A stretch of 64,000 nucleotides of DNA from Hyphomicrobium sp. (GTDB lineage Bacteria > Pseudomonadota > Alphaproteobacteria > Rhizobiales > Hyphomicrobiaceae). The DNA lies in contig RXJH01000010.1 in assembly GCA_003987725.1 (NCBI GenBank), positions 124,001 to 188,000 of the forward strand, in the 5' to 3' direction. Under the pieces are notes generated by a model. The model saw only the letters and a list, made by a program, of their open reading frames with translations. It ran no database searches and was not told the origin of the DNA. Below, one piece after another: positions 1 to 64,000 of this stretch (position 1 is the first letter of the stretch; each line of letters opens with the position of its first letter). A program made the position numbers and the translations under genes.

Positions 1-626
1 AATGCCAAAGATCGGACCAGTAATTCCGTTCGCTGTGCGAGGCTTCGAGGACGCGCAGATGCGTTTGCTCAGATCGAGAAATCGGATGATTCCTCCACTC
101 TTCTATTGGAGGGGATTTGTTCTCTGACGGCATGAGACGGCCATATCGCCCGTGAATAGGCGAAGCCGCTGCACCGTTATTTTCTTGAAGGAAATCTACC
201 GAACGACGGGTGAAACCTGTTCACCCGATCTTAGGTTATGGGCTTGGTTAAATTGCCCGGCGCGAATCCGTTCCTCGTTCGCGCATATTCGCTTTTCGCA
301 GAAAACGGCCTTCACCGTCAACTTATTTGACCGGATTATCCTGCATCTGTGGACATTTGGTCATCCACGGTGCGGATACGCATCTCTTTGGACGAAACGC
401 ATCGCGCATTAGCAAACGTCGTTCATTTCGCCAACAAATATGGCGGAAATTCAGGCGCCCAATTTAATTATACGCCGTCCACTGACAATTATAAATAATC
501 CGTCAACCCTTTTGAGCAATTCCCCTGCAGCGCTCCACGGCGAAGGGTATTGCTTTCCGAAGCACTTTAAATTTTTCGCTAATTTACGGCCGAATAGAGC
601 ATTTTCTGTAATCAAGGACTCGCAAC
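1..626. other. gene-free 5' region with AT-rich stretch
   Basis: I see no convincing gene here. Two open frames (152-412 and 440-814) have atypical composition, no recognisable domain and no good ribosome binding site, and the second runs into the gene that starts at 627. Bases 450-600 are clearly richer in A+T than the rest of the window (for example around 465-500) and probably hold the promoter of the 627 gene. I could not assign -35/-10 boxes with confidence. Confidence 0.5.
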
Positions 627-1655
627 GTGGCGGCCGATGCTCACAACGACGATGGCACCGGTGCTGTTCGGCGTCTTCGCAGTCAGCGGTTCACGCGCTC
701 ATCGCAGCCGGGCGAAATCGCGCCCGTACAGGGCGACGACCTTCCTATTTGTTTTTCCTCCTTCCCGCCCGAGGAAGAAGGCACTCGCGCGCGTTTCATT
801 TCCGGTGCGGCTGAGCTTGCGGAGTCCATCGCTGAAAGGTTGCAAGCGTGGATAGATCGCATCAGTCAAAGTATCTCGAGCATTTCAATTCGCCGTCCCA
901 CGCCGAAGGAAACTGAGATTATCGCGCGGGTGGGACTGGTTCTGCTCTTCCTCCCGCTTGTGATCCTATTCTCCCCCGTTGGCCTACCGCGAACGGAACA
1001 GCCAAAAACTGCGCCACCGCCCTTGCGTTCGGTAGATCGCCTGAGTTTTGGCGATGGCCTGCGATTACAACTCGCGTCGCAACCTGCCTCCTTCCGTTTG
1101 GAAAACGTCGACGACATTGCGGAGTTGAAGATCGCGGTATCAACTCCGCCAGCCGATGATCCGGCAAAGCCGGCCTCTTCAACGGAGGCGCCGCAAGCGG
1201 CTCTCAGCCAATTGCCAGTGCTCGTGATGGACGAACGGCGTTGGAACTTGCCATTCAACAGCCAGGATTACGCGATCGCCGATTTGCCGACGGACCCACA
1301 CGAGTCGTTCAAAACAGAGGTCAGTGCGGCGAGCTTTCCGGAAGGGATAGAAAGCCTAGCTGCTCAAAGCGATATGCCGGTGACCGCGCCTCTCGCGCAG
1401 GCGAAGCGTCCAGCCGAAAGGGGCAAACGCGTTCTTGCTTATTCGCGCCGCGCCCCCCGGGTCAATCGCATGCCGCCGACGGTTGTCGAAACGGTCGTCG
1501 TCGAACAACAGGAGCCGGCTTTTCCGCCGCTTCTCTTTTTTCTAGGTGGTCCGCCGCAGCAGGAGGCGCCGCCCCTTCCTGCAAAGACTCCGGCGCCGAA
1601 GAGTCAATCTTGGATTCCGAATTCGCTGCAGGATATCTTCAGGGACGAGCCTTGA
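627..1655 (+). CDS. proline-rich membrane-anchored protein of unknown function
   Basis: I do not recognise this 342-residue protein. It has a hydrophilic N-terminal part of about 100 residues, one hydrophobic segment at about residues 107-123 (VGLVLLFLPLVILF), then a long Pro/Ala-rich, low-complexity tail, probably periplasmic. The last 60 residues are rich in PP pairs. The start is GTG at 627, supported by AAGGA eight bases upstream. The topology (single membrane anchor, Pro-rich extension) resembles cell-envelope linker proteins, but no family can be named. Its 3' end overlaps the convergent monooxygenase gene by 17 bp. The high-GC third positions in this frame support real coding. Confidence 0.6.
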   Translation: MAADAHNDDGTGAVRRLRSQRFTRSSQPGEIAPVQGDDLPICFSSFPPEEEGTRARFISGAAELAESIAERLQAWIDRISQSISSISIRRPTPKETEIIARVGLVLLFLPLVILFSPVGLPRTEQPKTAPPPLRSVDRLSFGDGLRLQLASQPASFRLENVDDIAELKIAVSTPPADDPAKPASSTEAPQAALSQLPVLVMDERRWNLPFNSQDYAIADLPTDPHESFKTEVSAASFPEGIESLAAQSDMPVTAPLAQAKRPAERGKRVLAYSRRAPRVNRMPPTVVETVVVEQQEPAFPPLLFFLGGPPQQEAPPLPAKTPAPKSQSWIPNSLQDIFRDEP

Positions 1656-2679
1656 TGCTTTCGCGCACGAGCGGCGCGACCGCCGTTCCAAGGAGCTCTA
1701 TCGATTTCAACATCGCCTGATGTTCTGTTGCTGCGGAACTCATCTGAAACGTGAACCGCGAAACACCGCCGAGATCGTCGCTCGCTTCACGCAATTTCCG
1801 AGCTACCGTATCCGGATCGCCGATCAGAAACGCGCCGCCCGGGCCGCACTGGGCATCGAACTGGGCACGCGTAACAGGAGGCCATCCCCGTTCACGTCCG
1901 ATCTCGGTGAACATGTGAGACCATCCCGGGAAAAAGGTATCCCTGGCCTCGGCTGAGGTCTCCGCGACGAAGCCGAGTGCGTGCACGCCCACTCGTTGGT
2001 GTTCCGGCGGGTGTCCGGCACGGCGCCAGGCTTCGCGATAGAGATCGACGAGCGGGCGAAAGCGCCGGAATTCGCCGCCGATGATCGCGACCATCAAAGG
2101 CAATCCCAGGAGACCAGCGCGCGCGAACGATTGCCGCGTTCCGCCAACGCCCAGCCAAATGGGAAGCTCCTCTTGGTACGGCCGCGGATAGATGCCTTGT
2201 CCGGAAAGCCCGGGTCGAAATTTGCCCGACCAGTGGACTTCCTCTTTCGCGCGAATCTCCAGCAGCAACCCCAGTTTTTCGGCGAACAGCGCGTCGTAGT
2301 CCTCGAATCGCAATCCGAATAATGGATAGGCCTCACCGAACGAACCGCGACCGACAACGATCTCGGCGCGACCCTTCGAAATCAGGTCGAGCGTTGCGAA
2401 CTCCTGAAAGACGCGCACGGGATCAGCCGCGCTCAAGACTGTGACTGCGCTCGTCAGCCGGATCGATTTGGTTCGCGCCGCTGCGGCTGCGAGGATGACT
2501 GCGGGTGCGGAGTCGAGGAACTCGGGCCGATGGTGCTCGCCAATACCGAAAACGTCGAGGCCGCACCTATCGGCTGTTTCTATTTCCTCGATGAGATTTG
2601 CTATCCGGTCTGCGGGCGACGGCTGAGCGGCGGAAGCGTCCGACATTATCGCGGCAAAGCTATCGATGCCTAGTTCCAA
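1639..2679 (-). CDS. LLM-class flavin-dependent oxidoreductase (luciferase-like monooxygenase)
   Basis: This 346-residue protein has the TIM-barrel pattern of bacterial luciferase-like monooxygenases, which use reduced FMN or F420: GIGEHHRPEF near residues 45-54, a LTSAVTVLS strand near residue 80, and GRAEIVVGRGSFGEAYPLFG near residues 103-122. The last motif is typical of the subgroup annotated as LLM oxidoreductases of unknown substrate. The start is a TTG at 2679 with AGGGG about nine bases upstream; family members commonly begin with MELGI, which supports it. It is transcribed alone and overlaps the preceding convergent gene by 17 bp. The substrate cannot be predicted from sequence. It could be an alkanal-type or an F420-type enzyme. 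Confidence 0.85.
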   Translation of the reverse strand: MELGIDSFAAIMSDASAAQPSPADRIANLIEEIETADRCGLDVFGIGEHHRPEFLDSAPAVILAAAAARTKSIRLTSAVTVLSAADPVRVFQEFATLDLISKGRAEIVVGRGSFGEAYPLFGLRFEDYDALFAEKLGLLLEIRAKEEVHWSGKFRPGLSGQGIYPRPYQEELPIWLGVGGTRQSFARAGLLGLPLMVAIIGGEFRRFRPLVDLYREAWRRAGHPPEHQRVGVHALGFVAETSAEARDTFFPGWSHMFTEIGRERGWPPVTRAQFDAQCGPGGAFLIGDPDTVARKLREASDDLGGVSRFTFQMSSAATEHQAMLKSIELLGTAVAPLVRESIKARP

Positions 2680-2890
2680 GCGAATTGCCCCTAACCGAAC
2701 GTTGCCGCAGTTACGCTTTTCTTATCGGCAATGCGGTCGCGTTGCCAACCAAAAGCCGAATGCATTTTTGGTGTCTCGTGCCAGGTATGGCGCACCGGTG
2801 CGTTTGATCTGCCCTGGGCGTTAGCGACTGATTAAAGATGACACGGAGCGGCGTTCGATTTTGGATAGGCCGCGAAGCAAGGCGCAACGG

Positions 2891-3556
2891 CTATTTGCGT
2901 TCGCCGGAAAAGATCATGTCGAGTTGCACTTCAAACATCTCGCCGATATCGACGGGGTTTGCCTTATCCAAAAACTTGTTGATCACGATGCCGGCCCAAA
3001 TCGGCGCCAAAAGTAAATGCGGGTTTTTGACGAGCCGGTCGTTCACCGGCTCTCCTGACTTTCTCGCCGAAATCGCGAGGCGTTTGATTTTTTCGGTGAG
3101 CGGATCGATCACGTCCCGGCGATAGATTTCGACCAGCGCCGGAAAACGCGCGCCTTCAGCGATGACGACGCGCGCGATGTCCGCACGGCTTTTCTTATCG
3201 ATGTTGCGAATGGATGCAAGGAGCGTACGACGCAGGAAAGCTTCCACGCTCTCGCCCGGACCTCTTTTCGACTCGTCCACATCGATATGCGCGCGGACGA
3301 TCTCCTGCTGTACCACTGCGGAGAAGAGAGCTTCCTTGGCTTCGAAGTAACGGTAGATCAGCCCCTTAGCAACGCCCGCACGCCTCGAAACGTTTTCAAT
3401 CGTTGCCTCAGCGAAACCTTTTTCAAGAAATTCCGCTAGTGCAGCATCGACGATCGTTTGCCGCGTCTGAGCCGTTTTCTCGGGGCTTGCGCCACGCCGC
3501 CGAACCGCTACGGGACGGCGGCTCGCCTGCCGGAGATCCTGAGTGTTCTTTTGCAT
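2891..3556 (-). CDS. TetR/AcrR family repressor of the adjacent efflux operon
   Basis: This 221-residue protein has a TetR N-terminal helix-turn-helix at about residues 30-78 (RQTIVDAALAEFLEKGF, then AGVAKGLIYRYFEAKEALF), followed by an all-helical ligand-binding domain. It is divergent from the FUSC/DUF1656/HlyD operon that starts 199 bp away, and a TGAC-T-GTCA palindrome lies between the -35 and -10 boxes of that operon. The arrangement is typical of a local repressor relieved by the exported compound. About 35 residues precede the HTH and are rich in Arg, as in several rhizobial TetR proteins. The start is ATG at 3556. Confidence 0.88.
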   Translation of the reverse strand: MQKNTQDLRQASRRPVAVRRRGASPEKTAQTRQTIVDAALAEFLEKGFAEATIENVSRRAGVAKGLIYRYFEAKEALFSAVVQQEIVRAHIDVDESKRGPGESVEAFLRRTLLASIRNIDKKSRADIARVVIAEGARFPALVEIYRRDVIDPLTEKIKRLAISARKSGEPVNDRLVKNPHLLLAPIWAGIVINKFLDKANPVDIGEMFEVQLDMIFSGERK

Positions 3557-3656
3557 ATACCCTCATGTTCAGCCTTGTCGGGCTTTTGCAAGTGAGGTCT
3601 TCCGTTTGCGATGATGACCCATGCATTTTGCGCACGCTCAAGGTCAGTGCACCGCA

Positions 3657-3685
3657 TTGACAAAAGTGACTGTCAGTTCATTTAT
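3657..3685 (+). promoter_or_regulatory. predicted promoter and TetR operator of the FUSC efflux operon
   Basis: TTGACA at 3657-3662 is a consensus -35 box. ATTTAT at 3680-3685, after a 17-base spacer, can serve as -10. The spacer contains TGAC-T-GTCA at 3667-3675, a perfect four-base inverted repeat around one base, and TGACA/TGTCA arms at 3658-3662 and 3671-3675. A repressor bound here would block RNA polymerase. The position between a tetR gene and its likely target operon supports this reading; the assignment is inference. Confidence 0.55.
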
Positions 3686-3754
3686 GCCTAGACGGGGCAA
3701 TAATCAAGTTTCAATCGCGGGTAAGAGACCTGCTCCCCGATTTCGGGACGTGCG

Positions 3755-5788
3755 ATGGGCCTGCCCACGACACAACAGTGGCTATTCTCCGCTAAGACGT
3801 TCGCGGCAGCTTCGCTCGCGCTGTTTGTCAGTCTTTGGATATCTCTTCCCAACCCATACTGGGCGGTGGCGACTGTCTATATCGCATCCAATCCGTTGTC
3901 GGGTGCGACGCGATCGAAGGCCATCTTCCGCGTGATGGGAACGCTGATCGGCGCGGTCGCTGCCGTCGTCATGGTGCCCAATCTGGCCAATGCGCCGGTG
4001 CTGCTCGTCCTCGCCATGGCAAGCTGGGCAGCACTCTGTCTCTATATATCCCTGCTCGATCGGAGCCCGAGGAGCTACGTGTTTATGCTGGCGGGCTATA
4101 CCGCGGCGCTGATCGGCTTTCCGACCGTCAACGTACCGGACGCGATTTTCGACGTCGCGCTGGCGCGAACGGAGGAGATCATTCTCGGCATTGTGTGTGC
4201 CGCCGTCGTCTCGAGCGTCGTATTTCCGCGACCCGTCGTTACGGCGGTGACGCAGAGGCTCACGGCGTGGCTAAAGAATGCCGATGCGTGTGCGCGCGAT
4301 TCGCTTGGAGCCAAGGCGGGTTCCGAGGCCGATGGGCACCGTCTTCGTCTCGCGGCCGATACGGGCGAGATCGAAAATCTCGCGAGCCACCTCGTCTACG
4401 ATGCGGGAGGCCATCCGGAGCTGCCGCGTCTCATTCGTGAAATCCAGCCGCGAATGCTCATGCTGCTTCCGGTTTTGTCGTCAATTTCGGACGGGCTCCG
4501 CGAGCTTGCTTCCGTTGGTGGTCTGTCAGGCCCGGTGCAGGCTATCGTGGAACGCTTGGACCGCTGGCTCACGCCGGAGTGGTCGAACGATTCACACGAA
4601 CTCGATCGCTTGCGCAATGATATCGACGAACGGATCGAACCGCCCGGTGTTCAACGGACGTGGCGCGATCTCCTGGAACTCACGCTGCTTATGCGGCTAC
4701 GCGATCTCACTGCAATCCGCAGCGATTGCCTCCAGGTGATGGCCGCTATGGCCGGAAATGCTGCGCCTCGCTCGACAGGCTTTAACTATAAGATTAGCGG
4801 CGTTGCCACTCCCGAGCGCCACAACGATCGCGGTCAGGCCCTCGTGTCCGCCATGGTCAGCTTTGCGACAATTGCCGTCTGCTGCACGTTCTGGATCTTA
4901 CTTGCCTGGCCGGAAGGCGGCACGGCCGCGATGATGGCTGCCGTCGCCGGAAGCCTGTTCGCAGCTCAGGACAATCCGGTGCCCTCAATCGTCGCTTTCG
5001 CCAAATGGGCCGTGGTCGCTTCCGCCATGGCCGGACTTTACGTCTTCGGCGTTCTTCCGCACGTCCACAACTTCGAAACGCTGGTGTTGGTGCTCGCGCC
5101 GCCGCTCCTGACGATCGGTCTGCTCATGTCGAAGCCAGAGACATTTCTGATCGGCCTGTCTTTAGGCGTCAATGGCATCGCCACCGTCGGCATCCAGGCA
5201 CACTTCAGTGTGGATACCGCCGGGTTCATGAATGCAAGCATCGCGACGATCTGCGGCGTGGGGCTTGCCGCAGTCATGGCTTCCCTGCTGCGCACAGTCG
5301 GCGCGGAATGGAGCATCCTCCGGCTTGCCAATGCGAACAGAGCAACACTCTCCGAAATAGCAAATGCCGAGGATGCGTCCCAGGACGCGCGGTTGACAGG
5401 CGTCATGCTTGACCGGCTCATACTCCTTGCTCCACGCGCCAAAGCTGCCGGCCACAGGATTCCCGATGCGATCGGAGAACTGCGGCAGGGATTCAATATC
5501 ATCGACCTTCGGCGCGCGCGTCTCGGGCTCACCGCGTATTCGAGACGCCGCGTTGATGCTGTTCTCATAATGTTGAAGCGGCATTATACCGGTGGCTCTT
5601 CTGCACAGGTGCCGACCGCACTTCTTGACGGGATCGATCGCGCTATCGACGCCGTTCGGGACCAGCGCGACGCTTCTGCCCCTAAGGCCTTGCTCGGGCT
5701 CATCGGATTGAGGCGGAGCCTCTTCCCCGGGCAACCAGCGCCGCCGGCTCTCCCACACGCACCGCAACTACTCGAGGCCGCCGAATGA
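3755..5788 (+). CDS. FUSC-family inner-membrane exporter (AaeB-like)
   Basis: This 677-residue protein has two hydrophobic blocks (about residues 10-150 and 365-510), each of several transmembrane helices, separated by and ending in large soluble domains. That is the FUSC / aromatic acid exporter (AaeB) architecture. The first block holds LFVSLWISLPNPYWAVATVY followed by NPLSGATRSKAIFR, the conserved FUSC entry motif, and the second block repeats the pattern around LLAWPEGGTAAMMAAVA. Such proteins export p-hydroxybenzoate-like aromatic acids or other amphiphilic acids together with an HlyD adaptor. The next gene starts within its stop codon (ATGA at 5785-5788), so translation is coupled. The substrate is unknown. 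Confidence 0.9.
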   Translation: MGLPTTQQWLFSAKTFAAASLALFVSLWISLPNPYWAVATVYIASNPLSGATRSKAIFRVMGTLIGAVAAVVMVPNLANAPVLLVLAMASWAALCLYISLLDRSPRSYVFMLAGYTAALIGFPTVNVPDAIFDVALARTEEIILGIVCAAVVSSVVFPRPVVTAVTQRLTAWLKNADACARDSLGAKAGSEADGHRLRLAADTGEIENLASHLVYDAGGHPELPRLIREIQPRMLMLLPVLSSISDGLRELASVGGLSGPVQAIVERLDRWLTPEWSNDSHELDRLRNDIDERIEPPGVQRTWRDLLELTLLMRLRDLTAIRSDCLQVMAAMAGNAAPRSTGFNYKISGVATPERHNDRGQALVSAMVSFATIAVCCTFWILLAWPEGGTAAMMAAVAGSLFAAQDNPVPSIVAFAKWAVVASAMAGLYVFGVLPHVHNFETLVLVLAPPLLTIGLLMSKPETFLIGLSLGVNGIATVGIQAHFSVDTAGFMNASIATICGVGLAAVMASLLRTVGAEWSILRLANANRATLSEIANAEDASQDARLTGVMLDRLILLAPRAKAAGHRIPDAIGELRQGFNIIDLRRARLGLTAYSRRRVDAVLIMLKRHYTGGSSAQVPTALLDGIDRAIDAVRDQRDASAPKALLGLIGLRRSLFPGQPAPPALPHAPQLLEAAE

Positions 5789-5988
5789 ACGCGGAACTCA
5801 ATATCTTCGGCGTCTTCGTGCCGTCCATTCTCGTGTGCGCGATCATTGCCTACGTTGCGACGAGCCTGACCGCGCGCGGACTGCGATACCTCGGCGTCTA
5901 TCGTTTCGTGTGGCACCCGTCGTTGTTCAATCTTTGCATTTACGTCTGCTTGCTTGGCGCGAGCGTTATATTTTTTTCGAAGGTTTGA
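5785..5988 (+). CDS. DUF1656 small membrane protein (AaeX-like)
   Basis: This 67-residue protein has two hydrophobic segments (about residues 8-28 and 45-64) and the family start MNAELNIFGVFVPSIL. DUF1656/AaeX proteins are nearly always encoded between a FUSC exporter and its HlyD adaptor, as here. Their function is unknown. Its ATG overlaps the upstream stop codon by four bases, and the adaptor gene begins two bases after its own stop, so the three genes form one transcription unit. Confidence 0.9.
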   Translation: MNAELNIFGVFVPSILVCAIIAYVATSLTARGLRYLGVYRFVWHPSLFNLCIYVCLLGASVIFFSKV

Positions 5989-5990
5989 CG

Positions 5991-6908
5991 ATGGATTCCC
6001 TGATATCCAAGATCGGCCGTTTTGCCGTGACTATCGTTGTGATCGCGTTTGCGGTTTTTGCCGCGTGGCGGCTGTGGGTCCATTACGAGATCGAGCCGTG
6101 GACGCGCGACGGCCGCGTGCGCGCAGATATCATCGCGATTGCGCCTGACGTCTCCGGTCTTGTTACCGAAGTTCTCGTGCGGGACAATCAGGTCGTTCAC
6201 AGAGGTGATGTTCTTTTCCGCATCGATCGCGACCGGTTTCTGCTGGCTCTGCGACAGGCCGAAGCCAACGTCGAGGGGCAGAAGGCAAACTTGGACGCCG
6301 CCCAGAAGGATCTGGTGCGCTATCGCACGATGAGCAGCGTTGCGGTCAGCCAACAGAAGGTCGAGCAGGTGACGGCGACCGAAGCGAAAGCCCAAGCGGA
6401 TTTACATCAGGCGGAGGCGGATCGGGACGTGGCGAAACTCAATCTCGCACGGTCGGAAGTTCTCGCTTCGGTCAATGGTCCGATTACGAACTTCGATTTG
6501 AAGCCCGGAAACTATGTGACGGCAGGAAAGGGCGTCGCGGCGCTCATCGATCAGGATTCGTTTCATGTCGACGGATATTTCGAGGAAACGAAGCTGCCGC
6601 TGATCCACGTCGGCGACAAAGCGACTGTTCGCATGATGGGCGAAGACCGGCCGATCATCGGTCACGTCGAGAGCATTGCAGGCGGCATCGAAGATCGCGA
6701 CAGAAGCAATGGCAGCAACTTGCTTGCGGACGTCAATCCAACCTTCAGCTGGGTGCGCCTTGCTCAACGCATTCCTGTGCGCATCGCGTTGGATGATGTT
6801 CCGGACGGGCTGCGTCTCGTTGCCGGCCGGACCTCGACAGTGGTTATCAACCCCTCACCGGATGACCGAAAAAGCGTTGCGGGCGGGAAATCATCGCAAG
6901 ACCACTGA
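5991..6908 (+). CDS. HlyD-family membrane fusion protein (AaeA-like efflux adaptor)
   Basis: This 305-residue adaptor has an N-terminal signal anchor (about residues 10-27), a biotinyl-lipoyl-like half motif (PWTRDGRVRADIIAIAPDVSG, then VRDNQVVHRGDVLFRID), a coiled-coil hairpin at about residues 85-150, and a beta-barrel part with NFDLKPGNYVTAG. It bridges the FUSC pump to an outer-membrane channel. The start is ATG at 5991, two bases after the DUF1656 stop; the frame stays open upstream, but that extension lies inside the neighbour. No outer-membrane factor is encoded next to it, so the complex probably borrows a TolC homologue encoded elsewhere. Confidence 0.9.
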   Translation: MDSLISKIGRFAVTIVVIAFAVFAAWRLWVHYEIEPWTRDGRVRADIIAIAPDVSGLVTEVLVRDNQVVHRGDVLFRIDRDRFLLALRQAEANVEGQKANLDAAQKDLVRYRTMSSVAVSQQKVEQVTATEAKAQADLHQAEADRDVAKLNLARSEVLASVNGPITNFDLKPGNYVTAGKGVAALIDQDSFHVDGYFEETKLPLIHVGDKATVRMMGEDRPIIGHVESIAGGIEDRDRSNGSNLLADVNPTFSWVRLAQRIPVRIALDDVPDGLRLVAGRTSTVVINPSPDDRKSVAGGKSSQDH

Positions 6909-7009
6909 GTGCGTCGGCCGTCATTCCGCCATGCCGCCATCCAACATATTGTGAGAAGCCGAACGGCGGAGATCAATGTAGATTAGGTGGCGTCGAAAGG
7001 GATCTGGAT

Positions 7010-7900
7010 ATGACTGCTCATCAACACGTCGCATCCGACCTTCTAGGACTTATCCGGCGTGCGTATCTCTCCAGGCGTCGCTTCATGACGGCATCAGCAG
7101 CGGCTGCCGCGGGCTACACACTCGCAGCCGGACCCGTTCGCGCGAACCCGATTACGACGAGCGCCGAAGGTCTCGATACCGGCACCGCGACGATTGAAAC
7201 TTCCGAAGGTGCCATGCCGGCCTATTACGCAAAGCCGACGGGCGTACGCAATCCGCCAATCATTCTAGTCTGTATGGAGGTCTTCGGTCTTCACGCCTAC
7301 ATCAAGGACGTGACGCGGCGTCTTGCAAAGCTCGGCGCTTTTGCGATTGCTCCGGATTATTATTTCAAGCTTGGCGACCTCACGAAGATCAGCGACATCA
7401 AGGAACTGATACCGCTCGTCAACTCAAAAGCCGATTCTGAGCTGATCGCGGACCTCGATGCGACCGTCCGCTGGGGCAAGAGCCAGGGCGGCGATTCAGC
7501 GAAGCTCGGCATTTTAGGCTTTTGCCGTGGCGGCCGGACCGTGTGGGTCTATTGCGCCGCCAATCCCGATGTCAAAGCGGGCGTTGCGTTCTATGGCTCG
7601 CTCGTCGATCCGGAAGCACAAAGGAAGGTCTGGCCGAAAAGCCCCATCGAGCTTGCGGCCGACATGAAGGCTCCCGTGCTCGGTCTTTACGGCGGCGACG
7701 ATCAAGGCATCCCGCCGGCCCAGGTCGATATGATGAAGGCCGCCTTAGCAGCTGCGGGAAAAACAGCGGAATTCAAAATTTATCCGGGCGCGCCGCATGG
7801 TTTCCATGCCGATTACCGTCCCAGCTACCATGCGGAAGCGGCCAAAGATGCCTGGATACAGGCGGAGAATTGGTTCAAGCGATGGTCTGTCTTGCCGTGA
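7010..7900 (+). CDS. Tat-exported dienelactone hydrolase family protein
   Basis: This 296-residue alpha/beta hydrolase begins with a twin-arginine signal (SRRRFMTASAAAAAG, about residues 21-35) ending near VRA, so it is exported folded. The dienelactone hydrolase triad is visible: nucleophile C172 in GFCRGGR, an Asp at 230-231 in GGDDQGIP, and H263 in PHGFHADY. E90 in CMEVFG matches the conserved Glu that activates the Cys in this family. The length fits DLH proteins with a leader. Known relatives hydrolyse dienelactones or other small esters. The substrate is not predictable, and the gene appears monocistronic. Confidence 0.88.
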   Translation: MTAHQHVASDLLGLIRRAYLSRRRFMTASAAAAAGYTLAAGPVRANPITTSAEGLDTGTATIETSEGAMPAYYAKPTGVRNPPIILVCMEVFGLHAYIKDVTRRLAKLGAFAIAPDYYFKLGDLTKISDIKELIPLVNSKADSELIADLDATVRWGKSQGGDSAKLGILGFCRGGRTVWVYCAANPDVKAGVAFYGSLVDPEAQRKVWPKSPIELAADMKAPVLGLYGGDDQGIPPAQVDMMKAALAAAGKTAEFKIYPGAPHGFHADYRPSYHAEAAKDAWIQAENWFKRWSVLP

Positions 7901-7994
7901 CTGTTTTCGTTCAACATTGAGGGTGCGTCGCAGGAACTTCGCAGTCGGCTTCCGGGTTCTCCAGATTAGTGGCACCAAACTGATGAGGTCAGAC

Positions 7995-8396
7995 ATGTGC
8001 GACTATTCTCTAGAAATGTTTCAGAGCAGGCCGGCGCGACGGGGCGAGGAGTACATCAGCAATAAGTTTCCGAGCGGAACCGTTGGTTTTGTAGCCCGCG
8101 GTGATCAGTCGGTCGCTATTTGCATGGCGTGCGATATGGAGCTTCAGCTTTCCGGCATTTCGTCGTTCATTCAAGAACATGCGGATGTATCGGACCGGGA
8201 AAGCGCTACGTTCACGCAGGTGGACGGGCCATTTCACCGTGACGCTATCCGCTTTAGGAACGGCCGAGTGATAACGCTTCAGGCTCTGGGGCCAGGCGTC
8301 GTGGCGCGCGTTTGCGACACGCAGATCGAACGCCCACTGGCTATGCCGGTGAAGGAAGAAGCGGCTATGCCAGAGAAGGAAGAAGCCCTCGTCTGA
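7995..8396 (+). CDS. conserved hypothetical protein, MCDYSL family
   Basis: This 133-residue soluble protein opens with MCDYSLEMFQSRPARRGEEY. From memory, this opening is shared by a family of short Hyphomicrobiales proteins without assigned function. The body is a predicted mixed alpha/beta domain with Cys residues in CMAC (about residues 44-47). The tail carries a short imperfect repeat, AMPVKEEA then AMPEKEEA. The start is ATG at 7995; an in-frame ATG lies four codons upstream at 7983. A strong hairpin follows at 8424-8449. No signal peptide or membrane segment is visible. Confidence 0.7.
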   Translation: MCDYSLEMFQSRPARRGEEYISNKFPSGTVGFVARGDQSVAICMACDMELQLSGISSFIQEHADVSDRESATFTQVDGPFHRDAIRFRNGRVITLQALGPGVVARVCDTQIERPLAMPVKEEAAMPEKEEALV

Positions 8397-8423
8397 CGGC
8401 CCGGCTTCAACGATCATTACCGG

Positions 8424-8449
8424 GAGCACTCGAGTGGACTCGGGTGCTC
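8424..8449. terminator. terminator-like hairpin between convergent genes
   Basis: Arms 8424-8434 and 8439-8449 pair over 11 positions with one T-G wobble around a TGGA loop. It sits between the end of the 7995 gene and the convergent tonB gene. There is no clean T-run on either strand, so it may act with Rho or only as a transcript end barrier. Confidence 0.5.
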
Positions 8450-8557
8450 TCGTGCTATTCTGGTTTCATATTGGTTTTCAGCGCGGACCGCATTTGTGCA
8501 ATGTGCGGTCTTCCGCCTTTGGAGCTTGTTGGCCAGTCGGACGAGTCCGCGAGGGCC

Positions 8558-9610
8558 TCAACGGAAGTAAAACGGGATCACGTAGCTCAGCTGAGTGGGC
8601 GTCAACCCGGAGGGTGGTTCGCCGAACGGGGCGGCCTGTCGAACAGCATCCATTGCAGCTTGATCGAGCTTGGTGCTGCCGGAGGACTCGGACAGCCTCA
8701 CATAGCTTAATTCACCCGTAATCGTAATTCCGAACGAAACGCTGACCGTACCGCGAAGGCCATTGCTCGACGGCTTGTTGCGCTCGACGCGCGACCGGAC
8801 GCCAGCCGCATAGCTCAACGCATTTCCACGGCTTGCAGAAGCCCGGCCATCGACAGCCGCATTCGAAGAGCTCGAACGCGATACGGCCCCACCTGCAGTT
8901 TGATGATGCGATTGCTCCTGCTGGATCTTGCGTTCTTTTTCGACCTTCTGCTCCTGCTTCGCCTTTGCCGGAGCGTCATCTTTCGTCTCGACGGCATCCG
9001 GCATTTCTTCGACGGGCTTTTCAGAGAACTCCTCGGCTTTGATCTCGCTTGCCGCGTCGGGCTCTCCGCCACCCCTTATGACGGGCAAGGGATCTTCCGT
9101 CGGCGCGATAGCGGACGGCGTCACATCTGCGACTTTGATCGGCTTTGGCGGCGGTTGATCGGTGAGAGGCGTCTCCTTCACCTCCGCCATTTCCTGCGGG
9201 GCGGATTCCGCGGATTCTATGCTTCCCGCCTGGGAAGCCGCGGCGGCTGCGGACGCCATTTCCGCTTCCTGGGCGGAGATTGATTCAAGGACGATCGATT
9301 GCGTCGTCGAAAGGCTGAAGGTATCGATTTTGCTGTCGAGCATCCCGAATTGCTCGCCGGCGTCGCCCGACATGATCGACGCGATCGCAGCCGCGTGAAT
9401 GGCTGCGGAAATGGCGATCGTGGCGAGGAGCAGCTTTCGGGAGTCCGCTTTCGCGGGATTGGCTTGTGGCGCGGCTGTTGCCGCTCCGGCGAGCCCTCGA
9501 CTGGGTGCTCTCCGGTCGTCGTTGCCGGCTTTATCAATTGCAAAAGGGACGACGTTGCCTTGCGGCCGCCGCGGTTCGAAGGCGTGAGATCGGGACTCTA
9601 ACGGGCGCAT
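8558..9610 (-). CDS. TonB-family energy transducer
   Basis: This roughly 350-residue TonB protein has a cytoplasmic lead of about 60 residues, one transmembrane anchor (KLLLATIAISAAIHAAAIASI), a long Pro/Glu/Lys-rich periplasmic spacer, and a C-terminal TonB domain (GTVSVSFGITITGELSYVRL, then LDQAAMDAVRQAAPF). It couples proton motive force, via ExbB/ExbD encoded elsewhere, to outer-membrane receptors. It lies 140 bp downstream of and on the same strand as a TonB-dependent receptor, which is its likely client. I prefer ATG at 9610; an in-frame TTG at 9649 with GGGAG upstream is an alternative start. Confidence 0.88.
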   Translation of the reverse strand: MRPLESRSHAFEPRRPQGNVVPFAIDKAGNDDRRAPSRGLAGAATAAPQANPAKADSRKLLLATIAISAAIHAAAIASIMSGDAGEQFGMLDSKIDTFSLSTTQSIVLESISAQEAEMASAAAAASQAGSIESAESAPQEMAEVKETPLTDQPPPKPIKVADVTPSAIAPTEDPLPVIRGGGEPDAASEIKAEEFSEKPVEEMPDAVETKDDAPAKAKQEQKVEKERKIQQEQSHHQTAGGAVSRSSSSNAAVDGRASASRGNALSYAAGVRSRVERNKPSSNGLRGTVSVSFGITITGELSYVRLSESSGSTKLDQAAMDAVRQAAPFGEPPSGLTPTQLSYVIPFYFR

Positions 9611-9684
9611 TTCGCGCGACCGGTGACCCTGCCGTTCAAGGAACGTCAATTTCGCTGGTCTCCCTGGTACCCGCTTCTTCGAAA

Positions 9685-9750
9685 TGCATCGGCGGAAGAA
9701 TTCTCCCGCCGATGCAGAACTTTCTCGACGCGTCCCGCTTTCGCGGGGCG
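9685..9750 (-). terminator. two hairpins between the TonB-dependent receptor and tonB
   Basis: A perfect 11-bp stem pairs 9685-9695 with 9706-9716 (loop contains GAATTC). A second stem pairs 9731-9738 with 9743-9750 with one wobble and a TTTC loop, ending one base from the receptor stop codon. In the minus-strand direction the first stem is followed by TTTC. The pair probably ends or attenuates the receptor transcript before tonB. Confidence 0.6.
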
Positions 9751-9751
9751 T

Positions 9752-12040
9752 TTAGAATTGTGCCCGGGTCGTCAGCAGGAACGTGCGGCCACGCCCCGTT
9801 TCGACCGGACTGCTACCCGTCCCCAAGGCACTGAGTGCAGGCGTGTAAGCAACATCTGTAAGATTGGTGATGGTCAGCCCAACGTTGATGTCGTCAGTGA
9901 CCTTGTAGTTCGAGAAGAGATCGTAGGTCGTGTAACCGTCGTAAAAGAGCGGTTGGTTAGGACCGACGTTGATTTCCCCCTTCTGACTCTTGCCGGTGAT
10001 GTTCGTGCGGCCACCGACCGTCAGTCTCTCATTGAAGAACCGCAATCCCGCGGTGATCGTCGCGATATCGCCTGGCAGATAGCTGTGTAAACCAAGGCCG
10101 TCCATCTGCGACGGCAAGGTCGTGTTGTTGTGGCTGTAGCTAAGGCCCGCGAAGAAGTAGCCAGCGTCATAGGTGCCTTCCAACTCGACGCCTTCGACTC
10201 TCGATGTTCCAAGATTGTTGATGTAGGTGCAGACAAGCCCGAACGCGTCGCATGCAGCCGAAATGTAGTTATCGACGTCCATCGTGTAGTAGTCGCCCTT
10301 CAAACGGAACGAGTCTCCCGACTGGAAGAGTCCGTTGACTTTGGAATTGAAACCGAATTCCCAGCCCCTTTGCTTTTCCGGCTGCAGAAACGGATTGGGC
10401 AAAAAGTTCGGTTCGAATGCACTGCCCGGATGGCTACCGTCGAGCAAGGTTTCTGAAATTGACGGAGAACGGAACGTGTTCGACCACGTCACGTATGGTT
10501 GGAACCATTCGACAGGTTTGGCCGCCAACGTGAACTTCTTGCTGAAATCTCCGTAGGAATTATCTACGTGGAACGGGCCGAGCCCAACTCCTGGCGGCAG
10601 CGTAATAGGAAAGCCGGGTGGAAAATACGGAGGCAGATGCGGGTCAACGACACCGCTGCCGTTGAGGTTGTAATCATCGTAACGCAGGCCGACGATGAGA
10701 TCGAAGATGTTCTTCGAGAACGTCGTCTCCGAGAATGCACCGCGAGTTGTGGATTTTCCTGACGGATTGACGCCGCCGCCCTGGGATGGGTCGATGCGAT
10801 TTGCGGCGTCGACAGCATCATGAAAATACTCGTATCCGTATGTCGACTTGACGGCGATTCCGCCCAAATTGAAGAGGGATGTATTTGAGACATCGAAGCC
10901 CAGGCCAAGATCCTCGATCGTGCGTCCGGCGGACTTTGCCGAGCTACTGATCCCATCGAAATAACGCATATTCAGATCGCTGCCGGAGAAGCCAGCGCGA
11001 AAATTGATGAGATCGTTTGAAGCAGGATTATACGTGTAGCTCGCCGTATAGATCTTCGAATCGATGTTTTGATTGTAGGAATTGGCCGTGAAATCGTTGT
11101 TGTAGAGAACAGTGCCGAACGAAACCTGCTGCGCGGAATCAATCTGGATGTGAGCTTTTGCCAAGCCCGAGATCAGATCTTCATCGGTGTACGGGACTCG
11201 CTGTCCGCGACCGTTGTCGTAGTCGTCCTGATTGTGCTTGCTGATCGCTCCGACGATGCTGATTGCGCCACTGCGAATAGCGCCAGCGCCCATTTCTGAA
11301 AATCCGAGGCCGTTGCTTCCCCAGGTCAAACTGGTGAGCGCACCGTAATCCTTCCCCGGCTTCAAAACGTCATCCACGTCGAGCGTGCGCATATTTGCGG
11401 AACCCGCGAGGGCGCCCGAACCGCCGACTCCGGAAACCGCGCCACGCTGGACTTCGATGCTCGCCAGCAGCAGCGGATCGACATAGGCGAATCCCCCTGC
11501 GGTGTGCCCGGTGATCCTGAAATTCTGCCGCACGCCGTCGATCATCATGTTTACGCGGCCTTGGCCCTCAAAGCCGCGGATGTTGACGGCGACGCCGGGG
11601 TTGTTCGGATCGTTGCCGGTCGAAACGCCCGGCATGGAGCGGAAAACGTCCTGAACGTTGGTCTGGCCGAAAGTCTGGATCTCGCCTTGCCCAGCGACGC
11701 TGACACTCGCCGGCGTGTTGTAAGGTGCATCAACCGCCGCCGCTTGATTTCCGCCCCCGCTCTCCGGCGGAGGCGCAACCGGCTCCGATTGAGCGGCCTG
11801 AGCGGGCTTCGGCTTGGGCTTGGCTTTCGGTGCGCTGCTCTTCTTTGCCTGTGCGCCCTGTACGTTGATGCCCGGAAGCTGAGTCTCTTGCGCAAATGCC
11901 GGTACGGCCAGCACGAGCGCCGCGGCCGAAACCGTCAGCGCAAGTGCGGCCTTACCGAACGTTCCCCCCGGTTGGGTCTGCCCCCCGGCGCCGAAGCGTA
12001 TTGGTCCTGAACTCGAAATATCAAACCCATGCACAGCCAT
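9752..12040 (-). CDS. TonB-dependent outer-membrane receptor, heme/hemoglobin type
   Basis: This 762-residue receptor has a signal peptide (about residues 27-50, ending AVPAFA), a Pro/Lys-rich linker carrying a TonB-box-like start (ETQLPGINVQG), a plug domain (TFGQTNVQDVFRSMPGVSTG, NIRGFEGQGRVNMMIDGVRQ, then SIEVQRGA) and a 22-strand barrel ending in an aromatic residue (TTRAQF). The plug sequence is closest to heme/hemoglobin receptors of the HmuR/TdhA group. I chose ATG at 12040, with GGGGGAG just upstream; the open frame extends to 12211 without a leader. Lanthanophore or other siderophore transport cannot be excluded, since plug sequences alone do not settle the ligand. Confidence 0.88.
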   Translation of the reverse strand: MAVHGFDISSSGPIRFGAGGQTQPGGTFGKAALALTVSAAALVLAVPAFAQETQLPGINVQGAQAKKSSAPKAKPKPKPAQAAQSEPVAPPPESGGGNQAAAVDAPYNTPASVSVAGQGEIQTFGQTNVQDVFRSMPGVSTGNDPNNPGVAVNIRGFEGQGRVNMMIDGVRQNFRITGHTAGGFAYVDPLLLASIEVQRGAVSGVGGSGALAGSANMRTLDVDDVLKPGKDYGALTSLTWGSNGLGFSEMGAGAIRSGAISIVGAISKHNQDDYDNGRGQRVPYTDEDLISGLAKAHIQIDSAQQVSFGTVLYNNDFTANSYNQNIDSKIYTASYTYNPASNDLINFRAGFSGSDLNMRYFDGISSSAKSAGRTIEDLGLGFDVSNTSLFNLGGIAVKSTYGYEYFHDAVDAANRIDPSQGGGVNPSGKSTTRGAFSETTFSKNIFDLIVGLRYDDYNLNGSGVVDPHLPPYFPPGFPITLPPGVGLGPFHVDNSYGDFSKKFTLAAKPVEWFQPYVTWSNTFRSPSISETLLDGSHPGSAFEPNFLPNPFLQPEKQRGWEFGFNSKVNGLFQSGDSFRLKGDYYTMDVDNYISAACDAFGLVCTYINNLGTSRVEGVELEGTYDAGYFFAGLSYSHNNTTLPSQMDGLGLHSYLPGDIATITAGLRFFNERLTVGGRTNITGKSQKGEINVGPNQPLFYDGYTTYDLFSNYKVTDDINVGLTITNLTDVAYTPALSALGTGSSPVETGRGRTFLLTTRAQF

Positions 12041-12484
12041 TGCCTCACTCCCCCGTGATTCCAGATTGTTACGGGCTGGCTGGCTGGGCGCTGTTGCGCT
12101 CAATGGCGGGCTTGCCTCCTTCTCTGCGAAGCTCCCCCGGAAGCGCACGCCAAGAAGACCCGACAGATCGGGTTGCGGCACACTATTAAAGTGTACCCCA
12201 ATAGTCAACAAATGATGAGAAGGCTTCGATCAGAAGGGAAACGGGCTCTCCGCAGGCGGTCGCCCTCCGTTAATGAAGTCTAACCAACGGGCCTTGCTGC
12301 GCGGCAAATTTGCCCAGCCGTCTTTGAAAATGGTGTGACCAGCCCGGCACGAGGAAGTGAGCGATTCAATCGTCTCTCATCCGATCAGTCGTAAGAACAT
12401 ATTAAATCAAATCCTCAGTATTACGTCATCTATTGCAGGTACCCTGGTCCTCGTGCGGAACATTTCAATCGAGCGCGCGGGTCC
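12041..12484. promoter_or_regulatory. divergent intergenic region between receptor and glucan synthase operon
   Basis: No gene is evident in these 444 bases. A perfect ACACT-N5-AGTGT inverted repeat lies at 12180-12194, next to a minus-strand TTGACT that would serve as -35 for the receptor. This is a plausible iron or heme regulator site, but it does not match a classic Fur box by eye. The plus-strand promoter of the 12485 gene could not be located. Confidence 0.4.
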
Positions 12485-13945
12485 ATGTCATCCAATTCGT
12501 CCTCCAGCATGACTACAAGGTCTCCGAGGCTGCGCGCCTCGGCGTCGACCGAATTCCCCGACGCTGCAGCGTTAGAAGCGGCGCGCGAAAGCGAGTTCAC
12601 GACCGACGTGCAACTCGCCTACCTCGACGCGGTCGTCAAAGACTTGCGCGGCGCTGCCCCCAGTGAAACTCCAGAACCCCGTATCGTCCCGGCTCCTGAA
12701 CCTGCTCAAAGTTCGGACAAAGATACGAAGCCGATCACCCTGCCTTCCGACATCCGGCCGGCGACAATCATCAAGTCCCTACTGGCGGTGGCGTTAGCGG
12801 TGGCGCTCGGCTGGCTTCCGGTTCAGCGGCTCCTTGCAACGACAAGCGCCGAAGCCGTCGTTAATGCGCGGGTGATAACACTCCGGGCGCCCATCGAGGG
12901 CGAGGTCAGCATGCCGGATGTCGATACCGATGTCGGCAGCATGTTCAATCTCGATCAGAACATTCTCGTCGTTCGCAACCCGCGAGCGGATTCCTCCCAT
13001 CTCGCGAACTTGAGGAGAGAGCGAAACCAACTGCGAACGAATATCGGCGCGCTCGAAGGAAAAAAGCAGCTCCTCATCTCAAGCCTCGAAGAGCTGTCGG
13101 TGCAGCAAGAGCGTTTCCGTATTGGGCGCATCGAACAACTCGAGCAGAGATTGCGGCAGGCCGACACCGACTCGGCGTCGGCGGAGGCGCAATATTCCGT
13201 CGCTGCCGATGCGATGAAGAGAGCGATGACGTTGCGCAAAACGGACGCGGTGAGCCAAGCGTATCTGGATAAGGCCGCGGGCGATGCGCATGTTGCGGAG
13301 CAGGCTGTCAAGGGTCAGGCCGAGCGCCGCAAAGGCATGCTCGTCGAGCTCAATGCCGCGAAGAGCGGATCATACGTTGGCGACAGCTATAACGACACGC
13401 CCCAATCAGCCCAGCGCAAGATGGAGGTCTCGCTCGAGCTTTCAGACGTGCAGGCGCGCCTTGTCGGTAGCAGGGCGGAACTTGAAAGCATCGAAGTCGA
13501 CATCGCCAAAGAACAGGAACGTCACGACGAACTGTCGAAAGCCGAGATCCGCTCGACCGTGAACGGGCGGATATGGGAAATGCTGACGGCGCCGGGCGAG
13601 CACGTCAACGCAGGTCAGGATCTGGTGAAGCTTCTCGATTGCGGAAGCGCCATCGTCACGGCGAGCGTCAGCGAAACTGCTTATCAACGATTGGCTGTCG
13701 GACAGACGGCCACGTTCAGACCTCGAGACGGTGGCGCAGAGTTGAAGGGCACCGTCGTCAGCTTGAACGGCCTTTCTGCCGTCGCATCCAACAGCGCCAT
13801 CCAGCAAAATGCGCTCAGCCGCGAGCCCTATCACGTTACGCTTCGATTTCCGGATCTCCTGAAGCACACCGATTGCCGCATCGGACGTTCCGGGCTCGTC
13901 CAGTTCGACACTGCCAGCGCCGCCGATTTTCCGCGCACGTATTGA
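12485..13945 (+). CDS. HlyD-like periplasmic membrane fusion protein of a polysaccharide synthase (BgsB-like)
   Basis: This 486-residue protein has a variable cytoplasmic N-terminus of about 95 residues, one transmembrane helix (SLLAVALAVALGWLPVQRLL), a lipoyl-like segment (NARVITLRAPIEGEV), a long coiled coil at about residues 165-360, and a beta-barrel region (STVNGRIWEMLTAPGEHVNAGQ). It is followed after 12 bases by a cellulose-synthase-like glycosyltransferase. The order (HlyD-like then GT2) matches bgsB-bgsA, the mixed-linkage beta-glucan synthase pair of Sinorhizobium, and also resembles Alg44 of alginate systems. It probably guides the glucan through the periplasm. The start is ATG at 12485; no strong ribosome site is visible. 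Confidence 0.82.
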   Translation: MSSNSSSSMTTRSPRLRASASTEFPDAAALEAARESEFTTDVQLAYLDAVVKDLRGAAPSETPEPRIVPAPEPAQSSDKDTKPITLPSDIRPATIIKSLLAVALAVALGWLPVQRLLATTSAEAVVNARVITLRAPIEGEVSMPDVDTDVGSMFNLDQNILVVRNPRADSSHLANLRRERNQLRTNIGALEGKKQLLISSLEELSVQQERFRIGRIEQLEQRLRQADTDSASAEAQYSVAADAMKRAMTLRKTDAVSQAYLDKAAGDAHVAEQAVKGQAERRKGMLVELNAAKSGSYVGDSYNDTPQSAQRKMEVSLELSDVQARLVGSRAELESIEVDIAKEQERHDELSKAEIRSTVNGRIWEMLTAPGEHVNAGQDLVKLLDCGSAIVTASVSETAYQRLAVGQTATFRPRDGGAELKGTVVSLNGLSAVASNSAIQQNALSREPYHVTLRFPDLLKHTDCRIGRSGLVQFDTASAADFPRTY

Positions 13946-13957
13946 GCGAGCGCCGGG

Positions 13958-15928
13958 ATGACGTCCGCTTCCGGAATGAGCTATTTCGACGCCTTGCTGC
14001 CGGCCTTCATCATTGGCCTGCTTGCGGCTGCGATCCTGCCATGGGTCAATCGCAACAATACTGTCGTGCGAACGTGTGCCATCGTCATCTGCCTTGGCCT
14101 CGGCTGGCGCTACATGACATGGCGGATGTTCAGCACCATTCCTTCGGCGAGCGATCCCGTCGATTTCATCGTAGGCTTTCTTTTCACAGCTGTGGAAGCC
14201 ATCACGATGCTCGGCGCCACGGCATCGCAGCTATTTCTGACGCGAACCCGTAATCGCACAGCCGAGGTCAACCGCAACCTTCCGAAGCTCCTCGCTCAAC
14301 CGAGACTGCCGAAAGTCGACGTGCTCATATGCACGTATAACGAAGACGAGAGCATTCTCGAGCGCACGATCATCGGAACGCTCGCCATCAATTATCCGAA
14401 CTTCCGGGTCTGGATTTGTGACGACGGACGACGGCCTTGGCTTCAATCTCTCTGCGAGCGGCACGGGGTTGGCTATCTGACGCGAAGCAACAACGCGCAC
14501 GCCAAGGCTGGAAACATCAACGCTGCGCTGAAGAAGCTCGCCGCGCTCGATGAAAAGCCGGATTTCATCTCGATCCTCGACGCGGATTTCGTGCCGCTTC
14601 CGGAATTCTTGATGCGAGGATTATCGCTTGCGCTCGACCCCAAAGTGGGCGTCGTGCAGACGCCACAGCATTTTTTCAATCCCGATCCCATTCAGAGCAA
14701 TCTGGCGCTGACGCGCGTGTGGCCCGACGAGCAGCGCTTCTTCTTCGACATCGTCATGGCGTCGAAGGATGCTTGGGGCGCAGCATTCTGTTGCGGCACG
14801 TCCTCGATCATCAGATTCGATGCCTTGCAGAGCATCGGCGGCTTCCCGACGGATTCGGTAACCGAGGATTACCTTGTTTCGCTGCGGCTGCGTGAGAAGG
14901 GCTTTGGCACGGTCTATCTGAACGAGGTGCTTTCGCTCGGTCTCGCACCGGAAGGACTCGCAGAGTACACCACTCAACGCGCGCGATGGTGCCTTGGCTT
15001 CGTACAAATCTGCCGTGGCCGGAGCGGTCCCTTAAAAATCGGCAATGGCCTTCCCTTCGTCGATCGCGTCATGCTGTGTGAGACGTTTCTGCACTGGTCG
15101 GCGACACATCTTTTTCGCGTGCTCGGCGTCATCGTGCCGGCGCTTTATCTGCTTTTCGGCATAGAGGCCGTCCACGCCAACGTCATCGACGCCATCTGGT
15201 ATCTGGCGCCCTTTCTTGCGGCGCAAATCGCGATTTTCCTGTGGCTGACGCAAGGACGCGTGCTGCCACTGATGCAAGACCTCTATCAAATGCTGTGCTC
15301 GACCGAAGTCTTGAAATCCGTCGTTGCCGGACTTTTTCGGCCGAACGGTCAGAAGTTCAAAGTGACGGCCAAAGGCGGTGACCGCAGCAAGCAATTCATT
15401 CAATGGCCGCTGCTCCGAATATTCGGCACTCTGCTCGCGATGACGGCAGCCGGAATTGTCACCGCCTTTCTTATCGATCCAACGCGGCCGTTGGCGGAAT
15501 CGAGCGCCATCGCGCTGTTCTGGAGTTGGTACAATATCGTTGTGCTCACGCTTTGCTGCTATGTCTGCAGCGAGCAGCAGCAACGACGCAACGGCGAGCG
15601 CTTCGATGTTCGCGTGCCCGTGAAGCTCGGCGCCGGTGAGCAATCCTTCGAATTTTATGCGTCCGACGTATCCGTGAGCGGCATGCATCTCTTGGGCAGC
15701 CCGCCTTTGCCGCTCGGAAGCGCGGTGCGCGTGCGGTTCGCGGACGTGTCGATTGAGGCCTATATTCGGCGAAAAACCGAGCATGGCTTTGGTGTTGAAT
15801 TCGAAAATTCCGCGGGCTCGAAAGCGCATCTTTTGAGGTTCATTTTCTCAGGCAGGACCTCCACGTCGGTCGGCAACATCAAACCGCATCTTGTTGTATC
15901 TGCCCTCGCTGCGCGCGTTTTCCGATAG
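13958..15928 (+). CDS. processive GT2 beta-glycan synthase with C-terminal PilZ domain
   Basis: This 656-residue membrane glycosyltransferase is of the cellulose synthase type. Catalytic motifs are DD at 155-156, DAD at 208-210, FCCGTSS near 277-283, TED at 302-304 and QRARW at 340-344, with transmembrane helices before residue 95 and after about 375. The C-terminus (about 540-625) is a PilZ domain with an intact RxxxR (R544-R548) and DxSxxG (570-575), so it should bind c-di-GMP, and synthesis is then probably activated by it. No bcsB, bcsZ or bcsC is present, which argues against standard cellulose. The product may be a mixed-linkage or other beta-glucan. It is cotranscribed with the HlyD-like gene. 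Confidence 0.9.
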   Translation: MTSASGMSYFDALLPAFIIGLLAAAILPWVNRNNTVVRTCAIVICLGLGWRYMTWRMFSTIPSASDPVDFIVGFLFTAVEAITMLGATASQLFLTRTRNRTAEVNRNLPKLLAQPRLPKVDVLICTYNEDESILERTIIGTLAINYPNFRVWICDDGRRPWLQSLCERHGVGYLTRSNNAHAKAGNINAALKKLAALDEKPDFISILDADFVPLPEFLMRGLSLALDPKVGVVQTPQHFFNPDPIQSNLALTRVWPDEQRFFFDIVMASKDAWGAAFCCGTSSIIRFDALQSIGGFPTDSVTEDYLVSLRLREKGFGTVYLNEVLSLGLAPEGLAEYTTQRARWCLGFVQICRGRSGPLKIGNGLPFVDRVMLCETFLHWSATHLFRVLGVIVPALYLLFGIEAVHANVIDAIWYLAPFLAAQIAIFLWLTQGRVLPLMQDLYQMLCSTEVLKSVVAGLFRPNGQKFKVTAKGGDRSKQFIQWPLLRIFGTLLAMTAAGIVTAFLIDPTRPLAESSAIALFWSWYNIVVLTLCCYVCSEQQQRRNGERFDVRVPVKLGAGEQSFEFYASDVSVSGMHLLGSPPLPLGSAVRVRFADVSIEAYIRRKTEHGFGVEFENSAGSKAHLLRFIFSGRTSTSVGNIKPHLVVSALAARVFR

Positions 15929-16286
15929 GGATCAAGGCTCGATCGCTTTGCATTTGAAAAGCTCGAATGCGAAGCATGTGCTCGTGCAGACTCCATTTGA
16001 TTAAACTTACGGCGCTGATTTGCAGCGCACTCTCTCTAAGTCATTGATTTAATTAGCGCGCAATGCTGCGCAGCAGCATGATCTCTTGCGCCGCATCATC
16101 GAATTCATGTTTCGTCGTACGAAAAAATGTTGACGAACGCCCGCCTCCCTGCGTCACCTAATGTCGCAGGACGAAACAACTCTCAGGGGCTGAGCGGACC
16201 TCGGACCGACCATGGCATTGATCCTGTCAATGCTTCAATCGACAAATCCGATCGTCAGCGGGCGCCCCGACCCAAAAGGAGGGAAA
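15929..16286 (+). other. intergenic region with two inverted repeats
   Basis: There is no gene in these 358 bases. A GCGCTG-ATTTG-CAGCGC hairpin at 16012-16028 may end the glucan synthase transcript. A perfect 7-bp repeat with a 3-base centre (ATGCTGC-GCA-GCAGCAT) sits at 16063-16079. The promoter of the permease operon should lie between about 16080 and 16260, but I cannot place its boxes. AGGAGGG directly precedes the next gene. Confidence 0.45.
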
Positions 16287-16583
16287 ATGCAAAAGTTGAA
16301 TACCGATCCTCGCATCGCCGGCATGTTCTCCGGTGACCGTGCGTGGTCACTGGTTGCGGTTGCCGTTTTGTGGGCGCTCTACGCCTTCGTCTTCTATGAA
16401 GTGAAGGACTACCTGGGCGACCAGCAGGTTGTGTGGACGCTCGCAGTCTTTGGCGGACTCGTTCTTCTGTTCAATACGGCCGCCATCATTGCGATGGTCG
16501 CGCACCTCAGCGAGGCGCGTGAAGAAATCTACGGGCTAGATCTGCACTACATCGATCTAGCGAAGAAAAAATCTTACAGCTGA
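16287..16583 (+). CDS. small two-helix membrane protein of the permease operon
   Basis: This 98-residue protein has two transmembrane helices (about residues 18-38 and 48-74) and a polar C-terminal tail (SEAREEIYGLDLHYIDLAKKK). I do not recognise the family. The start at 16287 is fixed by AGGAGGG four bases upstream; the open frame extends 25 codons further but without a ribosome site. It is the first gene of a four-gene unit with spacings of 11, 9 and -4 bases that ends in an APC-type amine or amino-acid permease, so it is probably an accessory subunit or stabiliser of that transporter. Confidence 0.72.
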   Translation: MQKLNTDPRIAGMFSGDRAWSLVAVAVLWALYAFVFYEVKDYLGDQQVVWTLAVFGGLVLLFNTAAIIAMVAHLSEAREEIYGLDLHYIDLAKKKSYS

Positions 16584-16594
16584 TAGGTGCAACC

Positions 16595-16981
16595 GTGGAA
16601 AAGCCTCACTACGAACCACCCAAACAATCTGCTCTCGGCCAGCTTTTCGACAGTCTGTTCCTGCTCGTGCTTGTGCTCGCCGCTCTCTTCACACCTCTCT
16701 ACCTGAAGCTCGCCGGCGGCGGCAAAGTCGATATGCCTGTTGCCGACGCGTCTACGTGGGCCGGACTCGGCCAGAATGCAGCGCAAGCTGCACAATGGGA
16801 AAAGCTCGGATTTCATCCGGACACCGCTGCTCCGCTCATCACGTCGAGATTTGATTACAGCTTCAGTCCCACCGAACTCGCGATCACTGCGGTCATCGTA
16901 GTCGGCTATTTCATTCTGCTGTTTGCGCTCTCGAAGAAAGAATACATCGAAGTCATCGAAGAACGTTTCGGCAAAAAGTGA
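16595..16981 (+). CDS. small membrane protein of the permease operon
   Basis: This 128-residue protein has two hydrophobic helices (about residues 18-40 and 93-112) joined by a roughly 50-residue loop, likely periplasmic. The C-terminus ends in KKEYIEVIEERFGKK. Start is GTG at 16595. The family is not recognised. It lies between two other small membrane protein genes and upstream of an APC permease. The conserved-looking loop (PVADASTWAGLGQNAAQAAQW) could contact the transporter or substrate, but this is inference. Confidence 0.7.
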   Translation: MEKPHYEPPKQSALGQLFDSLFLLVLVLAALFTPLYLKLAGGGKVDMPVADASTWAGLGQNAAQAAQWEKLGFHPDTAAPLITSRFDYSFSPTELAITAVIVVGYFILLFALSKKEYIEVIEERFGKK

Positions 16982-16990
16982 GGCTCCTAG

Positions 16991-17176
16991 ATGGACAATT
17001 GGCAACTCTTAGAATACGCGGCCTGGGGCCTGTCGATCGTGCTCGGTCTCTACATCCTCATCGATACGATCAGAACCAATCGCGCATACAGTGAAGACCT
17101 TCTGACTTCCTCCCGGGAAGGCGACATCGACGATGCGCTCGTCATCGACCCACCACATCAAGGGGGACACAAGTGA
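16991..17176 (+). CDS. single-helix small membrane protein of the permease operon
   Basis: This 61-residue protein has one transmembrane helix (about residues 9-26, AAWGLSIVLGLYILIDTI) and an acidic cytoplasmic tail (SREGDIDDALVID). Its TGA stop overlaps the GTG start of the permease gene (GTGA at 17173-17176), implying coupled translation and a fixed stoichiometry. The family is not recognised. Single-helix peptides of this size often regulate or stabilise a larger transporter. Confidence 0.7.
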   Translation: MDNWQLLEYAAWGLSIVLGLYILIDTIRTNRAYSEDLLTSSREGDIDDALVIDPPHQGGHK

Positions 17177-18558
17177 CTCAAACAACTGCTATTCACGGAG
17201 AGAAGATTTCTCTTCTCCGCGTGCTGGGCCCCGCGCATGTGTGGGCACTTGGCGTCGGCATCGTGCTCGTCGGCGAATACATGGGTTGGAACTTCGCAGT
17301 CGGCAAGGGTGGCGCAATCGCCGCTCTCATCGCCTGCTGGGCTGCCGGCCTTCTTTACACTTGCGTTGCTATGATCGACTCGGAAGTGACGTCCACCGTC
17401 GCTGCCGCCGGTGGTCAATATGCGCAGTCGAAACACATCATCGGACCGTTGATGGCGTTCAACGTCGGCCTCTACCTCGTGTTCGCATACACGATGCTTG
17501 AAGCCGCGAATGCCATTACCCTCGGCTATCTCGTCCAAACAGTGGGACAAATGGCCGGATTTGCCGAAGCACACGACAAGCCCTTCATCGTCTTGACCAT
17601 CGTGTTCCTGGCCTGGCTCAACTACCGTGGTGTCTACGCGACTTTGACGGTGAACCTGATCCTGACCGCCATCGCGTTCATCGCTGTCGTCGTCCTGTTT
17701 ATGGGCGTGAAGCCGTGGTCGACCGAGATGCTCAACCATAAGGAAATCCTGAACGGGCTACCCTATGGCTGGATCGGCGTCCTGGCGTCACTGCACTTCG
17801 GTCTCTGGTACTATCTGGGTATCGAAGGAACATGTCAGGCGGCCGAAGAAGTCCGGTCACCAGCACGATCGCTGCCGCTCGGAACGATGACCGGCATCAT
17901 GACGCTGCTCATCGCGGCAACGATGACGTGGTATCTCTGCTCGGGCCTGATGCCGTGGGAATACCTCGGTCAAGCGACGACGCCGCTGTTCGACGCCGCA
18001 CGGCTGACGAACTCGACGCCGTTGATGGTCCTGCTCTTCATCGGAACGATGTTCTCGACCCTGGCTTCCGCCAACGGCTGCATCAACGATGCTTCGCGAG
18101 CATGGTTCTCGATGGGCCGCGACCGTTATCTGCCGGCGTGGTTCGGCGCGGTGCATCCGAAGAACAGAACGCCATTCCGGTCGATCGTGTTCCTCGTGCC
18201 CGTCGCGCTGATCTTCGCCTACTTCGCGCCGCTTGATCAGGTGATCACCTTCTCGATCCTGTCAGGTCTGCTCGAATACACGTACATGTCGATCCAGGTC
18301 ATTTTCTTCCGGAAGAAGTGGCCGCTCGATACGATTGAGCGCGGATACGTGCATCCGTTCCATCCAATACCGGCGCTCGTGCTCCTAGCCATCTGCACCA
18401 CAACGTACTTCGCAGTGTTCCTCGGATATGGCACCCAGCTCGCCGCAATGATGGTGTTCTTCATCGTTGCCTCGCTCTGGTTCCATTTCCACCGCTACAA
18501 GTACGTTCGCCGCGGCGACCAGTTCACGATGAACTGGCCGCGACCGGTAGGTTACTGA
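17173..18558 (+). CDS. APC-superfamily amine/amino-acid permease
   Basis: This 461-residue protein has about 12 transmembrane helices and the APC fold. The N-terminal helix pattern VWALGVGIVLVGEYMGWNFAVGKGG resembles ethanolamine permeases, as do TVAAAGGQYAQSKHI and YYLGIEGTCQAAEEVRSPARSLPLG. It likely imports a small amine or amino acid by cation symport. In a methylotroph an alkylamine or ethanolamine is attractive, but no catabolic gene for either lies next to it. The GTG start overlaps the previous stop. Three small membrane proteins precede it in the same operon, which is unusual for APC permeases. A perfect 13-bp hairpin ends the transcript. Confidence 0.88.
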   Translation: MTQTTAIHGEKISLLRVLGPAHVWALGVGIVLVGEYMGWNFAVGKGGAIAALIACWAAGLLYTCVAMIDSEVTSTVAAAGGQYAQSKHIIGPLMAFNVGLYLVFAYTMLEAANAITLGYLVQTVGQMAGFAEAHDKPFIVLTIVFLAWLNYRGVYATLTVNLILTAIAFIAVVVLFMGVKPWSTEMLNHKEILNGLPYGWIGVLASLHFGLWYYLGIEGTCQAAEEVRSPARSLPLGTMTGIMTLLIAATMTWYLCSGLMPWEYLGQATTPLFDAARLTNSTPLMVLLFIGTMFSTLASANGCINDASRAWFSMGRDRYLPAWFGAVHPKNRTPFRSIVFLVPVALIFAYFAPLDQVITFSILSGLLEYTYMSIQVIFFRKKWPLDTIERGYVHPFHPIPALVLLAICTTTYFAVFLGYGTQLAAMMVFFIVASLWFHFHRYKYVRRGDQFTMNWPRPVGY

Positions 18559-18564
18559 GGTCCC

Positions 18565-18595
18565 GAAGTGGCGCATCCTCGCGATGCGCCACTTC
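18565..18595 (+). terminator. perfect 13-bp hairpin after the permease operon
   Basis: GAAGTGGCGCATC at 18565-18577 pairs perfectly with 18583-18595 around the loop CTCGC, followed by CTTCTT. It starts seven bases after the permease stop. It is a strong transcription terminator or 3'-end stabiliser for the four-gene unit and separates it from the next gene. Confidence 0.75.
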
Positions 18596-18616
18596 CTTCT
18601 TGAGAGAGAACCATTC

Positions 18617-19297
18617 ATGCCTCTCACGCTCGCCGCTTTGCTGTTGGCCGCGGCAGTTTCAATTCTCATCTTGTTCGGGCGTCGCGAGGCGCGAGTGGCT
18701 GCAGCCACCCGTCATTCCATGCTGGATCCTTCGCTGAAGGTTCTCGACACGCCGAAGGTCGAAATCGACGCTTGCGGCTTTCCGAAGATGGACGGAAAAT
18801 TCCGCGGACGCTCGTTCCGCGTCGCTCTCATTCCCGACACGCTGACGTTTCGCCGCCTGCCGCAGCTTTGGCTCGCCGTCACGTTGAAACGCAAACTGCC
18901 GGTCGACGGGAGCGTTGCAATCCTCGTCCGACAATCCGGAGCTGATTATTTTTCGCTGACCGACCACTTCAACGAACGTCTGGCGGCACCTGAAATTTTC
19001 CCGAAGGTGTGCTTTATCAAGGGCGATGGCCCTGGCGCCCGCCACATCCTCGACCGGATCGCGCCTTACGTAGCGAGCCTTCTTCGCGACCCACATTTCA
19101 AGGAGATCGCTGTCACTCCGCGCGGCATCCGCATCATGCGCCAGCTTGCGCAAGGCAAGCGCGGGGACCATCTCATACTCCGGCAAATCGTCTTTGAAGG
19201 CGCCCGGCTCGACCCTGAAGGGCTTGAGGACGTCATCGCGGCGGTGCTAGAAATCGAAGATCTCCTTCTCAACGTCAAGCTGGTGTCTGCCGCATGA
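18617..19297 (+). CDS. membrane-anchored protein of unknown function
   Basis: This 226-residue protein has an N-terminal hydrophobic anchor (LTLAALLLAAAVSILILFG) and a soluble domain of about 200 residues. I do not recognise it. The domain has a predicted alpha/beta pattern with TPKVEIDACGFPKMDGKFRGR near residue 45 and ends in a helical segment (EDVIAAVLEIEDLLLN). The ATG at 18617 is preceded by GAGAGAGAA; an upstream in-frame start would fall inside the terminator hairpin. It is translationally coupled (ATGA) to a small membrane protein gene. Confidence 0.65.
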   Translation: MPLTLAALLLAAAVSILILFGRREARVAAATRHSMLDPSLKVLDTPKVEIDACGFPKMDGKFRGRSFRVALIPDTLTFRRLPQLWLAVTLKRKLPVDGSVAILVRQSGADYFSLTDHFNERLAAPEIFPKVCFIKGDGPGARHILDRIAPYVASLLRDPHFKEIAVTPRGIRIMRQLAQGKRGDHLILRQIVFEGARLDPEGLEDVIAAVLEIEDLLLNVKLVSAA

Positions 19298-19587
19298 ATG
19301 CACTGCACGTCGAGCGCAAGCCGATGAACCCCTATCTGGTTCTCGCTCTTGCTATTGTGCTTCCCGGCATGGGCCACGTTGCAATCGGCCAACCGCAGCG
19401 CGGTTTTATGTTCGCGATGTTCACGCTGCTGCTGGCGCTCATCACCTGGCAAATCGCCCCGCCGGACCGGTCGATAATCGGGCGGTTTGCATTAGGCCTA
19501 TTCGTCTGGGCCCTATCGATCCCCGACGCCTATAAGCTCGCGCGGATGCAATACGAAGAGTGGAAATCGAAAGGATTCGGGCGCTAG
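19294..19587 (+). CDS. small membrane protein of unknown function
   Basis: This 97-residue protein has about three hydrophobic segments (about residues 13-30, 36-50 and 60-75). The segment LPGMGHVAIGQPQRGFMFAMF resembles the Gly-rich helix-turn of small TM2-like membrane proteins. The function is unknown. Its start overlaps the stop of the preceding gene by four bases, so the two products probably act together. A second in-frame ATG lies ten codons in. Confidence 0.65.
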   Translation: MNALHVERKPMNPYLVLALAIVLPGMGHVAIGQPQRGFMFAMFTLLLALITWQIAPPDRSIIGRFALGLFVWALSIPDAYKLARMQYEEWKSKGFGR

Positions 19588-19617
19588 ATATTTGGCTCCA
19601 GCAATGGAGCCTCTCTC

Positions 19618-20547
19618 GTGCCCAACAGTCTCCGCACTTCGGTAACTGCCGTCTTCGTTGCTTCTTTCTGCTGCATAGGCTCCGCCAGCGACGCGCTTGC
19701 GAACGTGCGCGTCTGTCAGGAACAGGAGCAACATTACACTCAAATAAAGCAATCAGCCGGACCGCTGGAGATCAACGCTGCGCTTTCCGCGGCAGCCGAC
19801 AAAGGTTGCATCGAGCTTGCACGCCGGCTGCTCGACGATGGCGCTTCGCTCGCCTCACGTGACCGCCTTGGCGCAATGCCCCTGACGCACGCGGCAAAGT
19901 CGGGGCAAACGGAAATCGTCGAACTTTTCCTTGGACGCGACGCGGATATCAACGCCCGCGACCTTGATGGAGGAACGGCGCTCTTTGCAGCCTCCGAGGA
20001 AGACAATCCGTCCGCAGTGCAAGCTCTCATCGCGCACGGCGCCGACGTAAACATTCCTGGCCGAACCGGCCTCACGCCGATCGCCGCCGCATCGTTTTCG
20101 GGTAACGAGCAAATCGTTCGTCTGCTTCTCGACAAAGGTGCAGATCCGCGAAAAACCGACGCGACGGGCAAGGCGCCCATACTTTATGCCGTCGCCCGTG
20201 GCTTCCCGAAAGTCGTGCGTTTGCTGATTGATCATGCGATCGACGTCAACGCGCGCTACGGAAACGACTTGACCGCACTCATGTGGGCCGCAGGGCACGA
20301 AGATGCGGCAGGATCGAACGATGTAGCGGACGTGCTCGCGCTTTTGATCGATCACGGCGCGCACATCGACGATCAGGATAATCGCGGGCGCACGGCCTTG
20401 ATGATTGCGGCTTCACTCGGCCATGAGAAGGCCGTCGATGTCTTGCTGGCCAGTGGCGCGAACAAAACTTTGCGCGATAAGGCCGGCAAGACGGCAGCCG
20501 ATCTCGCAGCCAACGACGCGCTGTGCAAGAAACTCACGGTCAACTAG
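19618..20547 (+). CDS. exported ankyrin-repeat protein
   Basis: This 309-residue protein has a Sec signal peptide (residues 1 to about 28, ending DALA) and about six ankyrin repeats from residue 50 to the end, each with the pattern G-xTPLxxAAxxG-xxxxVxxLLxxGAD. Ankyrin arrays are protein-binding scaffolds; a periplasmic location is expected from the leader. The start is GTG at 19618. Its stop is only 2 bp from the stop of the convergent cytochrome gene. The partner is unknown. Confidence 0.85.
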   Translation: MPNSLRTSVTAVFVASFCCIGSASDALANVRVCQEQEQHYTQIKQSAGPLEINAALSAAADKGCIELARRLLDDGASLASRDRLGAMPLTHAAKSGQTEIVELFLGRDADINARDLDGGTALFAASEEDNPSAVQALIAHGADVNIPGRTGLTPIAAASFSGNEQIVRLLLDKGADPRKTDATGKAPILYAVARGFPKVVRLLIDHAIDVNARYGNDLTALMWAAGHEDAAGSNDVADVLALLIDHGAHIDDQDNRGRTALMIAASLGHEKAVDVLLASGANKTLRDKAGKTAADLAANDALCKKLTVN

Positions 20548-20549
20548 CG

Positions 20550-21164
20550 CTATTGATTGCTGTTGCCGCCGATGACTTGAAGGCTCGCAAGATAGTCGGC
20601 GATGGGTTTGAGGTCGGGCGGCTGCACTGCTTTCATGAGATCCGACATGCCGGGGTTGTTGGCGCGTGAACCGTCGCGAAAGGCGGTCATGGTGTTCAAA
20701 AGGTATTCGGGCTGCTGGCCGGCAAGCCGCGCCGTCGTCCCGTCACCTTGAAACTGCTCGAGATGGCATGAGGTGCAGCCGATGGACCCGATAACCGTCA
20801 GCGCCTTTTTCGTGTCGTCCTTCGATGGTGAAGGTTGTGCGAGGTTAGGCCACTTCAGGCCCGCGAAGTGAGCCGCCAATGCCTTGAAGTCAGCTTTCTC
20901 TAGGCTCGAAACCACAGCGGACATCAGATCGTTCTTCCGCGCGCCGCTCTTGAAGTCGCGCAGCTGAAGATAAAGGTAGCCTTCATTCTGACCCCAAATG
21001 ATGGGCGTCGTCTTCTCTTGCGGAACGCCGCTTTCGCCGTGGCAGGTGGCGCAGATTTTCGCGTTTTCTTCAACGCTGGCGGCCGATGCAATGTCCGTGG
21101 TCAATGGAAATGCCGCGGCCAGGGCCGCAATTGCGATCGGCAACGAACACTTTAAATCCGTCAT
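20550..21164 (-). CDS. diheme c-type cytochrome (c4-like), electron acceptor of the adjacent PQQ dehydrogenase
   Basis: This 204-residue periplasmic protein has a signal peptide (about residues 1-29, ending ASA) and two heme c sites, CATCH at 38-42 and CTSCH at 130-134. Met ligands are probably M81 (LMSAV) and M173 or M177 (GMSDLM). The two-domain layout is that of cytochrome c4. It lies 90 bp downstream of a PQQ alcohol dehydrogenase on the same strand, so it likely takes electrons from it, in place of the XoxG/MxaG-type cytochromes. Confidence 0.9.
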   Translation of the reverse strand: MTDLKCSLPIAIAALAAAFPLTTDIASAASVEENAKICATCHGESGVPQEKTTPIIWGQNEGYLYLQLRDFKSGARKNDLMSAVVSSLEKADFKALAAHFAGLKWPNLAQPSPSKDDTKKALTVIGSIGCTSCHLEQFQGDGTTARLAGQQPEYLLNTMTAFRDGSRANNPGMSDLMKAVQPPDLKPIADYLASLQVIGGNSNQ

Positions 21165-21254
21165 GGGCCGAGCTCCGGATGAGCGAACTGGTCACAATCT
21201 CATTCGACAAGGTTTGGAAGGAGCGATTGGCCCCTTCCGGCGTTCGTGGATCGA

Positions 21255-22979
21255 TCAGTCAAGCGTGAAAGCGATGATATTGTTGCCGCGCTTGAAATCG
21301 ATCTGCGTGTTTCCACCTGCACCGACGACGATGTATTCCTTGCCGCCTAGCGCATAGGCTGCCGGCGGAGCGTTGACGCCGGCGCCAGCCTGGAACGACC
21401 ACAGTATCTTACCGCTGTCGGCGTTGTAGGCGCGGAACCATCCGTTTGCTTCGCCCGTGAATACGAGGTCGCCAGCCGTTGCGAGTACGCCTCCCATCAT
21501 CGGCTGTGGGGTCGTCACCTGCCACTTGATCTTACCGGTATTGTAATTCACCGCCGAGACGTTGCCGAATTGCTCTTCACCTGGGATCACTTTGAAGGCG
21601 CCGCCAAGCCAGAGCTTACCATCGGGATAGGGGCTCGACTGCACCTGATAGGTCATCGGCTGATGAAGGTTCGCGGCGTATGCAAGATTGAGCTTCTGAT
21701 TGACCGCCATTGGCGACCATTCCACGCCGCCGTTTGCTCCGGGGAGCATGCGTGCGCCTTCCGGCGTCGGAAGGGTCCACATGTTTTCCTGCGCCACCAT
21801 CGGCTCCGAGAAGCGGATCATGCTGCAATCGTCACGTCTGTTGACGTAGACGTGTCCCGTTTTTCCAGCGTGAAGCACGCCCGGAACGGTCTTTCCGTCC
21901 TTATCTTTGACGTCGACAAGGATGGGCGGACTAACGGAATCGAGATCCCACACGTCGTGCGGGATGAACTGGAAATGGCAAACATATTTGCCGGTATCGA
22001 GATCGAGAGCGACGAGCGAGTCGGTATAGAGGTTGTCGCCTGGCCGCGGAGCACCGTCGAGGTCGGGTGATGGGTTGCCAACCACAAAGTAGATTCGATT
22101 CAACTTGAGATCGACTGCGGGGTTTTGCCAGACGCCGCCTCCCAGCGTTTTGTATGGGTCTCCCGTCTTTGCGAGTTGCGCCTTTTCGGCCTCGATGTCG
22201 CGATGCAAATCCTTGCCGGTTGCATCTTTTGTGGCCCAAACACCGACCGTATTTTCCGGGATCGTATCGAAATTCCAGACCAGCTTACCGGTCTCAGCAT
22301 CATAGGCGCGGAAGAAACCGCGGATGCCGTATTCGCCGCCGTTCGTGCCGATCAAAATCTTGCCGTTGACGGCCGTGGGCGCCATCGTTTCGCTATAGCC
22401 TAATTCTGGATCCGCGATCTCCGTCTCCCAAACGACGCTACCTGTTTTCGCGTTGAGAGCGACGAGCTTGGCGTCGAGCGTTCCGAAATAAACTTTGTCA
22501 CCGAGCACCGCGACGCCGCGATTGTTGGGGCCGCAGCAGTAGGTCGTGATCGGCCCCATCTTGTGCTTGTAGTGCCAGTACTGTTCACCCGTCTTGGCGT
22601 TAAGCGCATAGACATGATCGAACGACGTCGTGACGTACATGACGTCGCCAACGATGATCGGCGTCGTCTCGAGCGACTCTCTCACATCCATCTGGAAGAT
22701 CCACGCAGGATGAAGCTTCGCGACGTTCGACGTGTTGATCTGCTTGCCCGGATAGAAGCGGGTCTGATCGTAGTTGGCGTTCGTGTGCAGGAACTGCTTG
22801 GCGTCGCTCGCAGCGTTCGTCAGCATTTCTTGAGTAACGGTCGGCGCGGGCGCCTCGACTTTCGCAGCTTCTTTCTTGTGGTGTTCGATTTCCTGAGCTG
22901 ATGCTGGAATTAATGAAGCACATGCGAACAACGGCATCAGCGCCGCCGCGTGAGCGTGGCTGCTTTTCATACCGACCAT
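21255..22979 (-). CDS. PQQ-dependent alcohol dehydrogenase with lanthanide-type active site
   Basis: This 574-residue quinoprotein has a signal peptide (ending PASA) and an eight-bladed W-motif propeller. Active-site features: vicinal disulfide C148-C149 (YCCGPNN), and metal ligands E216 (GGEYGIRG), N302 (GNPSPD) and D345 (WDLDS). D347, two residues after the catalytic Asp, is the extra carboxylate seen in XoxF, ExaF and PedH enzymes and missing in calcium MxaF (Ala). Lanthanide use is therefore predicted. Overall sequence differs from the XoxF and MxaF I remember, so the substrate may be a longer alcohol or aldehyde. It pairs with the downstream diheme cytochrome. The start is ATG at 22979, close to GAGGA; ATG at 22970 is an alternative. 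Confidence 0.92.
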
Positions 22980-23228
22980 ATTGTCCTCGCTTAACTGGGG
23001 GGCTCAGCTCGCGCGCCGACATAAAGTTGGAGTGAAATCGTGCCGAGCATTCCTATCGGTGCACTCAACGCCCAGTGTACGCGTGAGTTTTTCCCGGCAA
23101 TCGGGTATGATACTCTAGGGTATTGAGACGGTTATCGGACCGCCCTTTCCGGGACAAAGTTTGTCTGCGGATGGTTTGCCTGCTGTCTATTTGCGATCTA
23201 GCTGCCGCTTCTCGATCGCCACGGCGGC
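22980..23228 (-). promoter_or_regulatory. upstream region of the PQQ dehydrogenase with GGGTAT repeats
   Basis: Two GGGTAT copies sit at 23103-23108 and 23118-23123, with GTAT-G-ATAC palindromic at 23105-23113 between them. They are 125-145 bases upstream of the start codon, a fitting place for an activator or metal-responsive regulator. No promoter boxes could be assigned. Confidence 0.35.
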
Positions 23229-23789
23229 TCACTGTTTGAGCGCACGAAGCGTCCAACGCTTGCCATTGGAACCCAGCTCAAGAACGCTCAACGGCGCTAT
23301 ATCCAAGTGCCAAAACGATGCCGGACCCGCGTTGATGGACGCGACAATCGCTGCGCGCATGACCGCCGGATGCGTAATTGCGATAATATTTTGCTGGCGG
23401 CGCAATACGTCGTTTAGCCAAATTGCCATTCGCGCGATGAGGCCCTCGACACTCTCTCCTCCGTGCGGAACGGCTGCCGGATCCGAAAGCCAGTTTTGGA
23501 GAGCCTCCGGTTCGGACGCCGCGATGTCGTTCAGGGTGTGTCCCGCCCAGCGGCCGAGATCGAGATCCCGCAGCCCTTCGTCGATCACCTGCTCGAACCC
23601 GAGGGCAGCCGCCGTTTCAGTTGCCCTCGCGGCGGGGCTTGTCAGGACTATCCCTGGGCGGCGCAATTCCTTGGCGAGAGCCGCGGCATCCCTTTTCCCG
23701 AAGTCATCAATGCCTTCGTCCAGGGGAAAGGCCGCGGCCCGGACGGCAGGGGTCGAAGCGCTGGCGATGAATGTGAGGCGCGACTGCAT
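23229..23789 (-). CDS. histidine-phosphatase-fold protein lacking the catalytic RHG motif
   Basis: This 186-residue protein has the histidine phosphatase (phosphoglycerate mutase/CobC) fold: LTSPAARATETAAALG at about residues 49-64, DLDLGRWAGHTLNDI near 74-88 with the acid residue, and the second conserved His in ITHPAVMRA near residue 140. The N-terminal RHG that carries the phosphorylated His is replaced by ASA in LTFIASASTPAVRAAAFPLDE. Phosphatase activity by the normal route is thus unlikely. It is divergent from a cobalamin riboswitch and cbtBA, which suggests a link to cobalt or B12, such as a role around CobC, but this is inference. Confidence 0.78.
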   Translation of the reverse strand: MQSRLTFIASASTPAVRAAAFPLDEGIDDFGKRDAAALAKELRRPGIVLTSPAARATETAAALGFEQVIDEGLRDLDLGRWAGHTLNDIAASEPEALQNWLSDPAAVPHGGESVEGLIARMAIWLNDVLRRQQNIIAITHPAVMRAAIVASINAGPASFWHLDIAPLSVLELGSNGKRWTLRALKQ

Positions 23790-23834
23790 GCGGAGGGCTG
23801 CTTACGTTGACAATTTTCCGGCCGGGCTTATGGT

Positions 23835-23985
23835 GGCGAGCGCATCGTCATAGGCAGGAACCCGGTGTAAATCCGGAACGGTCGCGCCACTGTAATCGGG
23901 GGACGCTCATACCGTCCATCGAAAGTCAGACCCTCCTATGGTCAGCGCCAGAGCTTGAAACGGGACGCGTAATCCCAAGGAGGCA
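23835..23985 (+). ncRNA. cobalamin riboswitch upstream of cbtBA
   Basis: The AdoCbl riboswitch core is visible in order: CATAGGCAGGAACCCGGTG (from 23849), AAATCCGG, the B12 box GCCACTGTAA at 23886-23895, and AGTCAGACC at 23924-23932. CATAGG at 23849-23854 pairs with CCTATG at 23935-23940. The Shine-Dalgarno AAGGAGG at 23977-23983 precedes cbtB. CCTCCT at 23932-23937 can pair with AGGAGG at 23978-23983, suggesting control of translation. High cobalamin would be expected to lower cobalt uptake. Confidence 0.93.
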
Positions 23986-23992
23986 CTAGCCT

Positions 23993-24205
23993 ATGTCACA
24001 ATCTGCAGTCGTTTCGGGCAGCTCGCTAGGCGCGCCCATTCCTCTCAAAGAGATTTTGCCCTGGGCTGTCTTCGCCGGGTTGCTGTTCGTCCTCGCCATG
24101 TACTTCGTCGGCGTCGAAGAAGGCGCTATGTCGATCTTCAATGGCATGTATGTGCACGAATTCGTGCATGACGGCCGCCATCTTCTCGGCTTCCCCTGCC
24201 ATTGA
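23993..24205 (+). CDS. cbtB: cobalt transporter subunit CbtB
   Basis: This 70-residue protein has one transmembrane helix (about residues 23-41) and the CbtB C-terminal His-rich motif HEFVHDGRHLLGFPCH, which probably captures cobalt. It is directly downstream of a cobalamin riboswitch and 18 bases upstream of cbtA. CbtAB is a predicted cobalt uptake system of B12-making proteobacteria. The pair would feed the B12 needed by the diol-dehydratase-type enzyme at 58 kb and by the B12-binding radical SAM protein HpnJ. Confidence 0.95.
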   Translation: MSQSAVVSGSSLGAPIPLKEILPWAVFAGLLFVLAMYFVGVEEGAMSIFNGMYVHEFVHDGRHLLGFPCH

Positions 24206-24223
24206 CGTCAGGGAGATCCAGAC

Positions 24224-24940
24224 ATGGCAAGTCTTCTCGTGCGCGGCATGATTGCCGGGCTCATCGCTAGTTTATTGGCTTTCGGATTTGCGAAGGTGAT
24301 CGGCGAACCGCAGGTCGACCGCGCCATTGCGTTCGAGGAAGCGTCGCATACGCCAGTCCCTGGCGAGGCTGAAGAACCGGAACTGGTCAGCCGTGAAGTG
24401 CAGGCAAGCGTCGGACTTCTGACCGGTGTCGCCCTTTACGGAACGGCGCTTGGCGGTCTTTTCGCACTGGCATACGCGTTCGTCAGCGGCCGCCTTCTTC
24501 AACTCCCGCCGCGCAGCACGGCGCTCGTGATCGCAACTGTCGGCTTCTTGGCGTTGTACTTCGTGCCTTACCTCAAATACCCGGCGAACCCACCTGCGGT
24601 CGGACAAGGCGAGACGATCGGCTACCGAACGCAGCTTTATTTCGGGATGATGGTCTTCTCGCTCTTTGCGCTGGCGATTGCCATCAGCTTTGGACGGCAA
24701 GCTATCCAGAAGTTCGGTGGCTGGAACGCGTCAATTCTTGGCACAGTGGTCTATCTCGTCCTGGTCGTTGTCGCTGCCTACGCTCTGCCGGTGATCAACG
24801 AGGTGCCTGAGAAGTTCCCAGCCGACCTGCTTTGGAACTTCCGCATTGCCTCGTTGGGTACTCAGTTCATCCTCTGGGCGGCGATCGGGTTGCTGTTCGG
24901 CTGGCTCATCGCCGCCGATCGCGAAAGACTGGCGCGCTAA
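24224..24940 (+). CDS. cbtA: cobalt transporter subunit CbtA
   Basis: This 238-residue protein has about five to six transmembrane helices and the CbtA features RGMIAGLIASLLAFGFAKVIGEP at the N-terminus and DRAIAFEE directly after. PELVSREVQ followed by a Gly-rich helix is also typical. It forms the channel-like part of the CbtAB cobalt transporter with CbtB. A GGGAGATCC ribosome site precedes the ATG. Expression is set by the upstream cobalamin riboswitch through cotranscription. Confidence 0.94.
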   Translation: MASLLVRGMIAGLIASLLAFGFAKVIGEPQVDRAIAFEEASHTPVPGEAEEPELVSREVQASVGLLTGVALYGTALGGLFALAYAFVSGRLLQLPPRSTALVIATVGFLALYFVPYLKYPANPPAVGQGETIGYRTQLYFGMMVFSLFALAIAISFGRQAIQKFGGWNASILGTVVYLVLVVVAAYALPVINEVPEKFPADLLWNFRIASLGTQFILWAAIGLLFGWLIAADRERLAR

Positions 24941-25042
24941 CGCCGTCGAAGTTCAGAATGAAAAATGGGGGCGTGCCAAGGGTGCCGCCTCCATTTGAAT
25001 ATCATCTCCTCGCATCCTTCATTTGAAAGACGTTTCGTACCG

Positions 25043-25915
25043 ATGCGCCATTCGCCTTGCATTGGCATCTGCAAGCTCGACGACGCCACAGGCTATTGCC
25101 TTGGATGTGGCCGCACCGGGCGCGAGATCGGCGACTGGATCGCCATGAGCGAAAGCCAGCGCGATGCTGTTTGGTCCGAGCTGCCGAGCCGGCTTGCCAA
25201 TCTTTCCGTTCGCGTGCGTCTTCTTCCCTGGACGCGTGAGGAACTCATCGCGTGGACGAACGACACCATAGCGGCGCGGCGCGGCACATGGGTGACCGGC
25301 GCGCCGGGGGCGGTCGCGGAATTTCCGTGCACCTCCGAACGCACAATTGATGTCGAAGCGGGATCGGATGGGGTCATCGCGCGTGCGCCGGACGCATCAT
25401 TTCGTCTCACCGTCAGCGACAAGGTTCGGGCGTTTTCCTTCAGCGAAGGCGGCCCGATCGTTCTCGGCCTGCCGAAGGCGCGCGCCGCGATCCCTTCATC
25501 GCCGGTTTTGCAATCGCTTGGTATGGACTCGCAAGCGATCGATGCCCGCCATCAGGCGGAACAGCTTTTTGATTATGGCATCGGCCGCAAATACTCGCGG
25601 TTCTGCGTCCGCACGGGCGACGCCGCTCTCGCATCCTCATTGTCAGCCCAGGATGGCCGTCACTGGTCCGAAGTAATGATGGCAATCGGCATGCAAGTCA
25701 TTGCCGCCAGTCCGAACCGGGTCGTCGAAAGCGCGGCGGCGCGGATTGAGGTCTTCACCAAGATACCCATGCCAGGAGACCAATCTCCGGCTGGCGCCCA
25801 CACGCATTTCCTGCCTGATTTCCTCAAGGGCGGCGAAGAGATCGCATCAAGCCTAGCTCTCCCGGACTATGCGGCTCCCATCGCGATTTTTTATCCTCAG
25901 AAAGCCACCAACTAG
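25043..25915 (+). CDS. DUF1289 protein with long C-terminal extension
   Basis: The first 60 residues form a DUF1289 domain: SPCIGICKLDDATGYCLGCGRTGREIGDW, with four Cys likely binding a metal or Fe-S cluster. The remaining roughly 230 residues form a second alpha/beta domain that I do not recognise (PCTSERTIDVEAGSDGVIARAPDASF through a C-terminal AGAHTHFLPDFLKGGEE). Most DUF1289 proteins are shorter than 100 residues, so this is a fusion; similar two-domain forms occur in alphaproteobacteria. The start is ATG at 25043; the open frame continues to 24965 but that part is not DUF1289-like. It lies 102 bp after cbtA, so cotranscription is possible. Confidence 0.8.
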   Translation: MRHSPCIGICKLDDATGYCLGCGRTGREIGDWIAMSESQRDAVWSELPSRLANLSVRVRLLPWTREELIAWTNDTIAARRGTWVTGAPGAVAEFPCTSERTIDVEAGSDGVIARAPDASFRLTVSDKVRAFSFSEGGPIVLGLPKARAAIPSSPVLQSLGMDSQAIDARHQAEQLFDYGIGRKYSRFCVRTGDAALASSLSAQDGRHWSEVMMAIGMQVIAASPNRVVESAAARIEVFTKIPMPGDQSPAGAHTHFLPDFLKGGEEIASSLALPDYAAPIAIFYPQKATN

Positions 25916-26057
25916 CGCTCCCAAAGTTGTAGCTGAACGGCGCGCTTGTCCCCAAGTCAGAACGCGGCTCGAGCGTTGTCTTATTGAGGGGTTCACTGCG
26001 CCGTAGTAGTGACGTTTTTACGAAATAACGGATGTCCCTCTGAGCAGTGAGGATCTT

Positions 26058-26516
26058 ATGCGCAGCATTGGCCCCGGAATCGCATTTGCCGCCATCATGG
26101 GATTGCTCCCCGTCGCGGCTTCGGCGGACGAGCGGATGCAATCTTCGTTTACTGCACTCGTCGCCAAAGGCTTCGAAGTCAAATCCGTAACGCTCATACC
26201 TCTCGATGTCGCGAAGCGCGTGACTGAAAAGGTGAAGACCGACAACGTCATCGTCACCCTTCAGAACAGGGAAGCCGTGGCGGTATGCTACGTCGCTTTC
26301 GCGAACTGGGCTTTCATGAACAAGACCTCGCTCGACTCGTCGACGCTTTGCGAGGTTCGTTCGGCGGCATCGGAGGAAAGTGCAGCTCCGCCATCGTCGG
26401 CCCCCAGCTCAACATCGAGCACGGAGCCTCCGGCCGCCGCTGCACCTTCGACACCCGAGGAACCGCCCGCAGCCGCGCCTACGCCCAGCGCTCCCTCGCC
26501 CGGAACGGCTCCGTAA
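26058..26516 (+). CDS. exported small protein with Ser/Ala/Pro-rich tail
   Basis: This 152-residue protein has a signal peptide (ending AAASADE near residue 25). A short globular part of about 80 residues (QSSFTALVAKGFEVKSVTLIPLD, then NVIVTLQNREAVAVCYVAF) holds two Cys that could form a disulfide (CYV and LCEV). The last 50 residues are low-complexity Pro/Ala/Ser. No function can be named. GAGGA lies seven bases before the ATG. Confidence 0.72.
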   Translation: MRSIGPGIAFAAIMGLLPVAASADERMQSSFTALVAKGFEVKSVTLIPLDVAKRVTEKVKTDNVIVTLQNREAVAVCYVAFANWAFMNKTSLDSSTLCEVRSAASEESAAPPSSAPSSTSSTEPPAAAAPSTPEEPPAAAPTPSAPSPGTAP

Positions 26517-26649
26517 GCGCACCTATGAACCCGGAAACTTGGTAAAATGCTCAGCGGGCACCGTTCTCTGGGCACGTTGCCTTAGTCTCAACACGGGTTC
26601 TAGGCATATGCCGAAGCCACTTCCCTTTCATCAGTGAGAGATTGGAAAA

Positions 26650-26919
26650 GTGAAGAATTCGGGGGTACTAAAAGCATCGTTGGCGCTAGCCAGCGCCGCT
26701 CTCATCTGTGGAATTCCAGCCAAGAGCTTCGCCCACAGCGGCACCCAGCAAGAGCAAGAGGCGTGCACGCCTGATGTCTTCCGCTTGTGTTCAGCCCAGA
26801 TTCCGAACGAAGACCGCATCGTTGCCTGTTTAAACCGGCATCTCGCCAAGCTTAGCCCGGCCTGCCGCGCCGTCATGACGGGCGATACAGCCAACAAAAA
26901 ATCCCGCGAGGCACGTTGA
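26650..26919 (+). CDS. exported cysteine-rich repeat protein, copy 1
   Basis: This 89-residue protein has a signal peptide (ending SFA near residue 28) and one Cys-rich unit, ACTPDVFRLCSAQIPNEDRI followed by VACLNRHLAKLSPACRAVM, with four Cys spaced as in the cysteine-rich GLG1/FGFR repeat. The Cys probably pair in the periplasm. The start is GTG at 26650. A paralogue follows 44 bases downstream, so this is a local duplication. The function is unknown. Confidence 0.75.
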   Translation: MKNSGVLKASLALASAALICGIPAKSFAHSGTQQEQEACTPDVFRLCSAQIPNEDRIVACLNRHLAKLSPACRAVMTGDTANKKSREAR

Positions 26920-26963
26920 GCGCCTCGATATTTTAGGAAAGTCAGTTCTTGCGAGGACCGAAC

Positions 26964-27257
26964 GTGCGGGGCAAAATTCCGGTCGAAAAAATCTTCGTCG
27001 CTTGCGTCGCGACTGCGCTGATCACGTTCGCGCAAACCGGCGCTTCCTCAGCTCACAGTGGAACGGCCGAGGAGCAGTCGGCTTGCACGCCAGACGTGCT
27101 CAGCCTCTGTTTCTGGGAGATTCCGAGCGAGGACCGCATCGTCGCGTGCCTCAACAAGAATATCAAGAAATTGAGCCCGGATTGCCGGAAGGTCATCGAG
27201 GGACCGCCGGACAAAGACTCCCCGTCAGACAAAAAAGATGATCGCAGCAAACGCTGA
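26964..27257 (+). CDS. exported cysteine-rich repeat protein, copy 2
   Basis: This 97-residue protein is a paralogue of the preceding gene: it shares AHSGT, EEQSACTPDV, EDRIVACLN and KLSPDCRKV after a signal peptide ending SSA, and adds a charged tail (DKDSPSDKKDDRSKR). GTG at 26964 is favoured over TTG at 26949 because GAGGA lies six bases upstream of the GTG. The conserved Cys pattern is the same as in copy 1. The function is unknown. Confidence 0.74.
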   Translation: MRGKIPVEKIFVACVATALITFAQTGASSAHSGTAEEQSACTPDVLSLCFWEIPSEDRIVACLNKNIKKLSPDCRKVIEGPPDKDSPSDKKDDRSKR

Positions 27258-27263
27258 AGAAGT

Positions 27264-27305
27264 TCGGGCGCGGCTCCAGCGGATCGCTTGAGAGCACGCG
27301 CCCGA
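27264..27305. terminator. bidirectional terminator-like hairpin between Cys-rich gene and dxs
   Basis: TCGGGCGCG at 27264-27272 pairs perfectly with 27297-27305 across a 24-base loop. It lies between the convergent stops of the Cys-rich gene and dxs. The T-run is weak, so confidence is moderate. Confidence 0.5.
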
Positions 27306-27310
27306 GGCGT

Positions 27311-29245
27311 TTAGGCGCGACCGCGGGCGACTGCAGGCTTGTTCAGCTGGAGCGCCTCGCAAACCGTCTCGACGATCCCCTGGGCCGAGAGCCCCGCGCG
27401 CTGATACATGACTTCAGGCTTGTCCTGATCGACGAAGACATCCGGCATGACCTTGCAGCGGACCTTGAGCCCCCGCTCCAGCAATCCGTTCTCGGCGAGA
27501 TAGTGCAGCACATGACTGCCGAAGCCGCCCACCGAGCCCTCTTCGATCGTGACCAGGACATCGTGGTTTTCGGCGAGCTGCCGGATCAGATCGGTGTCGA
27601 GAGGCTTCATGAAGCGCGCGTCGGCGACTGTCGCCGAAAGTCCAAGCGCCGCCAGCTGATCGGCCGCCTTCAAGGTTTCTTGCAAGCGTGTGCCGAATGA
27701 GAGCAGCGCAATCGTCGAACCCTCGCGCAAAACGCGTCCTTTGCCGATTTCGAGCGGGATACCAACTTCAGGCATGGCAACGCCAGTGCCTTCGCCGCGC
27801 GGATACCGGAAGGCACTCGGACGGTCGTCGATCGCCGCTGCCGTCGCGACCATGTGCTTCAGCTCGGCCTCGTCAGCCGCAGCCATGATGACGAAATTCG
27901 GCAGGCATCCGAGGTAAGCGAGGTCGAACGTGCCGGCGTGCGTCGCGCCATCGGCTCCGACGAATCCAGCGCGGTCGATTGCAAATCGCACGGGCAAACT
28001 CTGCAGCGCGACGTCATGCACCACCTGATCGTACCCGCGCTGCAAGAACGTCGAATAGATCGCAGCAAACGGCTTCATGCCTTCGGTCGCAAGGCCAGCG
28101 GCGAAAGTCACCGCGTGCTGCTCAGCGATGCCGACGTCGAATGTTCGATCCGGAAACTCGCGGCCGAAGATGTCGAGCCCCGTGCCGTCCGGCATTGCCG
28201 CGGTGATCGCAACGATCTTTTCGTCCTTCTTAGCTTCGGCGATCAGGCTGTCGGCGAATACGCGCGTATAGGACGGCGCCGATGCGACCGGCTTCGCCTG
28301 CACACCCGTCACGACGTTGAATTTCGCGACGCCGTGATATTTGTCGGCCGATGCTTCGGCAGGCGCGTAGCCTTTGCCCTTCTTCGTTACGACGTGAACG
28401 AGGATCGGTCCCTCGCCGGCGTCTCGAACATTCTTCAGAACCGGCAGCAGCTGACCCAGATCGTGACCATCGATCGGCCCGACGTAGTAGAAGCCGAGTT
28501 CCTCGAACCAGGCGCCGCCCTGCCAAAGGCTCCGCGTATACTCCTCGACCCGCGCCGCGCGCCGTTCCCAGCTCTTCGGCAAACTCTTCGCCAGCTGTTT
28601 GGCGATGTCGCGAACGTAGAGGTATGAGTCGCTCGACGTCAGCCGGGCAAGATAGGACGACAGCGCGCCCGTCGGCGGCGCGATCGACATATCGTTGTCG
28701 TTCAGAACGACGATGAGCCGTTCGCTTCGCGCGCCGGCGTTGTTCATTGCTTCGTAGGCCATGCCGGCGCTCATAGAGCCGTCACCGATGACGCAGACGA
28801 CGTTGTTCGCGCCGCCCGTCAATTCGCGCGCCACCGCCATGCCGAGGCCGGCGGAAATCGACGTCGACGAATGAGCAGCGCCAAACGGGTCGTATTCGCT
28901 TTCTGTGCGCTTCGTGAAGCCGGAAAGCCCGCCGGGCTGGCGCAACGTTCTCATTCTGCTGCGACGGCCAGTCAGAATCTTATGGGGATAAGACTGATGG
29001 CTGACGTCCCAGATCAAGCGATCGCGGGGGGTGTCGAAAAGGTAGTGCAGAGCCACCGTCAGCTCGACGACGCCGAGGCCAGCGCCAAGATGGCCGCCCG
29101 TTTGCGATACGGCATCGATAAGCTCGGCGCGAAGTTCCGCGGCAAGCTGAGGAAGCTCGCTTTCGGACAACTGCCGCAAATCGGCAGGCGTATCGACCGC
29201 GTCCAAAAGCGGTGTTTTAGATACCCGAGGCATCACTGCGTCCAT
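27311..29245 (-). CDS. dxs: 1-deoxy-D-xylulose-5-phosphate synthase
   Basis: This 644-residue thiamine-diphosphate enzyme condenses pyruvate and glyceraldehyde 3-phosphate, the first step of the MEP isoprenoid pathway. The ThDP motif GDGSMSAG...NNAG...LNDND is present (about residues 155-185), as are a catalytic His in GGHLGAGLG (about 51) and the Glu of [15 protein letters not shown] (about 372). The usual DVGHQ reads DVSHQ. The start is ATG at 29245 with GGGGGAG upstream; the 49-codon extension to 29392 lacks homology. It opens the hopanoid island, supplying precursor flux for squalene. A second dxs elsewhere would not be surprising. Confidence 0.95.
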
Positions 29246-29506
29246 TGACTGAACTCCCCCAAAATCCGCTTGCCCGAGTCCTTTTAATGTTTCCAAATAT
29301 GGACCTATGATACGGCGCAAAAAATGGAACATGCACCGCGAATTGGACTCTGCGGGGAAGTGTTGCTGCCAAGCCTCACAAATGGCAGACAACTGTGGGC
29401 AAATTGGCTAAATGCCGCCACCGTGTCCACCTAGGACATGCTCCGCCGCTGAGAACTTTAACTCACCGTCGGTACTCAAAATTTGAAAACAAACGGGGAA
29501 TGGGCC

Positions 29507-30142
29507 ATGGTCCCGGCTAAGACATTACGCATTTTTGGAGCGTCGATTGCCGTTGTGATGACGACGCTTCTCACCTCACCTCAGCTTGCCTCTGCGCAAG
29601 CATTCGACGCGCCCGAGAAGACGATCAACGGCCTGAACGCCAAACTTCTCGATACGATGAAGCAGGCACAGGCACTCGGCGTGCAAGGCCGCTTCAACGC
29701 GCTCGCACCGGTTCTGTCGAGCACCTACGACATTCAATCGATGTCGCGCGTGGCGGTTGGACAAAGCTGGGATACGTTTCAGCCCGAGCAGAAGGCAGCC
29801 GTGACCGACGCGTTCGCCCGCATGATGATTGCGACCTACGCGAAGCGCTTCGACGGCTTCTCCGGCGAGACGTTCGAGATCGCCGAGATCACGGATCGGC
29901 CGCCGTCGGATAAAATGGTGAAAACCCGGATTGTTCAGAGCAACGGCAAGCCGGTCGCGATCAACTACTTGATGCGCAAGACTGGATCGCAGTGGAAGAT
30001 CGTCGATGTCTATCTCGACGGCACGATCAGCGAACTTGCCAGCCGCCGCGCCGAGTTCACATCGATCCTGAAAACCGGCGGAGCGGACGCACTCATCGCA
30101 TCATTGAAGAAGCAGGGCGATAAGCTGCTTTCCGGAAGCTGA
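29507..30142 (+). CDS. hpnM: hopanoid-associated MlaC/Ttg2D-type periplasmic lipid carrier HpnM
   Basis: This 211-residue protein has a signal peptide (ending ASAQA near residue 30) and an MlaC/Ttg2D domain (STYDIQSMSRVAVGQSWDTF, then FDGFSGETFEIAEI, and KIVDVYLDGTISEL). In hopanoid loci this homologue is called HpnM and is thought to move hopanoids or phospholipids between membranes. GGGGA precedes the ATG at 29507; a TTG eight codons upstream is less likely. It is divergent from dxs, and a strong terminator follows it. Confidence 0.9.
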   Translation: MVPAKTLRIFGASIAVVMTTLLTSPQLASAQAFDAPEKTINGLNAKLLDTMKQAQALGVQGRFNALAPVLSSTYDIQSMSRVAVGQSWDTFQPEQKAAVTDAFARMMIATYAKRFDGFSGETFEIAEITDRPPSDKMVKTRIVQSNGKPVAINYLMRKTGSQWKIVDVYLDGTISELASRRAEFTSILKTGGADALIASLKKQGDKLLSGS

Positions 30143-30152
30143 TTGCACTTAT

Positions 30153-30193
30153 TCGCGGCCGGTCTCGTTGACGACGAGCCGGCCGCGATTTTC
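30153..30193 (+). terminator. intrinsic terminator of hpnM
   Basis: A 10-bp stem (30153-30162 with 30179-30188) is extended by CTCGT/ACGAG with one bulged T and a TGACG loop, and is followed by TTTTCC. It lies 11 bases after the hpnM stop. Confidence 0.85.
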
Positions 30194-30263
30194 CTGCCCT
30201 TACCCGCCGCTTTGGCGCGCGGGTCGAAACATTTTGAAATACATCGGCAGATAATGCTTATGC

Positions 30264-30291
30264 GGCGCGGCCGTCATCAAGACGCCGCGCC
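30264..30291. terminator. inverted repeat downstream of mlaA
   Basis: GGCGCGGC at 30264-30271 pairs with 30284-30291, extended by GTC/GAC around an ATCAA loop. It lies between the ends of hpnM and the convergent mlaA gene, and is followed on the plus strand by a short TTTT. It may be a second, bidirectional stop. Confidence 0.5.
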
Positions 30292-30325
30292 TGCTGTCGT
30301 TTTGACTGGCTGAATTCCGAACTGA

Positions 30326-31294
30326 TCAGTGCGCTTCAACCGGCGTCGGCGGACCGACGACGACGATCGTGCCGCCGTGATCTGAGGCGCTCGACAGTTT
30401 CGGCACATCGGTCATTCGACGCTTCTGCAGCATCGTCGGCGACGAAACGAGCTCCATGACCGGCTCGATCGCGTTGGGATCCGGCGGGACCGGCTCGCTC
30501 GTCAACACGCTCGTGTTCAAAGCTTCCTGCAGCTCTGCCTGACGCTTCTGATCCGTTACGCTGCGCAGCATCGAATAGAAGTCGATCGAGCTGTCCTCGA
30601 GCGTCTGCATATCTTCGGCTTTGCTCAGGTTCGTCAGTGGGCTCGTCACGCTGCCCGCGAGATTGACGCGGCTTGCGAGCGTTGCTGCTTTCGTTGGAAT
30701 CAATGCGCCCGCCGGTATTTGCGCAGCAAATTCGACACCGGTGCCGATTGCGTCTCTGACGTTTGTCGGGCCGATGATCGGCAGCACGAGGTAGGCGCTG
30801 TCACGGTAGCCCCAAACATACATCGTCTGGCCGAAGTCGCCGGACTGATGCGCCATGCCTTGTGTCGCGGCGACGTCGAACAGACCGCCGAGCCCGATCG
30901 TCGAATTGAGCGCGAAGCGGCCGAGTGTCGTTGCCGCCGCTCCCGGCCGAAGCTGCAAAACATTGTTTGCAAATACCATCGGCTCGGCAAGATTGGTCGT
31001 GAATGCGTCGACGCGGTCGCGGACGCTTTCCGGCACATTCTCGTTATAGGCCTTAGCGGCCGGATACAGGACGTTATGATTGAAGTCCTGGTTGCTCTCG
31101 AAAACCGAGCGATTGAATTTCTCGTTGGGGTCCGCGATGGTTTTTGGCTCGTCATCGCTAGCGGTCGATGCCAAGTGCTGCGGCGCGATTGAAGGCGCAG
31201 ACGTGCTGGCGCAGGCTGACAGACCCACACCGGCTAAAATGCAGCCGACCCAGTTCGCGATCGTAGTGACTTTCACGTCCCGATATTCCCCCAT
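30326..31294 (-). CDS. mlaA: MlaA/VacJ outer-membrane lipoprotein
   Basis: This 322-residue lipoprotein has a lipobox LSAC (Cys28) and the VacJ domain: DPNEKFNRSVFESNQDFN, PESVRDRVDAFTTNLAEP, LGRFALNSTIGLGGLFDVA, and DFGQTMYVWGYRDSAYLVLP with IGP. MlaA removes misplaced phospholipids from the outer leaflet and works with MlaC-type carriers. Here the carrier is HpnM, encoded convergently next door, so the two may form a hopanoid-specific route. A C-terminal tail of about 70 residues is unconserved. It is divergent from hpnI. Confidence 0.92.
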   Translation of the reverse strand: MGEYRDVKVTTIANWVGCILAGVGLSACASTSAPSIAPQHLASTASDDEPKTIADPNEKFNRSVFESNQDFNHNVLYPAAKAYNENVPESVRDRVDAFTTNLAEPMVFANNVLQLRPGAAATTLGRFALNSTIGLGGLFDVAATQGMAHQSGDFGQTMYVWGYRDSAYLVLPIIGPTNVRDAIGTGVEFAAQIPAGALIPTKAATLASRVNLAGSVTSPLTNLSKAEDMQTLEDSSIDFYSMLRSVTDQKRQAELQEALNTSVLTSEPVPPDPNAIEPVMELVSSPTMLQKRRMTDVPKLSSASDHGGTIVVVGPPTPVEAH

Positions 31295-31407
31295 GCCTAG
31301 CCGTGCGGCCGAGCAAACACAGATCTATCGCAGCTACGTGCAAAACGCTAGCTTTAGTACAACGCCAGTAGGCTTTCCCCCACCTCAAACCAGAAAGTAA
31401 CGTCTGA

Positions 31408-32541
31408 ATGACGTCCTGTCTGTGGCTTGTATGCACCCTCATTGCCATTATCGGCAGCATTTACGCCATGTTGGCCGCTTTCTTGGTGGCACGATTTGCG
31501 CGCCTCCCCAAGTCGATTTTAGGGCCAGCAGAAAATGTCGCTCTGATCAAGCCGCTTTACGGGGCCGAGGCAGGCCTTGGCGATAATCTCGGATCGTTCG
31601 TTCGACAGGACTACCGCGGCGATGTCCAGATGATTTGCGGCGTACAGGACGCTGCCGATCCAGCCATTGCCATCGTGCGCAACCTTGAAGAGAGATTTCC
31701 ATCCGCGGAGATCCAACTCGTCACTTCTTCCCGAAGTGCCGGCGGCAATCCGAAAATTGCCAATGTCCTCAATATTTATCCGCGCGCGCGGCACGATGTT
31801 CTGATTCTCAGCGACAGCGATATGAGAGTCGAGCCTCACTATGTTCGGGATGTCGTTGCCACATTGCAGCAACCCGGGGTTGGGCTTGTGACGTGCCTAT
31901 ATCGGGGGCGTGCGATTGGTGGCTTCTGGTCTCGCCTTGCCGCTGCGGCCGTCGATCAACATTTTCTGCCGAGCGTTTTGGTCGGCGTTCAGCTCGGCCT
32001 TGCGAAGCCGTGCTTCGGATCGACAATCGCAATTCGTCGCAGCACGCTCGCCGAGATCGGTGGATTCGAGGCCTTCGCCGATACGCTGGCAGACGACTAC
32101 GCCATGGGCGATGCAGTCCGGCGAAAGGGGCTGAAAGTCGCAATCGCGCCCTTCACCGTCGGGCATACTTTTTCCGAAGCTAGTTTCGCCGAATTGCTCG
32201 GACATGAACTCCGGTGGGCGCGGACAATTCGTCTCGTCGATCCCATTGGTTATGCCGGTTCCGTGATTACACACCCGCTGCCATTTGCGCTCGCTGCGTT
32301 GCCGTTGGGTGGCTTTGACGCCATAGCGTGGATGATCCTGCTTCTGGCGCTTGCATGTCGGCTTTTCGTTCCGTTACAAGTTGAGCGGCTGCCCGGTGGG
32401 GGAAAGAGTTCGATTCTACTCACTCCTTTGCGCGATCTCTTAAGCTTCGCGATTTTTATCGCGAGTTATGTGCCCGGAGCTGTCAGTTGGAGGGGCCGCC
32501 GCTATAGCGTCGGCGCCGATGGGACCGTTAGGCCTATATGA
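31408..32541 (+). CDS. hpnI: hopanoid glycosyltransferase HpnI
   Basis: This 377-residue GT21-type (ceramide glucosyltransferase-like) enzyme has an N-terminal membrane helix, a GT-A domain with DSD at 136-138, DDYAMGD near 230, and HELRWART near 270, plus C-terminal helices. HpnI transfers N-acetylglucosamine to bacteriohopanetetrol in composite hopanoid synthesis. hpnJ starts inside its stop (ATGA at 32538-32541). The usual next enzyme, the deacetylase HpnK, is not in this locus. Confidence 0.92.
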   Translation: MTSCLWLVCTLIAIIGSIYAMLAAFLVARFARLPKSILGPAENVALIKPLYGAEAGLGDNLGSFVRQDYRGDVQMICGVQDAADPAIAIVRNLEERFPSAEIQLVTSSRSAGGNPKIANVLNIYPRARHDVLILSDSDMRVEPHYVRDVVATLQQPGVGLVTCLYRGRAIGGFWSRLAAAAVDQHFLPSVLVGVQLGLAKPCFGSTIAIRRSTLAEIGGFEAFADTLADDYAMGDAVRRKGLKVAIAPFTVGHTFSEASFAELLGHELRWARTIRLVDPIGYAGSVITHPLPFALAALPLGGFDAIAWMILLLALACRLFVPLQVERLPGGGKSSILLTPLRDLLSFAIFIASYVPGAVSWRGRRYSVGADGTVRPI

Positions 32542-33977
32542 AAGGCGCCATGATGCGCACGCTATTTTTGCAGGCTCCTTCGTTCGACGGCTTCGATGGG
32601 GGAGCAGGATCTCGATATCAGGCACGGCGCGAAATACAGTCGTTCTGGTACCCAACCTGGCTGGCGCAGCCGGCCGCTCTGGTCGAGAATTCCAAGCTCA
32701 TCGACGCGCCGCCGCACCGCACCAGCCTGCAGGATGTTCTCGCCGAAGTGCGCGATTATGACCTCGCGGTGCTGCACACTTCGACGCCGTCATTTGATTC
32801 AGACGTCAAAGTCATCGAGGCGATGAAGGCGACCAACCCGAACCTCAAGGTCGGACTGATCGGCGCCAAGGTCGCGGTGCAGGCCAACGAAAGCCTGGTG
32901 GACGCGCCGATTGTCGACTTCGTGGCCCGCAACGAGTTCGACTTCACGATCAAAGACGTCGCCGACGGCATGGCCTGGAGCGACATCAAGGGTCTGTCTT
33001 ACCGCAACGCGCAGGGCGTCATCGTGCACAACGAGGACCGCGCTGTGATGCACGACATGGACACGCTGCCCTTCGTTACGCCGGTCTACAAGCGCGACCT
33101 CGTGATGGAGAATTACTTCATCGGATATCTGAAGCACCCGTACATCTCGTTCTACACGGGGCGCGGCTGCAAGAGCCGCTGCACGTTCTGCCTGTGGCCG
33201 CAGACCGTTGGCGGCCATCGCTATCGAACCCGCTCCGTTGGGCACGTCATCGAGGAAGTGAAATACATCCTCAAGGCGTTCCCGCAGATGAAAGAGCTGA
33301 TGTTCGACGACGATACCTTCACCGACGACCTGCCGCGCGCAGAGGCGATCGCCAAGGAACTCGGCAAGCTCGGCGTCACGTGGTCGTGCAATGCCAAGGC
33401 GAACGTACCGCGCGACACTCTGAAGGTGCTCAAGGACAACGGCCTGCGCCTGCTGCTCGTCGGCTACGAGAGCGGCAACCAGCAGATCCTGCATAACATC
33501 AAGAAGGGCATGCGGGTCGAAGTGGCGGAGCGGTTCACGAAGGACTGCCACGAACTCGGCATCAAGATCCACGGCACCTTCATCCTGGGCCTTCCGGGAG
33601 AGTCGAAGGAGACGATCGAGGAGACCATCAAGTTTGCGACGCGAATCAACCCGCACACGATCCAGGTCTCGCTCGCCGCGCCGTATCCGGGCACGTTCCT
33701 CTACAAGCAGGCGTCCGAGAACGGCTGGCTCGACGTAGAAAATGCCGAACTCATCAACGCCAACGGCATCCAGATCGCGCCGCTGCACTATCCAGGCCTG
33801 TCCCACACCGAGATCTTCTCGTCGGTCGAGGACTTCTATCGCAAGTTCTACTTCCGGGTGCCGAAGATTGCTTCGATCGTCGGCGAGATGATAACGCAGC
33901 CCGACATGATGAAGCGCCGCCTCAGAGAGGGCGTCGAATTCTTCCAGTTCCTGCGCGAGCGCCGCAGCGCTGCCTAG
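32538..33977 (+). CDS. hpnJ: radical SAM protein HpnJ (hopanoid cyclitol formation)
   Basis: This 479-residue protein has an N-terminal B12-binding-like Rossmann domain (residues 1 to about 150) and a radical SAM domain with the CxxxCxxC cluster motif C211-C215-C218 (GCKSRCTFC). HpnJ contracts the glucosamine ring to give the cyclitol ether of bacteriohopanetetrol. It is cotranscribed with hpnI by a four-base overlap. Its third positions are more strongly GC-rich than those of hpnI, which suggests higher codon adaptation. The first ATG is supported by the overlap; ATG at residue 5 or 6 is possible. Confidence 0.94.
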   Translation: MKGAMMRTLFLQAPSFDGFDGGAGSRYQARREIQSFWYPTWLAQPAALVENSKLIDAPPHRTSLQDVLAEVRDYDLAVLHTSTPSFDSDVKVIEAMKATNPNLKVGLIGAKVAVQANESLVDAPIVDFVARNEFDFTIKDVADGMAWSDIKGLSYRNAQGVIVHNEDRAVMHDMDTLPFVTPVYKRDLVMENYFIGYLKHPYISFYTGRGCKSRCTFCLWPQTVGGHRYRTRSVGHVIEEVKYILKAFPQMKELMFDDDTFTDDLPRAEAIAKELGKLGVTWSCNAKANVPRDTLKVLKDNGLRLLLVGYESGNQQILHNIKKGMRVEVAERFTKDCHELGIKIHGTFILGLPGESKETIEETIKFATRINPHTIQVSLAAPYPGTFLYKQASENGWLDVENAELINANGIQIAPLHYPGLSHTEIFSSVEDFYRKFYFRVPKIASIVGEMITQPDMMKRRLREGVEFFQFLRERRSAA

Positions 33978-34013
33978 CGCGACCCCGACGCAGATCGCGT
34001 AATCGTATAGATG

Positions 34014-34049
34014 CGGCGCCGGTGTTGCTCACCGGCGCCGTCAGTTTTT
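34014..34049 (+). terminator. intrinsic terminator of hpnIJ
   Basis: An 11-bp perfect stem (34014-34024 with 34030-34040) with loop TTGCT is followed by TCAG and TTTTT at 34045-34049. It stops hpnIJ transcription, and its T-run overlaps the 3' end of convergent hpnN. Confidence 0.9.
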
Positions 34050-36650
34050 CGAGACGGCTTCTTCTTTCTTGGCGTTCCGCGGCGGTCCCATCAGGATCGG
34101 CTGGAAGAGAACTGCCGCTGCCAGTGTCGTCACGAGCGAGAGTGCCAGCAGCTCGCCCATACTCGACGTCCCCGGGTGACTTGAGAAAAACAGGCTCCCG
34201 AATGCGACAGCCGTCGTCATGGCGCTGAACATGACGGCGCGGGTCAGCGGCGAGGCCAGCAAGCTCGTTTCGCCGTCACGCCAAGCCAGCACGTAGTAAA
34301 TCTTGAACGCGACGCCGACGCCAAGAAGAACCGGCAGAGCGATGATGTTCGCGAAATTCAGCGGCAGGCCGATCAGCACGCAAAGCTCGAGCGTCACGAC
34401 GCCTGCTAGCAGCAACGGCACGAGCGTCAAAAGCACGTCAGACACGCGGCGCAGCGCAACGAACAGGATGATCGTTATCGAGACCAGCGCCAATAGGCCC
34501 GCCTGGATAAACGATCGGACTACGGTCTTCGCCGATTCCTGGATGAGGATCGGGACGCCGGTCGCTTCCGGCGCGACGGCAAGGACGGCGGAGGCGAAAC
34601 GACGGAGATTGGCGTTGTCGTTGCCATCTCCCTTCGGTGCGACTTCGACGCGTGCCCGGTGATCGGCGGTGATCCAGTCGGCAATGATCTCAGGCGGCAG
34701 ATTATCGAGGGTGATCGGCTCGGCCTTCAGAGCCGCGCGAATTTGCGCCAGACGCAATTTCAGACCGTCGAGCAGCGACTTCTCGACCTTTGCGCGCGTA
34801 TCCGGCGGCGCGTCCGCGAGCTTGCGCAGCGTCGCTGCCATGTGGGTGGCAAGCGGGGGCGCGCCGGGAAGCTTGGCGACATTTTCAAATTCCGTCGCCG
34901 TCTCCTTCAGCCTGGTCTGCGTATCCGCATCCGTCGGATCCGCCGCCATTTCGTCAGGCTCGATCGTCGGGCCGAGCAGGTCTGCCGCGTCCCTCATGAC
35001 CGTCAGCTTTTCCGTTTGCTGGTCGGGCACGAAGCTTGCGAGCGTCACCGTGTGAGCGGATTCCGGCAACTTATCGAGCTTGGCTGCAAGCTCTTCGGCG
35101 GCGGCCAAGTTCGGCGCAAGGATCTCGATGGTGTTCGGCGCGGTCGCGGGATCGCGCATGAGATCGTTGAAGGTCGAGACGGACTCGACCTTGCTGCTGC
35201 GAAGGTTGATCGGATTGAAATCGAACTCGAGCTTCGAGAGCAGTGGCAATCCGGCAAGGACACCGAGCACCGTCAGCACCAGAATGACGTGCCGATGACG
35301 AGCCATGAAGCGGTCGACGGGCGCAAGCGCGCGGTAGCCGACGTCATGTGCCTCGCCCGGAGGATTGAACAGCGAAAGCATCGCGGGCAACAACGTGATG
35401 CTCGTCAGGAATGCGATAATCATGCCGCTACCGGCAATGAGGCCAAGCTCGGACACGCCGCGGTAATCGGTTGGCAGGAAGGCGTAGAAGCCCGCAGTCG
35501 TCGCGGCCGCGGCGAGCGCGAGCGGCTTGCCGGCGTTGCTGCCGGCAGCGATCAACGCATCGCGGAGGCCGTGCTTGCTGAAGCGCTCGTGGCGATATCG
35601 GACCGAGAACTGGATGCCGAAATCGACGCCGATGCCGACGAACAGCACAGCGAAAGCAACCGATATGAGGTTCAGGGCGCCCGCGAGGTAAAGTCCCAGC
35701 GCGCCCGTCATCGCGAGTCCGGCGAAAAGGCTGACGAGAACCGCGAAGATGATGCGGCCCGATTTCAGTGCCAGCCACAAAATGAAGAGGACGGCCGCGA
35801 TGGTAACGGCCGTGTTGACGGCCGCGCCTTCGGCAACGGTTCCGAACTCCTCATCCGCCATCGGGACAGATCCCGTGAGCCTTACGCGCACGCCGTTCTC
35901 AGGGGTCAGCCCGAGCCGTTCGGCGGTTTTGCGGATCAAGGCCGTCGCATCGGCGCCGGGCTGCAGGTCGGAATAGTCGAGAACAGGCTTCACCTCGAGG
36001 AAGCGGCGAAGTTCGGATGGCGCCGGACGGCCGCCCGTCAGCAGTTCGCCCCAAGAGAAATTCGTCCCCTTGCCCGCCATTAGATCGTCGATGGCATCGG
36101 CCAGCACGCCGAGCGGCTTTTGGAAATCCGACCACTTCGCACGGTCATCCTTGATACCGAGCGGAACGAACGAGAGCGCCTTCGCGAGTCCGTTCAGAGT
36201 CGGGTCGGCGGCGAGCGTGCCGAGAACCGGCTGCGCCTTGATAAGCCCCTCTGTCGTTTCCTTGAGTTCCGGCAGCGAAAGATAGAGGAGGCCGTTCTTT
36301 TCAAAGAACGGACCACCATCCCGCCGCCTTACGATCTGGAGGGGATCAGGCTTCGACTCGCTTAGGGCGGCTGCGAGACTGGCGGCTGCGGCCTCGGTCA
36401 GCTCGGGCGTTTTGCCGTCGATGACGACATCGATCGTGTCGGTGTGCTGCGGGAAAGCGAGGTCGAACTGGCGTTCGCGCTGCCGCCAATCGAGATCCGA
36501 CGCAATGAGCTGGCTCGTATCCGTCGTGATAGCGAAATGGTTGACGACGTAAAAGATGGCGCCTGCCGTGAGCGCCAACCCAAGCACAATGGTCAGCCAG
36601 CGCTGCCGCACAGCGATGGCGACGATACCGGCGACGACGCGCTCGATCAT
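34041..36650 (-). CDS. hpnN: hopanoid transporter HpnN (RND/MMPL family)
   Basis: This 869-residue RND-type inner-membrane protein has two sets of transmembrane helices, each preceded by a large periplasmic domain. TM4 holds FVGIGVDFGIQFSVRYRHER, a mark of the MMPL/SSD group, and the second half repeats it as VGVAFKIYYVLAWRDGET. HpnN carries hopanoids to the outer membrane. The start is set at ATG 36650 (MIERVVAGIVAIAVRQRW), the usual family start; the frame runs open to 36827, but those 59 codons look non-coding. It is convergent with hpnJ and divergent from ispH. Confidence 0.93.
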   Translation of the reverse strand: MIERVVAGIVAIAVRQRWLTIVLGLALTAGAIFYVVNHFAITTDTSQLIASDLDWRQRERQFDLAFPQHTDTIDVVIDGKTPELTEAAAASLAAALSESKPDPLQIVRRRDGGPFFEKNGLLYLSLPELKETTEGLIKAQPVLGTLAADPTLNGLAKALSFVPLGIKDDRAKWSDFQKPLGVLADAIDDLMAGKGTNFSWGELLTGGRPAPSELRRFLEVKPVLDYSDLQPGADATALIRKTAERLGLTPENGVRVRLTGSVPMADEEFGTVAEGAAVNTAVTIAAVLFILWLALKSGRIIFAVLVSLFAGLAMTGALGLYLAGALNLISVAFAVLFVGIGVDFGIQFSVRYRHERFSKHGLRDALIAAGSNAGKPLALAAAATTAGFYAFLPTDYRGVSELGLIAGSGMIIAFLTSITLLPAMLSLFNPPGEAHDVGYRALAPVDRFMARHRHVILVLTVLGVLAGLPLLSKLEFDFNPINLRSSKVESVSTFNDLMRDPATAPNTIEILAPNLAAAEELAAKLDKLPESAHTVTLASFVPDQQTEKLTVMRDAADLLGPTIEPDEMAADPTDADTQTRLKETATEFENVAKLPGAPPLATHMAATLRKLADAPPDTRAKVEKSLLDGLKLRLAQIRAALKAEPITLDNLPPEIIADWITADHRARVEVAPKGDGNDNANLRRFASAVLAVAPEATGVPILIQESAKTVVRSFIQAGLLALVSITIILFVALRRVSDVLLTLVPLLLAGVVTLELCVLIGLPLNFANIIALPVLLGVGVAFKIYYVLAWRDGETSLLASPLTRAVMFSAMTTAVAFGSLFFSSHPGTSSMGELLALSLVTTLAAAVLFQPILMGPPRNAKKEEAVSKN

Positions 36651-37000
36651 GCGGTCGCCAATGGCTGTCTGGAACGGTGTTGGATATCGAGTTCGTGAGG
36701 GATCATTCTGGACCGGACTTGTGATAACCTTTTTATGGGTCGCATCTTTTAGCAGCTCACCTACGATGCCAAACCTGTCGAGCAGATGAATGGGCTCGAC
36801 TAGTGTGTTGCTTTTGAGACACGTCACGTCAACAGCATGAATGCCGCGACGTTACCCCGGCTGCCGATCATTCACGATAGCGCGTAAAAGTCGGGGACGA
36901 GTGGGGCGGGACGCGTTGAACGTCATGAATCGGGACGCGTTTAGGTATTAGGTCTTCCACAGCGCAAGGCAATTGCGCGTCGGCAGGACGGGGTTTCTGC
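36651..37000. promoter_or_regulatory. divergent hpnN-ispH control region with an 11-bp direct repeat
   Basis: No gene is seen. CGGGACGCGTT occurs twice, at 36907-36917 and 36931-36941, exactly 24 bp apart, which could place two regulator molecules on the same face of the helix. Both lie 60-95 bases upstream of the ispH start. AGGACGGGG near 36985 is the ispH ribosome site. No -10/-35 boxes were assigned. Confidence 0.4.
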
Positions 37001-37930
37001 ATGAAAGTCATCTTGGCGCAGCCCCGGGGTTTTTGCGCGGGCGTCGTCCGGGCGATCGACATCGTCGAGCGTTCGCTCGCGCGGCGCGATGGGCCTGTCT
37101 ATGTGCGTCATGAGATCGTTCACAACCGGCATGTCGTCGAGGACCTCAAGGTCAAAGGTGCCCGTTTCGTCGAAGATCTCGCGGAAATTCCCGATGGTGC
37201 CGTCACGATATTCAGCGCCCATGGCGTATCGCGTGACATCGAGGACGAGGCGAAATCGCGCCCCCTCAGAATCGTCGACGCGACTTGTCCCCTCGTTTCG
37301 AAAGTTCACAAGCAGGGCCAGCGCTATTCCTCGCTCGGGCGGACCATCATTCTGATCGGGCATGCGGGTCACGTCGAGATCGAGGGCACACTCGGGCGCA
37401 TTCCGGGGCCCGTTCACCTTGTCGAAAACAGCGAGGACGTCGAAAACCTCGATTTGCCCGACGATACGCCGGTTGCCTACATCACTCAGACGACCTTGAG
37501 CGTGGACGATACGCGGTCGACCATCGAGGCTGTCAAAAGGCGGTTTACCGACGTGATCGGACCCGAAACGCGCGACATCTGTTATGCTACGCAAAACAGA
37601 CAAACGGCCGTGCGGGAACTTTGCCGGTTCGTCGAGGCGCTTATCGTCGTAGGCGCCAGCAACAGCTCCAACTCAAACAGACTACGCGAGATCGGCGCCG
37701 AATGCGGGATACCGAGCTATCTCGTCGCAGACGGTAGTGCGGTCGATCCGGCATGGCTTGCCGGAAAGAATGTAGTTGGCGTAACAGCAGGTGCTTCGGC
37801 GCCTGATGTTCTTGTCGAAGACGTCCTCACTGCCATCTCACAGATCGCGCCTATCGAGATTGAAATGCTCGATGGCGTCGAGGAGAAAATTACGTTTCGC
37901 CTGCCGCCTGAATTGCTCGAAGCATCATGA
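37001..37930 (+). CDS. ispH: 4-hydroxy-3-methylbut-2-enyl diphosphate reductase
   Basis: This 309-residue enzyme is the last step of the MEP pathway, reducing HMBPP to IPP and DMAPP with a 4Fe-4S cluster. The three cluster Cys are C12 (GFCAGV), C96 (DATCPLV) and C194 (DICYAT), and the catalytic Glu/His motifs are HEIVHN and [10 protein letters not shown], where GHPE is more usual. It sits between hpnN and hpnH, so isoprenoid exit and hopanoid assembly are colocated. hpnH follows after 46 bases on the same strand. Confidence 0.96.
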
Positions 37931-37976
37931 TCAACGATAGTGTTGGTTCGAGCGCCGCTAGAAGGAGCCCTGTCGG

Positions 37977-39125
37977 GTGGGAATTCCATTAAACCAAGCA
38001 TTGTCGGTAGGTGCCTACGTCATCGGACAGCACCTCAGGGGCCGCAAACGTTATCCGTTGGTGTTGATGCTGGAACCGCTCTTCCGCTGTAACCTCGCAT
38101 GCGCGGGCTGCGGTAAGATCGACTATCCCGATAAGATCCTCAATCAGCGCATCTCGGTCGCCGACGCACTGCATTCGATGGATGAATGCGGGGCGCCCGT
38201 CGTCGTGCTCGCGGGCGGTGAACCGCTGCTCCACAAGGAGCTGCCGGAGATCGTCGAGGGTGCGCTCAAGAAGGGCAAGTTCGTCACCGTCTGCACGAAC
38301 GCGCTGCTGCTCGAGAAGAAAATCCATCTCTACAAGCCGCACAAGAATTTCAACTGGTCGATCCATCTCGACGGCGACAAGGAGATGCACGACAGGTCGG
38401 TTTGCCAGAAGGGCGTGTACGATCGCGCGATCGAGGCGATCAAAGTCGCGAAGGCGAAGGGTTTTCGCGTCAATATCAATACGACGCTGTTCAGCGACGC
38501 AAAGGCCGAGCAGGTCGCGAAGTTCCTCGATGAGATGAAGAAGCTCGACATCGGCGGCGTAACCATTTCGCCCGGCTACGCCTACGAGCGTGCGCCCGAT
38601 CAGCAGCACTTCCTCAATCGCACAAAAACCAAGCAGCTCTTCCGCGATATCTTCAAGCTCGGAAAGGGTGGGCGCGCGTGGCCGTTCTTCCAGTCGGCTC
38701 TGTTTCTCGATTTCCTCGCAGGCAACCAGACCTATCAGTGCACGCCATGGGGCAACCCGACGCGCACCGTGTTCGGCTGGCAGAAGCCCTGCTATCTGCT
38801 CGGCGAAGGCTATACGAAGACCTTCAAGGAGCTGATGGAAAGCACCGACTGGGATAAGTACGGCACCGGCAATTACGAGAAGTGCGCCGACTGCATGGTA
38901 CACTCGGGCTTTGAAGCGACGGCCGTCATGGACGCGGTGAAGAAGCCCTGGAAGATTGCGGCCGTTGCGCTTAGAGGCGTGAAGACGGACGGTCCGATGG
39001 CGCCCGAGATTGCGCTCGACAAGCAGCGTCCGGCCGAGTTCGTGTTCTCACGTCACGTCGAGAACAAGCTAGCGGAGATCAGCGAAGCCGAGGCCCGGGC
39101 CCAAAAACCGGTGGCAGCGGAATAA
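37977..39125 (+). CDS. hpnH: adenosylhopane synthase, radical SAM protein HpnH
   Basis: This 382-residue radical SAM enzyme carries the cluster motif C38-C42-C45 (FRCNLACAGCGK). It adds the 5'-deoxyadenosyl group to hopene (diploptene) to give adenosylhopane, the first side-chain step. A C-terminal Cys set is also present (CTPWGNP, CYLLGEGY, CADCMVH). The start is GTG at 37977 with GAAGGAG nine bases upstream. Its 3' end overlaps the convergent hpnG gene by 57 bp, although the two enzymes act in sequence. Confidence 0.96.
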   Translation: MGIPLNQALSVGAYVIGQHLRGRKRYPLVLMLEPLFRCNLACAGCGKIDYPDKILNQRISVADALHSMDECGAPVVVLAGGEPLLHKELPEIVEGALKKGKFVTVCTNALLLEKKIHLYKPHKNFNWSIHLDGDKEMHDRSVCQKGVYDRAIEAIKVAKAKGFRVNINTTLFSDAKAEQVAKFLDEMKKLDIGGVTISPGYAYERAPDQQHFLNRTKTKQLFRDIFKLGKGGRAWPFFQSALFLDFLAGNQTYQCTPWGNPTRTVFGWQKPCYLLGEGYTKTFKELMESTDWDKYGTGNYEKCADCMVHSGFEATAVMDAVKKPWKIAAVALRGVKTDGPMAPEIALDKQRPAEFVFSRHVENKLAEISEAEARAQKPVAAE

Positions 39126-39749
39126 TCCCCGCATTGCCCGGCGGGTCGCCGCTGCGGCCCGCAAAAGATCCGGGAGCTGGCCAGGGTGATACAGCAATGA
39201 CTTGAGGACGCCGGCGATGTCCGGCGTTCCATCCGGTTTCAGGCCATTTATGGCGGCCGGCGGAAGCTTTTGACTCGCGGGATCGGCAATCACCCGCAGC
39301 ACGGCGAACGGCAAGCCATACTGCTCTGCCAAGTGCGCAACGACATGACTTTCCATGTCGGCCGCAAAAGCGCCGGTCGTCATATAGAGATTTTGCTTTT
39401 CGACCGGGCGCGCGACGACCGAATTCGATGCGGCGATTGCTCCGGACTCTGCTCGCGGTAACGACTCGAACAGGCTGTCGCTCCAGCGTTCATCCGCAGC
39501 ATAGGTCGTGCCGTTTGCGACGACTGACGTGCCGACGACGATCGTTCCCGATGGCAGACCCGGCCTCAGTCCACCGGCAATTCCGAAGCTGATGAGGCCG
39601 CGAATGCCTCCGCCCCGGATGGTTTCCTCGATCAGGGAGATGAGGCGTTTCTCATTGCCGCCGCAAGCAAGCGCCTTCACGCGCCCGGATCGTTGCGCGA
39701 CCCGAGCTTCCGCTCTCAGCCCTGTTGCGGCGAGCACGCCCCCCCTCAT
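39069..39749 (-). CDS. hpnG: adenosylhopane nucleosidase HpnG
   Basis: This 226-residue protein is of the purine nucleoside phosphorylase family: GLISFGIAGGLRPGLPSGTIVVGTSV near residues 50-75 and GAFAADMESHVVAHLAEQ near 126-143, where the Glu of DMES binds ribose. HpnG removes adenine from adenosylhopane to give ribosylhopane or its phosphate. It is last in the minus-strand shc-hpnG end of the hpn operon and overlaps hpnH tail to tail by 57 bp. The start is ATG at 39749, after GAGGGG. Confidence 0.92.
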   Translation of the reverse strand: MRGGVLAATGLRAEARVAQRSGRVKALACGGNEKRLISLIEETIRGGGIRGLISFGIAGGLRPGLPSGTIVVGTSVVANGTTYAADERWSDSLFESLPRAESGAIAASNSVVARPVEKQNLYMTTGAFAADMESHVVAHLAEQYGLPFAVLRVIADPASQKLPPAAINGLKPDGTPDIAGVLKSLLYHPGQLPDLLRAAAATRRAMRGLFRCHRFLGPGLGFADLR

Positions 39750-39796
39750 CCCCTCACGTCGTCCCCTTAGACTAACCCCGTCCCCAGACTATCCCT

Positions 39797-41797
39797 TCAC
39801 ATCCCAACTGTCACGGACCTCGAATTTGAGGCCTTGAGGTTCCGATAGCGGGCCAAAGCCCACATCGGGAAGAATTTCGAGTATCCATGATAACGGAGAT
39901 AAAAAACGCGTGGAAAACCCGTCGCCGTGAAATGCTTTTCGTTCCAGAAGCCATCAGAGCCCTGTGACGAGGCCAAATACGCGATGCCTTTCTGAACGGC
40001 TGGATGATCCACTTCACCGGCCGCCATCAGCCCCATGAGTGCCCATGCCGTTTGCGACGCGGTACTCGGCGCCGGTTCGTACGCCTTGTAGTCCATCTTG
40101 TAGCTATCGCCAGCCTCGCCCCAGCCACCATCGGGATTCTGGATGGTCAGCAGCCAATTGGCGGCCTTGCGGACGACGCTGGACGCCGGGTCGACCCCGG
40201 CGGCGTTCAGGGCGCACAGCACCGACCATGTGCCGTAAACATAGTTCATGCCCCAGCGGCCGTACCAGCTGCCGTCCTTCTCCTGCGTCCGCTCGAGATA
40301 GCTGATCGCATTGTCGAGCACATAGCTCTGCCCACGGCGCTCGCCGAGTTGTGCCAACATTGAGACGCAGCGCGCAGAGACGTCGGCTGTCGGCGGATCG
40401 AGCAGCGCTCCGTGGTCGGAAAATGGAATCTGATTGAGGTATTCGTAGGTGTTGTCTGCGTCGAAAGCGCCCCAGCCGCCGTTCTTGCTCTGCATCCCGA
40501 CGATCCATTCGCGGCCGCGTTCGATCGCTTCGCGATAGGAATTGTCTGCTTGCGGAGCGCGCCCCAAGGAGCGGTCCATCGACATCACGACGACGGCGGT
40601 ATCGTCGGTATCGGGATAATGGGGATTGGCGTACTGGAACGCCCAGCCGCCGGGGCGAATGCCGGGCCTGCTCTCTGCCCAGTCGCCGACAGTGTCGAGC
40701 ACCTGCAGCGGCTTTAGCCATTCGAGCGCACGCTCGGCGCTCGCTTCAGCTTCCGTGCCGCCCACTTCCATCAACGCATGTGTCGAGAGCGCCGTATCCC
40801 AAACCGGCGACAAGCACGGCTGACAGTAGGCTTCGTCATCCTTCACGATCAGCAGCTTCTCGATCGATCCCCGCGCCGTCCGGTAATTCGGATGATCATG
40901 CGAATAGCCGAGCGCATCGTAAACCAGCAGGGCGTTGACCATTGCAGGGAAAATCGCGCCCAAGCCGTCTTCGCCGTTCAGGCGTTCGTCAACGAACGCA
41001 ACAGCCTTGTCGATCGAGCGCTTGCGTATCGACTTCGGAAAGAACGGCTCGGAGACACGGAGCACGCGATCGATCGCGCCAAAAATTTCCGACCAGGGCG
41101 ATTTCTGATGCGGGCCCTTCGGCCAGACTTTGACGTCCTCAGGCGGGATCGTGAAAAGCTCGGCAATGCCGACACCTTTCGGATTTCGCGCTCTCGGCTT
41201 CAACGCATTGAGGACGGTGAGCGGCACCACCACTGTGCGCGCCCAATAGGAAATCTTGTCGAGATGGAACGGAAACCATCGCGGCAACACCATGATCTCG
41301 ACGGGCATCACGGGAACGCCAGTCCAAGGCACCTGGCCAAAGAGTGCCAGCAGGTTGCGCGTGAAGACATTGCTGTGGGACGCGCCGCCTTGCGACAAAA
41401 TCCAGCCGCGCGCCTTCTTCATGTAGGGCTCTTCGGTGCCCACGCCGATCATCTTCAGCGCAAAATATGCTTTCACGCTCGCGCTGATATTCGACTCGCC
41501 GTCATGAAATAGCGGCCAGCCGCCATCGTCGGATTGAATGCGGCGGAGATAGTTGGCGATCTTGGCTTCGAGTGCAGCGTCGACCGGCTCAGCCAGGTAA
41601 TGACGCATCAGAACATATTCGGCCGGGATCGTCGCGTCCGCCTCGAGTTCGAACACGAAATGACCGTCTTCCCGCTGCAGCGACAAGAGCGCATTCTTGG
41701 CGTTGGATATCGCGTTTTCGATATCGGGCGCGCCGATCTCGCGCATCGGGTTGCCGGACGCCAGCCGCGCGGACTGCGTTGCAGAGTCGAAATTCAT
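39797..41797 (-). CDS. shc: squalene-hopene cyclase (HpnF)
   Basis: This 666-residue cyclase converts squalene to hopene and hopanol at the inner membrane. The catalytic motif DTDDTA lies at 396-401 (D398 protonates squalene), and several QW repeats are visible (QREDGHFVFELE, QSDDGGWPLF, QSKNGGWGAF, QEKDGSWYGRWG, QNPDGGWGE, QGSDGFW). The length is typical. GGGAGA lies seven bases before the ATG. It is 30 bp downstream of hpnE and 47 bp upstream of hpnG in the minus-strand operon. Confidence 0.97.
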   Translation of the reverse strand: MNFDSATQSARLASGNPMREIGAPDIENAISNAKNALLSLQREDGHFVFELEADATIPAEYVLMRHYLAEPVDAALEAKIANYLRRIQSDDGGWPLFHDGESNISASVKAYFALKMIGVGTEEPYMKKARGWILSQGGASHSNVFTRNLLALFGQVPWTGVPVMPVEIMVLPRWFPFHLDKISYWARTVVVPLTVLNALKPRARNPKGVGIAELFTIPPEDVKVWPKGPHQKSPWSEIFGAIDRVLRVSEPFFPKSIRKRSIDKAVAFVDERLNGEDGLGAIFPAMVNALLVYDALGYSHDHPNYRTARGSIEKLLIVKDDEAYCQPCLSPVWDTALSTHALMEVGGTEAEASAERALEWLKPLQVLDTVGDWAESRPGIRPGGWAFQYANPHYPDTDDTAVVVMSMDRSLGRAPQADNSYREAIERGREWIVGMQSKNGGWGAFDADNTYEYLNQIPFSDHGALLDPPTADVSARCVSMLAQLGERRGQSYVLDNAISYLERTQEKDGSWYGRWGMNYVYGTWSVLCALNAAGVDPASSVVRKAANWLLTIQNPDGGWGEAGDSYKMDYKAYEPAPSTASQTAWALMGLMAAGEVDHPAVQKGIAYLASSQGSDGFWNEKHFTATGFPRVFYLRYHGYSKFFPMWALARYRNLKASNSRSVTVGM

Positions 41798-41827
41798 AGA
41801 TGCTCTCCCAGAAGTTCGAGCGTCCTA

Positions 41828-43081
41828 TCAGAACTGCGCCGACATCGCCAGTTTCGCGGCCCCCTCGCCTGACCTTATCGCGCCTTCGATCGTTGCCGGA
41901 AGTCCGGTATCCGTCCAATCGCCTGCTAAAATCAGGTTTTTCCAGCGCGTGCGCGCTTTCGGACGCAGGGCATTCTGTCCGGGCGTTGCGGCGAAAGTGG
42001 CGCGGCGCTCTTTCACGATTTGCCAACTGGGAAGCTCTGCATCGAGACGCGCGATCTTCGCGACCTCGGTCCAAACCTGGCGTGCGAGTGGTTCTCTCTC
42101 GGCCTCGTTGAAGCGATCCGCAGAACTGATGGTGACCGACAAACGATTTTCGAAAGCGAACAACCATTCCGTCGTCGCGTTGACGACGCCCATGATCTTC
42201 GGAAGGTCGGCAGGTGGCGCGATGGCGAAGTGAACATTGCAGATCGCGCGGTATTCGGTGGGCACAGCAATGCCCGGAACCAGAGTTCGGGCGACCCACG
42301 CGGGGACCGCTAAAATAACCTCGTCGTTGCCTTTGAGCTCGACGGTGCCGTCTCCGAATTGGAGCGCGCTGACACGGCCGTCAGAAAATTCGATCGCCCG
42401 CAAGGGATGGTCGAACCGCAATCCCGCTCCGCGCTTGCCGAGATACGACAGTGCTGGATCGACGAGCGCGGGGCCCAATCCGTTCGCCGCAAATAATGGG
42501 CGACAGGCTCTGCCGCCGCGTCCAAGCGTTTCGCGAACGATAGCGCCAGCCAGTTTTGCGGAGCCTTCCGACGGCTCGCAGTTCAATGCCGCGAGCAGTA
42601 CCGGCTGCATGAGGCGTGCGAAAACCGTTGAGCCGGAGTCGATCCTCTGAGTGACGGTGTCGCCGCTTTTTGCCTGAAGAAGATTTCCGAGGCGAACGTA
42701 ATCCATCGCGCGCGTGCCCGGCACACGACGGCTGTTCGAGAAGATCCACCACGGCAGCGGCCCGTCGTTCGGTCTTAGCGTCCATCGCGCGCCCGACGCA
42801 AAATCGCAAAAAGCGAACTCCGCGTGTTTCGGATCATCGAGCAGGCCTCTGCCGCCGATCGCTTTCAGGTAACGCAGCGCGCTGTCATTGCCCGAGAGCA
42901 GCAAATGGTTGCCGTTGTCGATCGTCATTCCGAGCGCAGGCTCGAAGTATGAGCGGCAGCGGCCGCCGGCATGGCGCGCCAGCTCGTGAATCACGACCTT
43001 GCGTCCGCGATTGACGAGCGCAACCGCCGCCGAAAGACCGGCGAGACCGGCCCCGACGATGTGAACAGTGCCGTTGCTCAT
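41828..43081 (-). CDS. hpnE: squalene-associated FAD-dependent desaturase HpnE
   Basis: This 417-residue flavoprotein of the amine oxidase/phytoene desaturase type has a dinucleotide motif GAGLAGLSAA at 10-19 and HAGGRCRSY near residue 40. HpnE reduces hydroxysqualene to squalene, the third step of the HpnCDE route that replaces squalene synthase. Its ATG directly follows the hpnD stop with no gap, so translation is probably coupled. The C-terminal FAD segment LILAGDWTDTGLPATIEGAIRSG is intact. Confidence 0.95.
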   Translation of the reverse strand: MSNGTVHIVGAGLAGLSAAVALVNRGRKVVIHELARHAGGRCRSYFEPALGMTIDNGNHLLLSGNDSALRYLKAIGGRGLLDDPKHAEFAFCDFASGARWTLRPNDGPLPWWIFSNSRRVPGTRAMDYVRLGNLLQAKSGDTVTQRIDSGSTVFARLMQPVLLAALNCEPSEGSAKLAGAIVRETLGRGGRACRPLFAANGLGPALVDPALSYLGKRGAGLRFDHPLRAIEFSDGRVSALQFGDGTVELKGNDEVILAVPAWVARTLVPGIAVPTEYRAICNVHFAIAPPADLPKIMGVVNATTEWLFAFENRLSVTISSADRFNEAEREPLARQVWTEVAKIARLDAELPSWQIVKERRATFAATPGQNALRPKARTRWKNLILAGDWTDTGLPATIEGAIRSGEGAAKLAMSAQF

Positions 43082-43924
43082 TTAAAAAATGCCGTCACGC
43101 AGGACCGCCCAGAGGACGGTGCGCTTGGAGCGCCGCACATCAACGCGCGGCGCTTGCCATCCCCGTGCGATCAGCTTCTCGAGGATGCCCCGATAGACGG
43201 TTGCCATCATCCGCGGCGATCTCACCGAACGGCGTGAGCTGCGCGCCATGATGGCTTCCGACACGTCGTAGTACTTCCGCGCCTTTTCCGCGATGCCGCG
43301 GCAGACGCGATCCAATCGCGGATCAGCGAGAATTTCAGCAATCGAGAGGTCGGCGAGGCCGCATTCGCGCAAAGCCTCCTTGGGAAGATAAAGACGGCCC
43401 ATCGCTGCGTCTTCATCGATGTCGCGCAGAATGTTCGTCAGCTGGAGGGCGCGGCCGAGGTTGTGAGAAAGCTCAATTCCCGGGCCTTCCTCCATGCCGA
43501 AAATCCGCACGGACAATCTTCCGACCGCCGAGGCTGCGCGATCGCAATAGAGGTCGAGAACCTTCCATTCGGGCGCGCGAAGATCGCGGACGATGTCCAT
43601 TTCCATGCCGTCGATCACGGCGATGAAATCATCCTTCAGCAGGCCGTATTGCGCGATCGGGCCGGCAAGGTCGCGCGTTCTCTGCGTCCGGCGACCCGTT
43701 GCATAGAGTTCTTCGATGTCTTCGCGATACTGAACAAGATCGGCAAGGCGAAGCTCTCTCGCGCCACCGTTGTCGGCGACATCGTCAACGGCCCTGCAAA
43801 ATGCATAGACGTGATACATCGCCTCGCGCTGCGGCCGCGGCAGGACCCGCATTGCCGCATAAAACGAGCTGCTTGCCGCTGCGGGCGTTTCTTCAGCAAC
43901 GAGGGTGTCGATTTCAGCGCTCAT
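43082..43924 (-). CDS. hpnD: presqualene diphosphate synthase HpnD
   Basis: This 280-residue trans-isoprenyl diphosphate synthase of the squalene/phytoene synthase family has the first Asp motif DDVAD at 47-51 and the second, RDIDED, ending at 172. HpnD joins two farnesyl diphosphates to presqualene diphosphate. It overlaps hpnC by 11 bases and directly abuts hpnE. All expected motifs are intact. Confidence 0.96.
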   Translation of the reverse strand: MSAEIDTLVAEETPAAASSSFYAAMRVLPRPQREAMYHVYAFCRAVDDVADNGGARELRLADLVQYREDIEELYATGRRTQRTRDLAGPIAQYGLLKDDFIAVIDGMEMDIVRDLRAPEWKVLDLYCDRAASAVGRLSVRIFGMEEGPGIELSHNLGRALQLTNILRDIDEDAAMGRLYLPKEALRECGLADLSIAEILADPRLDRVCRGIAEKARKYYDVSEAIMARSSRRSVRSPRMMATVYRGILEKLIARGWQAPRVDVRRSKRTVLWAVLRDGIF

Positions 43925-44804
43925 GCGGCATCATCCTTGACGACTTCGTAAACGCAGCGCGTGTGAAAGCCCGACCCACAAGAGTGGCGGCCGCCGTGCG
44001 CGCAGCAATCGCCGCTGCGTGTGGTTTTGACAAGTGCACAGTCTCGGAAAGCGGGTCCCGGGTCTTCAGCAACCCGATGAGCTTGCGTGCCAAGCCGACG
44101 ATGACAGATGTTTCGACGGCGAGCCGCGTGTCCGCGACGCTCGGCGGCAGAAGGGCCGCATCGGGAATGAGGCCTTCGGTCCGCGTTGCCAGGGCGCGCA
44201 AACAGGCGCGCAATTCCGGCGAGGCTTCGGGCGCCGCCAAAGCCGCGGTGCTCGTTCCATGCAACGAAAGCTCGTCGAGCGGAATGTAGACCCGATCGAT
44301 ATTTCGATAATCCTTGGCGCAATCTTGAAGGTGGTTGATGATCTGCAAGGCCGTGCACAATGCGTCCGAATGCTGCCACGTCGACACTGGCTCGCCGTGG
44401 ACGTCGAGCACGAACCGACCGACCGGCATCGCCGAGTAGCGGCAATAATCGAGAAGCTCGTCCCACGTCTCGTACCGGTTCTTCGTAACATCCTGACGAA
44501 ACGCTTTGAGAAGATCGAGGGCGTGCTGCGCGCTCAAATTTCGCAAGCGCAGCTGTTCGCGAAGCGCGAGCGCATCGGTCGCGGCATCGGATCGGCCGAG
44601 AAGCGTTTCTTCGAGCGCATTGAGAATTGCGAGCTTCGATTGGGCATCAAGCGTTGGGTGATCGGCGGCGTCGTCGGCGGCCCGCGCAAAGCGATAGTAT
44701 GCGAGGATCGGCGCGCGGTGACGTGCGGCGACAACACGCGACGCGACAGGAAAATTCTCGTCACGCTCCGACTTGCCGGATTTGTACTTGCCGTCGACCG
44801 TCAT
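43914..44804 (-). CDS. hpnC: hydroxysqualene synthase HpnC
   Basis: This 296-residue squalene-synthase-family protein has DDAAD at 44-48 and a second motif QDCAKD near 160-165, which differs from the NxxxD of HpnD in the expected way for HpnC. It converts presqualene diphosphate to hydroxysqualene. Its ATG overlaps the stop of hpnB (ATGA at 44801-44804), and its end overlaps the start of hpnD by 11 bases, so hpnABCDE form one coupled operon. Confidence 0.95.
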   Translation of the reverse strand: MTVDGKYKSGKSERDENFPVASRVVAARHRAPILAYYRFARAADDAADHPTLDAQSKLAILNALEETLLGRSDAATDALALREQLRLRNLSAQHALDLLKAFRQDVTKNRYETWDELLDYCRYSAMPVGRFVLDVHGEPVSTWQHSDALCTALQIINHLQDCAKDYRNIDRVYIPLDELSLHGTSTAALAAPEASPELRACLRALATRTEGLIPDAALLPPSVADTRLAVETSVIVGLARKLIGLLKTRDPLSETVHLSKPHAAAIAARTAAATLVGRAFTRAAFTKSSRMMPHER

Positions 44805-45964
44805 TGCCTTCCTACTTCGGCCTGTACACGGCCCTTCCAGAGACCTCCGCGACCGCGCTTATGCTGATACGCCGAATCTAGCGTGAAACCCACATAGGTC
44901 ATCGCGATAACTGGTAGTGCGACGCCCCAAAGTGGCGAACGGTTGTAAAAGCGCAACGTCGGTTGGAACACAATTATCATTAACAGGTACGCAGCTCCCG
45001 CGAGCACGTTTGCCGGGAAACCGGCGAAAAAGACAAAAGCGAGCGGCACCAAGTAAATAGCGGCCATGCCCGCGACTGTTCCAAGCAGCAATAAAGGCGA
45101 ATAATGCAGTTGGGCATAGGCTGACCGCGCAACCATTCGGCGAATATCGTCAAATGTGGGATAATCGCGAAGGCTCATCACGTTATTCGAAAGTCCAAGC
45201 CAAATCGGTCCCTGCTTTTTCAACAGTTTTCCGAGAGCACAGTCGTCAATGAGCGCACCGCGAATAGCGGCAATGCCTCCGGCACGTTCGAGTGCGCCGC
45301 GATCAACCAACATGCAACCGCCCGCAGCTGCAGCAGTTGCAGCGCGATGACGGTTTACCCAGCGAAATGGGTAAAGCATCTGAAAGAAAAAGATGAAGGC
45401 AGGAACCAATGCCCGCTCAGCGAAGCTTTGGCATTTTAGCTTGGCCATGACGGACGTCATGGCGCGGCCGTTCGTGTGCGTGCTCATCACGAGCGACTGA
45501 AGCATCCCGGACGCGTAGCTGATATCGGCATCCGTCAGCAGCAGGTAATCCGGTTTCGATTTTAGTAAGGACGCAGCAGCGATGCCCTGATGCATCGCCC
45601 ACACCTTCCCCGTCCAGGCAGACGGCAGCGGCGCGCCGTTGATGATGGTTATTTCCCGCGTTGAATTCGCCGCAATCGAACGCGCAACTTCAGCGGTGCC
45701 GTCGGTGCTTTGATCGTCGACGAGAACGATCGAGAATTCGCCGGGATAATCCTGGGCGGCCAGCGACGTGAGCGAAAAGGGCAGCATATCGGCTTCATTG
45801 CGCGCGGGAATGACAGCCGTTACCCGCGGCCATGCAGCAGGCGCCGACGATTTCTCGCGCTCGGTTTCCTCGCGTTCGCTCGTCAGCCAGAACCCGCCGT
45901 TGAAGAGTAAAAGATAGGCCCAGGCCGCGAGACTGAGCGCCGCGATCCAATCGACGGCGGTCAC
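44801..45964 (-). CDS. hpnB: hopene-associated glycosyltransferase HpnB
   Basis: This 387-residue GT2 protein has an N-terminal helix (about residues 5-25), VTAVIPARNEADMLPFSL, VDDQSTDGT with DD at 83-84, DAD at 145-147, and C-terminal membrane helices. The acceptor is not established; HpnB is conserved in hopanoid operons and is assumed to modify hopanoid head groups or related lipids. The start is GTG at 45964, overlapping the hpnA stop (GTGA). Confidence 0.93.
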   Translation of the reverse strand: MTAVDWIAALSLAAWAYLLLFNGGFWLTSEREETEREKSSAPAAWPRVTAVIPARNEADMLPFSLTSLAAQDYPGEFSIVLVDDQSTDGTAEVARSIAANSTREITIINGAPLPSAWTGKVWAMHQGIAAASLLKSKPDYLLLTDADISYASGMLQSLVMSTHTNGRAMTSVMAKLKCQSFAERALVPAFIFFFQMLYPFRWVNRHRAATAAAAGGCMLVDRGALERAGGIAAIRGALIDDCALGKLLKKQGPIWLGLSNNVMSLRDYPTFDDIRRMVARSAYAQLHYSPLLLLGTVAGMAAIYLVPLAFVFFAGFPANVLAGAAYLLMIIVFQPTLRFYNRSPLWGVALPVIAMTYVGFTLDSAYQHKRGRGGLWKGRVQAEVGRQ

Positions 45965-47019
45965 TTGAGGTACCCCGCGTCGCGAAACCAGCGATAGGCC
46001 TCGGCCAAGGCATCCGTGGCGGGACGCGCGCGGTAGGAGAGTTCGCGCTCGGCTTTGGCGGATGAAAAAAACATTTTGTATTTGGCCATGCGCAAACCAT
46101 CGACGGTGGCGAACGGCTCGCGGCCCGTGAAACGAGCCACCGCTTCGGCGCCATAAGCAATCGGATAGATCATCTGACGCGGAAGTTTGATCGCCGGCGG
46201 CCTTCGACCGGCGAGGCGAGCGATTTCGGCGAGCATTTCTCCGAGCGTCATGTCCTGTCCCCCCAGAATATAACGTTCACCAATTCGCCCGTGTTTCAAG
46301 GCCGCAAGGTGGCCATCCGCAACGTCATCGACATGCACGAGATTTAATCCGGTCTCAACATACGCCGGCATTCTTCCCGACGCAGCCTCGACGACGATGC
46401 GTCCGGTCGGCGTCGGGCGAACATCACGCGGTCCGATCGGTGTCGATGGGTTGACGATGACTGCCTGCAGCCCTTCGTCCGCAACCATGCGCTCGACCAG
46501 ACGTTCGGCGAGAACCTTGCTTCTCTTGTACGCGCCGATCGCATTCGCGGCATCGAGAGGCATGGTCTCATTCGAAGGCGAACCGTTGCCCGTCAGCCTC
46601 AGCGTCGCGACGCTCGACGTGTAAACGACGCGTTCGACACCGGCCTTGAGAGCTGCCTCCATGACCGCGCGTGTGCCCGCCGTATTCGTGGCGACGATCT
46701 CTTCCGGGTCCGGCGCCCACAGGCGGTAGTCGGCGGCGACGTGAAAGACGTAACGCGCACCCTGCACTGCGCTGGCCAACAGGCTTGCGTCGCGAATATC
46801 GCCCTCAACGACTTCAAGGCCGATGTCTTGGAGGTTCGCACGGTTGCTGGTTCGCCGAACCAACGCGCGGACGGAAAAACCTTCATCAATGAGCCGACGC
46901 GCGACGGCAGAGCCTACAAATCCCGAGGCGCCGGTCAGAAACGCGATGTCTTTTGCCGCCAACGGTCGCTTGCCCCCTCGCGCTCGATTGCAGATTAGTC
47001 TGTGTAGATGATCCGCCAA
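45961..47019 (-). CDS. hpnA: hopanoid-associated sugar epimerase HpnA
   Basis: This protein of up to 352 residues is an extended short-chain dehydrogenase: GASGFVG at 30-36, TSSVA with Ser at about 135, and YKRSK with Y164/K168. HpnA-type proteins are annotated as NAD-dependent sugar epimerases or dihydroflavonol reductases; their role in hopanoid synthesis is not proven. Starting at ATG 47019 it overlaps the upstream gene by 25 bp. A TTG at 46962 would give a start closer to the usual position just before the Rossmann motif, without overlap. Confidence 0.92.
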   Translation of the reverse strand: MADHLHRLICNRARGGKRPLAAKDIAFLTGASGFVGSAVARRLIDEGFSVRALVRRTSNRANLQDIGLEVVEGDIRDASLLASAVQGARYVFHVAADYRLWAPDPEEIVATNTAGTRAVMEAALKAGVERVVYTSSVATLRLTGNGSPSNETMPLDAANAIGAYKRSKVLAERLVERMVADEGLQAVIVNPSTPIGPRDVRPTPTGRIVVEAASGRMPAYVETGLNLVHVDDVADGHLAALKHGRIGERYILGGQDMTLGEMLAEIARLAGRRPPAIKLPRQMIYPIAYGAEAVARFTGREPFATVDGLRMAKYKMFFSSAKAERELSYRARPATDALAEAYRWFRDAGYLK

Positions 47020-48308
47020 ATTCGGCCAGCTGCGTCGTCGCTGACGTAAAGCGCGCCGTCGGGTCCGACTGCAAGCCCTGTCGGACGATGCTCGGTCCCT
47101 GTTGCGTTCCCGCCTCGAAAGCCTTCGGCAAAGACGGTGTATGGACCGGAGGCTTTGCCGCCGGTCAGCGGCTGGAACACGACGTTATAGCCCTGTTGCG
47201 GCCCATCTGACCGGTTCCAGGACCCGTGGAAAGCGATGAAGGCTCCGCCGCGGTATGCCACCGGAAATGCCTTCGCCTTGTAGATCTTGAGATCGTTCGG
47301 CGCCCAATGCCCGGGAAAAGCCGCGACCGGCGGAAGTTTTTCGGCGCAACGTCCGACCGCCTTGCCGCCGTCGCCACCATACTCGGGCGCGAGAACGTTT
47401 TTCTGCTGGATGCCGTCGTAATAGCAATACGGCCAGCCATAGTCGCCGCCTTCTTTAAGCTCGACTAGTACTTCAGCGGGCTGATCGGAACCCTGTTTCG
47501 ACGAATAGAGTTTCGGCCAGTTTTCACGGAGCTGGTCGCGGCCGTGTTGGGTGGCAAAGATCCGGCCATCGTCGTCGAAGTCGATGCCTTCGGCGTTGCG
47601 GAGGCCAGTCGCGTACCGCTCGGCAGGCGAAAACAGCTGCCCGGTTTTGTTGGCGTCGAAGCGCCAAATTCCTGCGTTCGTTTCGAGTTCGATACAGGGA
47701 TCGATGCCTGGCGATTCCTCAGCCCGGTTGTCTTTCTGGCAGGAGTTCGTCGCCGAGCCCAGATCGAGGAAGAGATTGCCTTTCGGATCGATCGAGAACG
47801 GCCGGGATTTATGATCGCCATTGAGCGGGATACCGGATACGACCGTTTCGGGCAGACCCTTCGGCGCAATGTCGCCGGGCGCCAGCTCGTAGCGAATGAT
47901 CTTGTCGCCGATGTCCACGAAGAGGCCGTTTTTATAGATCGCGATGCCGGTGCCACCGGTGTCTGCGGGGCCGAACCGTTCGATGATATCGGCGTGGCCG
48001 TCGCCTTTGCTGTCTTTCAAGGCGAGCAACGAGCCGCCGGGAGATGGCTTACGGCTACGATTGTTGACGTAGACGGTGCCATCGGACGCAACGGCCATGT
48101 GGCGGGGAGCTCCGACGTGATCGGCGAAGATTGTGGCGCAGAAGCCCTTCGGCAGAGTTATGCCGGCGTTCGCGTTGCAGGATTTCTCCTCTGCCGCCCG
48201 AGCGCCGCCGGCCGGCGACAATAGCGTCAGGGAGATGAAAGCAAGTTGTAGGACGGTCAAGCCGCGGATCGTTCTCGAGCCAATGCCAATGACGTGCCCC
48301 TGGGCCAT
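46995..48308 (-). CDS. soluble PQQ-dependent sugar (sorbosone) dehydrogenase-like protein
   Basis: This 437-residue periplasmic protein has a signal peptide (ending GARAA) and the six-bladed propeller of soluble glucose/L-sorbosone dehydrogenases (GSDH): LPKGFCATIFADHVGAPRHMAVASDGTVYV, ATGLRNAEGIDFDDDGRIFATQHGRD and HRPTGLAVGPDGALYVSDD. Paired Cys (SCNANAGI..GFC, SCQKD..DPC, YCYYDG..GRC) probably form disulfides. Its substrate and PQQ use are unproven. ATG at 48308 is preceded by CGGAG. It lies immediately upstream of hpnA on the same strand and may head the hpnABCDE transcript. Confidence 0.85.
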   Translation of the reverse strand: MAQGHVIGIGSRTIRGLTVLQLAFISLTLLSPAGGARAAEEKSCNANAGITLPKGFCATIFADHVGAPRHMAVASDGTVYVNNRSRKPSPGGSLLALKDSKGDGHADIIERFGPADTGGTGIAIYKNGLFVDIGDKIIRYELAPGDIAPKGLPETVVSGIPLNGDHKSRPFSIDPKGNLFLDLGSATNSCQKDNRAEESPGIDPCIELETNAGIWRFDANKTGQLFSPAERYATGLRNAEGIDFDDDGRIFATQHGRDQLRENWPKLYSSKQGSDQPAEVLVELKEGGDYGWPYCYYDGIQQKNVLAPEYGGDGGKAVGRCAEKLPPVAAFPGHWAPNDLKIYKAKAFPVAYRGGAFIAFHGSWNRSDGPQQGYNVVFQPLTGGKASGPYTVFAEGFRGGNATGTEHRPTGLAVGPDGALYVSDDAAGRIWRIIYTD

Positions 48309-48416
48309 TGAAGAACTCCGCAAATGAAAATTTCACCTGATCACTCGAGCGTTCCTGCGACCGCTTGCGACGCGGGCTACAGGACCTCGCACTCGGCGAC
48401 AAGCCCATCGCGTGAA

Positions 48417-49034
48417 TTAGCTCTTAGACGAGGACCACGCTTTCAAAGCCATGTCCACAACCGCCAGGAGGTCCGCGCGGGATGCTCCGCCTGCCGCTTG
48501 CACGGACATGCCCTGCATCACGGTCATGACATAGCGGGCAAGCCCGGCGGGATCCGAATCCGGTCCGAGGTCGCCTTCGGCCTTCGCGCATTCGAAGCGC
48601 TGACGAAGCTGCTGCTCGCCGAGCGACCGGCGCTCGCAAAGCGCCTGCTTGATCGATTCCGAGGCCTCACCGCAGGACAGCGCGCCCTGCACTGCGAGGC
48701 AACCGGGGGGATTTGAAGGGTCGGTCAAATAGGTCGCGGACGACGTCAGAAGACTCTCGACCACGGCCGTCGCCGTCGGCTTTTGGAGCGAGGCGCGATG
48801 GACCGAACCCGGGCCTTTCTCAAGATAACGGTCGAGAGCCAGCTTGAAGAGCTCTTCCTTGTTACCGAATGCCGCATAAAGGCTCGGACGGTTGATGCCC
48901 ATGGCTTCCGTCAGGTCTGAAAGCGACGTTCCTTCGTAGCCGCGCTTCCAAAAGACATGGAGGGCCTTATCGAGCACCTGCTCCTTGTCGAACTCCCTGG
49001 GGCGGCCTTTTTGCACCGCTTCTTTGCCGGTCAT
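48417..49034 (-). CDS. TetR family repressor of the RND efflux operon
   Basis: This 205-residue protein has a TetR HTH at about residues 14-60 (EQVLDKALHVFWKRGYEGTSLSDLTEAMGINRPSLYAAFGNKEEL). The GRPREFD lead and the PGCLAVQGAL segment are typical of the subgroup resembling transcriptional regulators of multidrug RND pumps. It is divergent from an RND operon, with a palindromic operator between them. The ATG at 49034 is chosen over ATG 49067, which lacks homology. Confidence 0.9.
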   Translation of the reverse strand: MTGKEAVQKGRPREFDKEQVLDKALHVFWKRGYEGTSLSDLTEAMGINRPSLYAAFGNKEELFKLALDRYLEKGPGSVHRASLQKPTATAVVESLLTSSATYLTDPSNPPGCLAVQGALSCGEASESIKQALCERRSLGEQQLRQRFECAKAEGDLGPDSDPAGLARYVMTVMQGMSVQAAGGASRADLLAVVDMALKAWSSSKS

Positions 49035-49488
49035 TGTTTTCTCTGTCTTACACCTGTAGATTTTCATACTTATCGATACAATAACGGTTGACAGGCCCAG
49101 CAGCCACCCTATATCGGTACCGCTCGGTACATATATATAGGGAAACTGCGCACGATGAAAAGATCTTTCAGTAGCGCAACTGCAATCCTCCGGGGATTTG
49201 CGGGTTGGGTTTCAGGACGTACCTCCAATCAAATCTACGACGAAGCGCACGTTCCGTTCGTCGTATCGGCCTGCGGATATCAATCGCGAGACGAAGGGGA
49301 TTCCGTCGAAAAAACCGGCCGGTCCGACGCATTGCGCGATCGGTGGCCGCCTGGGCTCAACGTCGATAACTTCTCCTAACGACGAGCGCCACCGGGACCG
49401 TTCGTTCTTCCAACACTTTCCACTTGCTCCGCCGGCCCGCTGCTGGCCGTCCGGCGACCGCCAGACGCGTACATTCGAAGGATTGATC
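49035..49488. promoter_or_regulatory. tetR-RND intergenic region and long leader
   Basis: This 454-base region holds the RND promoter and operator near 49088-49136, then a leader of about 340 bases before the adaptor ATG. A short open frame (49155-49379, 74 codons) begins in the leader but has no recognisable sequence. I see no attenuator hairpin. The adaptor frame itself stays open upstream to 49198, but no signal peptide starts there. Confidence 0.5.
49088..49136 (+). promoter_or_regulatory. RND operon promoter with overlapping TetR operator
   Basis: TTGACA at 49088-49093 is a consensus -35; TATATC at 49110-49115, with a 16-base spacer, can be the -10. Directly over and after it lies GTACCG-CT-CGGTAC at 49117-49130, a perfect 6-bp inverted repeat, extended by ATAT at 49111-49114 and ATAT at 49133-49136. 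Occupancy would block the promoter. The tetR gene starts about 80 bases away in the other direction, so autoregulation is likely. Confidence 0.72.
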
Positions 49489-50697
49489 ATGAGACTTCGC
49501 GTTTCCTCCAAATCCCTGACGAGACTGACCGGCCCGGTCGCCCTCGCATCCCTTCTTGTGGCAGCGCAAGCTCACGCGGCGCTTGCCCAGCAACCTTCCG
49601 CAGTGCCGGTCTCCGTCGCGACAGTCGAAGCACGCGAGATCGATACGTGGGATGAATTCTCGGGGCGGCTCGAAGCGGTCGAGCGCGTCGAGCTTCGTCC
49701 TCGCGTCGCCGGTCAGATCCTGAACATTCATTTCCGCGAGGGCGCGCTGGTCAAAGCCGGCGATTCCCTGGTGACGATCGATCCCGCGCCCTATGCGGCG
49801 GAGGTCGAGCGTTTGAACGGCCTCGTCGGTGCTGCCGAAGCTCAGGTCGTTTTCACGAAGGCTGACGTTGAACGGGCGCGCAAGATCATCGGAAATGCCC
49901 TTTCCGAGCGAGAACTCGATACGCGCGCGAACGCTTACGATGCGGCGGTGGCGAACCTCAAAAGCGCGCAGGCGGCGTTGCAAACAGCCAAACTCAATCT
50001 CGCCTGGACCGAAGTTCGCGCTCCAGTATCGGGCCGCGCCGGACGCCGCGAAATCACCGTCGGCAACCTCGTCGAGTCTGGTCCGAACGCTCCCGTTCTG
50101 ACGACGATCGTATCGGTGAACCCGATCTACGCGAGCTTCAACGCCGACGAGAACGTCGTTGCGCAGGCGCTTGCAACGCTTACGCCCGAGGCTAACGCCA
50201 CGGCGCGCGTCGAGCAGATACCGGTCGCCATTTCGACCCCCGTGACAGCGGACCAATGGCGGCGCGGCACTCTCCAGCTGATCGACAATAAGGTCGACGT
50301 TGCGAGCGGCACGGTGCGGCTCAGAGCGACACTCGACAACACCGACGGACGCCTCATCGCCGGTCAGTTCGTCCGTGTGCGGATGGCCAAGCCCCGTACG
50401 GCTCCGATCATTGCGATCACCGAGCGCGCCATCGGAACCGACCAGGACAAGAAGTACGTCATCGTCGTTGGCAAGGACAACAAGACTGCCTATCGCGAAG
50501 TTAAGCTCGGGACGATGGCCGACGACCTTCGCATCATCACGAGCGGCCTCAGCGCGGGTGATCGGATCGTCGTCGCAGGCTTGCAACGCGTGAAGCCAGG
50601 TGACGAAGTCGCGCCGGAACCTGTCGCCATGAATGGCCGTCCGTTGGCGGAAGAACATGCGGCTGCCGATAAATCCTCTGCGACTGCGCAGCAATAA
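49489..50697 (+). CDS. RND efflux adaptor (AcrA/MexA-type membrane fusion protein)
   Basis: This 402-residue adaptor has a signal peptide (ending AALAQ near residue 33), a lipoyl half motif (LRPRVAGQILNIHFREGALVKAGDSLVTID), an alpha-hairpin (about residues 100-165), the second half motif (WTEVRAPVSGRAGRREITVGNLV) and a beta-barrel domain. It links the RND permease that follows after 33 bases to an outer-membrane channel. No lipobox Cys is present, unlike AcrA and MexA, so it is probably soluble or held only by protein contacts. The start ATG 49489 follows AAGGA. Confidence 0.94.
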   Translation: MRLRVSSKSLTRLTGPVALASLLVAAQAHAALAQQPSAVPVSVATVEAREIDTWDEFSGRLEAVERVELRPRVAGQILNIHFREGALVKAGDSLVTIDPAPYAAEVERLNGLVGAAEAQVVFTKADVERARKIIGNALSERELDTRANAYDAAVANLKSAQAALQTAKLNLAWTEVRAPVSGRAGRREITVGNLVESGPNAPVLTTIVSVNPIYASFNADENVVAQALATLTPEANATARVEQIPVAISTPVTADQWRRGTLQLIDNKVDVASGTVRLRATLDNTDGRLIAGQFVRVRMAKPRTAPIIAITERAIGTDQDKKYVIVVGKDNKTAYREVKLGTMADDLRIITSGLSAGDRIVVAGLQRVKPGDEVAPEPVAMNGRPLAEEHAAADKSSATAQQ

Positions 50698-50730
50698 ACT
50701 CTCACGCAAAGCCAGCAAGGCGCGTCAGCC

Positions 50731-53700
50731 ATGAATATCTCGAAGTTCTTCATCGATCGCCCGATCTTCGCAGGCGTGCTTTCCACGCTGATTTTCCTGG
50801 GTGGCCTCTTGGCTTTGCCGGCGATGCCGATTTCGGAATATCCGGAGGTCGTGCCGCCCCAGGTCGTTGTTCGCGCCAACTACCCCGGCGCCAACCCGAA
50901 AGTCATCGCCGAGACGGTCGCCACACCCATCGAAGAGCAGATCAACGGCGTCGAAGGCATGCTCTATATGAGCAGCCAAGCGACGACCGACGGATTGATG
51001 ACGCTGACCGTCACGTTCCGGCTCGGCACCGATCCCGACAAGGCGCAGCAGCTCGTTCAGAACCGCGTCTCGCAGGCAGAGCCGCGTCTTCCGGCCGACG
51101 TGCGCGCGCTCGGCATCACGACCGTCAAGAGCTCACCTGACCTCACGATGGTCGTGCACTTGCTGTCGCCGAACGACCGCTATGACATGACGTACCTGCG
51201 CAATTATGCCGTGATCAACGTCAAGGACAGGCTGGCCCGCATCAACGGCGTCGGCGACGTCCAAATCTTCGGATCTGGCGACTATTCGATGCGGGTCTGG
51301 GTAGACCCCGCCAAGGCCGCCGAACTCGGACTTTCGGCAAACGACATCGTCAATGCGGTTCGGGCCGAGAACGTGCAGGCCGCCGTCGGCGTCGTCGGAT
51401 CATCGCCTTCGCTTCCGAATCTCGATTTCCAGCTATCCGTCAACGCGCAGGGGCGCCTCGCGAGCGAAGACGAATTCGGCGACATCGTCGTCAAGGCCGG
51501 CGCGAACAATCAGGTGACGCGCTTGCGCGATGTCGCGCGCATCGAACTTGGCGCTGCCGACTATTCGTTGCGTTCGCTGCTGAACAACAAGCAGGCCGTC
51601 GCGATTCCGATCTTCCAGGCTCCCGGATCGAACGCGATCGAGATCTCCGACAACGTCCGCGCGACGATGGCTGAGCTCAAGCAATACATGCCGGAAGGCG
51701 TCGATTACAGCATCGTTTACGATCCGACGCAGTTCGTGCGCGCTTCTATCGAGGCCGTTATTCACACGCTGCTCGAAGCCGTGGCGCTCGTCGTCCTCGT
51801 CGTCATTCTGTTCCTGCAAACCTGGCGCGCATCGATCATTCCGCTGATCGCGGTTCCGGTGTCGATCATCGGCACGTTCGCGGTGATGCATGTTTTTGGC
51901 TTCTCGATAAACGCGCTGACACTCTTTGGACTTGTGCTCGCGATCGGCATCGTCGTCGACGACGCGATCGTCGTCGTCGAGAACGTCGAGCGAAACATCG
52001 AGAACGGTTTGACTCCGCGCGAGGCGACCATTCAGGCCATGCGCGAGGTTTCCGGGCCCATCATCGCGATCGCGCTGGTGCTGGTCGCGGTGTTCGTACC
52101 GCTTGCCCTCATCACCGGCTTGACGGGTCAATTCTACAAGCAGTTCGCGCTGACGATCGCGATTTCGACGGTGATCTCGGCCATCAACTCGCTGACGCTG
52201 TCGCCCGCACTCGCCGCACTTCTGCTGAAAGGTCACGACGCGCCGAAGGATTGGCTGACGCGCGCCATGGATTTCTCGTTCGGCTGGTTCTTCCGGGGCT
52301 TCAACCGGGCCTTCATCAGCGGTTCGAATGCCTATAGCGGCGGCGTCAAGCGGATCCTGTCGCACAAGGCAGCGGCGTTTCTCGTCTATCTGGTTCTGAT
52401 CGGCGCAGCCGGCGCAATGTTCAAGGCAGTTCCCGGCGGCTTCGTGCCCGGGCAGGACAAGCAATACCTTGTCGGCTTCGCACAGCTTCCGGACGGCGCC
52501 ACGCTCGACCGCACTGAAGACGTCATTCGGCAAATGGGCGACATCATGCTCAAAACTCCCGGCGTCCGGGACGCGGTGCAGTTTCCGGGCTTGTCGATCA
52601 ACGGCTTCACCAACAGCTCCAATTCCGGAATTGTTTTCGCCGGTTTGAAGTCGTTTGACGAGCGGCGCTCGCCGGAACTCAGCGGTCCGGCAATCGCGAT
52701 GAAGCTCAATCAGCAATTCGCGGGCATCAAAGACGCGTTCATCGTGATGTTTCCGCCGCCGCCCGTTCAGGGTCTCGGAACCATCGGCGGCTTCAAGTTG
52801 CAAGTCGAAGACCGTGCCGGGCTCGGCTATGACGCGTTGAGCGACGCGATGCAGGCCTTCACCGGCGCGCTCTACAAAGCGCCCGAACTCGCCGGCATTT
52901 TCACGTCATATCAGGTGAACGTGCCGCAGCTTTACGCCGCAATCGACCGGACAAAGGCGCGTCAGCTCGGCGTCGCCGTGACCGACGTGTTCGAGACGAT
53001 GCAAATCTATCTCGGGTCGCTCTACGTCAACGACTTCAACAAATTCGGCCGCACGTATTCGGTTCGCGTCCAGGCCGATGCGAAGTATCGCGCGCGCCCT
53101 GAGGATATCGGGCGGTTGAAGGTCCGTTCGAACACGGGTGCGATGATCCAGCTTTCGGCGCTGCTTAACGTGAAGCAAGTTGCAGGGCCGGAGCGCGCCA
53201 TGCGCTACAACGGCTTTCTCACGGCCGACGTGAACGGCGGCGCGGCACCGGGCTACTCGTCAGGTCAAGCGAAGGCCGCCGTTGAACGCATCGCAGCCGA
53301 AGTCTTGCCGAAAGGCATCGGCTTCGAATGGACGGAGCTGACGTATCAGGAGATCCTTGCGGGCAATTCCGGGGTTTGGGTATTCCCGCTGTCGATCTTC
53401 CTCGTCTTCCTTGTGCTCGCAGCACAGTACGAGAGTCTGGTTCTGCCGCTGTCGATTATCATGATCGTACCGATGGGACTGCTCGCGGCGATCACGGGCG
53501 TCTATCTCTCGCACGGCGACAACAACGTCTTCACGCAAATCGGCCTGATCGTTCTCGTTGGACTGTCGGCGAAGAACGCCATTCTGATCGTCGAGTTTGC
53601 GCGGGAGCTCGAACTCGCCGGGCGAAATCCCGTGCAGGCGGCAATTGAAGCGAGCCGGTTGCGGCTGCGGCCCATTCTGATGACGTCGATGGCGTTCATC

Positions 53701-53940
53701 ATGGGTGTCGTTCCGCTCGTGACCTCGATTGGAGCCGGTTCCGAAATGCGGCGCGCGATGGGTATTGCGGTTTTCTCAGGAATGATCGGCGTCACGATTT
53801 TCGGCATTTTCCTGACGCCGGTCTTCTACGTGATCTTGCGAAAGCTCACCGGCAACAAACCTTTGAAGCATACGGGCGAGATTATTGCGCCAACGGCCGG
53901 GGGCTCGCATGGCCAGCCGGTACCGGCACCGGCGGAATAA
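50731..53940 (+). CDS. RND efflux permease, HAE1 family (AcrB-like)
   Basis: This 1069-residue proton-driven drug exporter has the HAE1 start MNISKFFIDRPIFAGVL, 12 transmembrane helices in two sets, two large periplasmic loops, and the TM4 proton-relay motif GIVVDDAIVVVENVERN with the paired Asp. The C-terminal MALL-type region reads GLSAKNAILIVEFA. It pairs with the upstream adaptor under TetR control. No outer-membrane factor gene follows; a TolC homologue encoded elsewhere is expected. The length is typical. Confidence 0.97.
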   Translation: MNISKFFIDRPIFAGVLSTLIFLGGLLALPAMPISEYPEVVPPQVVVRANYPGANPKVIAETVATPIEEQINGVEGMLYMSSQATTDGLMTLTVTFRLGTDPDKAQQLVQNRVSQAEPRLPADVRALGITTVKSSPDLTMVVHLLSPNDRYDMTYLRNYAVINVKDRLARINGVGDVQIFGSGDYSMRVWVDPAKAAELGLSANDIVNAVRAENVQAAVGVVGSSPSLPNLDFQLSVNAQGRLASEDEFGDIVVKAGANNQVTRLRDVARIELGAADYSLRSLLNNKQAVAIPIFQAPGSNAIEISDNVRATMAELKQYMPEGVDYSIVYDPTQFVRASIEAVIHTLLEAVALVVLVVILFLQTWRASIIPLIAVPVSIIGTFAVMHVFGFSINALTLFGLVLAIGIVVDDAIVVVENVERNIENGLTPREATIQAMREVSGPIIAIALVLVAVFVPLALITGLTGQFYKQFALTIAISTVISAINSLTLSPALAALLLKGHDAPKDWLTRAMDFSFGWFFRGFNRAFISGSNAYSGGVKRILSHKAAAFLVYLVLIGAAGAMFKAVPGGFVPGQDKQYLVGFAQLPDGATLDRTEDVIRQMGDIMLKTPGVRDAVQFPGLSINGFTNSSNSGIVFAGLKSFDERRSPELSGPAIAMKLNQQFAGIKDAFIVMFPPPPVQGLGTIGGFKLQVEDRAGLGYDALSDAMQAFTGALYKAPELAGIFTSYQVNVPQLYAAIDRTKARQLGVAVTDVFETMQIYLGSLYVNDFNKFGRTYSVRVQADAKYRARPEDIGRLKVRSNTGAMIQLSALLNVKQVAGPERAMRYNGFLTADVNGGAAPGYSSGQAKAAVERIAAEVLPKGIGFEWTELTYQEILAGNSGVWVFPLSIFLVFLVLAAQYESLVLPLSIIMIVPMGLLAAITGVYLSHGDNNVFTQIGLIVLVGLSAKNAILIVEFARELELAGRNPVQAAIEASRLRLRPILMTSMAFIMGVVPLVTSIGAGSEMRRAMGIAVFSGMIGVTIFGIFLTPVFYVILRKLTGNKPLKHTGEIIAPTAGGSHGQPVPAPAE

Positions 53941-53993
53941 CACGATACGAAACGTAGCAGTTCCCCCTGAAGTCTCACTGATGGAGAAGAGCA

Positions 53994-54743
53994 ATGACCG
54001 ATCTAAAAGGTAAAGTTGCAGTCGTAACCGGCGCCTCCAAAGGCATCGGTGCCGAAATCGCCAGGGCCTTCGCTGAGGCCGGCGCGGCCGTCGCCGTGAA
54101 CTATGCCTCGAGCAAGGAAGGGGCAGAAAAGGTGGTCGGCGATATCAAGAGCAAAGGCGGCAAAGCGATATCCATCAAAGGCAGCGTCGCGAAAGCCGAT
54201 GACATCAAGACTATTTTTGCAGAGACGAAGAAGGCGTTCGGCTCGGTCGACATCCTCGTCAACAACGCCGGCGTTTATTTGTTTCAGCCTCTCGAAGCCG
54301 TGACGGAGGAAGAGTTCCACCGGCAGTTCAATATCAACGTTCTCGGAACCATCCTCGCCGCACAGGAAGCAGCGAAACATTTCGGTCCCGAAGGCGGCAG
54401 CATCATCAATGTCGGTTCCGTCGTCAGCTTGGCGGCGTTTCCCGGCTCCGCCGTCTATTCAGCGACAAAGGGAGCTGTCGATGCGGTGACGCGTGTCTTG
54501 GCAGCCGAGCTTGGGCCGAAAAAAATTCGCGTGAACACGCTTGCTCCCGGCCTCATAGAGACCGAAGGCGTTCAAGAGATGGGAATCCTCGGCACCGACT
54601 TCGAGAAGCAGGCGGTTCAGCAAACGCCGCTCGGACGCGTGGGTCAGCCAGATGACGTCGCCAAGGCTGCGGTTTTCCTGGCGTCCGACGAGGCTGGCTG
54701 GGTCACAGGTGAAAGACTTGTGGTAGCTGGCGGAGCCCGTTGA
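53994..54743 (+). CDS. short-chain dehydrogenase/reductase (FabG-like)
   Basis: This 249-residue classical SDR has the cofactor motif TGASKGIG at 12-19, NNAG at 90-93 and the catalytic set S142, Y155 and K159 (YSATK). It reduces or oxidises a small carbonyl or alcohol with NAD(P)H; the substrate is unknown. It lies 53 bases after the RND permease with a GGAGAAG ribosome site, and may be part of the same TetR-controlled transcript, as seen in several efflux loci that include an SDR for reactive carbonyls or quinones. Confidence 0.92.
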
Positions 54744-54805
54744 CAACAATAGCAGACGCTGCGATGCGTGCCGGGTCGAGGCACGCCATCGCACAGGGCC
54801 AATTG

Positions 54806-55732
54806 ATGCCAGCAGTCATCCGTGTCGAACATCTTTCCAAAACGTATGCTTCGGGATTTTCGGCTCTCAAAGACATCAATCTCGAAGTCAACCGAGGCGA
54901 GATTTTTGCTCTTCTCGGCCCTAACGGCGCAGGCAAGACGACGCTAATCAGTGCCATCTGCGGGATCGTCAATCCCACGGCGGGCTCAATCAGCGTCGAA
55001 GGCATGGACATCGCCGCCGATTATCGCACCGTGCGCGCGATGATCGGTCTCGTGCCGCAGGAACTTTCGACGGATATGTTCGAAACGCCGTGGGCGACGG
55101 TCAACTTCAGCCGCGGCTTGTTCGGCAAGCCGCGGAATTACGCCTACGTCGAGAAGGTGCTTCGTGCACTTTCCCTCTGGGACAAGAAAGACAGCCGCAT
55201 CATGACGCTTTCGGGCGGCATGAAGCGGCGGCTTCTGATCGCAAAGGCGCTCTCGCACGAGCCGCGCATTCTGTTCCTCGACGAGCCGACTGCGGGCGTC
55301 GATGTCGAGCTTCGCCGGGAGATGTGGGGTGTCGTCAGAGATCTCCGCGCGGAAGGCGTGACGATCATTCTAACGACACACTATATCGAAGAGGCGGAAG
55401 AGATGGCCGACCGCGTCGGCGTCATCGCCAAGGGTGAAATCATCCTCGTCGAAGAAAAGAACGAGCTGATGCGGAAGCTCGGCAAGAAGCAGCTCGTGCT
55501 TCAACTTTCATCGCCTTTGACGGAAATTCCCGCAGCACTTGCCGCCTACAATCTGCATGTCGGCGCCGATGGCAATGAATTGACCTATACCTACGACACG
55601 CGGGCCGAACGAACGGGCATCACCGCGCTTCTGAACGACATGCGCACCGCCGGGGTGCAGTTCAAAGATCTCTCCACCATGCAAAGCTCGCTCGAAGACA
55701 TTTTCGTCGATCTCGTGAGGGAAAAGCGATGA
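54806..55732 (+). CDS. ABC-2 type exporter ATP-binding protein (YadG-like)
   Basis: This 308-residue ATPase has Walker [10 protein letters not shown], signature LSGGM, Walker [11 protein letters not shown] and the switch His in [11 protein letters not shown], plus a C-terminal extension typical of YadG/NodI-type subunits. I chose ATG 54806 ([14 protein letters not shown]); a TTG at 54740 overlapping the SDR stop would add 22 unconserved residues. It is coupled (ATGA) to the permease gene. The exported compound is unknown. Confidence 0.92.
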
Positions 55733-56490
55733 ATATTGAAGCCGTCCGGGCCATATACGGTTTCGAGATGTCCCGCTGGGGGCGCACCTTGATGCAGAGC
55801 ATCGTCTCACCGGTGCTGTCGACGTGTCTTTATTTTATCGTCTTCGGCTCGGCGATCGGTTCGCGCATCTCGCAGGTCGATGGGGTCGACTACGGAGCCT
55901 TCATCGTTCCCGGTCTCGTGATGATGCTGCTCCTGACGCAGAGCACGCTCAATGCCTCGTTCGGCATCTACTTCCCGCGCTTCACGGGCACCATTTACGA
56001 GCACCTTTCCGCTCCGATCTCGGCCTTCGAGATCGTTCTCGGATATGTCGGAGCGGCGGCGACGAAATCGGTCATCCTTGGGCTGCTCGTCCTGGTCACG
56101 GCCAGCCTCTTCGTGGATCTTCGGATCGCGCATCCGTTCTGGATGCTGCTGTTTCTGGTGCTTACAGCGCTGACTTTCAGCATGCTCGGTTTCATCATCG
56201 GGATTTGGGCCGATGGGTTCGAAAAGCTGCAGATCATCCCGCTGCTCGTCATCACGCCGCTGACGTTTCTCGGCGGTACTTTCTACTCGGTGAAGATGCT
56301 GCCGCCTTTTTGGCAAACGGTGACGCTCTTCAATCCTGTCGTCTATTTGATCAGCGGTTTTCGCTGGAGCTTCTTTGAGATCTCCGACGTGAATGTCGGC
56401 GTGAGCCTTTTGATGACCACCGTGTTTCTTGCGGTCTGCATGGCAGTCGCCTGGTGGATCTTCAGAACGGGTTACCGCCTCAAGGCCTGA
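55729..56490 (+). CDS. ABC-2 type exporter permease (YadH-like)
   Basis: This 253-residue permease has six transmembrane helices and the ABC-2 pattern ([35 protein letters not shown], and the C-terminal [15 protein letters not shown]). The NPxxYLxxGFR segment is a family hallmark. It starts in the stop codon of the ATPase gene, forming a complete two-gene half-exporter of the YadGH/NodIJ group. The substrate cannot be inferred. Confidence 0.93.
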
Positions 56491-56541
56491 CGAGAGGCCT
56501 CGATTGCATCGCGGTTCCGGTTGAATGTGCGCGCGGCCGCT

Positions 56542-57879
56542 TCAGGTCGCTGCGGCCAGCGCGCCTTTGAACGCCTCGACGAAGATGTCGACATGCTCGC
56601 GATTAAAGCAAAGCGGCGGCCGGATTTTCAAGACGTTACCATGGCCCCCGGCCGTCCCGATAAGGACGTTGCGCGCGCGCATACCATTGACGATTTTCTC
56701 GGCAAGCTTGCGATCGGGCTCCTTTGAGGCTTTGTCCTTGACGACCTCGACGCCGATATAAAGTCCAGCGCCGCGGACGTCGCCGATGCGGTCACCTTCG
56801 GCTCCGGCGCTGCGGAGTTCCGAGCGCAGATAGGCGCCGGTTTCGAGGCTATTCTGCTGCAGCCCTTCATCCTTCAGGACATCCAGGACGGCCAGTCCGG
56901 CAGCGGCCGCGACCGGATTGCCGCCGAATGTGTTGAAGTAGCCCGACTTCGAGCCGAATGCCTTCAGCATTGCTGGTTTCACCGCGACGCCGCCCATCGG
57001 GTAGCCATTGCCCATCGGCTTGCCCATGACGATCATATCGGGAACGAGACCGTGGCGTTCGAACCCCCACATTTTTTCGCCTGTGCGGCCGAATCCGGGC
57101 TGTACCTCGTCGGCAATGTAAACGCCGCCGGCGTCGCGAACCGCCTTGACTGCTTCAGCCAGGAATCCCGGCTCGCCCGGGAAAACGCCATCGCTCGAAA
57201 AGATGCTGTCAGCGTTGAACCCGGCGAGGCGAATGCCGGCGGCCTTCATTGCCGCGATCGCCGCGCGGACATCCTCGGCAAAGCGGTGTCCGATGGCCTC
57301 GCTGCCATAGCGATAGGTGTCCGGGGCCGGCACGACGAATACGTATGGCGGTCTCGGTTCGGCGCTGGCGGATGATGGCGAGATCTCCGTCATGGTCGTT
57401 GTGTTGCCATGATAGGCATTATCGGTGACGATGAAGCCGGTGCCTCCCGTGACCGCACGGGCGATGCGCAGAGCAAGATCGCCGCTTTCGCTGCCCGTAC
57501 AGGTGAATACGATGTTCGAGACAGCCTTCGGCATCGTGCCGAGAAGGCGTTCGGCATATGTGTAGATATTGTCGTAGAGGTACCGCGTGTGCGTGTTGAG
57601 CGTGCCGAGTTGGCGCGAAATGGCTTCGACGACGCGCGGATGGCAGTGCCCCACGGACGGCACATTGTTGTAGGCATCCAGATAGCGTGTGCCGTCGGCG
57701 TCATAGAGCCAGACCCCCTCGCCTTTGACGAGATTCAGCGGGCGCTCATAAAACAGCATCGAGGTCGGGCCGAAGGTCTTTTTCCGGCGCTTGACGAGGC
57801 TCGTCACCGCGGGCGCAAGCGTGTCGGCCGCGTTCATGTCGAAGGCGTTGAGATCGAGAATTTTTCGCGTAGATTCCAT
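56542..57879 (-). CDS. class III PLP-dependent aminotransferase or phospho-lyase
   Basis: This 445-residue fold-type I PLP enzyme has TGSESGDLALRIAR at about 128-141, ADEVQPGFGRTG with D257, and the Schiff-base lysine K287 in VMGKPMGNGYP. Its C-terminal GGHGNVLKIRPPLCF resembles ethanolamine-phosphate and hydroxylysine-phosphate phospho-lyases and related omega-aminotransferases, so it may act on an amino alcohol or its phosphate. It is divergent from the B12 dehydratase genes, with 259 bases between. A strong AGGGGG ribosome site precedes the ATG. It is not HpnO: it lies about 9 kb from the hopanoid genes and its closest features are of the lyase group. Confidence 0.9.
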   Translation of the reverse strand: MESTRKILDLNAFDMNAADTLAPAVTSLVKRRKKTFGPTSMLFYERPLNLVKGEGVWLYDADGTRYLDAYNNVPSVGHCHPRVVEAISRQLGTLNTHTRYLYDNIYTYAERLLGTMPKAVSNIVFTCTGSESGDLALRIARAVTGGTGFIVTDNAYHGNTTTMTEISPSSASAEPRPPYVFVVPAPDTYRYGSEAIGHRFAEDVRAAIAAMKAAGIRLAGFNADSIFSSDGVFPGEPGFLAEAVKAVRDAGGVYIADEVQPGFGRTGEKMWGFERHGLVPDMIVMGKPMGNGYPMGGVAVKPAMLKAFGSKSGYFNTFGGNPVAAAAGLAVLDVLKDEGLQQNSLETGAYLRSELRSAGAEGDRIGDVRGAGLYIGVEVVKDKASKEPDRKLAEKIVNGMRARNVLIGTAGGHGNVLKIRPPLCFNREHVDIFVEAFKGALAAAT

Positions 57880-58138
57880 GATGCCCCCTAGGGCAAGCTC
57901 CCTGGCAATGGTACGACTTTTCGCATCGGTTTCGTTTAGTATAGGATAGGCCGAGGGCCCCGGCTTGACCCTTCGTGGCCGGGTCTGTTCAGTTTGCGCT
58001 CAAGCGGCGATGCCGAACGTGGACTTGAGCCTGAAGACCCGTCAACTTCGAGGCGGCTCTGGTCAAACGCCCTGACTGTGCTCAGGCTATCGTTACGTCC
58101 GCCTGCAATCGCACCACCCATCGTCGAGAGCGCAACCC
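57880..58138. promoter_or_regulatory. divergent control region, aminotransferase/dehydratase
   Basis: There is no gene in this 259-base region. It should carry the two divergent promoters. I find no clear sigma-70 or sigma-54 box and no obvious palindrome longer than six bases. No regulator gene is adjacent, so control must come from elsewhere. Confidence 0.35.
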
Positions 58139-60421
58139 ATGACGGATGAATCGCACGCACGGCCAAATCGCTGGAAGCGGTTTTCCGATTGGGACGAGCG
58201 CCCGCTCCGGCTTGACAAGTTTGCAGCCGAGGATGCGGCAAGCGGTTTTTCGGCATTTAAAAGTCCGTTCGATCCGAAACCAGGGTTTTCCATCGGCGCA
58301 GGCGTCGTTGCCTCGATGGACGGGATCGCGTCGCGCGATTTCGACATGATCGACTTTTTCATCGCGCGGTATCATCTCGATCCTGAAATCGCGCCGGAAG
58401 CCATGGCGATGCCGTCGCTCGAAGTGGCGCGCATGCTCGTCGATATGAATGTGCCGCGGACGGCGCTCGTGCGTCTCGCTCACGGCATGACGCCGGCGAA
58501 ATTGGCCGAGGTCGTCAGTCATCTATCGTCCCTCGAGATCGCATTTGCCTACAGCAAGATGCGGGCGCGCCAGACGCCGGGCAACCAGGCGCACGTAACG
58601 AACGCCAAGGATGATCCATTGCAGATGGCGGCCGATGCCGCGACCGCCGTGGCGTTCGGCTTCGACGAAATCGAGACGACGATGCGGGTCGCCCGCAACT
58701 CCTGGTCAAATGCCGTTGCCTGTGCGGTTGGGGCCGCTGTCGGGCGTTGGGGCACGCTCTTTCAATGCTCCAGCGAAGAAGCGGAAGAACTCAAGATCGG
58801 CATGGCGGGGTTCACCTCCTACGCCGAGACCGTGTCTGTCTATGGCACGGAAAAGAGTTTCGTCGACGGCGACGACACGCCCTGGTCCAAGGCGTTTCTT
58901 GCAGCAGCATACGCCTCGCGCGGCATCAAGATGCGGTGCACATCCGGTGCGGGCTCAGAGTTGCTGATGGGATTTCACGATCGCAAATCGCTGCTCTATC
59001 TCGAAGCGCGATGCCTTTGCCTGCAACGCGCCATGGGCGCCCAGGGCACGCAGAACGGCGGCATCGACGGGGCTCCGGTGACGTGCACGGTTCCCGGCGG
59101 CATGCGGGAACTCATGGCGGAGAACCTGATCGCCGTCTGGCTCGATCTCGAATGTGCATCCGGAAACGATGCACGCGCGACGGAATCGGAGATCCGCGTC
59201 GGCGCGAAAATTCTGCCGTACCTCATCGCGGGGTCCGACCTCATCTGTTCCGGTTTCGGTTCGATCCTGAAGTATGACAATTCGTTCAACGCCTCGCTGC
59301 TCAACGGCGAGGAACTCGAAGACTATCTGGTTCTCCAGCGCGACTTCGAAGCCGACGGCGGGCTCACGCCTGTTGGTGAGACGCGCGTCATGGAACTTCG
59401 GGCGCGCGCCGTCGATGCCATCAGCGCCGTTCTCGAAGAGCTTGGGCTGGCGAAGCCGACCAGCGACATGAAGCTGAGTGTCATCGCGGCATCCGGCTCC
59501 GATGAAACCCGGACGTTCTCGGGCCGGGACGTCGCCATGATCAGCGAAGCCATCCATGCGCGGTCGATTACGGTGATCGACGTCATCAAGGCGCTCGCGG
59601 CGCGGGGATTTGCCGACGAGGCGGAAAATCTTTTGAAGCTCGTGCGGCTGCGCGTTTCCGGCGATTACCTACAAACATCCGCCGTGGTTCGGGATGGGCG
59701 CATCGTCAGCGCGGTCAACAATCCGAACGATTATCAGGGTCCGGGCACAGGCTACCGTCTCAGCGAAGAACGGCGCGAGGAAATCGTCGCCATCCGGGAT
59801 GTACTGACTCGGCAAGAGGTGTTGAGGGTCGAGGCAACCTACCGGCCGGCGGAAGTCACGCGGATCGCCTACAGGCCAGTCGGCCCCGCTGCCGCGACAC
59901 GCAACGCGCGGGAGGTGGTGATCGGCATCAGCCCAGCCTTCGGGTTGAAGCTCTTCCAAACGGTTGCGGGGCATCCGCTCTCAGCCATTCTGCGCGTGCT
60001 GATTGCGGGCATCACGGAAGGCGGGTGCACGGCCCGTGTCGTTCGCATGCGCCATACGGCCGATACGTCCTTCCTAGGGCTCAGCGCGGCGCGGCTCGCG
60101 GGCTCCGGTATCGGGATCGGGATCCAGGCGAAGGGGACTGCTGTCATCCACCAGAAAGACCGGCTGCCGCACAACAATCTCGAGCTGTTTTCGAACTCGC
60201 CGATCACCAAGCTCGAACATTACAAGCGCATGGGGCTCAACGCGGCCGCTTACGCGCTCGGCGAAATGCCGGAACCCGTCATCGTGCCGACGCGGGGCGA
60301 AGCGATGGGCTCTCGCTATCATGCCAAAGTTTCGCTCATCTACGCGATCGAGACCGAAATGACATCCGAAGGCGCGGAGCCCGAAGAGATCGACGTGACA
60401 TTCATCGGAGCCGCCGCATGA
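58139..60421 (+). CDS. coenzyme-B12 diol/glycerol dehydratase-type enzyme, fused large and medium subunits
   Basis: This 760-residue protein combines a PduC-like large subunit (residues 1 to about 555) and a PduD-like medium subunit (about 556-760), which are separate in Klebsiella. By recalled alignment at a constant offset of +9 to Klebsiella diol dehydratase, the catalytic and potassium-site residues are all kept: Q150, H152, E179, E230, Q305, D344 and S371. Two pocket residues differ: Ser301 is D310 and Gln336 is A345. The radical mechanism should be intact, but the substrate should differ from 1,2-propanediol; an acidic pocket residue favours a cationic group. The small subunit follows by ATGA overlap. 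No shell proteins are seen. Confidence 0.93.
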   Translation: MTDESHARPNRWKRFSDWDERPLRLDKFAAEDAASGFSAFKSPFDPKPGFSIGAGVVASMDGIASRDFDMIDFFIARYHLDPEIAPEAMAMPSLEVARMLVDMNVPRTALVRLAHGMTPAKLAEVVSHLSSLEIAFAYSKMRARQTPGNQAHVTNAKDDPLQMAADAATAVAFGFDEIETTMRVARNSWSNAVACAVGAAVGRWGTLFQCSSEEAEELKIGMAGFTSYAETVSVYGTEKSFVDGDDTPWSKAFLAAAYASRGIKMRCTSGAGSELLMGFHDRKSLLYLEARCLCLQRAMGAQGTQNGGIDGAPVTCTVPGGMRELMAENLIAVWLDLECASGNDARATESEIRVGAKILPYLIAGSDLICSGFGSILKYDNSFNASLLNGEELEDYLVLQRDFEADGGLTPVGETRVMELRARAVDAISAVLEELGLAKPTSDMKLSVIAASGSDETRTFSGRDVAMISEAIHARSITVIDVIKALAARGFADEAENLLKLVRLRVSGDYLQTSAVVRDGRIVSAVNNPNDYQGPGTGYRLSEERREEIVAIRDVLTRQEVLRVEATYRPAEVTRIAYRPVGPAAATRNAREVVIGISPAFGLKLFQTVAGHPLSAILRVLIAGITEGGCTARVVRMRHTADTSFLGLSAARLAGSGIGIGIQAKGTAVIHQKDRLPHNNLELFSNSPITKLEHYKRMGLNAAAYALGEMPEPVIVPTRGEAMGSRYHAKVSLIYAIETEMTSEGAEPEEIDVTFIGAAA

Positions 60422-60846
60422 CCGGGAAGCCTCTGACGGTTGCCGACTATCCGCTGGCCGAAAACCGGCCCGACGTTGTCGAGACGAAGGCCGGCAAAAC
60501 GCTTGACGACATCACGCTCGAGGGCGTCCTCTCCGACCGCGTGACCCTCCAGGATCTTCGGATCACGGGCCGGGCGCTTCGTCAGCAGGCGGAGATTGCA
60601 ACGGCGGCAGGACGGCCGACACTCGCCGCCAATTTCGAGCGCGGCGCTGAACTCGTGGATGTGCCTCAGGACGTGATCATGCGGGTCTATGAGCTGTTGC
60701 GTCCGGGGCGCGCGAACTCCAAGGACGAGCTGATCGCAGTCGCCAAAGACCTTCGCGAAACCTACGGCGCCGAGGGCGTCGCGGCCTTCATCGAAGAGGC
60801 CGCGGACGTCTACGAGCGCCGCTCTCTCTACAAAAAACGTTTCTGA
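60418..60846 (+). CDS. diol dehydratase-type small subunit
   Basis: This 142-residue protein is the PduE/DhaE-like small subunit: DYPLAENRPDVVETKAGKTL near the N-terminus, LRITGRALRQQAEIATAAGR near 57-76 and FERGAELVDVPQDVIMRVYELLRPGR near 82-108 follow the family pattern. It completes the dehydratase with the fused large-medium protein, whose stop overlaps its ATG (60418-60421). The same frame is open further upstream, but that part lies inside the dehydratase gene. It lies 10 bases upstream of a cysteine hydrolase gene. Confidence 0.93.
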   Translation: MTGKPLTVADYPLAENRPDVVETKAGKTLDDITLEGVLSDRVTLQDLRITGRALRQQAEIATAAGRPTLAANFERGAELVDVPQDVIMRVYELLRPGRANSKDELIAVAKDLRETYGAEGVAAFIEEAADVYERRSLYKKRF

Positions 60847-60856
60847 AAGGACGGGC

Positions 60857-61552
60857 ATGAGCTGGAAGACGGCCTATCGATCCATCTATTACGACGGCGC
60901 TCCGGAGCCAGACGATCCGGATCTTTCCAAGCAAACCACGGCCCTCCTCGTTATCGACGTCCAAAATACCTACCTTGCCCGGCCGGACCGGGCCTCGCTC
61001 CCGGCGGAAGAGCAACGCCGGTTCGACGCGTGGACACCGTTTCACGACCGCATGCACAATATCGTTTTGCCGCGGACGAAGGATCTGCTGCAGACATTCC
61101 GCAAAAACGGCGTCGAATGCCTGTTCGCCCGCATTGCCTGCCAGACCAAGGATGGCCGCGACCGGTCGCTATCGCAAAAGATGCCGGGCTGGAATAACCT
61201 GCTGCTGCCCAAAGACGAGACGCCGTCGCAGATTGTCCCGGAGCTTCTCCCCGTTGGCGAGGAGATCGTGGTTACGAAGACGACGGACAGTGCACTGACC
61301 GGAACCAACCTGCGGCTGATCCTAACGAACCTCGGCATCAAAACTGTCGTGTGCTGCGGTATTTTCACCGACCAATGCGTCTCCTCGACCGTCCGCAGCC
61401 TTGCCGACGAGAGCTTCGCTGTGGTCGTGGTGGAGGATTGCTGCGCGGCCGGTTCCGACGAGCTTCACCACAAAGAACTCGAGATCATGAACATGATCTA
61501 CGGTCACGTGATGTCGAGCGCGGAACTCAAGGCTCTGATGGGGCTAACGTAA
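60857..61552 (+). CDS. isochorismatase-family cysteine hydrolase
   Basis: This 231-residue enzyme has the family catalytic triad: D34 (LVIDVQNTYL), K141 (VVTKTTDSAL) and C174 (FTDQCVSSTVRSLADE). Relatives hydrolyse amides, carbamoyl groups or enol ethers, such as N-carbamoylsarcosine amidase, ureidoacrylate hydrolase and nicotinamidase. Placement directly after the dehydratase subunits suggests it releases ammonia, or opens an amide, within the same pathway. A ribosome site GAAAGGAC precedes the ATG. The substrate is not predictable. Confidence 0.9.
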   Translation: MSWKTAYRSIYYDGAPEPDDPDLSKQTTALLVIDVQNTYLARPDRASLPAEEQRRFDAWTPFHDRMHNIVLPRTKDLLQTFRKNGVECLFARIACQTKDGRDRSLSQKMPGWNNLLLPKDETPSQIVPELLPVGEEIVVTKTTDSALTGTNLRLILTNLGIKTVVCCGIFTDQCVSSTVRSLADESFAVVVVEDCCAAGSDELHHKELEIMNMIYGHVMSSAELKALMGLT

Positions 61553-61692
61553 ACGGCTTGACTCGGTCTGGAGGGTCAAGTTTCCGTAGGCGAAAGTCAA
61601 ATCAACTTGGCAGGTGCACGCCTACAGTGATTTTGTCATAGGGGGATTTGAATATGACGTGATCGACTGTTGAAGCGCTCCTTCCGACTCGT

Positions 61693-61748
61693 GCTCGCCC
61701 GTTGGCGAGCCCCCTTCGATCGCTTTCGTTCGGGCCCAATTTTTGGGC
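61693..61748 (+). terminator. two hairpins between cysteine hydrolase and solute-binding protein
   Basis: GCTCGCC-CGTT-GGCGAGC at 61693-61710 is a perfect 7-bp hairpin, and GCCCAA-TTT-TTGGGC at 61734-61748 a second 6-bp one. They lie in the 232-base gap before the solute-binding protein. They may end the dehydratase transcript, or shape the leader of the transporter mRNA. Neither has a downstream T-run. Confidence 0.4.
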
Positions 61749-61784
61749 AACAACATCATCTTTCGCCCACCAGGAGTGACAGAC

Positions 61785-62939
61785 ATGTTTGACAGCCACC
61801 TCACGCGCCGCAACTTCATGAAGACGTCAGCGTCTGTCGCGGCGACGCTCGCCGCCAGTCAGATGGGTCCATTCGCACGTCCCGCACACGCGGCCCGTGA
61901 CAAGGAACTCAATATCCTTTGTTGGGAAGGTTACAACTCGGCTCAGGTGCTGGACCCGTTCCGCTCATCCAAAAGCGCGAACGTCAAGGCTGAAAGCCTG
62001 ACCAACGATCCGACGATGATCAACCGTCTGCGCGCTGGCGAGATCAACGTGTGGGATCTTATCAACGTCAACAATCCCTGGGCACGCAAAGTTATGATGC
62101 CCGAAAAGTTGATCAAGCCGCTGGACCGCGCGAAGTTCGAACCCTACTTCGAAAAGATGTTGCCGCAGTTCAAGCCGCCCTACAAATGGGCAATGGATGA
62201 CTCCGGCAAAGAACTGCTCGGCATGGCTCAGCGCTTCGGGCCCTACTCATTCGTGGTCAATACCGACAAGATCAGCCGGAAAACGGCCGAGGATCAGGGT
62301 TGGGATCTCTTCAACGATCCGAAACTGGCGGGCCGCTTCGGCATTCTCGAATCCGACGACTGGAACGTCTTCGGCATCTGCGCGATCGCCGGCTTCGATC
62401 CGTACAAGCCGCATTCGCCCGAGGAAGTGGCCAAGTTCGAGGAAACCGCAAAGCGCGTCCTCAAGAACAAGAAGGTTGTCGGCGATATCGCAACGATGAA
62501 CCAGGCACTGATTTCCGGCGAAATCGATTGCCACCTCACAGGCGGATCGTACTCGGTCTCGCCGGCACGTGCCGACGGCCACCTGAACCTTCGTGCCATC
62601 ACGCCGAATAAGGGTCCCTTTGCAGGCGGTAAGGGCGGCATCGCGTGGATCGAAATCACGTCGGTCGTCAATAACCCGCAAGGTTCACCGCTCGCCGAGA
62701 CATTCCTCGAATATGTGCAGGACCCGGTCGTCGCACATACGGTGGCGTTCGCCGAGGGCACTTTCAACCCGGTCGCCCAAATGGGCAATCCGGAGTGCTT
62801 CAAGCTCTTCTCGAAGGAGCAGCTCGACGCCATCCAGTGGGACAGCCTTGACGAGGAGATGGCGCGCTCCGTCGAATACGATATCGTTCCGGATTACGAC
62901 AAGCTGCTCGACATCTGGAATGCAGCGAAAAAGAGCTGA
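61785..62939 (+). CDS. Tat-exported solute-binding protein, PotD/PotF-like
   Basis: This 384-residue protein begins with a twin-arginine leader (LTRRNFMKTSASVAATLAASQ, cut near PAHA) and the spermidine/putrescine-binding fold (ELNILCWEGYNSAQVLDPF, then WDLINVNNPWARKVMMPEKLIKPLD). It is a periplasmic ligand catcher for an ABC importer whose ATPase is the next gene. PotD relatives bind polyamines, opines and other cationic amines, which matches the idea of an amine-bearing substrate. GGAGTGAC precedes the ATG; an in-frame start at 61743 is ignored. A strong hairpin follows, often seen after abundant binding-protein genes. Confidence 0.9.
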   Translation: MFDSHLTRRNFMKTSASVAATLAASQMGPFARPAHAARDKELNILCWEGYNSAQVLDPFRSSKSANVKAESLTNDPTMINRLRAGEINVWDLINVNNPWARKVMMPEKLIKPLDRAKFEPYFEKMLPQFKPPYKWAMDDSGKELLGMAQRFGPYSFVVNTDKISRKTAEDQGWDLFNDPKLAGRFGILESDDWNVFGICAIAGFDPYKPHSPEEVAKFEETAKRVLKNKKVVGDIATMNQALISGEIDCHLTGGSYSVSPARADGHLNLRAITPNKGPFAGGKGGIAWIEITSVVNNPQGSPLAETFLEYVQDPVVAHTVAFAEGTFNPVAQMGNPECFKLFSKEQLDAIQWDSLDEEMARSVEYDIVPDYDKLLDIWNAAKKS

Positions 62940-62989
62940 GGCTAATGCGCTGCGCCGTTGCTAAAAGAATGGCGTAGTACACAACGCAT

Positions 62990-63020
62990 GGGCCTTCCGC
63001 CGTCGATAAGCGGAAGGCCC
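62990..63020 (+). terminator. mRNA-stabilising or attenuating hairpin after the solute-binding gene
   Basis: GGGCCTTCCGC at 62990-63000 pairs perfectly with 63010-63020 around CGTCGATAA, with no T-run after it. Such a structure lets the binding protein be made in excess over the downstream transporter subunits. The ATPase gene starts 53 bases later. Confidence 0.7.
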
Positions 63021-63072
63021 AAAACATTTCTCATCAGCTTCCGATAAAGTTGGAACTCCACCGTTGACCGCA

Positions 63073-64000
63073 ATGTCAAAGCCCATCCTGCAATTGAAGA
63101 ACGTCCGCAAAGCGTTCGGCACCCTCGCCGCCGTCGATGACGTCAATCTCTCCATCGGCGAAGGTGAATTCTTCACGATCGTCGGCCCCTCCGGGAGCGG
63201 CAAGACCACCTTGATCCGCATGCTCGCGGGAATGGAGAAGCCGACATCGGGCGACATTCTGCTCCACGACAAGCGCATCAACGACACCCCGGCCAACGAG
63301 AGGCCGACGTGCATGGTGTTCCAATCGCTCGCTCTCTTCCCTCACCGGACGGTCGGGCAAAACATCGAGTTTGCGCTGAAGATCCGAAACGTCGATCCGG
63401 CCGTTCGCGAGAAACGCGCGCGCGAACTGATGCAGCAGCTGCATCTTCCTGCCGACTACTATTCCAAGAACGTCACGCTATGCTCGGGCGGCGAACGCCA
63501 GCGTGTGGCGCTTGCCCGGGCGCTCGCCTTCGACCCGCAGATCCTGTTCTTCGACGAGCCGTTATCCGCGATCGACTACAAGCTTCGCAAGACGCTTGAA
63601 AAGGAACTCAAGGACATTCACCGCGAAACCGGCAAGACGTTCGTCTACATCACGCACAGCCTCGAAGAAGCGATGGTGATGAGCGATCGGATCGGAGTCA
63701 TGCGCCGCGGCAAACTCATTCAAGTCGGCTCGCCCAACGAAATCTATTCGACGCCGCGTTCGCGCTTCGTCTCCGAGTTCATGGGTGACGTCAACGTCAT
63801 TCCCGTCGAGGCGAACGGCGCGGGCTCCGTGCGTTCGCAGTCGCTCGGCGCTAGCTTCAAGGTTCTTGCAAATTCCGTCGAAGCCAAAGCGCAATGCCTT
63901 GTCGTTCGTCCGGAGTTCCTGCGTTTCCTCGACACTCCGGCCGATGCGCAGAATAGCCTCAGGGGAATACTCTATAACGAATACGCGCTCGGTTCGCGCA
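63073..64000 (+). CDS. ABC importer ATP-binding protein, PotA-like (3' end beyond window)
   Basis: The first 309 codons are present and the gene is cut by the window edge. Walker A GPSGSGKTT is at 38-46, Walker B ILFFDEP at 157-163, and the switch His is in YITHS. The signature reads CSGGERQ in place of LSGGQRQ, and DEPLSALD is DEPLSAID. The C-terminal part is a TOBE-type regulatory domain (FMGDVNVIPVEANG). It powers import with the solute-binding protein upstream; two permease genes are expected just outside the window. The start is ATG at 63073. Confidence 0.93.
   Translation, partial: MSKPILQLKNVRKAFGTLAAVDDVNLSIGEGEFFTIVGPSGSGKTTLIRMLAGMEKPTSGDILLHDKRINDTPANERPTCMVFQSLALFPHRTVGQNIEFALKIRNVDPAVREKRARELMQQLHLPADYYSKNVTLCSGGERQRVALARALAFDPQILFFDEPLSAIDYKLRKTLEKELKDIHRETGKTFVYITHSLEEAMVMSDRIGVMRRGKLIQVGSPNEIYSTPRSRFVSEFMGDVNVIPVEANGAGSVRSQSLGASFKVLANSVEAKAQCLVVRPEFLRFLDTPADAQNSLRGILYNEYALGSR

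Follow-up and report, generated by a model that had tools for sequence, protein, structure and literature searches.

An Asp301-type B12-dependent dehydratase, possibly of amino diols, beside aminoacetone-route genes in Hyphomicrobium

Results

The window, the whole stretch of DNA that was analysed, is 64,000 nt from Hyphomicrobium sp. (assembly GCA_003987725.1, contig RXJH01000010.1, positions 124,001-188,000, forward strand). Open reading frames and Pfam matches place every gene that the original prediction had named for 56542-64000 where it had been put. A class III PLP enzyme of phospholyase type (AT3; 56542..57879, minus strand; PF00202, E 3e-74) is divided from the dehydratase operon by a gap between two divergent reading frames (57880..58138), which is likely a shared control region of the two. 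The plus strand then carries the fused large and medium dehydratase subunits (DHLM; 58139..60421; PF02286, E 2e-213; PF02288, E 4e-28), the small subunit (60418..60846; PF02287, E 4e-50), whose frame overlaps that of DHLM by 4 nt, and an isochorismatase-family cysteine amide hydrolase (ISO; 60857..61552; PF00857, E 9e-36). These are followed on the same strand by a substrate-binding protein with a Tat signal and PotD/PotF fold (SBP; about 61785..62939; SBP_bac_8) and a PotA-like importer ABC ATPase, which begins at about 63073 and is cut by the window's end at 64000.

Extending the locus past 64000 (as L002) showed that the cluster continues. The ATPase frame is completed outside the window (L002:7065-8138, ending at window-equivalent 64137), and L002:8099-12957 holds, on the plus strand, the two permeases that complete the importer and a short-chain dehydrogenase (SDR), and on the minus strand an AraC regulator followed by an APH-type kinase. 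An aminobutyraldehyde-type dehydrogenase adjoins the kinase (L002:13123-14568). An Rfam scan of L002 gave 0 matches.

When searched for across genomes, the gene set recurred in many Alphaproteobacteria, with a co-occurrence far beyond chance, and this conserved linkage bears out the earlier suggestion that the genes act together. Our sample comprised 80 loci, the best 80 of 146, picked by similarity to the window's protein. Of these, 52 had at least 7 kb on both sides, and here the SDR was seen in 40, the APH-type kinase in 35 and the aminotransferase in 36; at least one of the three was present in 47, and none in the other five (L038, L084, L094, L101, L102). Across genomes, a kinase ortholog of at least 59% identity was found in 18 of 19 dehydratase-positive genomes, the remaining one having a 44% match, and in 1 of 41 dehydratase-negative genomes (6 of 41 if weaker matches of 40-47% are counted). 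In one genome, G038, about 550 kb separate the kinase match from the dehydratase. Among the conserved genes, none specific to propanediol or glycerol was recognised, as had been predicted, and linkage to glycerol genes, named beforehand as a refuting observation, was not found as an operon. At one locus (L099), frames resembling glycerol kinase and GlpD by eye lie on the other strand. In Agrobacterium cucumeris, the dehydratase is accompanied by an SDR, an APH-family kinase, a relative of AT3 (53%) and an ABC importer of sugar type; a BLAST search with the kinase of the window's cluster did not recover the A. cucumeris kinase, and the SDR there resembles the window SDRs at only about 32%. On the dehydratase tree, importer type changed between ABC and APC at least 7 times.

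The enzymes flanking the dehydratase have close solved relatives. AT3 best matches 5g4i in the PDB, a 'phospholyase' (E 4.9e-114), and next 6tor, an ethanolamine-phosphate phospho-lyase. By sequence, then, its closest solved relatives are phospholyases and it falls in the PLP phospholyase group; we predict it to be a 1-amino-2-propanol-phosphate phospho-lyase. Its top NCBIfam models, PRK06148 and PRK06149, score below their whole-protein cut-offs; AT3 matches the C-terminal part of these proteins of ~1000 residues, and the cluster's kinase weakly matches the N-terminal part of PRK06149 (E 1.7e-12). The best PDB match of the SDR is 6ci8 (54.7% identity), with 6ci9 also among the best, and that of the kinase is 6ef6 (46.0%). 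We take these structures to be the M. smegmatis SDR (1-amino-2-propanol dehydrogenase-type) and kinase enzymes, which presumably act in the aminoacetone route; RMM/Aaum systems have a 1-amino-2-propanol dehydrogenase-type SDR and a kinase. Together, SDR, kinase and phospholyase make up the aminoacetone/1-amino-2-propanol (RMM/Aaum) route, which is already known and in this case has no shell.

The SBP carries a TIGR01409 Tat signal over cut-off (the Pfam TAT model falls just under its own), and its AlphaFold2 model (pLDDT 80.4) has PotD polyamine receptors as top Foldseek matches (E 1.4e-19, TM (target) 0.79). As modelled, it has the fold of polyamine-type (PotD/PotF) binding proteins. ISO has biuret and N-carbamoyl hydrolases as its sequence kin, with residues D34, K141 and C174 invariant in 15 sequences. 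It is not found in L044, L045, L047 and L056, where a class I glutamine amidotransferase is present (family PF00117, checked for the L056 protein), and so it can be named only as an 'amide hydrolase'. ISO was also considered as part of the dehydratase step, an idea weakened by its presence in the dehydratase-free clusters L113, L136 and L137.

All three subunit domains of the dehydratase (PF02286, PF02288, PF02287) score above cut-off, placing it in the AdoCbl-dependent diol/glycerol dehydratase superfamily, the same fold family as PduCDE/DhaB. The catalytic and metal-binding residues Q141, H143, E170, E221, Q296, D335 and S362 (listed in part after PMC7674605) are common to PduCDE/DhaB and the Hyphomicrobium enzyme, and are kept in 82/82 clade members. 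In contrast, the position of Ser301 of the Klebsiella diol dehydratase is Asp in 82/82 members (from the best 80 of 146) and Ser in 6/6 Pdu/Dha-type outgroups, although the 82 describe one clade, not independent cases, since resemblance to the window's protein decided which loci were included. In the window this residue is Asp310, whose codon, as read from the alignment, is 59066..59068 (plus strand). Gln336 is likewise replaced, by Ala, Thr, Cys or Val, in 82/82 (same best 80 of 146). As aligned, then, the clade lacks the C3-pocket pair (Ser301 + Gln336) of PduCDE/DhaB proper. Two further dehydratases found by profile, at L118 and L131, retain Ser301. L118, which has no SDR, kinase or aminotransferase relatives within about 8 kb, nevertheless has Ala for Gln336 and a fused large-medium frame, so that neither the Gln336 change nor the fusion, which also sets the Hyphomicrobium enzyme apart from PduCDE/DhaB, is diagnostic. 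In one binding mode of diol dehydratase (pro-S), the C3-OH of glycerol points toward Ser301, according to PMC7674605.

A further substitution complicates this picture. Thr337, two residues past Asp335, is Arg in 80/82 clade members (best 80 of 146), and Asp301 could therefore have Arg337 as its partner in place of the ammonium of a substrate; a zwitterionic substrate is another option. A structural Asp301 combined with a zwitterionic or anionic substrate we consider very unlikely: the accompanying change to Arg argues for such a pair, but the two remaining members have Ala and Lys at 337 and keep Asp301, and a simple cationic amine is what the downstream enzymes and the PotD-like receptor suggest.

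The small subunit starts late by comparison with PduE. Its residue 5-6 aligns to position 38 of two ~174-residue models, including PduE, and its start aligns with that of shorter models, including DhaB3; by alignment, then, it is without the N-terminal extension of PduE, as are the DhaB3-type models. The same holds by eye in loci that carry microcompartment (BMC) shell genes, where the small subunit has no clear extension and the aldehyde dehydrogenase tail resembles an encapsulation peptide. Judging from these ends, the dehydratase of BMC-bearing loci looks as if it works outside the shell.

The predicted lack of a reactivase held for the large subunit: the Hyphomicrobium genome has 0 matches to PF08841 (large reactivase subunit), so that the window's set, unlike PduCDE/DhaB, is without a reactivase over cut-off. 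The same is true of all 60 genomes searched, 19 of them dehydratase-positive; the only two weak, sub-cut-off matches are in dehydratase-negative genomes. As judged by the BMC domain, the predicted lack of a shell stood for the organism, with 0 PF00936 (BMC domain) matches in its whole genome, but not for its relatives, in which BMC shell genes lie beside the same set. Of 81 related loci, 17 have such genes in view and 16 an acylating-type aldehyde dehydrogenase (both from the best 80 of 146), 15 of the latter with an encapsulation-peptide-like tail by eye; none with such a tail is found in L002.

Discussion

The closest known systems are the RMM/Aaum (Aut) loci, above all RMM2, which have the same SDR, APH-family kinase, class III PLP enzyme and importer, and whose shell genes and acylating-type aldehyde dehydrogenase are shared by some related loci and missing from the Hyphomicrobium operon and, for the BMC domain, its genome. 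The pathway had been put forward as undescribed. For the pathway as a whole this is not supported: the RMM/Aaum 1-amino-2-propanol module already includes three of the enzymes, and Axen 2014 (PMC4207490) notes diol dehydratase genes in RMM2 loci, judging them unused or bifunctional. Compared with the RMM2 dehydratase as described, the Hyphomicrobium enzyme has Asp301 and fused large and medium subunits, and its operon also includes ISO and the importer. The Rhodococcus jostii RHA1 RMM locus, with annotated BMC genes, has relatives of the cluster's kinase (39%) and AT3 (47%) and no dehydratase match in the stretch. Similarly, the Agrobacterium fabrum C58 pAt cluster shares kinase (43%), AT3 (54%), SDR (58%), ISO (64%) and PotD-type importer (SBP 71%) with Hyphomicrobium but lacks dehydratase genes. 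This makes the dehydratase an add-on whose substrate is not necessarily what the importer carries. The new part is the dehydratase, the route of the other enzymes being already known; no amino-diol dehydratase is described in the titles and abstract openings of the open-access literature searched.

One way to view this add-on is that the dehydratase acts on 1,2-propanediol while kinase and phospholyase act on 1-amino-2-propanol, both branches yielding propionaldehyde for one dehydrogenase. Such convergence on one product, the catalytic residues of a diol dehydratase and the bifunctional BMC offered as an RMM2 alternative by Axen 2014 (PMC4207490) are consistent with this arrangement. We nevertheless think it unlikely, as an Asp facing substrate C3 in 82/82 (best 80 of 146) would accommodate a methyl group poorly, no reactivase passes cut-off in the genomes searched, the small subunit lacks a clear extension by eye even in BMC loci, and the importers across loci are of amine type or, once, sugar type.

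The alternative is that the dehydratase itself takes an amine. Asp at the Ser301 position, the amino-alcohol-type SDR, kinase and phospholyase, and the PotD-like SBP fold suggest that the substrate is probably amine-bearing. A PLP lyase step requires a primary amine. Of the imported cationic substrate originally proposed, the amine thus probably survives, and the quaternary ammonium diol is rejected as unlikely, because the conserved downstream lyase step could not use it. On the reading we favour, the dehydratase substrate is probably 3-amino-1,2-propanediol, for which no source was found.

We infer both this substrate and the order in which the steps would run. The PotD-type ABC importer would take up a small amino (poly)ol; Asp301 would hold the ammonium group of a primary C3 amino diol, with 3-amino-1,2-propanediol the best candidate; and the AdoCbl enzyme would remove water by the usual radical 1,2-OH shift. 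Its product would join the aminoacetone/1-amino-2-propanol route, in which the SDR would convert aminoacetone to 1-amino-2-propanol, the APH-type kinase would phosphorylate this, and the PLP phospholyase would release propionaldehyde, ammonia and phosphate. That the cluster is a shell-less amine-catabolic operon, in which an AdoCbl dehydratase for a cationic amino diol feeds this route, we regard as an evenly balanced proposition.

The product could be aminoacetone, which is attractive and which we infer here, or 3-aminopropanal. Aminoacetone needs hydrogen abstraction at C2, whereas abstraction at the terminal carbon, as in known diol dehydratases, would lead to 3-aminopropanal. The latter could instead pass to beta-alanine via an aminoaldehyde dehydrogenase, leaving kinase and phospholyase to serve another imported amine. 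This separate branch has the family's normal regiochemistry (PMC7674605), the aminobutyraldehyde-type dehydrogenase beside the kinase (L002:13123-14568) and the existence of kinase-branch clusters without dehydratase to recommend it. It too seems improbable, given that this dehydrogenase gene lies outside the widely conserved set and that the SDR and kinase, both conserved, have as their matches enzymes presumed to act in the aminoacetone route. In its fullest form, the aminoacetone reading posits a family of B12-dependent amino-diol dehydratases converting 3-amino-1,2-propanediol to aminoacetone by inner-carbon hydrogen abstraction, with reversed regiochemistry relative to known diol dehydratases. 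Such enzymes would fill a gap upstream in the aminoacetone (RMM2) metabolosome and would work in Hyphomicrobium without shell or reactivase. This reading we advance only tentatively.

If correct, it would assign a role to a dehydratase that the BMC survey treats as an RMM2 component left unused or optional, and a pathway known from a compartment would gain a version that runs without a shell. One residue would define a new substrate class in a much-studied family of B12 radical enzymes. The enzyme would also be a naturally occurring dehydratase that apparently endures with no reactivase. This is of practical interest, since the industrial use of these enzymes is limited by their inactivation by glycerol, an effect tied to the Ser301 contact.

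Gene order at the locus

The window lies in a Hyphomicrobium-like genome (G000, contig C2:124001-188000; 4.25 Mb, completeness 99.98%), and all genes of the original prediction were confirmed in the positions it had given them. The operon opens on the plus strand with the fused large and medium dehydratase subunits, whose frame is overlapped by 4 nt by the small subunit; the isochorismatase-type hydrolase (ISO) follows after a 10-nt gap, and the substrate-binding protein, ABC ATPase, two permeases and an SDR complete the same operon and strand. Reading past position 64000, which had been proposed as a check, recovered the permeases and SDR and, on the minus strand in this order, an AraC regulator, an APH-family kinase and an aminobutyraldehyde-type dehydrogenase. 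The regulator scores above the NCBIfam cut-off for QhpR, which has a role in amine catabolism. The class III aminotransferase is divergent from the dehydratase, with 259 bp between them. Immediately past the kinase, at L002:13123-18539, lie the dehydrogenase just named and a second ABC importer of polyamine type.

The probable 1-amino-2-propanol module

The closest solved structure to the kinase is 6ef6 (E 7e-88, 46.0% identity over 315 residues) and to the SDR 6ci8 (E 2.5e-87, 54.7% over 258 residues). Their generic PDB names are 'aminoglycoside phosphotransferase' and '3-oxoacyl reductase', respectively; we take them to be the (S)-1-amino-2-propanol kinase and the dehydrogenase of the M. smegmatis Aaum microcompartment. 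Papers on that kinase and dehydrogenase are in the reference list of PMC8007038. The aminotransferase is nearest to the phospholyase 5g4i (E 4.9e-114) and also to 6tor, an ethanolamine-phosphate phospho-lyase. It aligns to the C-terminal part of its two top NCBIfam models, each of about 1000 residues, and the kinase has a weak match (E 1.7e-12) to the N-terminal portion of one of these, which suggests that kinase and lyase also occur as fusion proteins. The module would convert aminoacetone to 1-amino-2-propanol, then to its phosphate, and then to propionaldehyde, NH3 and Pi, and catabolism of 1-amino-2-propanol/aminoacetone is very probably its function. The annotated RMM (aminoacetone/1-amino-2-propanol microcompartment) locus of Rhodococcus jostii RHA1 likewise has a related kinase (39%) and aminotransferase (47%), together with shell proteins related to those discussed below, and its 37-kb stretch gave no dehydratase match.

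An aspartate at position 301 of the dehydratase

We aligned 82 clade members with six Pdu/Dha-type outgroups, the alignment's own reference numbers being one above those of Klebsiella oxytoca. Q141, H143, E170, E221, Q296, D335, S362 and F374 are invariant throughout. Position 301 (Ser301 of the Klebsiella enzyme) is Ser in all six outgroups and Asp in 82/82 clade members, a count that describes one clade, its members having been picked by similarity to the window protein. Position 336 is Gln in every outgroup and Ala (73), Thr (6), Cys (2) or Val (1) in the clade. A further 29 whole-genome rows, 18 of them partly from the same genomes as the locus scan described below, comprised 26 with Asp301, two with Ser301 (L118, L131) and one, L124, in which the region is missing. 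L118 shares 44% identity with the window protein, and no relatives of the SDR, kinase or aminotransferase lie in its neighbourhood; since it too has Ala336 and the large-medium fusion, position 301 alone of these three features sets it apart.

According to PMC7674605, the C3-OH of glycerol is directed at Ser301 in the pro-S mode, a contact linked to inactivation. An acid at this position is what a C3 ammonium on the substrate would need. Asp301 could instead pair with Arg337, as Thr337 is replaced by Arg in 80 of the 82 clade members.

No reactivase (PF08841) scored above cut-off in 60 genomes, 19 with the dehydratase; two weak matches below it fell in dehydratase-negative genomes. At least some of the B12 supply is present: a PduO-type adenosyltransferase, and CobS and CobT genes about 25-27 kb past the window end (L003:12913-14723).

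Conservation across genomes and importer types

Scanning genome contigs with the fused protein, we took the best 80 of 146 matches as loci; where a taxon was named (some are labelled only Proteobacteria or bacterium), nearly all were Alphaproteobacteria, with one Halieaceae. Relatives of window genes were mapped in these and L002 (81 loci), and co-occurrence was counted in the 52, window included, with at least 7 kb on each side. The search proposed for the gene set elsewhere found the dehydratase with at least one of SDR, kinase and aminotransferase in 47/52 and with none in five; singly, the SDR occurs in 40, the aminotransferase (either of two types) in 36, the kinase in 35 and ISO in 34. 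At whole-genome scale, a kinase ortholog of at least 59% identity accompanies the dehydratase in 18 of 19 positive genomes, own genome counted, among 60; the nineteenth (G038) has a 44% match some 550 kb distant. Such an ortholog occurs in one of 41 negative genomes (G004, 84% complete), and weaker matches (40-47%) in five more.

At sequence level the binding protein is only a remote relative of PotD (E 1e-7), but PotD receptors are the best matches to its structure model (pLDDT 80.4), which supports a cationic ligand. In other loci an APC permease takes the place of the ABC importer; its scores against permease models for amino acids and ethanolamine stay under the cut-offs of those models. 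Importer type (40 ABC, 22 APC) switched at least seven times, and shell-gene presence (11 versus 33, among loci having SDR and kinase) at least five, on a tree of 88 dehydratases built with FastTree; a long-branch warning applies to L093, L101, L102 and L103.

An Agrobacterium cucumeris plasmid combines dehydratase, SDR (~32% like window-type SDRs), APH-family kinase, aminotransferase and a sugar-type ABC importer, with no annotated ISO; BLAST with the window kinase did not retrieve its kinase. Two Roseovarius loci (L062, L084), where an Asp301 dehydratase adjoins a branched-chain-type ABC importer, are another amine-handling context. In L062 an SDR 52% like the window's directly precedes the dehydratase, and family search of L062:1-9163 identified an Fe-containing alcohol dehydrogenase along with two proteins resembling glutamine synthetase (L084 is similar by eye), a set that suggests a gamma-glutamyl-amine variant. 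The second aminotransferase type also has relatives (67-68%) on rhizobial plasmids (L139, L140), next to an oligopeptide-type ABC importer and a protein of the alkaline phosphatase family, a setting that hints at a role with imported phospho-amines.

ISO retains D34, K141 and C174, presumably the Asp-Lys-Cys triad of its family. In a cluster of Agrobacterium fabrum C58 it is present and the dehydratase absent, and in Sinorhizobium and Shinella (L136, L137) it adjoins other genes of amine or amide type: orthologs (~67%) there accompany a second cysteine-hydrolase gene, an N-formylglutamate amidohydrolase and an aspartate-aminotransferase-family gene. The Shinella locus has a glutamine-synthetase-family gene as well. 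ISO was not found in L044, L045, L047 and L056, which have a class I glutamine amidotransferase (L044:10429-11373; PF00117 checked for L056). In L044 a class II aldolase (PF00596) follows the SDR.

Relation to microcompartments

Shell genes (CcmP-like BMC-T, BMC-H and BMC-P; one protein per type family-checked) adjoin the gene set in 17/81 loci. The window's whole genome gave no BMC domain (PF00936) match, with E. coli and Synechococcus matched as positive controls; the original prediction had noted no shell genes in view. An acylating-type AldDH occurs in 16/81 loci. Judged by eye, 15 of these enzymes have a tail resembling an encapsulation peptide; the remaining one, in L093, lacks it and no shell gene is in view there. 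PMC8217296 places such a peptide at the C-terminus of type I AldDH and the RMM1 and RMM2 BMC-Tdp proteins in clades of their own. Axen 2014 (PMC4207490) treats RMM2 as RMM1 with a diol dehydratase added, and concludes that this enzyme is not used by the BMC or that the BMC may be bifunctional; Ravcheev 2019 (PMC6620236) assigns these core genes to a proposed transaminase-lactaldehyde scheme. With or without shell genes in the locus, the small subunit has by eye no clear N-terminal extension, unlike PduE, although DhaB3-type models miss the extension too. The dehydratase therefore seems closer to an upstream enzyme of the cytosol than to cargo.

Substrate and product

The original prediction of an undescribed pathway was too broad in one part, as the kinase/SDR/lyase route and the diol dehydratase in RMM2 are known. 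It stands for the Asp301 subfamily: the open literature, in the portions available, gave no account of this subfamily, of its link to the route through changes of importer, of the form without a shell or of its function. The dehydratase substrate is probably an amine-bearing diol, and may possibly be 3-amino-1,2-propanediol. Aminoacetone as the product is rather doubtful; it would require hydrogen abstraction at C2, and would unite the dehydratase and kinase/lyase halves in one path.
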